In this document: in pieces, positions 1-64,000 of the stretch
Layout: each line of letters begins with the position of its first letter
Numbering within the stretch: the stretch's first letter is position 1
Assembly (NCBI GenBank): GCA_947568835.1
Contig: OX387603.1
Coordinates: 20,422,651 to 20,486,650, forward strand
DNA length: 64,000 bases
Origin: Protonemura montana
Taxonomy: Eukaryota; Arthropoda; Insecta; Plecoptera; Nemouridae
Reading direction: 5' to 3'
Made by a program: the position numbers and the translations under genes
The notes under the pieces: model-generated
Databases searched by the model: none
The model's input: only the letters and a program-made list of their open reading frames with translations
Told to the model about the DNA's origin: nothing

Positions 1-2557
<2,557 letters not shown>

Positions 2558-2959
2558 TTTCACCTTTCAGAGAGTGCGAGCCTAGAATATCTACAATACA
2601 GCACAAACGTAAAAAAATATAGCTTTTGTCTGTGAAAATAGATATTAGTAGGGTTAAGTAAACAGGTGCCAGTGTCAATAGGCTATCGAGCTAGGTTTAC
2701 CTAGGTCTCATAGGCTCACAGATCATGACTAACATTCAACGAGTATCAGTTAAGCACGAATAAGGTTTAAATAAACGCACATCAATATTTTCATGCAAAT
2801 AAAGCGTTGTTGAACACTCCAGATGAGCATGCTAGACCTAAATAAACCAAACCTCGAAGACTGCATACAAACAGCTTAGCATAGGTTGTTGTCTACGCAA
2901 GTTTGACGAGTGGGAATGTTAGTGGAACTGTCAAAAACGAAGAACAATACATTTTACAC

Positions 2960-3480
2960 TTACTGAATAGCACCGCGCACTGTTAAATTCCAGTTGGAAC
3001 GCAACCAACAATATGACACTGGTTAAAATCCCTGAATTACTCAATAACAAGTTATCAATCGGCCCGTAAACACGGCGGTGCGATGGTGCCGCTTCCTGTG
3101 ATCGGCCGCGATGTCCCAGAATGCACTACTTTGACGTAGCGTCACGTGACCTCAACAACTAGACGGAGGCCGAGGCGAGTGACGCTGTCCAGATATGTGA
3201 GAAGTTATGTCCCAAATGTTCATCATAACGTTATGATTACGATTTTATAGAAACATCGCTAGATTTTTCATCGACGGTTATGAGGAGATATGGGAACTAA
3301 TATGTTGATCATGGTAAAATATGGTAAATAAGAAAAGGTGTTGTGTCACGTGATTGTTACAGACCAATCACAGGGTCGGGTATTTCAAAGGATTTTTCAT
3401 CGCTCAAACACCCGTTGGAGTAGCTGCGTAGCCATTGCTGGTGGAGAGAGCGCGATCGTTAGGGTTTAGATCCTGTTTCA
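2960..3480. promoter_or_regulatory. Head-to-head promoter region of WDR5 and the BET gene
   Basis: The two start codons are 925 bp apart on opposite strands. A minus-strand 5' splice donor near 2965 (ATTCA|GTAAGTG) suggests that a WDR5 untranslated exon starts in about 2965-3100. Motifs seen: an ETS-like CTTCC at about 3092; TCCCAGAATGCA at 3114-3125, matching the core of the vertebrate ZNF143/Staf site; a CRE-like TGACGTA at about 3132; a perfect palindromic E-box GTCACGTGAC at 3141-3150; and a second GTCACGTGAT at about 3344. No TATA box was seen. This mix is typical of broad housekeeping promoters. Transcription start sites are inferred, not seen. Confidence 0.6.
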
Positions 3481-3482
3481 TC

Positions 3483-6400
3483 ATGGGTACTGAAAATCAT
3501 CCGGCTCTACAAATACACCAGAATTCGTCTTCAGAATCCAGTGAAGGGTACTAAAATATATAATGACGTATATTGGTTCGTTATGTGAAGTTATTTCAAT
3601 GTTTTCGTGAGTGGGTTCCCCAATCCCAGGGCAGACGGCCATAATAACACCAAGGATAAGCATCAGTCGAGGCGTAGTGTAGTGTTTTGCAAAAATACGT
3701 ATTCATGTTCGTCTGGAAGCACCAGGTAGGTGGTTTTCCGTGTATTTCGGTGCCACTTGAGCAAATTTGTATACTCGTTACTGTGCATGTAAACAATTGT
3801 TAGATGTTCGTTGCATATGAGTCAATAGGCTTAGGCCTCTAGGCTTTCTTGAGTGGGGAACCCGCCATGTTGAAGAACTGGCACAAAACATCGAGAAATT
3901 TGTGCATTTTCGTGTATAAATGCCGTGGGAAAATTATGGGTGGAATGACGTAAAAATAACCGCATTTTTCATTTGTTTACGAATTTTGCCGCGTTCCGGC
4001 GTCTATGCGTAGGTAGCAAGTAGCCCTCGGGCTGTGTACGGCGACTGCCAGCCTAGCCTACTCATTTAGCCGTTACAAGTATTGTTGTAATACCGACGAG
4101 AATGTCTACTTGACAAAATGATAATAAATACCTTTTTAACATTTAACCTTGGTATTTCTTGGAAACACTCTGAATTTGCTTGTATTATTGATTGTTGCAC
4201 CTGATTTTGCAAATGATCAGAAATGCAATTTTTTAAATAAAGAAATGTTTTTAAAACCTGAAGTTTCAAGTCTTTATACTTCTCGATAGATTTATAGTTT
4301 TTATTCAAAGGGTTAGACGTTTAGAAAAGTCCGTGCAGTTTGAATGAAAGTGTGCTATGTCGAGTTAGTCGATCAATTTCTCCCAGTTGCGTGAGGAAAT
4401 AAGACAGTTACGTATATCAATCCCCACTAGCAGTTCTTGATGCGTGTAAGCCTAGCTAGAAGTTAATTTCATAGAATTATGGCACGTTGAATAGGGTGGC
4501 TTACATGAATCCAATTGGGATATCAACTGTCTAGCTGGATTGCGTAGGGTTTCTCATCAGAGTTGTGGGTAGTTAAAATGTGTGCCTTCTCACTAGATGC
4601 CATTAAACCCAACAATTAATTACCTATTGATTGGATCAAATTTAGCACTGTGTAGGTGCCTGTCTAGGTGTTTGAGGCACTTTGAGGTTAAATTGAGGTC
4701 AAGGTTTTTATTACTATGATAGCTTGCAGCTTTTAACTTCAGTATTTTTAAGACAAGGTCTAGAAGATTGGAACATTTCAATCTAGGCCATCCATAAAAC
4801 TTCGAAAATGTCTCAAGTTTTAATGTACAATATGGAATCTCGAGCGTCTGCTCACAATCGGTTCATAAGGTGTAATGAAACGTTATCCATTGTGTAGAAT
4901 CTCCTTATGCATATTAGCACCTTTAAAACCGGACGTCAATTCGGCTAAGACGTCGCCTCCTTTCTCAACAGATTTTGAATTCGAGATGCACAGTGACACC
5001 AAGGATGAGTAGCCCTAAACGTCACTGTATGCGCCAAACCAAGCGGATTGCGAATAATGGGCATATAGGCAGGCAGGCTACTGGAAGTTTTGCAACATCT
5101 TTAATGAAGAATAGCAGTATTTTATGTTTATAGCAGAAAGGTAAGCAAAATCTGTAGGTTCAATGGACTGACAGTCTTTTTACTAAAAGCGCTCGATATG
5201 TTTTGTTGATGATTGGCAAGTCGGTATTTCTCAATCGAGGAGTATTTGCTTTATATTCATTTAAGAAGCATGAACCAATTTGAATATATGTCCCAAATAA
5301 GCTGAAAATTGTTTGCCCTTATTTTATAGTTGTGCTAATCGAAACGAAAAATACAGTAACTTGTTATCTTTTTGTTAGATGTGTTTATGGGCTCACATAA
5401 CAAAGTTAAATAATCTGTGAATCATTTATTTAGAATCTCTTGACCTTCATAACCAGCAAAGGTTTAATAATCTGACAGCCATTGCTATCGTTTCTGCTCC
5501 TTGGACAATTCTCAAGGCTTGAATATTTATTGCATTTTTGTCATAAAAAAAAATGCAAAAGAGTATCTGGGGTATCTAGATATTTTTAATTTTGACATCT
5601 CTGCGTAGTAATCTTTAGTAAGGGCGATTAAGTTGGCATGTCATGTGCCTGTGTGTAAAGCAAGAGATGGCAAATGTTTAACTTAAGAGGAAACAATTGC
5701 TAGCGCTTTGCATACTTTTGGTTGCTGTTACAAGCTGGTGCGACCAGTTGAAATTGGCATTAGAGAACGATAGCGGCGATTTTACAGCAATGGAATATGC
5801 TACCTTGTTAGGCCTTAAACGAATATTGTCTTCCGCATTTGCAACATAAGTAAGAAAATAACAATTTTCTTCAACAAAGTAAATCTATGCTAATTTTTTA
5901 TTCAGATTTATCACCTGGCTAGGATAGCTAAATGCAAATCAGAGCATATTCGAAGTGGTCTCTTTTATTATATTGTATGTTGTCATTTATTTCAAATTTT
6001 ATTCAAACAGTCAATGAATACTTCCATTTTATCCTTGTCGAAGTTTGATTTAGTTACTATGTCATCCGAGTCTCAATTAAGATTTTGTTTGTTTGTCAGA
6101 AATGTTACCTTCTTCAACCAAAAAGCAAAAGATCTTTATTAAATTCGAACAATACTTCAGAAAATGCCAGATATCATAAACCCAGTAATATAAATGACAA
6201 TAAAACTGTAAATATGAAAAGCTTCTAGTGACCATTATAGACGCATGATCCCTAAGCCATATTGTGCTCACATGTGTTCTCTTTTTTTTTCAGGAGTGAT
6301 CAAGGTGGCGGAATGCAGCAAAGCGAGTCGATGTCTCAGAACAACTCTGTAAGTATCCCTGGTGCAGAGGGAATCTATCTTAGATTCAATTGTTTAATGT

Positions 6401-9400
6401 GTCCTGAGCAGCAAACCCACGGAATTTCACATTAAATTGGGTATATTATCAATTTTTATGGGCCGTTTCCCTACTTAAACTTGATTTTAATGTTGTCGTC
6501 AACCTCCAACTGACTTTCGAAAGAAGTATCTAAAGTTTTCAACAAGAATTTCGTTCAAATTGCTTTGCATTGTGCAGGTGTAATGCATTAGCAACATTGA
6601 ACGATGCTTCCACATTAAACCCGCTTAGCTTGGTTTAGCTAGTTCCGTTTTACGAAAATAGTTTCTTGTGCTCCTGGATTCACCAAAAGCAAAAATTCTT
6701 TGAAATATGAAAGTAGCATCTGAACTAAACCTACTGTCGTTTAAAATATTCTAAGTACTGAAATACAAAGTTTAAGTAAATTTAGGTCTAGATACTTTGG
6801 TGATGATTTATCCATGATTCTGCCTGTGTGGCTTTTTATCTAGACATTAGGAATATAGGTAATGATAGTATAGAATAGTTATATATTGCTAATTTACATA
6901 GCCTTTGAAATCTTTGAAAATAAAATCTTTTGCCTGATTTCCTCAGAATTATTATACTAAAAACTTAATTGCTTTGCTGCATAGTTGTGAAGTCTATTCA
7001 GAACTGTTCGTCATCAGAGTTGTCAACTAACTTGGTTAGTCATAAGCCAATTATCATTTAATTATAAAAATCAGAATCTTAATTATCATTATCAAAGATC
7101 ACATTTTAGCCATCCTTTTCGCACCCGGTATTTTTTGTCTGGGTTTGACGTGACTAAAATAAGTAGTCATTCGTTAGGATATTGTTACTCGAAAGTCCAT
7201 TTTAAGGCAAGGTGATCATTGTTTAACTGTTTCATTACATGCTTGATGTTGATTTATTTCAGTCTACCATTAAAGAAAGGGAAAACAGACCAATGATGAA
7301 TAAGGTAAAAAGCTAACATTCTGTGGAATCTAATTAAGTAATTAGGAAAATGTCCAGACTCCAATTTGCAACTGTGGTTGTTATCTCATAGGAATCTGGA
7401 GGCGTGAAGGCGGAAGTGAAGGAGCCGCCACCGCGTGATGATCCGAGAGTCGAGCCGGTGAATGGAGTTGTCCAGCCGGTGACAGTGCCGCAGCCCAATC
7501 GGCCCGGTCGGATTACCAATCAGATCAACTTTCTGCAAAAGAAAGTGCTCATGGTCGTTCTGAAGCACCAGTTTGCTTGGCCATTTCAGCAACCGGTTGA
7601 TGCCAAGAAACTAAACCTGCCAGTACGTTTTCCTTGCCTGAAATTTATCGGTGAAATTTGATTTGGGGCTCCCAAATGACTAATTTTGCTATTGTTTCTT
7701 TAATAGGATTATCATAAAATCATCAAACAACCAATGGACCTGGGAACGATTAAAAGGCGTTTAGAATCAAATTATTACTGGAGTGGTAAAGAGTGCATAC
7801 AGGACTTCAACACCATGTTCACGAACTGTTACGTTTACAATAAGCCCGGTGAAGATGTCGTCGTAATGGCACAAGCCCTCGAGAAGGTTTTCTTAACGAA
7901 AGTCGCTTCCATGCCAAAAGAGGAGATTGAGCTAGAGCCGATTCCCCCGAAAGGACCGAAAGGCAAACGACGTGTGGTGGGAGTCGGTGGCGTCGGTGGC
8001 GTCGTTGTCGGTGGTGGCGGCGGTGGTAAAGTTCGGCCGTCTTCGAGCAACAGCAGCGGTAGCGGAGGGACTGTGTCGTCTAGTGTGCCCAACGCGATAG
8101 GTTCGCCAAACGTTGTCCAGTCGTCACCAGCTGGCCCGATCGCAACCACCACCGGCTCTGGTCACCTACCTCTAGGCACGCAGGCGCCGATCACGATCCC
8201 GGGCAGTACTGCCACCACGACCGTGCCCACTCCCGGTGCACTCTCGCACGGCACCCACAACTCGCTGCCTCAACAAGTGATACCCCCTCCAACGGGCAAT
8301 TACCATGCACAACCAGCGGCACTGATGGCTCCAGCAATGGACGGTCCTGCGCCACCGATTATCCCACCGCCGCAGCCTGCGAAGGTTTGTAGAAGAAATG
8401 ATAGCTACTGCAGCATAAAATTTCCACTAATTCAAAAGCTAACAGTGTGGCCATCTCTTTTTAAGGTGAAAAAAGGTGTTAAAAGAAAGGCAGATACCAC
8501 AACGCCAACTGCCAACACTTTTGACCCCATTTTCCAGCCAATAGACTCAAAGTCGGCGAAGATTTCCACCCGGAGAGAATCTGGCAGACAGATCAAGAAG
8601 GTAGGAGTAAGTTTCTGAAAACCAAAACACTGCAATTTGCTGTTTAGAATATCTGCTGTGCTTTCCATTGTCCCCCCACCCCCCTTATTTGTTAATAATT
8701 TCCACCTTAAATTCACGTCCGTTGTTCAGTTGGCTTTGTACATGTTGTGCGCTTTTTTACTGTCGTGTTGGGTTGCGGTGGCTGGTTTGTTTAAAACTGG
8801 CTAGTTTAGTTGGTGTAACACCAATCTGTATGTGTGGTGTTGACCTTATTCCAGCCTCAGCGGCAAGCAGAAGATAGCCCGCCTTTTCACCAAACTACCA
8901 TGCCCATGCCGACTTCTGGCCATGCTAACCAGGTAAACCATTTACAATGGGAACACCTAATCTTCCCTAATGTGTGTCAACTGTCAACCTTTCAATAACT
9001 GTAGTGATTATGCTCAATTATCTCTACAAAACAAGGTGTCTAGATATGGTTTTTACTAGGTTTGCATGGACATTTATGTGGCCCAGATTTATGTTTTCAA
9101 TTAGTTGGTTGCCTGCTTATTTTGTTCCATTGAATTATTTTTGTATCATCACCTGAAATGATTATTGCTGTTTTTGTGATGCATTCTGTATCACAAAACA
9201 CTGGCTTGGTTGACAAATGATTTTAATCTGATTCTGGCAAGATTCCTGAAAATACTTAAAGAATGTAGCGATGCTAGTTTTGTCGCCAGAACAAAAAAAT
9301 GTTTATTTATTCAATTTGATATAGGCAAGCTTCATGTATAAATGTAGATCACATACATGTAAAATTAAATTTGTGCATTTAATTTTCCTGCTGTATTTGT

Positions 9401-12400
9401 TGGCTAATGTATGTATTGGTGTCAAATTAGTGTAAAATAGCTCCGCATTGGTTGCAACTTTAAATCTGTTCAACTTAGCAGTTAAATTTTTTCTTGCAAT
9501 TAACAATTCAATTTGTTATTTTAGCCACAACACAGCGGCCTGAACAAACAAAAGGACAAACTCAACGATATTATGAAAACGTGCAATGAGATTTTGAAAG
9601 AGTTGTTCTCAAAGAAACACTCTGGCTATGCATGGCCATTTTACAAACCTGTTGATGCTGAGCTACTAGGTAAGCTTCAGCCACGCAGCTAACTTCAAAC
9701 TGTAAATTCTGGCAGGCATTAAATGATGGAACTTAGTTTCATGACAATAATATTGAAACATTTTCTTTTAGGTCTCCACGACTATCACGAAATAATCAAG
9801 AAGCCTATGGACCTGGGCACAGTCAAACACAAAATGGACCAACGAGAGTATAAAAACATGGCGGAGTTTGCAGGCGACGTCCGGCTGATATTCACCAACT
9901 GCTACAAGTACAACCCTCCAGACCACGACGTTGTTGCCATGGCGAGGAAGCTCCAAGATGTGTTCGAGATCAGGTGAGTTTTTGTACTTTTTAATTTTAA
10001 TTTGTATATTTTGTATTAATTTACAAACCAGATTGTTCAAATAACAATAAATAATATCACACTTCATATAACACATTCAGAGATCATTAACTCAAGTTGA
10101 ATCTTTTAACTTTTGAATTCAGAACTAACCAGAATAAAAAGTTGCAAATATTTAAGTGAGATCCTGATTGGGCTTGCATTCATCCAGTTAAATGTTAGCC
10201 AGCCTTTCTTGACAGTTAACTTTGAATGAATTCTCTAACGTGTCTAGTTGAATGATTAATTGAATTGATTAAATCTTGAATGATGATTTTCTGCACATGC
10301 GCGTCATCTGAACAGATCTAGAACTGTTTCGGCAATGCGTTCTGCATTGCTGATACATATTCTGGTTTTAATGACTTGAACGTGCCTCTGACAAGAAAAA
10401 GTCGCCGTATTTACATCCCCTCGTTTTGTTACAAGATTTGTTACTCTTCATTAGTGGAGCACATCAGAAGTTAATCTACCTTAGTAGTAAATATATATTT
10501 ATTTCGGTTAGGTATTCTTTCTTGTATGATGATTTTCTGCACATGCGCGTCATCTGAACAGATCTAGAACTGTTTCGGCAATGCGTTCTGCGTTGCTGAA
10601 ACATGTTCTGGTTTTAATGACTTTAACGTGCCTCTGACAAGAAAAAGTCACCTCATTTACATCCCCTCGTTTTGTTACAAGATTTGTTACTCTTCATTTG
10701 TTGAGCACATTAAAAGTAAACGTAACTTTGTAGTAAATATATATTTATTTTGGTTAGGTATTCTTTCTTGTATGATGATTTTCTGCACATGCGCGTCATC
10801 TGAACAGACCTAGAACTGTTTCGGCAATGCGTTCTGCATTGCTGATGCATGTTCTGGTTTTAATGACTTGAACGTGCCTCTGACAAGAAAAAGTCGCCGT
10901 ATTTACATCCCCTCTTGTAAAAAGAATATTTCTCAAGTACATTTTGCTGCAAGATTCGTTACTCTTCATTAGTGGAGCACATAAGAAGTTAACCTACCTT
11001 AGTAGTAAATATATGTTTATTTCAGTTAGGCATTCTTTCTTGTATGATGATTTTCTGCACATGCGCGTCATCTGAACAGACCTAGAACTGTTTCGGCAAT
11101 GCGTTCTGCATTGCTGATACATGATCTGGTTTTAATGACTTTAACGTGCCTCTGACAAGAAAAAGTCGCCGTATTTACATCCCCTCGTTTCGTTGCCAGA
11201 TTTGTTACTCTTCATTAGTTGAGCACATAAGAAGTTAACCTACCTTAGTAGTAATTATATATTTATTTCGGTTGGGCATTCTTTCTTGTATGATGATTTT
11301 CTGCACATGCGCGTCATCTGAACAGACCTAGAACTGTTTCGGCAATGCGTTCTGCATTGCTGATACATATTCTGGTTTTAATGACTTTAACGTGCCTCTG
11401 ACAAGAAGAATTACCACTATCCTACTTCAACTGGTGTTTGTAAAGGAAAATGAGTTGGTTTTTAGGATAGTCTTAATTGATTTTGACTAATTGAAAGAAG
11501 TTGGAAGATTCTCACTTTTGTTGAAATGGTAGGACCTGTGATCAGAACAAGGTTAATAAGATCGCTCGATTGTCTCAACTGAACATTTTGCTTTGACATT
11601 GCTGGTAACATCTCGGGTTGCCTTCAAATTGCATGTCCGGCAAATGTTCCGTGAACTAAAGAAATTCAATGAAACACTTGCTAAGTTACTTGTGATTATT
11701 ACACGATATGGAGAAGCCAGTCCACAGACCTAAGAAACTTGTTCGTAGAATTTGTTCCTGTAAATTATATACAGATCTTTTTATCTTAAATAGTTTCGTT
11801 AGTTTCGTTCTTAAATTAGATTCGTTTACCAAATCGACGTTTTTGTTAATTATAAATCGAATGTAATTGTTGCTTTGTTGTTGGTAGATTTATGGGAATC
11901 CACATAGCGACATTTATGCGGCATTGCTAGCAGCTATGCTCGTCAATAGTTAATTTTATTAATAGAGACAAAGTTACGCAAGGGGAAAGTGGTTTTAAAT
12001 CCCTAACATGGCACTACTCTTTTTCTAAAAGTACTTGTGTGTTTCCCTCCTGAAGTTTTTTTTTTTTTTAATATAAATTTAAGATCAAAGTCAATCAAAC
12101 AGCTAATTTAGAAATTTACGAGCATCAAATGTCATTTTTTTAATGCTTGAATTTGAAGTGATTTATTATTTTAGTTCACTTTATCCTGTTCGTACTGTCA
12201 CCAACTATTACGGAGCTTGTTAGTAATGTTTTGTGGTTTGTCTATCAGTGTTGGCGGGCTCGAGAAAGCAACCGTCACCTCATCGCCAAGCGAGTCTAGT
12301 TCAGAATCTTCTAGCGAGACCGATGAGGAAGATTCAGAGGCGGAGCGTGTTCGGAAGTTTGCTCTTCTTCAAGAACAGGTAACGTCTATTCCATCCAAAA

Positions 12401-15400
12401 AGTGTTGGCAAATAGCCAATTTCACCATCGCTGTTTCAACCGTATTATGGTTTTTAAACTGGTTTCTACTTCATCTAGAACCCTAGCACTAGTTCTGAAA
12501 AAATAATTTAAAACAATTTTTTTTTAGGGCTTAGGAAAAAATAGTTGTTTTTTCTTAGCATAAGAAATATCAGTTCAATTTTTTTCCTTACCTAATCAGT
12601 TCTTAATTGTAAGGAAAAATTGGTTTTCTGCGTTTGACTGACATTTTGAAATATTTCAACTAGACTATTTGGATAAAAACACAGAAAATACTGTGAATTC
12701 AATTTAGATGAACTCTGATTTAAATTGCAAACGCTTGCAATGCGCGGGGTATTTTATTATTATCAACAGTGTAACCGTCTCGAAAATTTATGCCCAAACG
12801 GGGACTCAAACCCCGATCTCCACCTTTCGCGGGTGTTGCTCTCACCCATTGAGCTACTTGGACACTGGCTTTTTGAGACGATTTTAGTGTAATTGATGAG
12901 AATGACGGATCTCCAAGGAGTAGAACTGTTCAGTGTAGGTTATAGGTAGAGAAATAACGTCAATGTTACAGTCTCTGCGTGAAAGATGGCTGCCAAATGA
13001 CTACCTTACCGACAAAAATGCAGAGTACCGGAACGTCACGTTAAGTGGAGCCACTGTCGTATGAAATTTAATTTCGATGTTTATAGCAGGTTACTCGCTT
13101 TTTAATATCGTTACGTGTATATCAATCGTTGAGGTAAACATTGATGGAGATTTTTTGAGCATGAAAAGTCTTAAAAGCGAGTTAACCTACGAGAAATATC
13201 AAAATTAAATTTCATACGACAGTGGCTCCACTTAACGTGATGTTCCGGTACTTTGCATTTTTGTCGGTAAGGTAGTCATTTGGCGGCCATCTTTCACGCA
13301 GAGACTGTAACATTGACGTTGTTTCTCTACCTATAACCTACACTTGTCGGTAGAACCAAGGAGACTGTGAATACTCACAGTCACTCTGATTCTAGTGACG
13401 CTATACCACGCCACAACCTGTCAAACTCAAATAACTCCAATTTGACGTTGTCCAGTGTCCAAGTAGCTCAATGGGTTAGAGCAAAACCCGCGATATGTGG
13501 AGATCGGGTTTTGAGTCCCCGTTTGGGCATCAATTTTTGAGACTGTTATAGTGTTGATAATAATAAAATGTGAATTCAAAATTGGATTTCCTTTTCAATT
13601 AAAAAGGCTTAGATCTTTCACTATTTCTTCTCTCTCTGCTCTAATCACCGTTAGATATTTGAACTGGGAAGGGTTGGGGGTTTAACTTATAAACCACGAT
13701 TTGAGGTTGAAGTAGGTTTGTATTTCCATGTCACCAAATATCCTGTTTTTAAGAAAGCGTGCTGTTAAAAATGAATGTTCTTGTACTCTATGTGTTGTCT
13801 ACATTTTTTGGTTTGTAATTATTAAAATATAATGTTTATACTAAATTACTGCACATATTAAAATCCACCCCAAACGTTTTTAAAAAGCGCTTTAAACGGC
13901 GTTGGTTAAAGTCAAGGTGATAAAGACTTAAGTTGTAAAATTCTAAGAAACTAGCTAGTTATGAGTTAACAACACAACCATCTTTCATCTGAAATGATGT
14001 GATGTATTTTTTTTGTCTAAGTGCTAGTCATTCTGCAGATGATTTGACCCCAAATGTCTGTTGTCAATTTGCATTCTAACAGTTAAGATGTTTCATGTTC
14101 CAGCTTAAAGCCATGCAGGACCAAATGCGAAAGCTCGTGGAAGAAAGTACAGTAAAGCGTAGCAAGAAAAAGAAAGAAGAAAAAGAAATTCCAATAGTGA
14201 ACAAAAAGAAGAAGAAAAAACCTGAGAAACATTTGACCGGTGTGAAAGACTTAAATTCGTCGCTCGTGAATGACACTGTCGGTGCTTCGATAATGAGTGT
14301 GGCGTTAGGTGCCGGTGACGTGAAACTACCTACGGACTTGCACCACGGCACTGCGAAGCCGATGAACGTCATGCCCTCCGCGATCTCTAACGTTCCTGCG
14401 GGTCTCGGGGCCAAGAACGCGAAAACCAAAGCGGCCAGGGCGCCGAACAAGGCAGGGGCAGCGGCGGGCGGAAACGCACAGGCCAAGCGGCCGAAGGCCA
14501 ACTCCCGCTCGGCAGGCAACAAGAAGAAGAACGCACCTGCTCAGCCGCAGCTGGCATTTGACTCGGAGGACGAGGACAATGCCAAGCCCATGTCTTACGA
14601 CGAGAAACGGCAGCTTAGTCTCGACATTAACAAATTACCAGGTATGTTGGCTGAAGGAGATTTATATGCCTTTGCTTTGTTTTCCTATGCCAATATCCCA
14701 TCGATCCTAATCCTGAACTGTTTGCAACAATACCACTACAATTTTACTACTAACACCTGACCATTTTTCTCTTCCTTTCCATGTATGATGGTTTTTGCCA
14801 TTCACAACTGTTTTAATTGGACCACAAACCTTTCCTGATCCTGCAACTCGCTGAATGATGTGACCGATCTGCTGATTCTTATGTTAAAAATGCATGTAAT
14901 AATTTAATTAGTATATTGCTTCTATAATCTTTAAAACCTACAATTTCTGTAATGACACATCTGAAAACGTTAATGAGCAAATATTTCTTTTTAGGCGACA
15001 AACTAGGAAGAGTAGTCCACATCATTCAGTCACGAGAGCCTTCGTTGCGGGACTCAAACCCTGACGAGATCGAGATTGACTTTGAGACTCTCAAACCCTC
15101 TACCCTACGCGAACTGGAGTCGTACGTCGCTTCATGTCTGCGGAAAAAGCCACGTAAGCCATACTGTAAGTCTCGCTACCTACTAACTGCACGCCCAACC
15201 TGGCATCTCCAGCCACCGGCTGGTCACCTGATTGTGCAATTAGTTATGTTGCACTGTGCAAGAAACTTTTGTTTCACTGATTGCTGGAATTTTCTTATCC
15301 GTAAGTATTTTATCGTTTCGAAAGTCGGAGTAGTCCGATCTACGAAATGGAGATGCTCGTGTTGGATGTGAGGGGATTTAGTGCACGTGGAAGTAAATTC

Positions 15401-18400
15401 ACTTAAGCTGTTGTACAAGCTATATTTTTTTTATCAATCTACTGATCTTTTTTCTCTGAACTACCAATGTACGATTCACCTTCCAGCTTCTATGTGTCGG
15501 TTAATTTTTTTATGCTTTATGCTATTGGGTGGAATGTTTGGTTCTGTCTATTTACCTGTTTATCTTTTTTAATAATTCAACTTATTTCCTTTGGTGCCTT
15601 GGTTGGACAAATTAAAATAACACTATCTGTTAACCCCATGAAATCTCGTGACCATTTCAGTTGACCACTCCACTGAACAAACAAGTGGACCACAAAGACT
15701 CTTGCAATTGAATTGAATTTTTGCTTATAGACAAGAAAGCGACCAACAAGACCAAGGACGAGCAGATGGCAGAGAAGAAACAGGAGCTGGAGAAGCGGCT
15801 ACAAGACGTCACCGGCCAGCTGGGGGCGGTCACCAACAAGAAGCCGCCCAAGAAAGGTGACCATTTGACTCCTCCGTACTTAGTATATTTTTACATGGGT
15901 CTACCGTTTATTTTTGTCATGTTAAAATTTTGCTGCCACTTATACCTAGAAAAGAGGTTAGGCCCAATATTAGTTGGCATGCAAGCTTAAATTAATTCAC
16001 CAGATAGAAGAAAAGAATTAGGAGAAATGTTCACTTGCAAGTAGCTTGTACAGTACTAAAATAATATGCCTTCTTTCAGTATAGTTTATAGGACCTTTTT
16101 GATGAAAATCAAGAATCCATGTTTGGAGTGTGCTGGAGAATTCTCCCTGTTGTCTATTTGAACTTTTGGCTATCAATTCTGATAAAATAATCTGCTAAAG
16201 GTTAATTTTTATCTTCATATTGCTGGGAATCCTGAGGACCTTTTGTGCACAGCCAGTGGTGTCACACTTGCAGTTCTACAACTGTTGCCGTTTTTTCCAG
16301 AAGAGAGCAAATCTGTCGACGTAGTTGGCGGCCAGCCCGGCCATCTCACGTCGAGCTCGAGCAGTTCCGACTCAGACTCGAGCAGCTCTAGCCTTTCGAG
16401 CAGCTCTTCAGACTCGAGCGACTCGGAAGCAGGTTAGACCAACTGACCACGTCACTCGATTCACTTGCTCATTCCTATGAAACGAAAACACACACCTCTC
16501 TCTCTCTCTCGATTCACGCCTTCACCACTCGCATCCGACTGGAAAGTTTTATCGGCGGCCAAGCCGTGCTAGGATTTTCAGCAAGCCAGTTTATTTGGTT
16601 TTGAGTTTGTGGATGGACATTTCATTTTTGAAAATGCTAAAGGAATTGGAATTGTTTTGAGATATAATCAGACTTGAAGGTAGTTTTTCTATTTCACATT
16701 CGTGACTGGTATTCATTTTCTAGCACAAAAAATGAAAAAATTTATTTGTTTTATTCCATGGTATATACATAGCCACAGTTTTTAACATCTTTTGTTTGTA
16801 TGTATTTATATATTTTTACCGTGAGATATACATCTGTATCAATGGTTAGCTTTATTAATTGGTTGCTCTGCGATCAAGGCATTTTGCAAATGTCTGTGAA
16901 TCCCCGCCGATCTCAAACGATGCGGGTGATAGACCATCCCGAGCGCCAACATGTGCAATCCGAGGCAGACCTAGTTAGTTCTCCCCTTTTAAACAAGCGA
17001 CGACAAAATTTGAGGATATTTGTACGATTATAGTGATTGAAGTTTTTACTTCGAGGGCATTTCCCGGTGTGTTTATACCACAGCTAAATATTCATGATCA
17101 TTTTTGAAAAGCATGTAGTAAGTTATAACGTATCGTTGTGTTCTTAATTTTCATAAATATAACGTGGTATGTCGATGATCCGTTGAGTTAGGTGTTATTG
17201 TGCGCAAACCGAACAGTTTTACGATGTCACCACTTGCATTGTCTGATCAGATTTCGGATCTTGCAATGGGCATCTTATTATTAATAACTCTATGACAATT
17301 TGTCTAGCGCTATACCGCCGTCTAACCTTTAATCGTCTGTGTTCTTTAAACGTGCGTAATTTGACCGGATGAAAGTTAGTATGCGTGTTTCGTTGCTTGT
17401 GTAAATACAATTCAAGAGCACAGTGATAATAACTATGTAGTTATGGCTTGTATGGAAATGCATGTGCACAAATTGTTCACTGCAAAGCATTAATATTATA
17501 GTTGTGCTGATTGTTTGAGTACTTGGGATTGTAACTTCTCGGTTCATCGTTATCTATAATGTCGAGTCACATTCGTGCGTCAGTAAAACGATGGTAGATT
17601 CTTCCATGGCATCTTTAAGTGGATTTTAAGTGGGCGCGATCTATTCTTTCCGGTCTCCATTCAACGGTTTCTCCGACCTAGTAGCGCCCTTCCTGCTTGT
17701 ACCCTCCTGCCCCTCCTCACCATGGTGTGCAAGTGTTCTTTTCTGGAAACTGGTCAACTGTGCATCAAACTACTGGGAACTCAACCTGCAATCTAAAGTG
17801 CAGTCGAAATTAGTTGTTAAGATACTTCTAATATTTAGCCAAGAGTGCAGAGTGTGTTATTGGGGTCAGCCAGCTGTCAACCTTTGTAACATTTTTTTAT
17901 TTTGTTAATTCCTAAGAAAATGTGGAATAATCCCTTTTTTGACTGTGTACAATATTTTGATGTAGGAAGACAAGCGATGAAAAATGCTGTAAACTTGTGA
18001 AAGTCGACTCATTTAGCTCGTAATCACTTGGTGAAACTGTTATCGATTCGAGTCAAGAACGTCAAACTTGGAGAAGCTTAAGATGCAGCTCGTTGAAATG
18101 AGGTCAGTTCAGGAGCGATTTTTATTGCAGTCACATAGTTGAGAAATTTCTTAGATCAGAAAGTATTTTTGATATGAAAATTTTACTAGGCAGACAATGT
18201 GAGTGGTGGCTAGATTAAAATTTTGAGTCGATGAATCAACAACGGCCCTGGCTGAATTATGCTGACTCGTTGGGCTTCTTCGTTCTTAGTTGTCTCCACC
18301 AGGCGATGTATTTATCGAACCAATCGAACCCACAATATGGCTTGAGCATTGTCTCACAGTACGACTGAACTTAGAATCATGCTAGGATGCACGGAAAGTA

Positions 18401-21400
18401 AACGCTACGTGAAAGATGGTACATAACTGATTGGCTTGCTGGCCTCCAAGCGCATTGTTTGCACTCCCTGGCTGCATAATTTAAACATTGACTTGGTCTT
18501 GTACACCTTGTGTTGATTGTTTCGACAGAATTCGTAACTTGAATCGCAACAGAACGGAGACAAAAATGCTGAAATTGTAACGTCGGATTTAATGAGTGCT
18601 CTCCGCTTGTTTATGAAATCGATAATGTTTGTAACTGTTTGGCATAGATGCAGGCCTGTTTTGATTCATTTTCTGTTCTGTTAAACTTATCATGGTGGCG
18701 TTATGATTGGCTTGGTACTGTACAAAAATCTTGGCGCAGTCAGACTTGTTTTCGGGTCCTTTTTGTTTGTGGCGCACTGAATTTTATGTGGGAAGCTAAT
18801 GTTCTTGAAGCTTTCCTACTCCAGAGTAAAACATGATTCCGATAAAGCCGAGAGAGTTAAAAATATATATTTTTCTAGGCTTAAATTGCATTTTAAATGC
18901 AGATTTTGTTTTATACCACAAGTTATTGTGGCTCGAGGCACTCGTAAATATTCCAATAAAGTCAATAGCATTTACAATTTGTAATGTGTTCAAATAGTGT
19001 TTTAACACGATGCGTTTGATGTACCTGGCGATGGCTGGCAATACGTAATTTAATTTCAGATTTAGTATCTAAAACAGCCTTAAGCAACTGGATTACTTTT
19101 CTGGAATATTCAACTCTGATTTATGCAGAATCGGATGAAAGATCGTCTCGATTAAATAGACATATTGATGTTCTTTTGTTAAGCGTTCCACTCATTTTGA
19201 TTTAATGTACATAAAAATAGCCATTGTTTGAAGGCCATAGTAGATGTATGCCAAGCTTCAGTACTACATTTGTGAGCACAAACTTTTCTCGACTCCTAGA
19301 TGCTAGTAAGGGAAACTTCCAAGTGTCGAGGTAACCGATTGCAAATGCAGACTCGTTGTTCGCATTGGCGGCATTGTCGTTATGACGTTTCGAGGCGGCT
19401 ACAGATTTTTCTGGATTTGATCCTCTGTTAGTATTGGCAAATGACAGTCTTCTTGTAAAATTAACCAATAAAAACGTATTGGTTATTCTTGCACTAAGGC
19501 TACAGGAGTGCCAATTTTCACTGGTGGTTGTAATTCTGAAAATACTGTATTATTTGCGGAGCCATTAGCGAGCCAGTATTTAAAATCCACAACTCAAAGC
19601 CTGTATCTATCTAGGGAGTGCGCTAGTTGCACAAAGAAAATGTGATTTCGACCACAGCATTTTTCATCCGTTTAAAATTTGTATGGAAATTAGTTATTCG
19701 GTTATGTAATATATAAAATAATATATATAAATATATCTTCTTTGTGAAAGAAAAGTACTAATAACATGATTCGCATGTGTTGTACGCCTTTATTTGTAGT
19801 CGTTTCTGCAATTTTCCCCGTCTGTGTCATTTTTTTAAATTATGATTCATTCATGAAAAGAACCATTGTTGTACACAGTGAATATAACAATTATGAATAA
19901 AAAATATATAGAATCCATTGTAAATTATTCTTGTTGTATTATTAATTTATTTTTAGTAGAAAGGTAAAAAAATTACCTGGAATTACTCATAAGATCCTGA
20001 CCCCAATGATCACATTCTGCACTCTATAAGTAGGCTTTAGAAATTGATGTAGCAAGTTTGCTAGTCTTATGTTGGCTGTCAAATGTGGGGGTCTTGTTGA
20101 AATTGATCGACTTGTGGGTTGTGTCACTTATTGTGTTGGTAGCTTTTGTGACATCTTGTTAAATCCTTCTCCTCTCGTGTAGAAGAGACATATGTTGTGT
20201 GTTGTCTTCTGTATCATCCAGGCATGCTTCAATGTGCTTACATTCATCACTAATTGGAACCTGGTCCAAGTCCACAAAATCTAGACCAAGCAGTGTGATA
20301 GCGCCTGCATGCATATGCAAAAGTAATGCTTTCTCCCCAGTTCCTTAAAAAAAATTCAGTTTTTTTGTTTGCTGCTCTTAAATAAGTTTTTAAAGTATTT
20401 TCATCTTGATTTTCAAAAGAATAAACATAGGTGCATTCAAATATATTCATAAGAAAAATATCAGAAGATGCATGCTAGTTTTCTTGTTAGTTTTTTTTTC
20501 TCTTCATATTTCATGCTAAGTCAGGAGCATTTCAGTAATACGAGTAATTGCACACATATTGCTATGAAATTACTCGGAAACAAACGTTAGTTGGAGCTTT
20601 ATATTTCTAGGTAAACCTGGCAGACCCCCACGTAAGAAGAACAAAAAAACCACTCACCATACGGTAAGAGAATAACTGCCTTTCCTTCCCTTTTCTACGT
20701 TTTGGCAAACCTTACTCATTTATTTCCCGTTTGCTGTCTGCAGAAGGCCACTGCCGGGGCAAATAACACGACGCGAATAACCACCGTTCAGGGTTCTGGG
20801 GTTCCAATCTTGACGATGCCTTCCGTGGCTTCAGTGACAGCACCAACCAACGCTCAACACCCGATCAGAAAACCCCAGCCTCCGGCAACAAATACCATTC
20901 ACATAAAACCAACTCCCAAGCCTGCGCCGGTTCTCAGTCACTCGTTGCCAGCGCAACCTGCACGGCCCTCAGCCGTTGCTACAGCAGCTCCTGTTAAGAA
21001 AGCCGTCCTTCCTCCCAAGCCCCACGTTCCGTTCCCTCCTGCACTTAAAATGGAACCGCAAACTCCTTTGACAATGCCGGCCGCCATCCATATTCCTGCC
21101 AGCGTAACCATGACGCCAATCGCACCGACGGTGAAAGCTGAAGCGAGACTGGACCTGGCTGATTTTAAGCCGATCCTCTTGCCACCTCAACCGATTGTCA
21201 ACGATGTCAACTCTACAGCGTTGATGCATCCAGGCTTTGACGTTCCGATCTCGGTCTCGCCTCCTGCCCCCAGTATGATCGTGCAGCAGATGCCCAGTAA
21301 TGGGTTCTCGCATCTGAATTCGATAAAGCCGGAGCTCGAGATGCAAATGAACAACTACAACCACGGGAATGGACTCTCGATGGGAGCTGGCGTGCCCTCT

Positions 21401-23026
21401 ATATTTGACCCATTACCTGTCACCAACATGTTACCTAATCAGCTCATGAAAGATGATATACCTCTAAATCAACATCAGTCCTCTGTGCATCAAGAAATTG
21501 ACGATCTGCTCAACAATTCGATGCCAATGAAGTTGTCGCCTGACCCTAAAAACATGCAGTCTGGAAACTTTGCTGCCAACTTTAAACCTAAGGTAGAGTT
21601 TCTTTTCAATTTTTTGAGTATCTTTATTCTGTCGGACATCTTCTGAATGCATCCCATTTCATTTGCAGACTCCTGTGGTTGATCAGAACTTGAAGAATGC
21701 TAGCTCTTGGTCTTCTTTAGCCCAGGCATCTTCACCTCAGAATGCCCCAGGTTCAGCTGCATCAAACCAGAAGTCTGCCATGGACAGTTTTCAGGCATTC
21801 AAGAAGCAGGCCAAGGAAAAATTGGATCGGGTAATTAATTTTTTTGGTCCATAGGTACTTCAGGAGTTATGTATGGTTGCACATGATAAAGTAGTCATAA
21901 TTGCCTCTGCTAAAAGGCAATATTTGTAGAAAATTGGTTTACTCTGATTAAAACATCAGCTAGATATTTACTTTTATTTATTGCACTTTTGATCTAATTT
22001 CAATTTGTTCTATAGCAAAAACTTCTGATGGAGCAGCAGGAACAACGAAAGAATGCCAAGGAGCAGGCAGAGAGAGAAAGAATGCGGCAGGAGAACGAAA
22101 AAAGGAGAGAGAAAGAGGAGGAGGATGCTTTGGAGAAAGCAAGGCAAGTGTTACTTGAATGGATAATGCCATGTTAAGTTCTACCTTTGCAATTGGCAAT
22201 ATGAACTGAAAGGAGGCTTGCAACGTCAAACAAAGATGACGAAAATAATCTCTTAAAAAGCTTTTTAGTTGTGTTTTTTAATCGAAAGAAATCAAATGCT
22301 GGGCAGCATTCCAAGTTTTGTTGCACACAACACAGAAACTTGCGTTTTAGTAATATATGCCTACTTGTGAGAGTTAAAAAGTGCTTTTAAAATGTTGCTG
22401 TCTGCCAGGCAAAGGCAAGTTCAATTTTTTGAAACCCCTATTAGCTCTATCGCTTGAGCTGCAGTTAAAAGTGCCACGTGGGAAATGCAGGCCCACTTAA
22501 TGGCTGAAAGTAGTGCAACATGTAGGGAGATTTGTGGACAGCATTAGACAAGGCACAAAGTTATCACGTTGCTTCTCGGTACTTCTGGTATATGACCTAG
22601 CTACTAAACTGATATTTCCAGTTGTCGCGTAGAAAAGTGCTTCAACTATTAACCTTCTCTAACCCATTGCTTTCTTTGGCTCTGGACGAACAGGAAGTCT
22701 GTGCAAGAGCTCCAACAGTCACGACAGGAAGAAGTGAAGGCACCCCCGCAAGAAGAGATACTCCCTCCGCCCATCGCCCCACCCCCAGACAAATCGGCGG
22801 CTGAGAGACAGAGGGAACGGGCACGGGAACAAGAGAGGAGGCGAAGAGAAGCGGTGAGTTTTATCATTGGCACCAAAATCCTTTTCACACTCTGAAGTGT
22901 GATGTTGCAACCTTTTTTGAATTCCGTTCAACAATTCTGTGTTTTCTTTTGTCTTTTCAGTCGGCAGGTCAAATAGATATGAACAGACAGAGTGATCTCA
23001 TGGCAGCCTTTGAAGAGTCATTATAA
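3483..23026 (+). CDS. fs(1)h: BET family bromodomain protein (female sterile (1) homeotic / BRD2-BRD3-BRD4), long isoform
   Basis: A reader of acetylated histones that recruits elongation factors to chromatin. Exons: 3483-3547, 6294-6348, 7263-7304, 7392-7622, 7707-8384, 8466-8600, 8855-8932, 9525-9669, 9772-9973, 12249-12378, 14104-14641, 14995-15165, 15731-15856, 16301-16432, 20611-20663, 20744-21592, 21669-21830, 22016-22143, 22694-22853 and 22961-23026; 1381 residues, frame kept across every junction. Bromodomain 1 spans about 97-200 (WPF 117-119, acetyl-lysine Asn176), bromodomain 2 about 435-540 (WPF 465-467, Asn524), and the ET domain about 745-825 ([20 protein letters not shown]). A Ser-rich acidic tract follows, then an AT-hook-like GRPPRKK, a Pro-rich region and the BRD4-type C-terminal motif (SWSSLAQ, charged helix, [11 protein letters not shown]). 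Intron 18 is GC-AG. The usual MPDEP sequence after bromodomain 2 was not found. Exon 1 is the least certain; Met47 in exon 2 is a fallback start. Confidence 0.93.
3548..6293 (+). other. BET gene intron 1, no gene seen
   Basis: A 2.7-kb AT-rich intron between the proposed first coding exon and the polypyrimidine-rich acceptor at 6293. The short ORFs inside show no family resemblance. It may contain alternative first exons or enhancers, which cannot be told from sequence alone. Confidence 0.6.
10281..11407. repeat. Tandem repeat, about 246-bp unit, 4.5 copies
   Basis: Units begin with TGATGATTTTCTGCACATGC at 10281, 10527, 10773, 11045 and 11291. The spacings are 246, 246, 272 and 246 bp; the third unit has an insertion of about 26 bp near 10915-10960, and the fifth is cut after about 117 bp. 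Copies look more than 90% identical by eye. Each carries CACATGCGCGTCA, which resembles overlapping NRF1 and CRE half sites. The array fills much of the BET intron that follows bromodomain 2. Confidence 0.95.
12791..12863 (-). tRNA. tRNA-like sequence (pseudo-tRNA) in the left arm
   Basis: The minus strand folds as a 73-nt cloverleaf: acceptor GTCCAAG/TTTGGGC, D stem GCTC/GAGC, anticodon stem ACACC/GGTGG with one mismatch, and T stem CGGGG/CCCCG with loop TTTGAGT. The A box (TAGCTCAATGGGTGAGAGC) and B box (GGTTTGAGTCC) are close to the RNA polymerase III consensus. The anticodon loop CGCGAAA lacks the invariant U33, so a working tRNA is unlikely. It is probably tRNA-derived. Confidence 0.6.
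13457..13529 (+). tRNA. tRNA-like sequence (pseudo-tRNA) in the right arm
   Basis: An inverted copy of the sequence at 12791-12863 with the same 73-nt length, acceptor stem and D stem. Its anticodon stem is more decayed (AAACC against TGTGG) and its T stem carries one change. It is judged a pseudo-tRNA that is part of the foldback element. Confidence 0.6.
16301..16437 (+). other. fs(1)h: Terminal exon of a probable short BET isoform
   Basis: This exon encodes the Ser-rich acidic SEED tract and splices at 16432 to the AT-hook exon at 20611. If the donor is not used, the frame reads Ala-Gly-stop, because the TAG at 16435-16437 lies inside the splice-donor sequence GTTAGA. The product would be about 910 residues with both bromodomains and ET but no C-terminal motif. 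Short and long BET isoforms are known for Drosophila fs(1)h and human BRD4; that this gene uses the same choice is inference. Confidence 0.6.
16438..20610 (+). other. BET intron 14, or 3' UTR of the short isoform
   Basis: 4.2 kb with no convincing exon. A (TC)n run lies at about 16495-16512. Short ORFs inside do not resemble known proteins. The stretch can serve as the 3' UTR of the short form, with AATAAA at 19896-19901, or as an intron of the long form. Confidence 0.55.
19896..19901 (+). terminator. Candidate poly(A) signal for the short BET isoform
   Basis: An AATAAA hexamer in an AT-rich context, followed by T- and GT-containing sequence (TTCTTGTTG) about 30 bp on. It would give a 3' UTR of about 3.5 kb. 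Others, such as one near 18957, are possible. Confidence 0.35.
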
Positions 23027-26000
23027 TGAAGACAAATCATAATGTTAACTGTTGTGTGGTGAACCATTTGGGGTAAAGAGAAATATTTCTGGGGTTTTCA
23101 TAGGATAGAATTTTCCAATCATATGTGCTTGACTGAAAAAAATCAAATACCTATTTCGGGAATACCAAGAATGTATTAACTATTAAACAGCAGTTTTGGA
23201 TTCAGCTTCTGCAAGAGTTGTACCAAAGTTCACTTGGATTGTGAATTACATCAAATACTTAATCAGTGCTGTGACAGGAGGCCACTTTGTGAGTCAAAAG
23301 AGTTGAATACACTTCGATTTACAGTGGCAATGCGCTACTTCAAATTAGATACATAATTGCGACCTAACTGTTTAGGTTGTTTTTTATAATTGTTTATTTG
23401 TGGGGCAGTTCGAGGTGATCTTTTGTTCCAACTTGTAGCTGAACTTCGGTTTCTTTTTCGTCAAAACAAATCAATTTGATATTACATATGTAGATCAATA
23501 GCATTTGAGTAATCATGGGGCTGCCATATTCAGTCAAATTAATCATACTATAGTTCATTCAGTTACAAATCAATAAAAAAAAAAATATGGGATTATAGGA
23601 ATGCAGATAATTGTCAACAAAAAATGAGGCATAACCAAAAAAAGTTTTGTATGGGTTTTTATAGTACCTATGTAAGAATTCTGTAAAGTTTTTGCTATAT
23701 TAGAAATTTAGAACTTGTAAATAATATTAAATAGTAAAATAATAATATATTCTATGTCGTATAATTAAATTATGTAGACATGTAAAATCGTGTTAGGTCA
23801 CGGCCATGTAATTTATAGACGCCCACCAAGAGTGAGTCGCACGGAACAAAAATCCTCGTCGAAAGGTAAATAGTGAGCAAGCGCTTTGTTGTTACAGTTT
23901 AAGGACATAGTAGATTTAATTTAACCACCAAATCTGCTGAACACTACCTGATTTTGCAGTACCCTAACTAGATACCTATTAAGTTATACATAATTGAATA
24001 TATTATTCTACCAAACTGTAGGTTAATAGCTCTTTAATAATTGTATTAATATTTAGTACCTAAATACCCAATTTGTATGCAGCAGAACAAATAGAAATAG
24101 GCCTATGTACAGAATATGTGTATTGTTAATCTATTTTTGTAATCAAGAAGCTCCCAATTTTATTTTATTATTACTGTATACCATTATTTTTTAATTCCTG
24201 ACGACTGGTTATTTTGCTATAAATTGGACATCCATCCGTCAGCACGAAACCCTGTAGTTGTGTGCTAATCTTAGAAATACAAATTAATATGTGGCTACAG
24301 TAGCCAATCATCTTCATCATTGTATTTTGATAATTTGTCTGGGTACAAGTCCCTGCAGAGTTGTATGCCTAATTTCATTTTAGAATTTGATTCGCTAAAC
24401 TACGTACGGCTTAAGTAATTTATTTTAAATCGCGTGCGATATTAGGTTTGTTGGGCTTGGCACACTTGGTTTTGTGATAAGTTATTTGGAAATATGGGAT
24501 TATTAATTATTTTGTAGGTTTGTGTCGGATAATGTATAACCGAGTAGGATTTCTCTAGCCAATGTGGACAAATTATTTAAGTCTTGTTAGTGCTTAGCTA
24601 ACGACTTACTTTGGTTCGGACGTGGTCAGGTATTTCACATGGGCGGAAATATGCGCGCCGATTTTAGCCAGTCATTTCGTTCAGTTTCGTTGGGTCAATT
24701 TTCACCTGTCTGCAATAACTAGTGGTAGTTGTTTTAGTAGCATTAGAATCAAATTAATAGAAAGTATCTCCATTCCATAATGTTATTACAACCAAGTTCA
24801 TACCTACTGCCTAAACTTATCATTATAAGGAAAATAGTAACGAAAACTACGACATTTAAAGTAAATTAGAAATGAACTAGCCTTCCAATATCTATCACTG
24901 TCACATGTTTGCTGTAGTTGTAATTACTTCTAAAAAATATTTTGTTTGAGATCAAATGCATTTAGTAATGACCCCGTGAATAACTCGTGAAAGAATGGCA
25001 ATATTAAAAAAATATATGTGCGAAAACTGCTAGTTTAAAGAAAATACAAAATAATACTTCTCCCTTTTTAGATGCATAGTTGATTTAAAAAATTTAGGTA
25101 TGTTTGGATACATTGCAAATGACGAGTTCGATATTTATACTTGGCCATACATGTGGCCAAGACACAGTGCGAATTTATGGGTCACTTTCTGGATTACAGT
25201 ACGTCCTACAAATGTGCCCACTAATTGAGCAATTAGTGAAGTGCAGTTATGGTTTAAAATGGCATAAAGTATTTCCGGTTTCTGCGCACAGGGAGAGGGC
25301 CTATTCTCAGTCCATTTCTTCGTTAACGAGTTGTTGTCCTTTGTTTTCCTGAAATAGTTCTAGTGCTGTACAATCAACTGATAAGGTATTTGATTTTCGT
25401 TGGTCAAATAATAAAACTAAACAATAGTTTCATATGGAATTTCAAACGAGTGTTAGGTATTTCATTGCAATACCTGTTTCTTGCACCATATCAGAGGTAA
25501 ACCAATAATAATATATGCATAAAAGTTGATAGAATAGGGTACATGTATTTATCTAATAGTAATAAATCAATATTATTTAGAAAGTACCTTCATAGTTAAT
25601 AAATAAAAACTTTAACATAATGTATAAAATATGAGACATTGGTATCAAAAAGAGTCAACATTGTAAATATTATGGTACCTACGAGTGGTTGAGAAAAATA
25701 ATAAAAAGAGTCCTAAACTCAGTAGCCATAGTTAAGGTTTTCAATTGTGTGTAGTATAAAATATTACACTCACTTCATATTGAATAATGATTATTGATAA
25801 CACAAATAAACTATCATGGTCTAATGTAAGTTCAACTGTGTAAAGTTTTGAACCCATACAAACTTTATTCATCTAACAAAATATAGTACATGAGACATCC
25901 TTGCTGAATCTGATACCATACATTAATGGGAACATCACATTATACTTAGTTTAAAATTAATAAATAATCCTATTGGTCTCTAGTTCAACATAATTTAATC

Positions 26001-26525
26001 CTATTTTCTATTTTAAACAGATCAATAATGAAAAAAATTAATTAGCTTATGCCTTCCAGACGTATTATGAACTGAGCATAGTTTCATTGGAAGAAATTGC
26101 TGCAGACCCATGAGCTGTTGGTACGTACCAACTCTTCTACTTTCTGTAATTTTGTAGATACTGGATATTGAATTGGCAAAGGAAGCAACACTAGACAAGT
26201 TCCAGCTTCTAGAACACGCGAGATAAACTTCGGAATTTTTGCTAACAGAGCACCATTATGACAAACATTTATGGCAAATCTAATCCCAGCTGATACTCAA
26301 ATTTGGTCCATTCTCTAGTCATTTACTAAAAGCAAAACTAATCACTTGATGTTGTTGCTATAAAATCACCAACTGAGTACTCCGAGCCAGTTGCTCACAT
26401 TTCTCAACATTCTAAAATTATTTAACAATGGATCCTTAATGGCAAAATTTTAACATCTGGAGAGATAATGTTTACTTCAATCAATTATGTTTTTAGGCAA
26501 TAGTATTGAAAGATAACTTTTTTGT
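23027..26525. other. 3' UTR of the long BET isoform and convergent intergenic region
   Basis: No gene was seen. The sequence is AT-rich with many AATAAA hexamers on the plus strand (23572, 25561 and others). The BET gene and CTR1 converge here. Confidence 0.6.
23572..23577 (+). terminator. Candidate proximal poly(A) signal, long BET isoform
   Basis: AATAAA about 550 bp after the stop codon, followed by a genomic A-run. Several later hexamers are equally plausible. Confidence 0.3.
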
Positions 26526-26531
26526 TTTATT
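26526..26531 (-). terminator. Candidate poly(A) signal of CTR1
   Basis: AATAAA on the minus strand about 195 bp downstream of the CTR1 stop codon. Confidence 0.45.
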
Positions 26532-26725
26532 ACAAAAATAAAAATACTTTACATGGCCACTGATTGATTAAAGTAAATCAAGCTCTCTATTGGTAGTTAA
26601 AAGTGATATTTTTAGGCTTAACCAGAAATGGTCATCAGTTCCAACCATTTCGTCAGTTACAGCGTCACTTCAGTGAGTGATGGAACGAACCCTTGAATTG
26701 CCGCAACCCGGGAAAGATTGTGTGC

Positions 26726-29100
26726 TCAGTGACAGTGTTCCGTGACATCCACAACCACCGACTTTTTCCACGCAAAGAGGAAGTATCCGACAGCGGCACC
26801 AGCGACAACTGCTATGCACAGCCACACGTTGTACGTCATGAAGATCAACATAAGGAAGTAGCTGATGACAAATTGGACCACGTGGAGAAAGGTTTGAAGA
26901 CAGTGCATTGGGCTAAACTTCGTCGGCCTGAAATCAGAAGTAAGGTGCATCTATTACAAAATATAGTTGTTTGGTGCAAATAACAATTCTTGGTCATGCT
27001 GCAAGTGAAAAACATGCATTAACTGTAAAAATGAGAACAAATATAGAAATAGTTTTGAGAGCTCTGGGACTTAGCAAGATGACAAAAGTTTACAGTGAGA
27101 GAAGTGCAAATTTCAACTGTTAGGAACACATGGGTCCAGTGTTAAAATGATGTAAGGAAACTAGTGCAGTACAAGTAGGTCATGAATTGGTCCCAGAGAG
27201 TACCTAGAGCCAGCACTGTAAATGGATTCAGGAGAAAGTTGCAATAGTCAGCAAGACTCAGATATAAATGTGAACAATATTGAAAAAGTAAAAGTCAAGC
27301 TTCATTCCAAACTATTAACTATTGTTTCATATACAGCAAGGCATTTGCAAATCCTAACATGCGATAACTGTGACATAATTCAATTCACATGTTATAGAGT
27401 GGTTAGCTAAGATAAGAAGTAAAACAGACGTGAACTCTACAAAAAGTATTCTAGTTCTCTACAGATGTTTTGATTGAAAATGAACTTACGGCTGTTTATG
27501 AATCACTTCTCCAACCATGCTAGATGAGGGAACAGACAATGATGAATTAGTTTAATGATTGAATGCATAAAATGTACACAAAACACACAAAATAATTGTA
27601 GTAAGTACTTACTGTACGACTCTGCTGTCGTCGGCTTGTACGCCTTTCTCTCCCGGCATCGCGACGGACCGATATTGCAGACCATTGTAAGTCTTCCAGT
27701 ACAAGTATTCCCTAAAAACCCAAAAATAAATTAAATATTACACTTGGCAAATGTTGAAATATGGTGAAATTACACAAAATATATAATAAAAAAGTTGTGG
27801 GAAAATCTAATGTTACTTACAGATGGGCATATGAAACTTTAAATCAGGAAATTGCGTGTAATTGTCTAAGGGGCCAGGAAAGGGATGATTGGATGATTAA
27901 CTCAGTTTTGCATCCCGAGTCGCAGTAGATTAAATTTGGTTCTTGTAACAAGTGGCAAGTGGGGCCTATGACCAATATACCAAAGTTCCCGGGATGCGAC
28001 AAATTAGGTGGCCGCTGCAGTGACATGTATCGTGTTTTGCTCTCAAGCGGAGGTCAAATCCGAGTCTCCCTTCCCATGGCCAGCAGCCAAATACAATTAG
28101 ACCTTGCTCGTTACTGAGAATAGGGCCAAGAGAGCCTCCAGCAAAAATTTCTAATTGCTAATTGCAAGCCCCTTGCAGTTAATTAACACCATTTACCTAC
28201 TCTGAACAATTGGTTGGTAAACAATTTAGTAGTACTATAGAATAAGAATAAGGTAGTACTTCATGGGGAGATTTGAAAATTGCATTAGGCTAGAATTGGA
28301 AAACAACATAATTAACACCGGGGTACCTAACGGTATCGTTTATGGTACATGTGGTACATAGGCTATATACCTGTAATATTTCAGTCCTTCGTAAAGAGCT
28401 GCCATGAAGAAAATGCCGATCATTGATCCGATGAGGCCACCAACGCTGCTGATCTTCCAAGCCTCGAAGAGAACGGTTTCGCAGTAGCCAAAATGGAAAG
28501 TCATGGACATCTGAAACATATTTAAAACAGTCAATGTGAATCCCAAGAACTAAAAACGAGATACCTGGATTATAGAAAATTTACATGGATACATTTTGGT
28601 CCAGGCATTTTCAAAAAGAAGTGACCATTGCACCTAACGTAGACCTTAAGTAAAACAAAAAAGATATCTATAGTCTTTACTTTTGGGTGGTCCCCATCTT
28701 ACACTAACAGAATGAACCCATAATTTTTGAAACAAAACTGAAATTGCTTCGACTTACAGCGCTTTTGGCATTCATTCCGTCGACAGTAGGGTCAATCCAC
28801 CCTTAACTTTTGGACTACATAGAAGACAGTGCCACTCAAATGATAATTGATAGGATAACGTTTTATTTCCTTCTCAAGAGTTCCTACACAACTTTGTGCC
28901 CAACGGTGGGTGCATTTCAAACAGTAAATACCCACCATCGAGTGTCCCATGTGTCCGGACATGTCGCACATGTTCATCGGTGAGTCTGTAGAAGCCATCT
29001 GACCGTGGTCGTGCGTAACACTGCCTGGATCGGACGTCGTGCCCATGTCATGGTGATGCGCATGGTGGTCGTGATCCAAATTGTGTAGACTGTGATCCAT
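26726..29100 (-). CDS. Ctr1: High-affinity copper transporter CTR1 (SLC31 family)
   Basis: CTR1 imports Cu(I) across the plasma membrane as a homotrimer. Four coding exons on the minus strand (28936-29100, 28371-28510, 27613-27711, 26726-26927) give 201 residues, close to the usual 190. The extracellular N-terminus is rich in His and Met (clusters at about 1-20 and 43-58), which capture copper. The first membrane segment is about 75-98, the cytosolic loop about 99-145, and the second and third segments about 150-188. The diagnostic MxxxM is Met161/Met165 and the GxxxG is Gly178/Gly182. The protein ends in His-Cys-His, as human CTR1 does. The ATG at 29100 is preceded by a splice acceptor 6 nt away, so an untranslated first exon must lie further right; it was not located. 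Introns are 425, 659 and 685 bp. Confidence 0.95.
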
Positions 29101-29106
29101 GGTGAA

Positions 29107-32100
29107 CTGGAAAGCAATTCATTTGATTTAAAAACTGTACAGACTGAGAAAGTGCAATTATTTTGGATACAAACAGAGAATAATATTATGACTACAAAGA
29201 TTTGTTTTTGTTTTTGCTTGTATTTACTCGACTTATGGAAATATTTTACATCGGATTCCCTTGCAGTAAAATCATAGCAGTAGAAGCCAAAGTTATATTC
29301 CTATAGTAAAATGAATATTTCTCAATGTCACACTACCAGATACTGGCATTGATATTGATTTCAATTTCTAATGCAGATACGAATAAATTGTTGTACATTC
29401 GTTCAGCAATTCATTCAATCACAAAATCCGTAATTGGTTTAATCATCTAGATTGAAAAGTGTTTGATGGCTGGGGTGAAAGCCAGTCGCACACGACGCAA
29501 GATGCTGCCAGAGCCTAAAACAGGAGTGTGCCAATATTCCCTACAATGGCGTGGCGATTTGATTGAATGGATTGAGCTGCAACAGCAATACTGCCACCGA
29601 GGGCTAAGTTGTGCCAACTGCAAATTGTCTTCAGTGCCAAATCTCAATCTAATTGATAAAGCTTCCATTCAGTTCTAATTGATTTTTCATTACGTTACTC
29701 ATTCAACCTGACCGATTACACATAGAAACACCTGCGAAAAGTGCAATAAATAAGAGGGATATGTTTTCCCCGTGTAGGCAATGGATCACATTTGAAGAAA
29801 CATCCGTGTGCTTCCTGCAGCATTATGTTCGGCATAAGCAAATAAGCTGGTTCCGTTATCCGGGTAAAGGGCACTCGACAATATACAACCAATCTGTATC
29901 AATAAAAGTTTGAAGGACGCAAATGGCTTTCACGGAGTGCCATTCTAAAATTATTATCATCGTGTTTAGATAATCTAGAAAAAAAAACCCAAAATAAAAT
30001 TGTCTGACGTTGGTTATTAATTTATACGTTCGTCATGTACTCATTAGAAAAACAGCTGCAATGCGATTAATATTATTCGATTGGATATACAAATTGAAGC
30101 AATTGAATCAGATTCACAATTGAGGTTTCACGTGGCAGTAGTGTGCTTAGCGAGCACTTTCCACATGAATGGTTCAGAGATGATCGAGAATTGCGAAGTT
30201 ATTAAAAGACGGAAAGATCAGCTGGCTTTTCTGGCAATTTTCTCATAAAAAAAACATTAACGAATGACAAAATAATTTGCAATCTCGACTATAAGTAGTT
30301 CCACAAGCAAATAAATCATAAAACCAATCGCAGGTATCGAGTACAGTATACCACCAGTAAAACAGCGATGTGTTTTATGGGTTAGCAGCATGATCAAAGC
30401 TACATGCTTCATTTTGGCGATGAAAATCTATTCGGTGCAGAAGTTGGGAAGCTGAAGAGACAGCTTCCGACAGAGAGGATTACGCGAATTAGGAGTGACA
30501 CCGTTTGCACTCGTACTTGGGGTACATGACAATGGAACTGAATTGCGGTGCAGATTAATAATGCAGTTTCTACGTGCAGTGCTGGAAGTAGAAACTCGAG
30601 TGGTAGCGGAAAACCAAGCTGCCAGTCGGGAAAATGCAACTGTGTGGCAGGCTACACACGCAACTTGGAGAGAAAAATCATTTATTATTATTAGTGTGAT
30701 GATTTGCCAGAAGTTTTAGGTGTTCTATATCGCTACTCGCAAATTAGTTTCAGCATAAGTCTTCTGGATGTAGCGCCATACATTTCCAATTTTTATGTTT
30801 CTTTATTTGTTACAACTTTTAAGTTGCGTAAGATGTCAAATGAGCCCCATGGAAATAGGAATACCTATCAATTGTAATTAAAATATAAGTACACACATCA
30901 AAGCAGTTAACAATTCGATTTCCGTGCCACACACTAAAAGAGAAGTGCACTTCTGTCTTCAATTGATTTGATTTGACACGAGCAAGTCAAATTCAATCAC
31001 AAACTTTCAAAGACAGATAACCATCAAAAGGAGATCAAAATTCTTTTAATAGTGCTGCCAGAAAAACGCCAACTTTATCAGATTTCAGGTAATTTAAGGC
31101 TATTGAATCCAACAGCATGAATAGCTGGCGCATTCGAAATGAGTTCAATTGATCCATGTCATATTCGCATATTATATATCTCGGTCTACAGATTTTTAAG
31201 TACCTAGTAGTCGGTAGTCGGGGATAGAGGGGGTGGATACAATCACGCCTTTTCATCAGAACCTTCACTCAACATCCCTACATCCCCGTTAACTACTGCC
31301 ATGCTTATTGGAATGAGTCAAATATAATTGCATGCTCTCCTCAACTGCCATACACAGCACGTACCACGACAACACTGATAGCACTACGATTTTAGAAGCT
31401 GGGCTAGCATTCGCATCATTTCGAGTACATTAAATACCAAAATGACGTTTACGGTTTGTTAGCGCCTAAATGCATTGAATACGTCCTGCAATGTTTCCAT
31501 GGACAAGGTCAGCTGTTATGAGTCGAGCGTTAGGCACATAAAATATATGTTACATGTGAGAAGAGAATGAAGTGATTTCGTGCGCGAGTATCCTGTGGAA
31601 TATTATTTTAACCGCAAAGTGGAAATATTATTCATAGAAACCTAACAGTCTCTGGACTCCACGGCCCAAATAATATGACGTATCTACTAGCTACTGTAAC
31701 TAGTACACATTTTGTTATCGTTAGAAATCCCCTCCAGGAAATTGTGGCAAAAATAGTCAAAATCAAATAACATGAATCACGTGCTACTACATAACACTAC
31801 GGAAGATATACGTTAACGCCAGTGGCGGAATTTCGTCAGTAAAGAGAACAATCACATTTGCTGAAATATATCAATTTTTGCTGGTGTTTAGACTCATGTC
31901 TACTTTATCTAACGTTAGCACTAGTTTTTTAATAGATACATTTTCCTCAGAGTCCTACGAGGATAGTTTGGTCTTATTTGGCCGGTTGACTACCATTCAC
32001 CATTAAGAGCTAATAAGTAAGGAGTGTCGGTCATTTTTGTTTACGGTTTTAACCTGAATGGACAGTAGTTTCTTAGGGTCCCACCACTGGTCCAGGCGTT

Positions 32101-35100
32101 GAGTTTGATGCCTTTGACCAAGGTGCCATTATTTAAGAGTAATACAAACCACAAACAAGATAAAAAGGGGCAAAACACACAAGCAATTTGCCCTTTTTTG
32201 CCTGCAATATGCGTGCATTTTTAAAATACACGACGATGGTGATCTGAATTACGTCTTGCTATCTCTAGCTTCGCAATGACCACGGTACTTCACAAAAAAC
32301 ATTACGATGAAAACATTTCAGTCGATTTCTTACAGTACGTCTGCTCTGTCGTCCACTTCTTATATTATTGTATTATACAATTAATGAAAAGCGATTGATC
32401 TTGCGAATTAGATTTTTGCATCGCAAGTGACACATCACCAACACATCAATGGCAATGAATATCGTTTTTGATTCAAGATCTAGCACAAACCCAAGGCTGT
32501 ACCGGAAAAATGCGGCTGTCTGCACTCGATACGCCGGGGAATTCTTCGCTGCTGGACACCACAACCAGTAATCCTCGTTATCGTATGATAAGCAATGCAA
32601 TGCTATGCTGCTTACCTTACCTAGTTACAGTTGATAAGAGATGTCGGATTCTCATTTTGAAGATAGGTAACCAAGGAATTTAAAAAAATTGTTGACACGA
32701 CATTTACAATTCTACATTCTCATGGCCTTTACTTAAACAATATTAGTCCGGGAGCAAGAATTTAGTCGCAGACATAACTTGTATGTCGGATTAGCAGACT
32801 ACTTAATGAAGGTACTTGTTTTTCTATCTGTACCAGCAATTATGGTATCATCATACATTATATTGTAGAGCAAAGCGGAAAGGCACTTACTGAAAATCGT
32901 AAAATGAGACGATATACTTTCATTTTTAATAGTTTCGATAAGGACTGCAGTTGATAACGATTAATCAATTCACTTTTCAACTAATCAGTATTTAGTCATA
33001 GCTGTTGTAATAGAACTGAAGTAAATGCTATAAATAAAATAAAATCAAAACTTTAGGTCCATCCTCCATGGAAGTATGATACTTAAATTGAATAAATGCA
33101 TTAATTATTTCTTGGTTTATGAGCGCCAATCGCTGTACAAATACCCTGTGAATCGTACATGTTAATGTGACAAGGTAATTAATGTTAGTGGATTAAACAA
33201 CAGATCAAATAGAAAAATACTAACCAATCGCTTGGCGTTAATGGTAGTTATGCCTTATCGAGAGTAGGTATTGGAAAAATAAAATTGCACGATTTGGAGG
33301 TATCGGCCGCTTAGCGAAGCATGAACGAAGAACAAAGAGTAGAGACAATGTTAATCATGTCACGTACCTACACAGACACGATATGAATGTAATAAAATCT
33401 GCATCACGAAATTGACCCCCTATATTTTCAGTCACTGATGCATATAATGGTAATAATGTCCAGTTGCACTTTTAGCAACGAGAAACCTAATTACAGATTT
33501 TCATAAGAATTTGTTATTACATGCATGACATCGCATGTGTGTTCTTTGATATTTATGCAATTTCACAATGTAATTAGTATTTTTGATGCTCGTTCCATTC
33601 GGTTATGTAGATAATGCACTGCATCATTTAAATAACCGCGAATCGCAGTTAAGGGATGCGAATGGAAGGCTTGTTCATCCCGAAACTACGTCATGGGAAT
33701 ATGGAATGTTTAATAAAGAACGGAATGCAATGCCTTTATAGAGAGAAAGAGCGAAGGACATATTCGAAAATGTGACCGCCATCTTACAGTAGTTGGGGTG
33801 TGCTACCGGAATGAGTAGAAAATTAGAAAGGGAAGGTTTCAGCATGCTCAGTTCACCTGTAACTTTGGGAGATTTAATTTCAGTTATTTTATGTTTTATC
33901 TCGACTAAACGACCTTGCGGCACGCGAGGCGAGAATTGCGTTTTTGATCACGTTGAAGGAGGAGAGTACCAATAAAATTTAAATAGTATGTTATGAATTT
34001 TGATTGGTTTAAAACCTACCATTTTATTGCATGCAGGCCAAAAATTGAATAATGCATTGCCAAAGGGGTAAAAGGACTGAAAAGGAATCAAATTTTGAGC
34101 AAAACTTAATGAATCCATATGCATATGGTCAATAAACTAACACAAATAATTATTATTGCTATTTTCGACATCCCATACTTTTCACACGGCATAAAATACC
34201 AGAAGAAATGTTGCTCGAACTATGGCTGTTTATGCCTTGAACTCATATCGACATCTTTTCAACTAATTGCGTTTCCTGGAATTCTACCGAGAGTGACATC
34301 ATCCAAGTTAATTGATATTTTGATTTAAAAACACTCAGTACGGGAAAGCTTACCAGGGAAACTGGAACACCACACACGAACCGACTTTTAAACAGTAATT
34401 AGCTGTACAAGTGCAATATGAGTACAGCACTTTCCGCCTCCTGGACTGACAAAAACAAACCAATGGTACAAATGCCACATTAGTCATTACTGATTGAGTA
34501 TAGCGCAAAGGGACTGCTCATTGTTTACACTTTGTCCAAGCATGGGCACTGCTAATTGCGATTGTGTTAATCATGTGTGATAGACATTTGATCCGATTCA
34601 GATAAAAAAGTGAGTAAAAGATGACTGATAAATAACCTGATTTTCTAAATATTATGTAAACAAACACATTGGAGGGTGTGGCCACCTCTTCTACTAGGTT
34701 AAACAATCCGACAGTTATTATAAAACAAAATTTGAAAGAAGCATGACAGATCAACGATATTGTCGGTATGAATGTGAATAAATGGATGTATCGGCTGTCT
34801 TGAAAGAGATTTTAAAGCGTAATTTCCAAAGACCTGCATTTGATAAGGATGAATGTTAAAAAAAGATGAAAATGAACAGGTGCTTACATAATATTGACTT
34901 CCTCGAACTTTGGTCTTCAAGTCGATGAGTGAAATTATCGCCTGAGACAAGTAATAAAGCATTCAAGACTGGATCAGAGAGATTTGCCCGGTGGCAAAAA
35001 TAACGACCCGGTAGCGAGAATTTGCAATTATCCTTGTTGTCAGCGTACTGAAATAATTTTTTTTGCAATTCCTGTGTCTAGTGCTGGAAACACACTTGAA

Positions 35101-37765
35101 CGAAAAAATTATCCTTTCCGGTGTCTACAAGACTATATAATCGCTTTGCATAGAATCTGACGTCTTAGATCGTGAGACAATAATTTCACAAGTATTTACC
35201 TGAGGTTACCTACCGGTGAGTATATCTACCCACTAAGAACGTACTACGGAGGGTAACACACAGATCAACAATTAACTCTGTGACCTACAAGCGATTCAAG
35301 TTTGGTAGACCGTGAATTTCTTTCTAAAATTGTTAAAACTGTAGTTCTGCAGCTCTAGCGTAACGTACACTACATTTGCCCACTGTGGGCCCACTGCACC
35401 GATGCATGTTCAATATCAAAATCAGGCAAGTAAACACTAGTCACTAAATATGTACTATCCGATAATTATATAGAATTTGGAACCTCTCATTAGAATTTTT
35501 ATTTGCAGTATCTATTTTATATTAATCTGAAATTGAATAAAGACATCTACGTTGCAAACGATCTTCTTCCAACAACACTTCGGAAAATCGTAAAAGTTAC
35601 ATGATAAATGATAGTTGGTGAAAGCAAAACAAGCACTATCTTTATTTAGGAAAGGTCAATTTTAAGGCTATTTGTAGATTCCTAAAGGTATGTGATTAGA
35701 CGAGAGTCAAAGTCATACAAAGTAATTTCCAGCTAAAGCAGAAAGAATAGAAAGTGAAATATCGGTGCAGTGGAAACAGCAACGTAGCATGCGTTCGCGT
35801 ATGGATGAAATGTGTGTTATGTCAAGACTGAAGATAGATATTAAAATCTTCTTACCTTTAATTAGGTCGCACAGGATTCGTAAATCTGGTAGACGAGGAA
35901 CGTGAACTGCTATAAGGAGCTTCCTCGACCTATTCACTCAAACACAGATGAACGAGTGCGTTCCGTGTCGTGGTGAAGGTGGCCTTACCAACTTCTCTTC
36001 ACTTCTCCATGTAAATGAATCCACTGGCTGAGGCACCTTTACGACCCAACAGCTGGAAGTTAGCAAATACATGCTCAGCGCAACCCGCCGTCTCCATCTA
36101 GCGATAGGCGAGAACAAACGATAGAGAACAGTTGGCTAAACTGCACAGGCTAAACTGCATACTGCATATGTTGGTACCCCGCATTCCTGCCAGCTGATAA
36201 TGTCTGGCTAGGTTAGGTTAGGTTAGATGCGCTCTGGAATTCAAATTATTGTGGAAATATTAATCGACGTATTTCACAGCAAAATAATTCGTCAGTTTAT
36301 TATAATACGTTCAGGATGTCAAGTAATCTATATTTGTATACACGGAACCACAGAGAGTATTAGAAGAAAATAATCCAGTAGACACCTGGCAAGCTACAAA
36401 ACAATATTCCAAATTCAGTGAAAATTGTGTTAACTTTTCGGTAACTGTGCCTTCTAAATTTTTTCAAACAGTGGTAATTTTGCCGATGTTATTGCAACAT
36501 CCTGGAGCAAAAATAAATAATATTGATCAAACGATCCATTTGGTAAGTTTTTATAGAATGAATAACATAAATGCATGATACAAATGCTATAGAAACCTTC
36601 ACCTCTTGTTCTATGCAACCTTACGTACATACATGGGAAATTGTTGCCTATCTTATATTTGCGAGCCTTCTAAATTGCTACGTTTTAGCACTTTCATGGT
36701 TTTAGTTAGTTTATCCACTAGGACGAAGGGGGGCCAAAAAGATCTCCTCCAACACGCGACAAAACTCTTTATTGGCCTGATTTCTCAAGGAAAATAGCAA
36801 AAATATCACCGTTGTAGAAGATGCGGTAGAAGCACGTTCAAAATGCAGCCTGGTACGAACAGACGATAATTGTAAATCATGCGATTGAATGCACACGACA
36901 TGAAACACTTTCTTCCTAGTGGTTTGTGCTTACCAGTTACTATCACCGCGGATACCACTGTTCTTTGTAGACTCCTCCCCTTGATTTAAAAACCCAGGTG
37001 AACCGACCGATAAATTAAATTTCAGAGTCAAGATTCAGAGAAACTGGTTAGTCTTCTTTGAACTGTCAAAGGCCGAGGTTCAAGCATGTGGAGGTTATCG
37101 CTATCATTTTCAATATTTTTAGTCGGTGGGTCCTGTTTCAAACTTCTCTAAATACTCGCTGAATAGTTGATATTTTCAAAATCGTCTACAAAATCTCTGT
37201 CCATTCGAATTATTAACGTCCGTTTAAGGGATGAATAATAATAAACCGTTGCATTTCAGGACATCTTTTGGCTTCGGAGCCAAAAGGTGAATGCGACATT
37301 CGTCCCCAGCTTCCTTTGGTTGGGGACGAAACCAAAAATGAAGTCGACAAAGCATCACTGGGCGATTGCGGGAAGAAAGACGACAAAGCGTGGTGGGCCG
37401 AAAGGGGCGAGCACACTCCAACCATCAACCCAGCAGGTGAGCCATCAATAATTAAAATCACTCCAGCAGCATCTCTTTCGAATGCCACTTTCTTGAAATG
37501 TTCATCTTCCACTCGCTATGTCAGAACGCGAATTAAATTACTTATAATACGCGCGCGTTGCCAGTTTTTGAGCCCTCTATGGATTGGGCCAGCGTGGAGC
37601 AGTAGTGAGTGACCTTTGGCGCATGCGTTAGTGTCTGGATCCCCGCGACCCTCGCTAGGCACCCGACTCCGGTCGTGAGCTAACACTAGCACGTCAGCCA
37701 GTTTAGTCTCCGAGTTTAGTTTGCTTCATCACATCTCACATGGTAGACGTTTGCACGTAATCAAG
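29107..37765. other. 8.7-kb stretch without a recognised gene
   Basis: It separates the divergent CTR1 and PLOD coding regions and must hold the CTR1 untranslated first exon and both promoters. It is AT-rich to about 36000, then more mixed. Short ORFs (for example near 29460, 30500 and 32470) resemble nothing I know. A GC-richer segment at 37213-37612 is open on both strands. Confidence 0.55.
36209..36226. repeat. Short (TTAGG)n run
   Basis: About 3.5 tandem copies of TTAGG, the ancestral arthropod telomere unit. The run is too short to be telomeric; it may be a break-repair insertion or chance. Confidence 0.8.
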
Positions 37766-40700
37766 ATGGTGCGAATTGCCTGTAGTTTGTGCTTGTCAGT
37801 GTTGTTAGTGAGCTGCGTGTTATGTCTGGTGTTTTTTGAACGTGTGTCGAGCACGTCTACTGTGAAAAACGACCGGACGATGCTTTTAGCTACAGGTAAA
37901 CCTCAGAGCACTTGCAGTTGGCGTAGGAGAATGCTGTAAAGGGGAATTTACTGCTGGCGTACACTTGACTCGCTGGATCCCGGGTCCAGATTCATCTCGT
38001 TTCTTGTGCTCGCGCGTTGCGATGCCGGGTGTTTGAATTGATTTGGTAGACGAATTGTGTTGTTATAATTGTCTTTGCAGTCAGTTAAAGTGCATGTCAA
38101 CTTTTGCTCTTTAAATGTCACACTGTCTCTCCACACTTGAATATGTCATAAACACGTGTATCTCCTTATCGGGTTCGGAATTCGTGGACCGTGGTTTCGA
38201 TCAAGGCTTTCAATAGCATGGTAGACGAAACGCGAGAAAGAAAAACCCTTTCTAGATTATTTTTTATTTCGCGAACTATTTCAATGTCACACTTTCTCGA
38301 CTTTTCTGTGGTAAAAAAAAAAAAAAGTGATTGTCTGGATCTGTCGCTGACATCGATAAAATTTGCGGCATTATCGTGAGAAATCAATGGAGTGTAACAT
38401 CTAGATCTAGGATGTCCTGCTTTCCCCAAAACCTTTGCTTCTTTTGTTAAGTTCTTTATTCTTGACATTTAGATCACTTTTTTCACATAAAAACCCTATG
38501 CATTTTACCCGAACAGCGTGTCATTCATCCTGTGTTGGTTTCAGTTATTTTTTGCTTATCTGTCTCCACCCACAACTTCCTATCGAGAATTGTAAGGGCA
38601 CAGCCGCGCTTAAACAAAGAATATAAAACATAACTTTGGGGTGCATTGTATTGAACAGACGCCCACGCGCCAGAAGGTGAATTTCGTGGTCTTGCTTGCG
38701 TCTGTTTGTTTTGCGAGCTACTGATTTAGTTCAACATGGAAAACATTGTCCTCGTCGTTGCGCTCCATGGTCTGTCGGCTTGTATTTGGATTGTGCATTG
38801 TTTCCACAATTTTAAAACTATGCCTTTTAAATTATAACAGTATAATTTAATTTTTTTTTTTTTTCATACGCTTACAGATTTATACAAATTTTTTGTTTTA
38901 ATTCCAACTTTTTTTGTGAAACCAAGATTTTTTTCGGCATTCCGATCGCACATTGCGCAACGCAAATTGCTCTGGTCTTGGGTCTTTGACACTTGCATAG
39001 GCTCTGGAATCGGTTGGAGCAAATTACTTTCGATTTTTTCTGACCAGTATAACAGGTTCCGCCGAATAGTTAGTGACCCCGACATCGAGATGCTCGTCTT
39101 TGAGGACGTAGCACTTTCTTGAAGATTCTTGCAAACCAAATAAATGCATGGACAAACTTTGTCTATGTGTTTGCCCGAAAGTCCACCTTTATAACTAAAA
39201 CCACTGAGAGCAGAACGCCTTACCCTCGTTTGCAATTTCTCATTAACTGCGTGCATGTGACGCGACTGTACGGAATTGTAAGATGACATTTCTTAGCCGT
39301 TATGGGTCGCTTATCACCATGAAAGATGATGATGCTAGTCAAGATGCTGGCTTCTGGGTAATCTGTTGTGTGGTCTCGCGTAACATTTAGTAGCGGCCGG
39401 CAATGCACATTAATTGAAGTGATGTCATAAGACTTTAATTCACTCTAGACCGGCGAGATGCTCGTCGTAATATGTATCAAACTAAATGCTATCTGGTCCA
39501 TAGTTTTTCAATGATTGAAAAATAGCGACGGTTTTACATTTTCACACCCTAATGCAATGGCCAGAAAAAGTGAAAAACTTCTCAAACCTCTTAGCAGAAT
39601 AATATATATTTTTTATTTTACAATATAGGCACTACTGCATTTTTTTAAATTAAAAATAGCCGGAAAATACAGAAATTCATTGTTTTTTTGTAACTAAGTT
39701 TTTGTTAATTAATCAACTTAACAATTGTCATTTTTCATTTCCTATGTTTTATTTTTTAATTATTATGCTCTTTTCACGTCCCTACATTCTCTCTGTTTCT
39801 ACATTTTTCAGACGCCACTCTCCTGGCGGTAGCATCCAACGAGACCGATGGCTACAAGCGGTTCATCCGTTCGGTGGAGACGTTCAACATTCAATATGAG
39901 GTTCTTGGCATGGGAAAGCCATGGAAGGGAGGCGACATGAACAACGTCGGCGGAGGGTACAAGATCAGGCTGCTCAAAAAATACCTTGAACCATTCAAGG
40001 ACGATGCCACCAAACTGTTCATGTTCACTGATAGGTATGTCTTCCACAACTTTTGTCTGGGACAATGGGCTTAGTGGGTTTTGAAATCTATTTCAAGAAT
40101 CGGTATTCTCATTTAAATTTGCAAGGATTGAAGGAGTTTGGCTTCTGCAGACTGTAACTGCAGACTGCAGCCGTACATGCTACTTGAGACCCACGTTTTG
40201 GTGTGGAATGTATTTATTGTTGGGGCTAATCAAGTACCTGTGGTATAAACTATCCAACTAGTTGGAATAAGGGGTGTGTGGGAGAACTAGTGAGGAGAGG
40301 GCTGGAATAAAAACTTTATTATTTTGGGCCATCTTATTGTAAGAAATCTGCTAAGGTTTAAAGCTATCAATACACTTATTGCTAGGTAAGGTACCTCTAG
40401 CTTTATTTTGTTCACTTGAATTGTAAAAATGTTATTTGGAAAGTTATTTCTTCAAAGTTTTAACATAAGAAATCTTTGCACCTGTTTTCCTGTATTGTTT
40501 TGACGGCATTGTGTCTGTTGCATTAAGTTACGACGTCATAGTGATGGCCGGCATGGACAAGATCTTGTCAGTTTTCGAGCAGTTTGACGCGCGTGTCGTC
40601 TTCTCTGCTGAAGGATTTTGCTGGCCAGACCGATCACTGGCTGCCAAGTATCCAACTGCCCCCAGGGGAAAACGATACCTCAACTCTGGAGGTGAGTTGT

Positions 40701-43700
40701 CGAAGGTGCACTACTGGTACTCTGAACTGTTACGTCCTTTCAGAGCTGATCAATTTTTCTTGCTTAGCGCACAACAGCACTTGATTCTATAGTGACTGAC
40801 CCTATCCTCCTACCCTCTTCCTAGTTACTGACCCTACTGGTAACTGGTCCTGTTACAGCTATTGTGACTGGGATGGGTACTCTAGAAATAATTTTTACGG
40901 TCATATCTTTTCACGAACCAGATGACAAACCATGGCAAACTGTTTTTTCAACACATCCTACCTGTAAATTGTAGGATTTTATCCTGAAGGGAGAAGAAAA
41001 AGAAACTTCTTTCAGAGCTAATGAAATGGGAGACAATTTAATGCACCGGAGAATCTATCGAAACTAGGCTTGCGTGAACGTAATTGAGGCCAAATGTACT
41101 TTTTCGAAGCGATGTAAGGTATGCCATTTTACATGTTTCAGGTTTTATTGGATTTGCGCCTGAGCTATACCAGATCGTCACGTCTTCTGAAGTTTCTGAT
41201 ACTGATGATGACCAACTGTTCTACACTAAAGTTTTCTTAAATGAGAAACTACGAGTTAAATTAAACATAAAACTCGATCACAAGTCAGAGATATTTCAGA
41301 ACCTTAACGGTGCAGTTGGTAAGCAATCTTAATCTCTAGGATATTTATTATTTGACAATAAATATTTCCAATATTAAATGTTTACTAAACGTAATGCTGA
41401 AATGAAGCCAATAAGTGCAATGCAACAAGACAATAAGGTAGATCCCATTTGGAGAGCTTCTTTTAATGTGATAATAAAAACAGTAACTTAATCTTTGTTC
41501 AGAGAAGATATTTTGAAAGTCAGTGCCACTGGGTTGGGCTAGAAAATAATCCACGTACCTTAAGTCTCGGAGATACTTAAAGTTTTCACGCTGAAACAAT
41601 CTGTCTTTATCGTGAACCCCGCTTAACGGTTGCATAACAGCCGCCTTTCTGCACAGATGACGTGGAGCTACGTTTCGATGAGGATACGCACGAGGCATAC
41701 TTGCAAAACACAGTGTCAGGTACGATCCCATGGGTCATTCATGGAAACGGGCCAAGCAAACTGGTGCTCAACACACTTGGCAACTACCTTGCAAACAGTT
41801 GGAATACAAAAGACGGATGCGTGGCGTGCTGGGACAAGATCGTGCCTCTCAACGATGTTGATGTGAGTTGAGTTCAGTTTGGCACAACAGGCTAGGCTTA
41901 GGGTGCCGGTAAATGCCAGGAGTTGAGCTGTAATTCACTAAATTTCACTGTGGGGATGACCTCCCTAGCTGTGTCTCTTGTGGGTGGTCCTCTAAAATCT
42001 CAATCCGGGATTTTGGAGATAAAGGGATTGTAATATATCAGGGATTGTAAGAGATTGGGAATTGTAATATAATCATCATAGAAAAGATATAATTATAAAA
42101 ATGTAACACTGCCCACTTTTTTCTAACCTTCAAATCAGATGGCAAAAATATAAACTATTTGAAAAAAGTTGAATGAAGTCTGCTTAACAGTTAAAGTTTC
42201 CCAATAAACAATTTGAAAACTACTTTTTTTTATAATTTTTGTGCTCCAAATCATATTTTCGATAAAATTTTTCTAAATTATTTTAAATTGGAAAAAAATG
42301 TTTTTTTTTCGGTTCAATTGCTCACTGGCCTTAACTGGTCACTCTGAATGACTCATTTATTTGATGAAACTTCAGTAAATCACATTTATGTGTAAGTTGC
42401 AACTAACATTTGTGCATCGTTTGTGTTTCTACAGCTAACAAAATACCCGACAGTATTAATTGCTGTGTTCGTCGAGACACCAACTGCTTTCTTGCAAGAG
42501 TTCCTTGAGAAAATTGATAACCTCAACTACCCCAAGAAGAAGCTGCATCTCTTTGTACATAACAATGTAAGTAGTTTTGTCTGTTCATGATTTTCAATTC
42601 AAATTCAGCTCATTTCCCAGTTGATAATTTACATTTTTTAACTGCAGGTGCCTTATCATGTAGCTCAAATTGACGAGTTTTTGGAGAAACATCGAGACAA
42701 TTATCAAAGTGTGAAGCAAATTGAACCGGAAGATAATGTTCGTGATGCTAAAGCAAGAAGCTTAGCGCTGTGAGTATGCTGTACTTTTTTAGCTAACTAA
42801 AGGGGTTCAGTGTTAGAGTTACAAGGCTGCAATAGTGTCATTATGAAACAAAACCTTGTTTTATTTTTGACATTGCCAAGGTGACAAAACTAACAATTTT
42901 GTGTTTTAAGCATAGTTAAACCATTATGATTGATAATACTAACTTAGAGTGTGGTTTATTGTAGTGATTACAGTGCAACAAAGAAGTGCGACTTCTACTT
43001 CAATGTGGACAGCGAGGCTCACCTTGATAATCCGCACACACTGAAACTGCTCGTCGAACAAAACAGGTTCGAAACAAAATTTCATACATTCAGGATTGTT
43101 TAGTTTTAAAAAGCGTGTGTAACAGGTTCATGGGTATTAAGGATTAGATAGCAATGCCTTCTTCAAAAGTGGTCAAAGAAAAGAAATTGTGTTGCCAAAT
43201 TGCTAGACCAACATAATATAACTATGCTCATTTGGTCTGAAAAAAAAATTGTCAGTATGGGAATTGCAACTTCAAAATAAGCAGCATAGATGTGACATCT
43301 GGTTTAAACTGCAAACTCTTGCAATACACTGTGTTAGTAGTGTTCATAATAATAAAAATCAGCAAAGATGTTTGCAACTTTTACAGTTGAAACTTGTCCA
43401 TCACACACCATGGGATTAAAAACTCCTCGACACAAATCAAATTGACACAAATCAATGAATGAAACTCGTTGATCTAGCAACAGCCGAGCGTAATGTGGTT
43501 TTTTTGTGCAGGAGCATCATTGCGCCGGTGCTGGTGCGACCACACAAACTCTGGAGCAACATTTGGGGCGCGATGACCAGCGACGGCTTCTACGCCCGGT
43601 CCATGGACTACATGCAGATCATTCACAATGAAAGGCGGTGAGTAGCGTTTACGCTGTACAATACGCATGCATTTAATATTTAGGCAGCCTTCCCAGGGCA

Positions 43701-46700
43701 AAGAAATGCACTCGGTAATAACTTGGTAATCATACTGGTGAGCTACGTTCTTCTTGTTTCTCAGTTCCAGATCTTTGTCATATTGGCTACGTGTAAATTA
43801 ATATTAAATTAATGTTAGCTTGGGTTCAGTCCAGCTTTCTATTTGGCTGGTCTGTTAAAATAATTCAAACATTTTTATTTTGAAATGTTTATTGGTTCAT
43901 TCACAGATTAATTATCATCTACTTATTAAATGCCCTATTTATTTGATTACAATTATTGAACATATTTTGATGGTGTGACACAGAATTAATTCCTCTTCTT
44001 TAAGCCACTGTGGAGCCACCGTGGAATGTCCACTACATTCTCAATTTAATTGCATAGTGTCTTGACCATTTGGTTGGTTTCTTAAACTAATTAAATTTAT
44101 TAAAGGGGCATTTACAATTCAAAATTAATTTTTACCATGGATTTGGAAGATTTAATAATGGCATTTGAACTATAAAAAAAACTTGTGTGTCCACGGCCGT
44201 CCGTGCAAAAATTGCCAAAGTCCGCGTTTTTCCGCTTGGGTGCTTAGAAAACAAACTCCCGGAAGAAATAATCCAAAGTGCTTTTTCGACCCCGAGCACC
44301 TGGACTAACCACTGATCAGATAAAATTCAAATAATTTGAGCAAAGTCATCCATCCTTCCTTTGTGTTAAAATAATTTGGCTTTATGATGCGATTATTCGT
44401 TTAGCCACGGTGAACGAATTACCTCTGGTGTGGTGTGTAATTAGCATTTTGCATATATTCGTGCAGTGCCGCTCTGAGCGTGCCGGGGCTGAGTCGTGAG
44501 AAGGGAGAATCGGTAGGGAGGGGATGGACCCAACGAAGATTGCCCGCAGGAAAAGACAGTACTCTAAAAGAAAATCGTACTCGCAGATCGCGCCTCGCGA
44601 AAAGCCAGAAATCTTGGAAAATTAATTGCAGATCCATATTTTCAGTAAATTCTTTTAAATAGGTAAATTTCGATTCATACTACAGTTACAAATCTATGGT
44701 AAAAATTAATTTTGAAGGGTAAATGCCCCTTTAAGGTAGTTGTATCGGGTGCTTACTCTGGTTTACTGGATGCAACTAATTGGCCAAACTACTTGTCTGA
44801 TCGCAACGAATAAAAAAAAACTAGGTGACTCATCATACTATTGGCAGTGGATTGATGCTTTTCAAAATCAAAAATATTATTTTGTCTTATAGTGACGTGA
44901 CACGATAAGAGCCTGTTTACAGTGTTTTTTCGGTGTTTTTCAGAAAAAAATCACAGTTTTCTTATCAATTGTGAATTCCAATTTTCTTCAATCTGCTAAC
45001 ACCATTAAACTACATATAAAAAAAAATACTAGAGCCAACCATTTTGAAAAGCCTCAATTATTAGTTGTACCTAGTTTATATAATATATATCTTTAAAAGA
45101 ATGGATTTTTTTGGGAAATTTGCACTAAGAGATTTTTTTAGTTGCTGAAAGCTTTTACCAACCCCAATTAAAAAATAAAAAATAGGCTTTTGTTCCTTGG
45201 AGCCCCCAGGAATAGAAGATGGGGGCAATGCAACCACTTCAAAGAGTTTTATAGCATCTAGCCACATAATTAATTATCAATATTTTTAACTAGCTTTAAT
45301 GTTACTGTTTGTACGTTGATTAATTGGTTTTTACGCATGCAATGTTTGTGCTGCTAACTAAGTGGTGCCGTGTCTCGAAAGCGTTTGTTAGTCAAACGTG
45401 ATGCTGAAGTCAGTCTTAAAACTCCTCCGATCCACTGAATACATGTTGTCGGCCGAACACTCGTAGAGTCCGGCATCCATTTGTGTGGCTGGGTCGATTT
45501 CCAGCTTACTCTTCACTCGGTCTTTCCCCACCGGCCACTCGTGCACCTGGGGTTGGAGACTCGCAGATGAAAAACATCAAATGAAAAGAACTGTGCTGTC
45601 AACAATTATTTTGACTGTCACGCAAATAAAAAATTTCCTAGTAAAGGCCCCAAGAATGCAATATTGTACCATTTTTTACTTTTGGATTTTAGTATGTGGA
45701 AAATCCCACCCTCTAAGACATCACTGTGAGATGGACTTACCATTAGGTTGTAATGGGCGTAAATCTCTGATCCATCCTTGAACCAAGTAACATATGGCCT
45801 TGGAGAGCCACGAGCAACGCAAAGGAAAATTATTTTATGTCCCAAAGTGTATTCATAGTCAAAGTGTGATGCCTCAAGGATCTTGGCTCCCTGGAAATAA
45901 ATACACAATCCATCTGCAAACATTTTACTAAAATTAAGAAACAAAGATTTTGGCAGCTCATGCCAAGCATTGAGAACAATCTGCATTTCTGCTACAGTCG
46001 TGTTAGCCTTACCTTGCCACAGCGTGGTGGACTTTGACTACCTATTGCCAGCATTAGATTGCAAAATAAAGCTAGTCTTTACCGGGGAGTTTGAAAATTA
46101 ACCAGTAAATTATTAAACAACAATACATCTAGCATTTAAATTCTTTGTAAATTGATCAGTTTATTTACGTGAAATTAAATCTATTGAAAAATAAGAACTT
46201 GAATACAAAACTAAAAGTCCTAGTGACTTCTGCTAAGTACCTACCGTACACTAGCGGATTCTAGCAATGGCTGCTAAAGAGCGGTTTGCAAGCTTGGGTG
46301 CATGCTAAAACCCGATAAAAGTTAAAAGTAACCCAACATATATTAATTTGAACTTTGGTTGATCAACTTTTTTTTTTTCATTTAATATTTTATTTTTACT
46401 GAAATCATTACCTAAATGTTTCAACCAAAGAAAAACATTTTTTTCTGCTTTTAAATCAGATAGCTAACAGTAGCATCGTGGTACCATGTCTTCTAGGTTG
46501 GTACAAGGACCCCAGAAAGTAGCAAACTCAAATTAATCCTAGTTTAGTGGCAAGATGTTGTATTTTGCACCTATTTGCTAAATTTTACAGAGGTTACAAA
46601 TCAAGACTAGCTTGCCTTAACTCTGTTTTTTTTTTTTTAAATGGGTATTTAATATTTAGTTCAGCTAAATTGTTTTCAATTGAATTTTATCAACTATTCT

Positions 46701-49700
46701 GGCTATTTAACTATTTTGTAACCAGATTTCCTCCATCGTTAACCCTCAGTTGCGGTTTGCCTCACTTGTTGGTTGTTGTAATATGAGTCGGACTCTGTGT
46801 CGCGGTACTGCCCGGTAACGGGCAGCCCGATCTGCACCCTGGAGTTGGTACGGGTCCTGGCCCTCCCACGTCGTCCCATCGCTCCCCTCGGAGCCCCGAA
46901 CATCAGAAGTAGCATGAGAAGCAGGCTTACCGTACATCCACTCATTACCTGCCAGATCCAGAGCCACCGTTTACAACCAAATGGACATGAACTCTGTCAA
47001 AATCTTAAAACACTAGGCAAGGAGCGTAGCTGATCCACAAAAGTCAGACCAAATAATTTTTTTGTTTTGGCTGGATTATATTGGTTCTAAAACCTGCCTG
47101 TGATTTGCCTCGACGTAATTTAAGCCACAATATTTCAGAACTTGTATATTTGGTGAAAACTGTTAACGTTTTCCCTAAAACTGAAGTTTCTTCAACACAT
47201 TTTTATCGTCATGGAGAGGTGTCGCGAAAAAATCTCGTTCGGCAGGCCTCGGATTCGTGATAGTATTAAAATTTTCCTTTCTGACAATCAACTGGACATT
47301 TTTATATCTTGTAATGCATGCCCAGCAAAAAATAGAAAGGCCTTGCAATTGTGAGGTTGAGTGGTCAATAAGACTTAAATCGCTTGGTCTGCAAATCTTG
47401 AGAGATATTTCTCAAATTGCTTGAAGATTACATTTTCTCAAATAGTTGGTTTGCACATGTTGATAAACTTGAAGGGATCAAATTGATGGCAGGTCAGTGA
47501 TTAACAATTGCGCAACGCAGTGGACTTACCGTAGATTTTTGTGTCAACTTTTGCAATGTTCCTGTGCTACTGAGTTGATTAGTGGTATCGTTGCACACTG
47601 CATACCACCTCTCTTGGTCCAGGGTCGATCATTTCAATCCCCTTTTAATAGATCCTTTCCTCTTCCCCAGCTCAGTTGCACAATCTGTTCATGAACTCAA
47701 TTTGTTCGCACATATCGCTTCGTGAATCTAATTGATCAGTGCCATATTTATCTCACCGGAAACTTGCAGGAATAGTGCCCAAATTTAAAGCCATTGATTT
47801 CTTGAGAAGTTAGTTACTCATTAGTTATCAATTAATTTAACAAAAGTTAATAATCTGTTGGTAGGTTTATGAATTTATTGACATTGACCTTGACATAACA
47901 TTGTATGAAGTCGTTTTCAACCTGCAAAGGGCAAAATCACTGTAGTAAGTTTTGCAGTTATATTGTTTGGTAATAACCGCACATTTTTTTAAATGTTTTC
48001 CAGTCCTCTCTGTTATCTTAAAACTTATAACTGGTTCAGAATGATCTTTCTTTTAAAATAAATTACATTTTTAAAACTAAATATGTTGCTATACTAGGAA
48101 CTAAGGATTTAATTTCTAAGGAATGGTATTGGTAGTTTAGTATACACTAGAGTAACTAGGCTACCTGTTAACTTCGTTACTTTCTTGAAAATAACCGAGC
48201 AAATGCTGTCAGATTTTTTTTCTTACTAACACTGACTAATTGTAAATGTTTCAGGAAGCTCCTATATTTACACCATTTTTTGATAAGCAAAAACCATGCA
48301 ACCATTAAACACTGATAAAAGCATAAATAAACTATTTTTGCAACTATATTAAACAAACATTTTTAATCTCTAAATCTGAAAATAAAGTAATTATGATTTC
48401 CAGTGATACCTAAGCTCTAATCTTACACAACCGGAGAGCCAGCTTTCTATAACTAGTTGAATTAATATGTGTATATAACGTAATCAGTTCGGAACCCTCT
48501 CCTGTCGATGGCATATTGGTTGTCAGCTTGGCATTCGTAGTAGCCAGCATCCTTCTGGGTTGTCGGATCAATCTCCATCTTGCTTTTCATTGTGTCGTTG
48601 TGCATGGGCCATTCGTGGACCTGCCAAAAAATATAAGGCAATGCAATCAGTCAACCATGTACTAGAGATGCGGTAGCCAGTCTTACAACTTTTTAAAATT
48701 CTCTCTCGTACCTGGAAAAACTTGTGGGCGTAAAGTTCGATTCCGTCTTTGAACCATGTGATATGCGGCCGTGGCAGACCCTGTGCCATGCAGAAAAATG
48801 TGATCTTGCGGCCAAGCATGTAGTCCAACTCAAAATGCGAGGACTTGACAATCTTTGCACCCTATAACCAGCAAAAAAAATGCATTCATATCATAAACAG
48901 TTTGCAAAACTTTTCACAACTCTAAAATTTGAAGTGTACTCACATCTTTGTGGTTGTAATAATTAGCGCTGGCTGGGTTCCTATGCACGATCAACACTGG
49001 CATCCTTGACCCATATCCCTTCCGGCCTGCACCCCTCCCCTTGCCACCCCTTCCGCCCCCACCACCACCCCTTGCACTTAAAACCACCGCAACGCACAAC
49101 AAAACTAAGAAAACGCGAAAAATCAACTGTCTCTCCCGCGGAACCATTTTCTAGTTCTTTGCTAAAAAATGCACTTCTTCACTTGGCACTTGACTGGAAA
49201 CGCGTGCAAAATGTATTTAATCAATTAGTTAATAGCTCAATTATAAGTTTATCGCCCAGCTTGTATGCTCTCTGGGCATGACCGCAAAGTACTAGTGAAG
49301 CAGTGAAGCAAAGTCGCTGGTGATTATGAAATATGAGTGTCGTCGCAGAGTGTCCCAATTGGATGATGAGGCTAATTGAGTGGGGGACTTGACGTTTGAT
49401 AGGTGGCGGTGACACCACAAGTCGTGCATGTACACTAGAGGTGGTTGGCTTTGCTGGCCTGGGATACTTGATTGGGAATTACTGCACTTGACATCTGTGT
49501 GAGATAATCAGTTGATTTGCAATCTGCTCTCCCCCTACAAAAAACTGTGTTGTTAATTGCTAGCATATTCGTTGTTATTTTATTTGAAAGGTACACTTCT
49601 TTGTGGGCTACACTTCCGCTGCTTTTATTCCTTAGTAAGAAAGCTTATTTTAGCTAATGAGGACAGTACTTACGTGTAAGGCAGGCTGCAACACCGTTAC

Positions 49701-52673
49701 TTACAATTGAAATGGCAGCATTACATTTTTGCTCAGCTTTAACAAGATTGAATAAATAACTGTTTCTGTTCTCAGAGGTCTTTGGAACGTGCCTTACATC
49801 CGATCATGCTACTTGATCAATTCGACGATTATCGGTAACCCGCTGCTGCGACCGGTCTTTGAACGCGAACAGCTGGATTCAGACATGTCCTTCTGCAACA
49901 GCATCCGGGATAAGGTAATTTAGCACATTTAATATAATTAAGTTTCTCTGAAGACATTCCTCTCAAGGAAGCAACACATGCTAGGGTTGTTGCTGAAGGC
50001 AGATGGTTTTTCAAATACGATGTTCAATCCTGCAGGACTTGTTCATGTACGCTTCAAATCGATTCGATTACGGACATCTTGTGGACAATGACGACTTTGA
50101 CCCAATGAGGACAAACCCTGAGGTTTACGAGTTGTTTAACAATCGGTATGATTGGGAACAACGATACATTCACGAAAATTACACGGAGCACTTGAACCCC
50201 AACAATACATCAGAACAGGTGAGTGAGCTTCTCATGCTATAAAAATCCATCCTCGTAGCAGTTTTAATTGTTCAAGTGAGCTGAAGACAATACACATACC
50301 AATAGGGATATGTTTTACATTTTAATTATCTTTCCAGCCATGCCCAGATGTGTTCTGGTTTCCGGTTGTTACCGAAAGATTCTGTAAAGAGTTCATCGAA
50401 ATCGTGGAAGCATTTGGTAAATGGTCCGATGGCACAAATCAGGTAAGTGCTTTGCTTCTGTATTCTTGTGCATATGTACATTGGTAATCAATTTAGATAA
50501 AGTGTGACTTAAACTTAATCTGCATTTCTAGTTGATCTATGATGCTCATGTCAGATTTGTAAGCACTTTTGTCCTGAAAGCAAATAATATATGCCAATTG
50601 CAACAATAATAACCCTAACGAAGTGCCACTTTTAATTAATGAAACATAAGTTCTCTCAAAATGTTAGTTCAAATTACAGTGCTAACATTCTGTAGACATT
50701 CTACCAGCATTGTGATGAAAATTTTACTTCCTGAAAATTTGATAGTTCCTGGTATGTTGAATGAGAGATGCAGGGACCGGATGGATTTGGTCGTTTTATG
50801 TGCAAGCTGTTTTCAGGACGAACGCCTGCAGGGCGGCTATGAAAATGTGCCTACTCGGGACATTCACATGAATCAAGTCGGCCTTGAACCAGTGTGGATG
50901 CTATTCTTGAAGGATTATATTCGGCCGCTCCAGGAGCGAACGTTCATCGGCTATTTCAACAATGTATGTGCAACCCTTTCGGCTGCAGACAAGGCGTGAC
51001 AAAACGTTTAGTTCCTAAATTAGCATCCTCTTCCCAAGATCCCAAAAATTAGCCCTCATTCTCTTTCTTTCAAACTAGAGTGCAATTTTTTTACTAGGTG
51101 GAATTTAAGAATTTCTGTAAAATTTGCTAGAGGTTTGCCAATGAACACATGACTTTAAATTTCTGATGCAAGATCTTTGTTTAAGAAACTGCATCTGTTA
51201 AATTTAATTGAGAAATCAAAATGGAGTAGAGCAGGAGAAATCAATTCCCTTTTGTCACCCTTCCCACTAACAACGTTTTGTCTGCGTTTTTGTCTGCTGC
51301 CACATTCACTTCTTTCTCTCACGAGTGTTTTCGTATTCAGGACAACCGCATTCAAGGGGGGTACGAAAACGTGCCAACGCGTGACATTCACATGAGCCAA
51401 GTTGGCCTAGAAGAACTGTGGGCCGAGTTTTTGATGGAGTATGTGAGGCCGTTGCAGCGAAAAGAGTTTGTTGGATATCTGAACGTGAGACGAGACAATA
51501 TACTGACTTAACGCACCCTGGGTTTGCAACGGATGCTTTTTAGGACATCTGGGACAAATTGATAAAAACTGTACAGCACATATTGATTTTGTTTCACTGG
51601 GCTTGGTTGTAGTGGACTTGTAGCTAGGCGGTTTGTGGACTTGGTCTGGCTGATGTGTCACTTTGACGAGAGGTCCCGGTAGCAATGTATATAAGAAAAG
51701 AATGCAACATTAGTTTTTAAATTTTCGTTTCAATTTTTAATAGCTGTATTAAATTGACCCATTCCCAACAGCTCAAAACTTATGATAAAAATATCCATGT
51801 TCACATAATACCATAGTTCTGTAGTTCGGTATCAGACTGGTTATGGGAATTGTATTTTGTGATGAGTTGTGTACATATCAATCAGGACGTCCGTCCTTGT
51901 CTATAAGCATCCTTATAATTGTGTTGCCTGTCTCAGCCTCCTCGGTCGCTGATGAACTTTGTGGTACGCTACCGACCCGACGAGCAGCCGTCTCTTCGTC
52001 CGCATCATGACTCTTCCACGTACACCATCAATCTGGCATTGAACAGGCCAGAGATCGACTTCCAGGTCAGTGTAGTGCCTTGTAAGAAGGCACCTGAAAT
52101 AGGTATCACTGGATTTTCTACTCGTTTCAATCGCATTAATGTCTTTGAGGTTACAGGTAGTCAGAGAACCAGTTTTAATGTTACAAATCCTGCAGAGCAA
52201 ACTTTCTTAATACTCTAAATGACAGTGACTACCTAGTAGCAATCAACATTTTTGTCAGTAAAGTAGTCATTTGGCAGTCATTTTTTACGAAGACAGCTAA
52301 AAATTAGCGCTATTGTAGTACCGCAGCATATAATAGTAATGGTATAGTAGTAACGCAGCATAGTAACGTGTTTTTGATTTTTCATAAACACCTACAGTCT
52401 ACCACTAATTTTTGGCAAAATAATCATATTATGTACTCGGATTTGATTGAAGTATTGGTTATAGCAAAATAGCAAGACAAATTCATATTTAAGAGAACAA
52501 ATTTTTGTTGTGGGCAGGGTGGAGGCTGCCGATTCATCCGCTACGACTGCAGTGTGACAAACACGCGACTCGGCTGGCTACTAATGCATCCTGGCCGCCT
52601 CACGCATTACCACGAAGGACTACTCGTCACCAATGGCACTCGATACATCATGATCTCTTTCGTCGATCCTTAA
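37766..52673 (+). CDS. Plod: Procollagen-lysine 2-oxoglutarate 5-dioxygenase (lysyl hydroxylase with glycosyltransferase domain)
   Basis: An ER enzyme that hydroxylates collagen lysines and, in LH3-type members, adds galactose and glucose. Exons: 37766-37895, 39812-40034, 40528-40691, 41142-41318, 41657-41862, 42435-42566, 42648-42769, 42965-43066, 43512-43637, 49776-49914, 50036-50218, 50338-50442, then 50817-50963 or 51341-51484, 51937-52065 and 52518-52673. The product is 746 or 745 residues (human 727-738). The signal peptide is about 1-29. The N-terminal glycosyltransferase domain keeps Asp117, Asp120, Trp150 and His260, which match LH3 Asp112, Asp115, Trp145 and His253. The C-terminal dioxygenase has iron ligands His675, Asp677 and His727 and 2-oxoglutarate Arg737 (13a numbering), ending SFVDP. 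The Trp suggests retained sugar transfer (inference). Intron 9 (6.1 kb) hosts two minus-strand genes. The exon after Gln603 exists in two copies. Confidence 0.96.
37896..39811 (+). other. PLOD intron 1, no gene seen
   Basis: 1.9 kb between the signal-peptide exon and the glycosyltransferase exon. It contains homopolymer A and T runs. Short ORFs inside resemble nothing recognised. Confidence 0.6.
44104..44730. mobile_element. MITE-like element, TTAA-flanked, with inverted terminal repeats
   Basis: The ends are inverted repeats of about 37 bp: AGGGGCATTTAC followed by a TTCAAAATTAATTTTTACCAT block on the left, mirrored on the right. TTAA flanks both sides (44100-44103 and 44731-44734), as expected for piggyBac-type target duplication. 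The interior (627 bp in all) has no transposase ORF. The superfamily call rests only on TTAA and is tentative. Confidence 0.75.
45388..46945 (-). CDS. oig-4: Secreted single-Ig-domain protein, OIG-4 type (copy B)
   Basis: Three exons on the minus strand (46766-46945, 45741-45890, 45388-45546), both introns in phase 0, give 162 residues. The signal peptide is about 1-23, followed by an Arg-rich linker and [14 protein letters not shown]. One I-set Ig domain follows, with Cys in the first core strand (FLCVARG), Trp in TWFKDG, and the D-x-G-x-Y-x-C motif ([11 protein letters not shown]). In C. elegans OIG-4 is a muscle-secreted protein that stabilises acetylcholine receptor clusters; arthropods have close relatives. 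The function here is inferred from family. The gene sits entirely inside PLOD intron 9, antisense to it, and has the same exon design as the next gene (exons 2 and 3 are 150 and 159 nt in both), so the pair is a tandem duplication. Confidence 0.88.
48462..49147 (-). CDS. Secreted single-Ig-domain protein, OIG-4-like (copy A)
   Basis: Three exons on the minus strand (48944-49147, 48712-48861, 48462-48620) encode 170 residues. The signal peptide is about 1-24, followed by a Gly/Arg/Lys-rich linker and [20 protein letters not shown]. One Ig domain follows, with Cys in FFCMAQG, Trp in TWFKDG and the [11 protein letters not shown] motif. Exon phases and the lengths of exons 2 and 3 equal those of the neighbour at 45388-46945, and the Ig domains share most core residues, so this is a paralogue. 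The basic linker suggests binding to acidic matrix or receptors (inference). It is nested antisense in PLOD intron 9. Introns are only 82 and 91 bp. No function is claimed beyond a secreted Ig protein. Confidence 0.88.
50817..50963 (+). other. Plod: PLOD alternative exon 13a
   Basis: 49 codons, phase 0 at both ends, starting [18 protein letters not shown] and ending IGYFNN. It has a good acceptor (TGTTTTCAG) and donor (AAT|GTATGT). About 33 of 48 aligned residues match exon 13b. It encodes part of the dioxygenase domain upstream of the iron-binding HHD. Confidence 0.88.
51341..51484 (+). other. Plod: PLOD alternative exon 13b
   Basis: 48 codons, phase 0 at both ends, starting [18 protein letters not shown] and ending VGYLN. 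The acceptor is CGTATTCAG and the donor AAC|GTGAGA. Its first residues ([13 protein letters not shown]) are closer to the human PLOD sequence than those of 13a. Either copy alone keeps the frame. Confidence 0.88.
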
Positions 52674-52951
52674 AACTATTGACGTGGAACTTATTCATTG
52701 AAACTTATTCGGGAAAGACGGCGAAATTTATAACAATTTATCGTATGTTCACACCACCCAAACATTCGCACATTTCGATTCACTCAAAGATGTATTAGTT
52801 GTTTGGTCTTCCAGTTTAAATGTTAGTTGCTATATCTACTAAAATTCGTATGACTTTTGCGTCCAGGACATAATGTTAGGTCATTGGAACTTGGTGTACT
52901 TATCACCAAAACTCACCAATATTTGGGAATGACAAATCTTGCACTGGTTGA

Positions 52952-52957
52952 AATAAA
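52952..52957 (+). terminator. Candidate poly(A) signal of PLOD
   Basis: AATAAA about 280 bp after the stop codon. A later AATAAA near 53743 is an alternative. Confidence 0.45.
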
Positions 52958-52999
52958 ACACTTGGAGAACTACAATATTTCAATAAGGCTTAGATGTAA

Positions 53000-55900
53000 G
53001 TAATAGAATGATACATAAGCACATATTTGTGGATGTAGAAATCTCATAGTGAATGGACTAAATAATCTAAAGATTTTTTTCTCCATTCCAATATACTCAA
53101 AACCACAGAACTGAACTTTGTTGGTACGTTAATGATATGATGTGTTCCTCTTAATGTTTTGTTTTTACAATTAAGGGGCCGGATGCAGGAAGTTTTCCTT
53201 GCGTGCCATTACAATTTATTTTATCCAACCAAGACATCTCAATGTAATAATGCCAGTAATTGCACAAGGAAAACATTTTGACTTTGTATTCGGTCCCTAG
53301 TGCCCAGAGTGTAGATTATACCTAGGTATCAGAACTAGGTAGGTATCAGAAATATATTAATCATAATAGCAATAAGATAAAACACTTTTGTCTAGCTGTC
53401 TTATAGGTACCAGTTTCAAGCTTTTAAAGTGTAATTTTTTTTAATTACTTTTAAATTGTTAAAAAATATATTTCTATGTACAACAATACAACAATTTTGT
53501 ATTGAAATATTTAAAAAAAAAACTTTTCAATCTTGGCGTGATGAGTGGGTTAAGTTTCTCAACTTAAATATGAATGTCAACAAATGCCTGCGTTGTCAGT
53601 AATATGTCAGCATTGCCAGCAATGTGTGAGAAAATGGTAACTATTTACTTATTATGGTTGTAAACCACTGTACGGATGGAGTCCAAATATTACTAATATT
53701 AGAAAATATACTATACTTTTGTAATGTACACAGTTGAAACTTAAAATAAACTAAATGATATGCAACTAACCAATGCTGCTCTAGTTCTCGTTGTGAAAAC
53801 ATAGGCTTTACTCTTTTCTCTACAAGGTAAACGAGAAGACACTTTCACTTAAATATTCTAAACCGCAGAGACCCGACCTTTTTTTACTCTGCCACGGCAC
53901 CGTGTCTTGTGAACCTTAACGCCCAAAAATGTCTTCTATTGTAAGAAGTTGGCTAGGCATGCATTTTTTCCTCCATCATCTCTCAGCACTGAATTCCATG
54001 CTTTAATTATTGAAGTTGTTGACAGTGGCTAGAATGCCATAACCATTAAAGCTCTTTATCTTCGCCTGCTGGGCACCTTGACTTGTTGCGTTGATACTGC
54101 AGATACCGTGACGAGCCAAAGATGTGAGCAAAATTCAGCCTGGCACTGTATTTGATGAGCATAGTGATGGAAGCAATTATTGCGAAATCTTCAATTTCAC
54201 TTACCCCAGAAAAAAATCACTTTAGTGTGTTTTGTGTGTTTTTTGCATTTTTTTGTGCTCTAGCAGCCAAATGCCTGCTAGTACTAAACGAAATTTGCAG
54301 AGCACATTTTCGTGTTCTCAATTTACACCCCACGTATTTTTCAGAAAAATCGATCAATGTTTGATATTTTTCACCAAACTTTTCAAATAATGAAATACAT
54401 CAGCATTAAGAAGTTGCAAAGTTTTTTAGCCAGTATATGTTTTTTTTTCTCTTGTGAAAATCGGAAATTATGTGAATTTTGGCTGTTTTGCTTCGATTTA
54501 TACAATGGATCAGCTCCAGATTTTATCATCCCAAACAAACGCTACGCTCATCTTACAATGCAAGATAATTGCGTTCGTAAAGCCGTAGTAAATATAACTG
54601 GGATGGGTAGTCAATTTTCAAGGTAATGAGATCTAGGTACCCAGAAGTTTAATAGAAGAGTAATGATTTGGTATTTAAATCCTTGTTATTGCTGAATGCA
54701 ACTATTCTTCGATAAATAAATTCCAGCAACCTGTTTTGTTTGCTGATGATGACTTGGGTTGATCACAGGTTACATGGGCCTTTTCAGAAAAAATTATGTC
54801 AGCGGTAGCTAAATGAAAAGTACCAGAACAATTTCTTTTTTTTATTTCTTTTTGAGACTTTGGACCTTGCTCTTGTTTAGCAAATCTAGGTATCAAGAGT
54901 ACCTCCCAAGTTGTCTGGGCGCCTGGTGCCATTCGAAAAAACGAGACTGACATGCCAACTCAATTTGGATTAATTACAGTAATCGGCTCGCCAGCCTGAG
55001 GCATGTACTTGGAATTAAACATCTGAGCAACATTGGTTGCCTACCCAAGAGATTGCAGTGAATCCAATAGGGACTTCAGCTCCGAGTTTGCTGTGCCCGT
55101 TACTGGCACCCTCAATACACTGATCTTACAGTGAAAATTTGTGAGAATTTCATCAATTAATTTTATTAAATTAATGTTTTCAAGGTACTAAAAAAATACA
55201 TTTAAGATAATATATTTCATCGTGAAAATGGTATATTTGCTAAATTCGGCTAACGGTTCTGGTTATTAAAAAGTTGCATCTGCTTTAATGTCTAGCGGTA
55301 ATTTACATGTGTTAGTTAGATAAATAACTTTGACTGTACAGTGTACATGCATTTACATTACCACTTACCAGAGTCTCGTTTGCCGTATAAAATTCCTTTA
55401 TTGATGGTGCACTGTAATAATGAGTTAGCAGAAAATGAATGAGGAAGGATGACAAACTATTTGGGGTAATTGGTTGACGCTATCAGCATGGTCCACACAT
55501 TGGTCTACACATTTCGATCGATTTGGGGTCAACTAACACAATTGGTCGTAGTTACCGTGCTCAAACGAGACTGACCTCTTACTAATTCGTAATTTTCAAT
55601 CGAATAATTCGCTAGTAAATGAAACGTTGTGGTGATAATACGACACGAGCTGTGAATGTACGACGCATTCAATGAAATTTGAATAGCAGTGCAAGTTTTT
55701 GTTGTTGTAACTATTTGTTTTGTGTTTCAACCTTGAATGATTTCCAAAACCTGTCTGGAACCAATTATGCAGTGAACAACAGCTATGTCTCTTCTGCCGC
55801 TGAAGAGCAGCTAGTAGGAAGCCAACTCGGTCTAAACACGGTTGTGGAGGCAGGCAATACCACGTTTCATCACGCAACCTTTTTGCCATTTTTCAGTGTT

Positions 55901-56750
55901 GTGTTGTTAGTAAAATTCGAATCGATTTCACAAAATTGTTTTAAATGTTTTATCGAAGATAAATACGTGTTTGTGGCCTTACACCAATTGTTCACAGATT
56001 CAAGCAGGATTCCTTGACATCGAAGTTCTTAATATCAGTAAATTAAAAATCATCAATTAAAGATCGATTAAAAGAGTGATCGACGAATCGACGAGCCTCA
56101 CGATTGACTATCGCGTGCCATTTACATCTCTGCAAGTTCTTTCCAACTCGCTCTCCTTCGTTTGAACGCACGTAATTGTTGGTTTCCAAAGTACACAATT
56201 TATGGTCGTATAATTAAATTCCTGCCACCACACCTTCCCACTACTTTTGAGTTATTACACTGTAATTAGACTCTGAGGTAACTACTAGAAAGGAGTATGC
56301 AATGTTCTCAAAACTTGATATTTCTTTCGAAGAAAAAAATATTTTTGAGAACTGTGTTGTTTTTTAGTGTGTTTTCAGAACCCTTAAATGCGTTCTTGTT
56401 TAAGTTAAGTTAAAAAAATGTGTCTTGCTCAAGACTCCTTCATTTCTGTCAACACTTTTTCAATGTCTCTATCGCTCCATGTTTGTGTAAAGGTGAGACA
56501 TTTCATTTTTGAAGGAAGGTTGAGGTCGAGACCAGTTCTCTACAGGCGTCCACTTACATTTGAGAGCAAGACGCTAACGCGTATATCCATTTAGCAGTCC
56601 GGAAACATGGTTTCTGACTTGGTGTAAAAATTAGACTCCATAATAATACCTTTCAGGTACTGACTGATGAAGTACATACATCGTCTCGAAGATGAAAGCC
56701 GATGGCAAGCCTCTTAGGCGAACACTGAGACGCTGCCCTCTGCAAGCCGG
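53000..56750. other. Intergenic, no gene seen
   Basis: 3.7 kb between PLOD and the protease. ORFs of about 100 codons at 54312-54626 and 55679-56017 are low-complexity or unrecognised and lack splice or homology support. Confidence 0.55.
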
Positions 56751-56831
56751 CTACCATCCTCCCAACAGATCCTGAGTGCGTCATTGATCTTGGGTCTCGG
56801 TCAGTCTAATCTCTGCAGCGACGAGAGAAGG

Positions 56832-59800
56832 ATGTTGGTGAGGAACCTGCTAGTCTTGGTGTGCTCTATCGTCGTTAACTCGCGTAAGTACCCGCAAGGG
56901 ACGACATGCATTGCAGTCAGCTGACACCTGCAATGCTGCAGGGATTAAATCATCTCGTTTTTAAACGATTTCTTGTTTTGTGGTTTTTTTTAACATTGAG
57001 TGTTATGTCAGATGTACCGATCTTCGATTTAATAACCTGTTATAGTGCTTAAAAAAAAAGACTTGTTAAAATCTCCTTTAGCAAAAGGACAAATTCCTTT
57101 ATATTCATAGTTGGTCACCTTTAAGCTGCTACAAAAAGATCTAAAGGATTTTGTATTGATACTTCAGTTCGATCTCAGCCAAAAGGAAAAATACCCACTG
57201 CTGCTTCAGTGAGAAAAGGTTTCACAGCCCTGTAGACATATTTTGCCGTAGGAGCCAGCGGAAACAGAGGGCTTTGAAACATCCTCTCACTCGGGATGGA
57301 CTATTTCACCCGCGTTTTAAAAATCTTTTGTCTCTTCTGTTCCATCGCTTTGCTTGGACGTGAGCGTTTCTAAGTAAATTTCGTAAAAGTGCTTCTCAAT
57401 CGTCTTTGCGTGTTTCAAGAATACGTTAGAATACATTTTTTTGTAAGAGATGGTTGAAGAAAAACTAGAAAAAAGAAAACTTTTGGATTGATTCATGCAC
57501 ATTTATTATGTGCCATATACTGTTATAATGATGATCAAGAATCACGCAAAATCACAATGTAGGACCATTCCAATCATCAGGTTCAAATTAGCTACAATAA
57601 ACCCCATGGTTTCTCGGATATCAAACTGCGAAAGGTGCTAATGTATAGTTGGTTCGCAAATATAATTTCCCATGGTGAGGTATTTTACGATTCATCGATA
57701 AAGAAAGCGACCAAGAAATTCACAAATACCACTAGACATGCTGGTCATCTGGCTCTGAATGACTCACGAACATGTAATACCGACATATTTATTGCTAAAA
57801 AAATGTGATGTTTAATAAATTCAAATTTCAGTGAAGTAAAAGTAAGAAACGAAGTTCTTGTAATACACGCACTAGAGACTAGTGTATTTCATCACTGGGC
57901 AGTTTCTGATTGATAGGGAAGGAATTGAAATGTGTGGATTGGGTTTAGTAAGATATATTCTGCCACCCATCTAATATAACTCTTCGCACTAGAGCTCCTA
58001 TAATTCCTAACAAATTATTTCATCTCCCTAGATTGCCAATTTTGGGGCAACGTAGGGGTGCGCCACGGGGGGTTCCCCTCACCCCCACAGATCGACGAGT
58101 GCCCTCTTGGCGGAAGTGCATCGTATAAGTGCGTTCCAGCTTTCCGGTGTCCGCATTCCCAAGCACGGTTTAGCAAATACTATTGCGGTTGGAACGGAAG
58201 GATGCCCCTTGTGTGCTGCGAAACGCATCCCGCAGAACAAGGTAGCGACGATGGGCTTTTCTTGAATTTTCTATCGAAATGGAAATGGATATTTGATTAG
58301 CAACTAATTTCTGCCCCCATTTCCGCCGTTGTTTGTTTTTGCCATTTTTTTTATTCAAAGCAAACCTATTTCTTTTCAATTGGTAGCAAGTGAACTCTTC
58401 TCAAAATTTGACCGGCACTGAATTCGATTTGTCTTATTAGAACAGTTTTAGTGTGAAACATTTTTGAAGGACGGGTTGAAACGAAGGGCGTATTAACTGC
58501 ACAAAATAGAAATATAACTAGAAAAAAGCGCGGTGTCAGAATTTTATCTCGAGGACGGGGCGAGTGTAGAAAGCAAGATCACCAATTAGATTTATATTTC
58601 TAGGAACACACTTGTTATACGTGAAGAATGTCTACAGGGAAACTCCGTGTAAGAAACTCGAAATCAATTCCCTAAGATCCTGATTGAGATCCTGTTACTG
58701 TAGGAATTTAACCTGGCTTCTCTTCAACTTTGTAAGTAAAGTTATGGGGAATTGCTTGCGTAACATTTGTATTGACATTAATTAACGTTTAATTATGTTC
58801 ATATCGTAAGTTCTTTCATTACATATAGTCCAGTTTCTCGGCACAACGGAAACGCATTTGTGTAAGAAATAACAACCCGGACGGGTTAGATTATCGTCCC
58901 AGTGTCCAAACTTCCCAGAGCTCCCACCTGACTGGTCGTTACTCTTCCAGGATGTGGTTTGGTCCATGGGGCGTCGTCTCGACCCCGAGAACACATCCTG
59001 TCCGCCATCGTGGGAGGCATTTCGCTGCGCCAGGCGTCGACGTCGCCGTGGATGGCAGCCGTCGGGGAGCGTCTCGCGGACGGCTCCGTCAACTGGTACT
59101 GCGGGGGCACACTCATCAACTCCAACACGGTGCTCACCGCGGCTCACTGCGTCATAAGAAAGTAGGCCTAAAAGTGTTTTTGAAAAATTAACATGACAGA
59201 CAAAGATTCTTGGTGGCTCGGAAGATTTTGGAAAGAAAAATGTAAAAAGGGGGGAAATGCTGAAGACTGCAACAGTACATGCTGTAGACGTGCAGCATGC
59301 GGCAGTAAAGACGCGGAGGATTGGAAACCTGAATGAGCTTACATTGAATGTTGATTGGAACTTTTGGGAAGAGGTTAAGATAAAGTAGACACGAGGTTTC
59401 AAATACTCCTCCAACTTCTGTTTGAAGGAACAGCTCTTTATCCGAGAAATGGTCGTAGGAAGCCAGGGAAAAATTAAGATACCAGCTATGTACCAAGTAT
59501 ACAGTAAAACCATAGAGAAACAATTATTACCAATTATAAACAATTATTATTCCTTGCGTCCCCCAGAAAGCCTAACATGGTACGTGTAGGCGACCTCGAC
59601 CTGTCGCGCACCAATGAGCCGAACGCCTCCCCCGAAGATGTCCAAGTGATCGCGACGACGGTGCACCCCGACTACAAGCTGCCCGCCTACTACCACGATG
59701 TGGCTCTCCTGCATCTCGCCCGAGCAGTGCGCAACAGCAAGTTCGTCAAACCCATCTGTCTGGCGTCTGACCCAGCGCAGATGTTTGCTACCAAGATGGC

Positions 59801-60860
59801 CACCCTCACAGGATGGGGGCACCTCGAATTTGGTAAGCCACTGCCGTATTTTGAGTAACCTCCACTCGTATGGGTCTCGTAATGCACGCCACGTCGTTGA
59901 TTGTCGTAGCGTATTTGATAATTTTTGATATACTGTATGTCTAGATTTGAAGTGGAACATTGCTGAGCTTCACTAAGATAATCTACGCCACGCTAGCCTG
60001 AAAGCATGCATAAATCATGCATGCTTTCCTGAATCCTGATTTTGACCATGCTTGCTGCAACTGTTCCCACATGGCAATCACAAATGTAGAATAGAGAATA
60101 TAGAAACAATATAGAAAAAAGTGCCTGTTATATCCGAAGATGTTTGTTTTAAAGGGGGTGACAAGAGCAACGTTCTGCAAGAAGTGGGCGTCACCGTTTG
60201 GAACAATGCGGACTGTACGAAAGCGTACGCTCCACCGAAAGTTCCAGCCAAGAACTACCCAAGAGGCATAATCGACTCGCAGATGTGTGCAGGGGACCCC
60301 AAGGGTGGGAAGGACGCTTGTCAGGTGGGAGCAACCACTTTTAAAGATTAAAAAGTCTTTCGCCGAATTAAATCATTTGCTCCAGCTGATAAAAGCGCCA
60401 TCAGTTCTTTCGCCCTAAATGACTCTCACTGGGGTAAAATAACAAAAAATCCTAAGAACCCAGGTAAATAACAGTAGCAGTCTAGCTTCCTTTCCATTCC
60501 TCGCTTGCTGGTTTCCCCTGTAGTAGCAGTATAGACCCGAAAATCATGTCGTCTTTTATTTTGTTTCAGGGTGATTCCGGGGGCCCTTTAGTGGTGAAAG
60601 TCGGCAACACACACACCCTTGTAGGCATCGTGTCGTCAGGCATTGGCTGCGGCGCCAAATCTTTTCCAGGAGTCTACTCCCGAGTCTCTTCCTATGCCGA
60701 ATGGATAAACGAGCAGTCCAAGAAGTACTCCGGGTACCGACCGCGACCAGGATACGGCCAGGGCCCGGGACCCGGAGGCCCTAACAGATACAACGGCAAC
60801 GGTGGTAACGGCGGAAACCGATACAACCCTTACCAGTGTTCTCAATTCAACCCGTGCTAA
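56832..60860 (+). CDS. Clip-domain trypsin-like serine protease, secreted
   Basis: A zymogen of the type used in arthropod clotting, melanisation and Toll-activating cascades. Six exons (56832-56883, 58032-58241, 58951-59161, 59567-59832, 60155-60324, 60570-60860) give 399 residues. The signal peptide is about 1-17. The clip domain is 41-80 with six cysteines (41, 51, 57, 69, 79, 80). Cys89 is placed to tether the light chain. The catalytic domain starts IVGG at 107-110, with triad His153, Asp202 and Ser306; Asp300 at the base of the pocket predicts cleavage after Arg/Lys. Oddly, the residue before IVGG is Ala106, not Arg or Lys. A Gly/Pro/Tyr/Asn-rich tail of about 45 residues with two Cys ends the protein. 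The physiological substrate is unknown. The acceptor at 58031 was chosen because it alone keeps the clip domain in frame. A TCAGT initiator-like motif lies near 56798. Confidence 0.92.
56884..58031 (+). other. Protease intron 1, no gene seen
   Basis: 1.1 kb between the signal-peptide exon and the clip exon. Apart from a weak U2-like match on the minus strand near 57170-57200 nothing was recognised. Confidence 0.6.
60000..60028. repeat. Perfect 12-bp inverted repeat
   Basis: GAAAGCATGCAT, five bases, then its exact reverse complement, in the protease intron 59833-60154. It could form a small hairpin; no function is suggested. Confidence 0.9.
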
Positions 60861-61105
60861 GGAGCCTGTCTTATTAGTACAACCAACATCAGGTGGCAGA
60901 AAAGAGTCGAGCAGAAGCATACCCTGGATTGAAATATCTAAAACTTCGTGAAAGGTGTACGGTTATGTGGTATACACATTCGTATGTACACTTATTTGAC
61001 AAATGACCTTACGTCGGTCGTACGATTGGCCTTGGAGATAGGCAGCTTGTGTTGCACGGAAGATAGAATAGCTCTCAGGTGTTGTATGTGATTTGTATGA
61101 AAATG

Positions 61106-61111
61106 AATAAA
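61106..61111 (+). terminator. Candidate poly(A) signal of the protease gene
   Basis: AATAAA about 245 bp after the stop codon, in an A-rich context, followed by GGTGG-type sequence. Confidence 0.5.
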
Positions 61112-62611
61112 AAACGAAATCAGATTTGGTGGAAAACCCAAAGAAAGCATTTTGAAAAGCCTAAAATATGGAAACCACGAACGAAGGCATTCGATTCCCT
61201 GGAATGTCAATTTCTTTATTCAAGGGCCTTGATATTCATTACCAAAATCTCAACTCCTGGTTAAAAAGCAGAGTTAAGTCGGATTGTTCTGTGAAGCTTA
61301 AGAAATTTGGTAAAACTGGGCACATTGGTTTCAATTTTTCATACTTGTTTTTTGTCATTGGTCGCCATTGATTCTTAATCGTCATTGATGGCCAATAGTT
61401 CAATTGTCGTGTAGCTACAGTCATTGAGATCCTACACAGGGTGCATTTTGGTATCCTTCTCCGCTGGTGTTCTTACAGCTGAATTGTCTTCATAATCAAG
61501 TTATTAACACGTGACAAAATGATTGCGTGTAGGCATGTTCGGGTAGTCGTGCAGTTAAGTTGCATATTTTTTTAATTTGCACCCCTTTCATAGGCCTTCG
61601 CCTATAAACCTATCGAACGCGTGCATCTGAAAGAACCCATGACCGTTGCTGTCCACCACTGCTGCTCCCAGAAGCCTCGGCCTTGGCCGTTTTTAAAAAA
61701 ACTGGAAATTTTAACTTTGCCGTGTTTATATATGTATATTGCACAATAAAATATCTCATTGACAATTGTAGCAATATACAAACCATTGACGATGTGCACT
61801 ATCATTATCTTAGAAGTAAGAAGGACATAAGGCAAAACACGCATATTATAGTAGACAAATGATCTAGAGGACCAACAGAAATGGGCGCCAAATTATTTAA
61901 TAGATTACCAGGAACGATCAAATGTAAAAATGGCCTGGGTTTTAAAAGTGCACTAAAACAATATTTATTAAAAAAAGTGTTTTTATTGAGTTGACGCCTT
62001 TTTAGAACACAAAGAGTAAATCAGGCATTGAAAATATACATGCTATGTAGATTATATACTTTAGTATTTAGACTTTCCAAATGTTATACTGTGTAACCAA
62101 TTGTGGAAGAAAATTAAAAAAAAGGTGGAGTGTTTGCCGGGATCCATTTTTCTTTTTATATCTCTGCACTTTTCAGATGGTACATTTTTTTAAAAGCCTC
62201 AGTTGAAAACCATCGTATCAATACCATTCCCATAAAGTGTATTTTAACCCGCTATGTTTTGTAGGCTGCAGCCGGAGCAATATCACACCCGGCAGCCCGC
62301 CTAACACGCACATCCTAATCAGGCGTTGGTAGATTTAGGAGCCATTACGTATAATTTATACTGCGTAATATTTATTTCGAGCAGCGTGGACCATATGGCT
62401 ATGATGGTAAAGTGTTAATTGTTCCATCATGGATTGATAAGAGGAAAATCAAAAAGATAGATTAGGTGATTCGCTTAGAAACATTAAAACACTATTAACT
62501 AGTGTGCTCTCGTTGATGTGTTAGATAACAGGTAACACGCAGATATTTCAGCAATTTTACTTATTAGTTTGCTCGAGAAGGGTAGAAAATCTTCATATCA
62601 GAAAAAATATA
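61112..62611. other. Intergenic with a LINE remnant
   Basis: 1.5 kb between the protease and the EGF receptor gene. Apart from the LINE tail at 61788-61994 no gene was seen. The promoter of the receptor gene should lie near its right end. Confidence 0.55.
61788..61994 (+). mobile_element. Degenerate LINE (non-LTR retrotransposon) ORF2 C-terminal fragment
   Basis: The plus-strand frame reads VHYHLRSKK, an in-frame stop, then GAKLFNRLPGTIKC and FKSALKQYLLKK. Tails of the pattern G-x-K-L-(F/Y)-N-x-L-P ... F-K-x-x-L-K-x-Y-L are typical of jockey/CR1-like reverse transcriptase ORFs. The internal stop and missing 5' part show it is dead. It ends in A/T-rich sequence. Confidence 0.65.
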
Positions 62612-64000
62612 ATGTGTTTACGGGAGTGGTTTGCTCTCTGGCTGGCAGGGCTGTTTTTCATTGGGCTCTCCACGTGCGTCTTGGGTGTGGACACACTCTG
62701 CAGCAATCTGACGAGGTAAGTAACTCGTTGGATATTTCATTTGGATTCCATCTCAGATAGTAACTTACCAAAACTGTTACAGACACTCAGATATCGGAGA
62801 TGAGCTGCTTCAATATTCTAGGAATATAACTATAGTGGTATGTACTAAACAACAAGACATCCCATAGAATTATTTAATAGAAATTACTTAATAATAATGA
62901 TATGATATCTTACCACGTTACTTCGTTTTCTCATTTAGCCACGAAAAGTGCTCTATTGTTGTCTGGGCTACACACCCATTGGCAGTACAGACCAATTTTC
63001 AGAAGTCAGGTCAGAAAAGGATTGCGAGCCGTTCTGCCGTCCTACCTGTCCCGCAAACAGTACGTGCGTACCACCAAAAATCTGCGAGTGCGTGTCCGAC
63101 GCAGAATTCCACCAGGAGTACTTCTCACCGAGCCAATGCATGTGCAATCCAGGATTTACACACAAATCGCCGGAGCAGTGCGTACCAATCTGTCCTGATT
63201 TTTGCACCAATGGCGTATGTATCAACAAGAAATGCGTTTGCAATGAAGGATACAGGACAAACGGGAGTGGTCTGTGCGTGCCCCGATGCGTTGCTGGATG
63301 CCGGGAAGGGGAAGAGTGTACGAGCCCCAATGTGTGCTCCAGTGACACGGTTTGTGTGAACGAAAAATACGAGCGAAATGACTCGGGCAACTGTGTACCG
63401 AAATGCACGGATTGTTCAAACGACAAATGCGTTTGCGAAGCTGCTGAAAAATGCGTTACCGTCCCGGGTTACGCATTTAACAGCGTTGCTAGCAAATGCG
63501 AAGCACTGTGCGACAACTGTGAGGACGGCTTGTGCATTGCTCCAGGAGTCTGCGGCTGCTTGACTGGATCTCAGCTGGTAAATGGGATTTGTGAGCTTTG
63601 TACAGACTCTGGGTGCTCCGACGCTGGTAGTACTCCCGGGCACTCCAGGTGGATTATTCCTGTAATACAAGTGGGAGGTGTACTTTGCTTGATGGCATTA
63701 ATTGTTCTCGTTTCAAAATGCCGAGCAAAACGAAGAAAGATGGAAGGAAAGCACGCAGAACGAAAAAGTAAAGTTATAATCACCTCTCTACAATATTCAG
63801 CTTTCATCAAAGCTTTTTCCGTCAGTGGTTGTGTTGAGAGAAATTACGTGACATTTCTAAAAGTATTTAACAAAATTAATGGGTCTGTTATTTTTCAGGG
63901 TTTAATAATGAAAGCCGAGATCGATTCCGGAAAAGGGTTGAACAACACAGGTTTGGAAACAAATTGCGACCCCCGTGCCCCCTGCCAAGGCCAAGGCCAA
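62612..64000 (+). CDS. Nimrod/EGF-like transmembrane receptor, partial (runs off right edge)
   Basis: Exons 62612-62715, 62783-62837, 62939-63767 and 63899 to the window end. The ATG at 62612 gives a clear signal peptide (about 1-25). An EMI-like start follows, with Cys near 30 and CCLGY in the next segment. The ectodomain then has about seven Cys-rich EGF/NIM-type repeats, such as CTNGVCINKKCVCNEGYR. A membrane segment lies at about 293-313 (starting IIPVIQVGGVLCLMALIVL), followed by a basic cytosolic stretch. Drosophila Nimrod, Eater and Draper proteins of this layout are phagocytic receptors on blood cells and glia; which subgroup this belongs to is not clear. The long 829-nt exon holds almost the whole ectodomain. 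The cytosolic tail continues past base 64000, so signalling motifs cannot be judged. Confidence 0.82.

Follow-up and report, generated by a model that had tools for sequence, protein, structure and literature searches.

Two neighbouring exons of a procollagen lysyl hydroxylase (PLOD) gene in Protonemura montana encode the same stretch of protein. Is the pair a true duplication, and how might its two copies be used? The exons lie in the window, the whole stretch of 64,000 nucleotides that was analysed. Exon A (50817..50963, 147 nt, 49 residues) and exon B (51341..51484, 144 nt, 48 residues) stand on the + strand, are flanked by AG and GT, and run from phase 0 to phase 0. Their products agree at 33 of 48 residues and their sequences at 98 of 144 nucleotides, with an alignment score of 184 against a self-score of 269 (0.68). 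The first-pass annotation had claimed duplicated exons of about this identity in the PLOD dioxygenase domain. Both are indeed present, and chance resemblance is excluded by a genome search: at E <= 0.001, exon A matched only itself and exon B (E 9.0e-19). No further copies appeared in the rest of the genome at that threshold, and a six-frame scan of the window for a third copy gave a best score of 33 beyond the segments overlapping A or B, which themselves scored 257 and 195. We consider it likely that the pair arose long ago, when an exon was duplicated in tandem within the one PLOD gene that our searches found, and that its copies serve as alternatives, with a single copy, most likely, in each transcript.

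The gene lies on the + strand and was modelled from 39812 to 52673, with its stop codon at 52671-52673; in this model the first exon or exons, with the signal peptide, were not located, and the second and seventh exons have unsettled borders. The PLOD glycosyltransferase domain expected on the N-terminal side is present, with a match to GT_PLOD (PF25342) at 1.4e-25 and 90.4 bits against a cut-off of 27. Across the assembly (258,480,905 bases in 34 contigs), that profile gave four matches, all inside this gene at window positions 39814-41820. The catalytic exon after the pair had itself as its sole match. Searching the 258 Mb with exon A, the catalytic exon and the GT domain model as queries, we found no second PLOD locus. 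Arrays of TTAGG, the usual telomere repeat of arthropods, were abundant in the same assembly (7938 forward and 7633 reverse; the reversed control gave 1 and 0) and are compatible with an arthropod genome.

The LH domain of isoform B aligned with human LH3 across 237 residues with no gap (phmmer, 1.2e-96), and isoform A is one residue longer. The HxD...H signature of the 2OG/Fe LH domain is conserved as PHHD and a later His. Taken singly, the two exons scored 18.2 and 21.5 against Pfam 2OG-FeII_Oxy, below its cut-off of 23. The pair is preceded by a constitutive exon (50338..50442, +, PCPDVFWF...GTNQ) and an intron of 374 nt (50443..50816, +), interrupted by the A-B intron of 377 nt (50964..51340, +), and followed by an intron of 452 nt (51485..51936, +). 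It had been placed directly before the iron-binding HHD, and this placement is borne out by the first 25 residues of the constitutive exon that follows (51937..52065, +).

Are A and B joined singly, together or not at all? The four possible products, with A, B, both or neither, all remain in frame to the normal stop codon. The annotated ability of each exon to keep the frame alone is therefore confirmed, both being phase 0 with joins that reach the stop. Both exons together or neither keep the frame equally well, and hence neither frame nor nonsense decay enforces exclusivity. Minor-spliceosome incompatibility does not apply, all introns being GT-AG. Steric exclusion is not provided by the linear A-B intron, at 377 nt, and would arise only if a predicted hairpin, described below, forms. 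The donors of A (AAT/GTATGT) and B (AAC/GTGAGA) are not clearly weaker than the gene's other donors, and the last exon base G that they lack is also absent from 3 of the 11 others listed; splice-site strength thus gives no hint of regulation.

The search for complementary docking sequences that the first-pass annotation had recommended yielded no convincing pairs across six tests in this one genome. With three intron pairs folded whole and by 30-nt windows, the best docking or selector result was reached by 1 of 40 shuffles; the other five were reached by 38, 153 and 40 of 200 and by 28 and 12 of 40. Nine splicing-factor words, counted in five stretches, were not clearly enriched, and Fox words had 0 hits throughout. 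We also considered exon A as an alternative last exon. A stop follows 11 codons on, and this use is not favoured: the A-B intron contains no AATAAA or ATTAAA, and the product would be without the iron site.

We strongly favor alternative use of A and B, because inclusion of both would add a second copy of 48-49 residues to a compact domain; such use is very likely. The two exons are probably also mutually exclusive. Perhaps, though, exclusion is looser, with one exon used by default, the other a regulated cassette, and some transcripts carrying both or neither? Neither frame nor intron length forbids such an arrangement, and the cassette exon that the first-pass annotation had mentioned for human PLOD2 does exist elsewhere in that protein (exon 13A, LH2a/LH2b; PMC8055892). 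It too makes a PLOD gene alternatively spliced, but it is an unduplicated 21-residue cassette that lies in an accessory domain, outside the LH domain, and affects glucosyltransfer. Enzymes with both copies or neither would, however, probably be dead, so selection should favor exclusion. We regard a default exon with a regulated partner as unlikely and retain the reading in which each transcript would carry one copy.

Could only one of the copies be in use, the other surviving as a silent or rarely used relic? Relics of exon duplication do exist. We compared A with B by the Nei-Gojobori method, using our own script. Third codon positions differ at 24 of 48. Synonymous changes numbered 22.2 at 30.7 sites, giving a saturated dS of 2.49, and non-synonymous changes 23.8 at 113.3 sites, giving a dN of 0.25 and a ratio of about 0.10; a Fisher test of the two classes on rounded counts gave 4.6e-7. 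By our reasoning, a copy neutral since the duplication would be expected to yield a ratio near or above one half. Because dS is saturated and dN low, we conclude from these substitution counts that the exon duplication is old and that both copies have remained under purifying selection. The tandem duplication of an exon that had been suggested earlier is thereby supported.

The two copies are also similarly close to human LH3 (27 of 48 residues for A, 26 of 48 for B), and hence neither has decayed. Both retain an open frame and intact splice borders, and the six functional residues that we could map are the same in both. These observations, together with the low ratio at saturated dS, make a relic quite improbable.

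Where in the enzyme does the duplicated segment fall? We set exon residue k equal to LH3 residue 596+k, with chain position 574 taken as Asp597 from the ligand names in the papers. On this numbering the exon covers LH3 597-644, which takes in half of the capping loop, the helix at 618-639 and some of the loop at the dimer and collagen cleft. The LH3 active site is capped by a flexible loop, residues 590-610; helix 618-639 is followed by a loop, 640-650, that partly forms the dimer interface, and residues 640-646 are among the most mobile parts of the protein (PMC6082870, PMC9453210). Arg599 is positioned like the substrate lysine, and a second iron can bind His595, Asp597, Asp611 and His613, locking the capping loop (PMC6082870, PMC9453210). 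In the viral relative L230, Leu873 locks the dimer from within a pocket made by Tyr798, Tyr801 and Tyr831, and Lys804 sits between the two active sites, in the cleft; reversing the charge of Lys804 raised the estimated collagen Km from 2.6 to 9.6 uM with dimerisation retained (PMC5802723).

The L230 residues can be traced in the PLOD gene. Tyr798 and Tyr801 align to exon residues 43 (Phe) and 46 (Tyr), in A and B alike, and Lys804 aligns to the first residue past the exon junction. The Tyr831 position is Tyr and the Leu873 position Leu, so that the dimer leucine and the aromatic pocket are both present; the last coding exon (52518..52673, +), which ends in FVDP and the stop codon, has the conserved dimer leucine at the LH3 Leu715 position. 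The exon segment thus contains part of the lid and two of the three dimer-pocket aromatics, and its end lies on the rim of the collagen cleft. We conclude that the location of the pair matters for the enzyme.

This location bears on a further possibility, that both copies are always included and the LH domain carries a duplicated segment of about 48 residues. A plus B does stay in frame as far as the stop codon, and neither intron departs from the ordinary GT-AG type. However, the segment comprises the lid, the helix and the loop that leads to the beta core, in a compact enzyme whose alignment to LH3 is otherwise gap-free (237 residues, isoform B), and repeating it would be expected to disrupt both fold and dimer. 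Constant inclusion of both exons is, in our judgment, very improbable, and we continue with alternative use.

The second iron site, described for human LH3 and not treated here as defining the whole PLOD family, fared differently from the dimer pocket. Both copies keep three of its four ligands; the position of the fourth, LH3 His595, is Asn and lies in the constitutive exon before the pair. By this alignment the site is incomplete in both isoforms, which counts against an iron lock on the capping loop.

The first-pass annotation had read the equal 521-bp units of intron plus exon as a trace of the tandem duplication. The sum is correct (374+147 = 377+144), but as a trace of duplication the spacing was rejected, for the introns are dissimilar. 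The intron before A and the A-B intron have no repeat in common, and 115 of 200 shuffles scored as well as the real comparison. When the intron before A was compared with the one after B, the local score was somewhat high (4 of 200 shuffles reached it); this being one of three comparisons, we do not regard it as significant. The remaining comparison was reached by 118 of 200. Such dissimilarity is expected, because neutral sites are saturated. With the introns unrelated and dS near 2.5, the equal unit length is a coincidence. That one copy is an assembly artefact, a collapsed allele or misjoined sequence, is exceedingly improbable even though the pair was seen in a single assembly, because 46 of 144 bases separate the copies and their synonymous sites are saturated, the surrounding introns are unrelated, and both copies lie on one contig of a 34-contig assembly.

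What, then, distinguishes A from B? All six mapped functional residues (D597, R599, D611, H613, F639 and Y642) are identical in the two. The 15 differences fall at 2 of 14 positions in the capping loop, 1 of 7 in 611-617, 10 of 22 in the helix and 2 of 5 in loop 640-644, and exon A has an extra Asn at its end, adjoining the cleft position. The clustering of differences after GLE, which the first-pass annotation had illustrated with a ten-residue stretch from each exon, is real: 12 of the 24 positions after it differ, against 3 of the 24 before it (Fisher p 0.011). Within residues 23-35, the six unchanged residues (L23, E24, W27, F30, L31 and Y34) occupy 80-200 degrees on a helical wheel and the seven changed ones 220-40 degrees; 13 of 1716 arrangements are equally clean, and this stretch was picked after looking, so the split is a description. 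Across the entire helix (22-43) the two groups are not cleanly separated, with 12 switches round the wheel. It looks as though the buried face of the helix is kept and its outer face altered. Exclusive exon pairs in general are reported to be biased to surface residues (PMC7954323).

The two isoforms would amount to two lysyl hydroxylases from one gene, with a common catalytic core and a different LH-domain surface. The surface would change at helix 618-639 and at the next loop, near the dimer interface and the collagen cleft, and the capping loop would differ slightly at two positions. The choice of exon might tune how the enzyme binds collagen or a partner, or how stable its dimer is, and A/B heterodimers would be possible. 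The earlier suggestion, that these differences may tune which substrate or partner is chosen, gains support from published structures, which put the segment at the lid, the dimer pocket and the cleft edge. PKM1 and PKM2 offer a parallel, in which exclusive exons change residues at an oligomer interface and activity is altered there (PMC7954323). PKM is another enzyme, a tetramer with an allosteric site, and its functional difference is demonstrated, whereas that of the PLOD pair is proposed.

How lysyl hydroxylase isoforms choose among collagens is an open question, their active-site residues agreeing (PMC13382579). The vertebrate enzymes LH1, LH2 and LH3 are similar to the pair described here in being several enzymes whose catalytic residues agree; their collagen preferences differ. 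They are encoded by separate genes (PMC13382579), whereas here an exon pair of one gene might give two enzymes. The assembly contains at least two collagen IV loci (eight C4 model matches, grouped at two C1 sites that lie on opposite strands), and two loci for fibrillar collagen (eight COLFI matches, on C16 and C2). With one PLOD gene found, a division of labour between the isoforms is plausible. A bolder form of this idea, that an arthropod with a single PLOD makes two dedicated enzymes through an exon swap at the collagen cleft and dimer edge, perhaps with collagen IV as the substrate of one and fibrillar collagen as that of the other, and with an intron hairpin enforcing exclusivity, strikes us as rather doubtful. 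If it were true, one gene would do what vertebrates do with three. A natural pair of such enzymes would show how a second lysyl hydroxylase can be gained while the gene itself stays single. Isoforms differing at 15 positions and one added residue, in the lid, dimer edge and cleft, would permit a direct test of collagen choice.

Mutually exclusive exons that arose by tandem duplication are well known. The published sequence features of candidates are found in A and B, namely adjacent homologues of similar length, in phase 0, with GT-AG borders (PMC3923563). Constitutive exons also show such features (169 against 775 predicted, in what is presumably the D. melanogaster column; PMC3923563). Compared with mutually exclusive tandem exons generally (PMC3923563, PMC9741552), the pair is alike in homology of neighbours, length, phase, splice-site type and selection, and differs in that here exclusivity is what we infer. 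In the available text of the former source the word PLOD is absent; that of the latter, which treats events in humans and what corresponds to them in arthropods and nematodes, contains neither PLOD nor lysyl. Searches of open-access full texts gave no title or opening of an abstract that dealt with a PLOD exon pair. The PLOD example thus appears new to the open-access literature searched, and an annotated isoform pair may quite possibly have gone unnoticed in other arthropods. Relatives of isoform B in viral contigs, and of an alignment in genome and viral contigs, were not confirmed in any case; these collections are bacterial, archaeal and viral and are uninformative on conservation in animals.

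Might the A-B intron itself keep the two exons apart? Its bases 50980-51013 (+) are predicted to pair with 51265-51302 (+) at -40.2 kcal/mol, in a stem that begins 16 nt past the donor of A and stops 38 nt before the intron end. None of 100 dinucleotide shuffles of the intron reached this energy (best, -29.5), although the hairpin was noticed after inspecting several folds. The same energy was reached by 3 of 123 other 377-base segments of the window, and a simpler stem score for the hairpin by 3 of 300 shuffles. The fold of the whole intron is only mildly better than its shuffles (z -1.48, 5 of 100). The 3' arm contains the intron's single ACTAAY word, at 51266, which we take to be branch-point-like; 20 of 200 shuffles have as many. 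We offer the hairpin, speculatively, as a candidate exclusivity device. If formed, it might draw the donor of A too close to the branch region of B or, alternatively, hide that region, and either effect would hinder A-to-B joining. A strong stem is likewise predicted by the simple score in the intron that follows B, where 1 of 60 shuffles reached it.

The second iron site of the P. montana procollagen lysyl hydroxylase (PLOD) departs from that of human lysyl hydroxylase 3 (LH3): window positions 50437-50439 encode Asn where LH3 has the iron ligand His595. Because of this replacement, the self-inhibition lock published for LH3 may be absent or altered in the P. montana enzyme. Farther downstream, the intron separating the homologous exons A and B contains a strong predicted long-range stem, formed by 50980-51013 and 51265-51302.

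Another PLOD intron (43638-49775; 6.1 kb) houses two immunoglobulin-domain genes, which lie on the minus strand at 45400-49200, antisense to PLOD, and have I-set matches above the cut-off. Since the two resemble each other (29/46 residues identical along one stretch), the pair looks like a nested tandem duplication. Downstream of PLOD, the plus strand carries a trypsin-type serine protease exon (59508-59855; PF00089, 4e-11). An open frame rich in cysteine follows on the same strand at 62939-64000; its EGF-like matches are all sub-threshold.

Elsewhere in the P. montana genome, two collagen IV loci are arranged head to head on contig C1 (7674409-7676422, minus strand; 7729043-7730418, plus strand), with ~53 kb between them. 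Fibrillar-collagen C-propeptide loci are found at C16:12997755-12998878 and C2:7847521-7849829. Besides any true telomeres, C1 also carries, among the matches listed, numerous internal TTAGG arrays distant from the contig ends, for example at 916562, 11637666 and 16524876.
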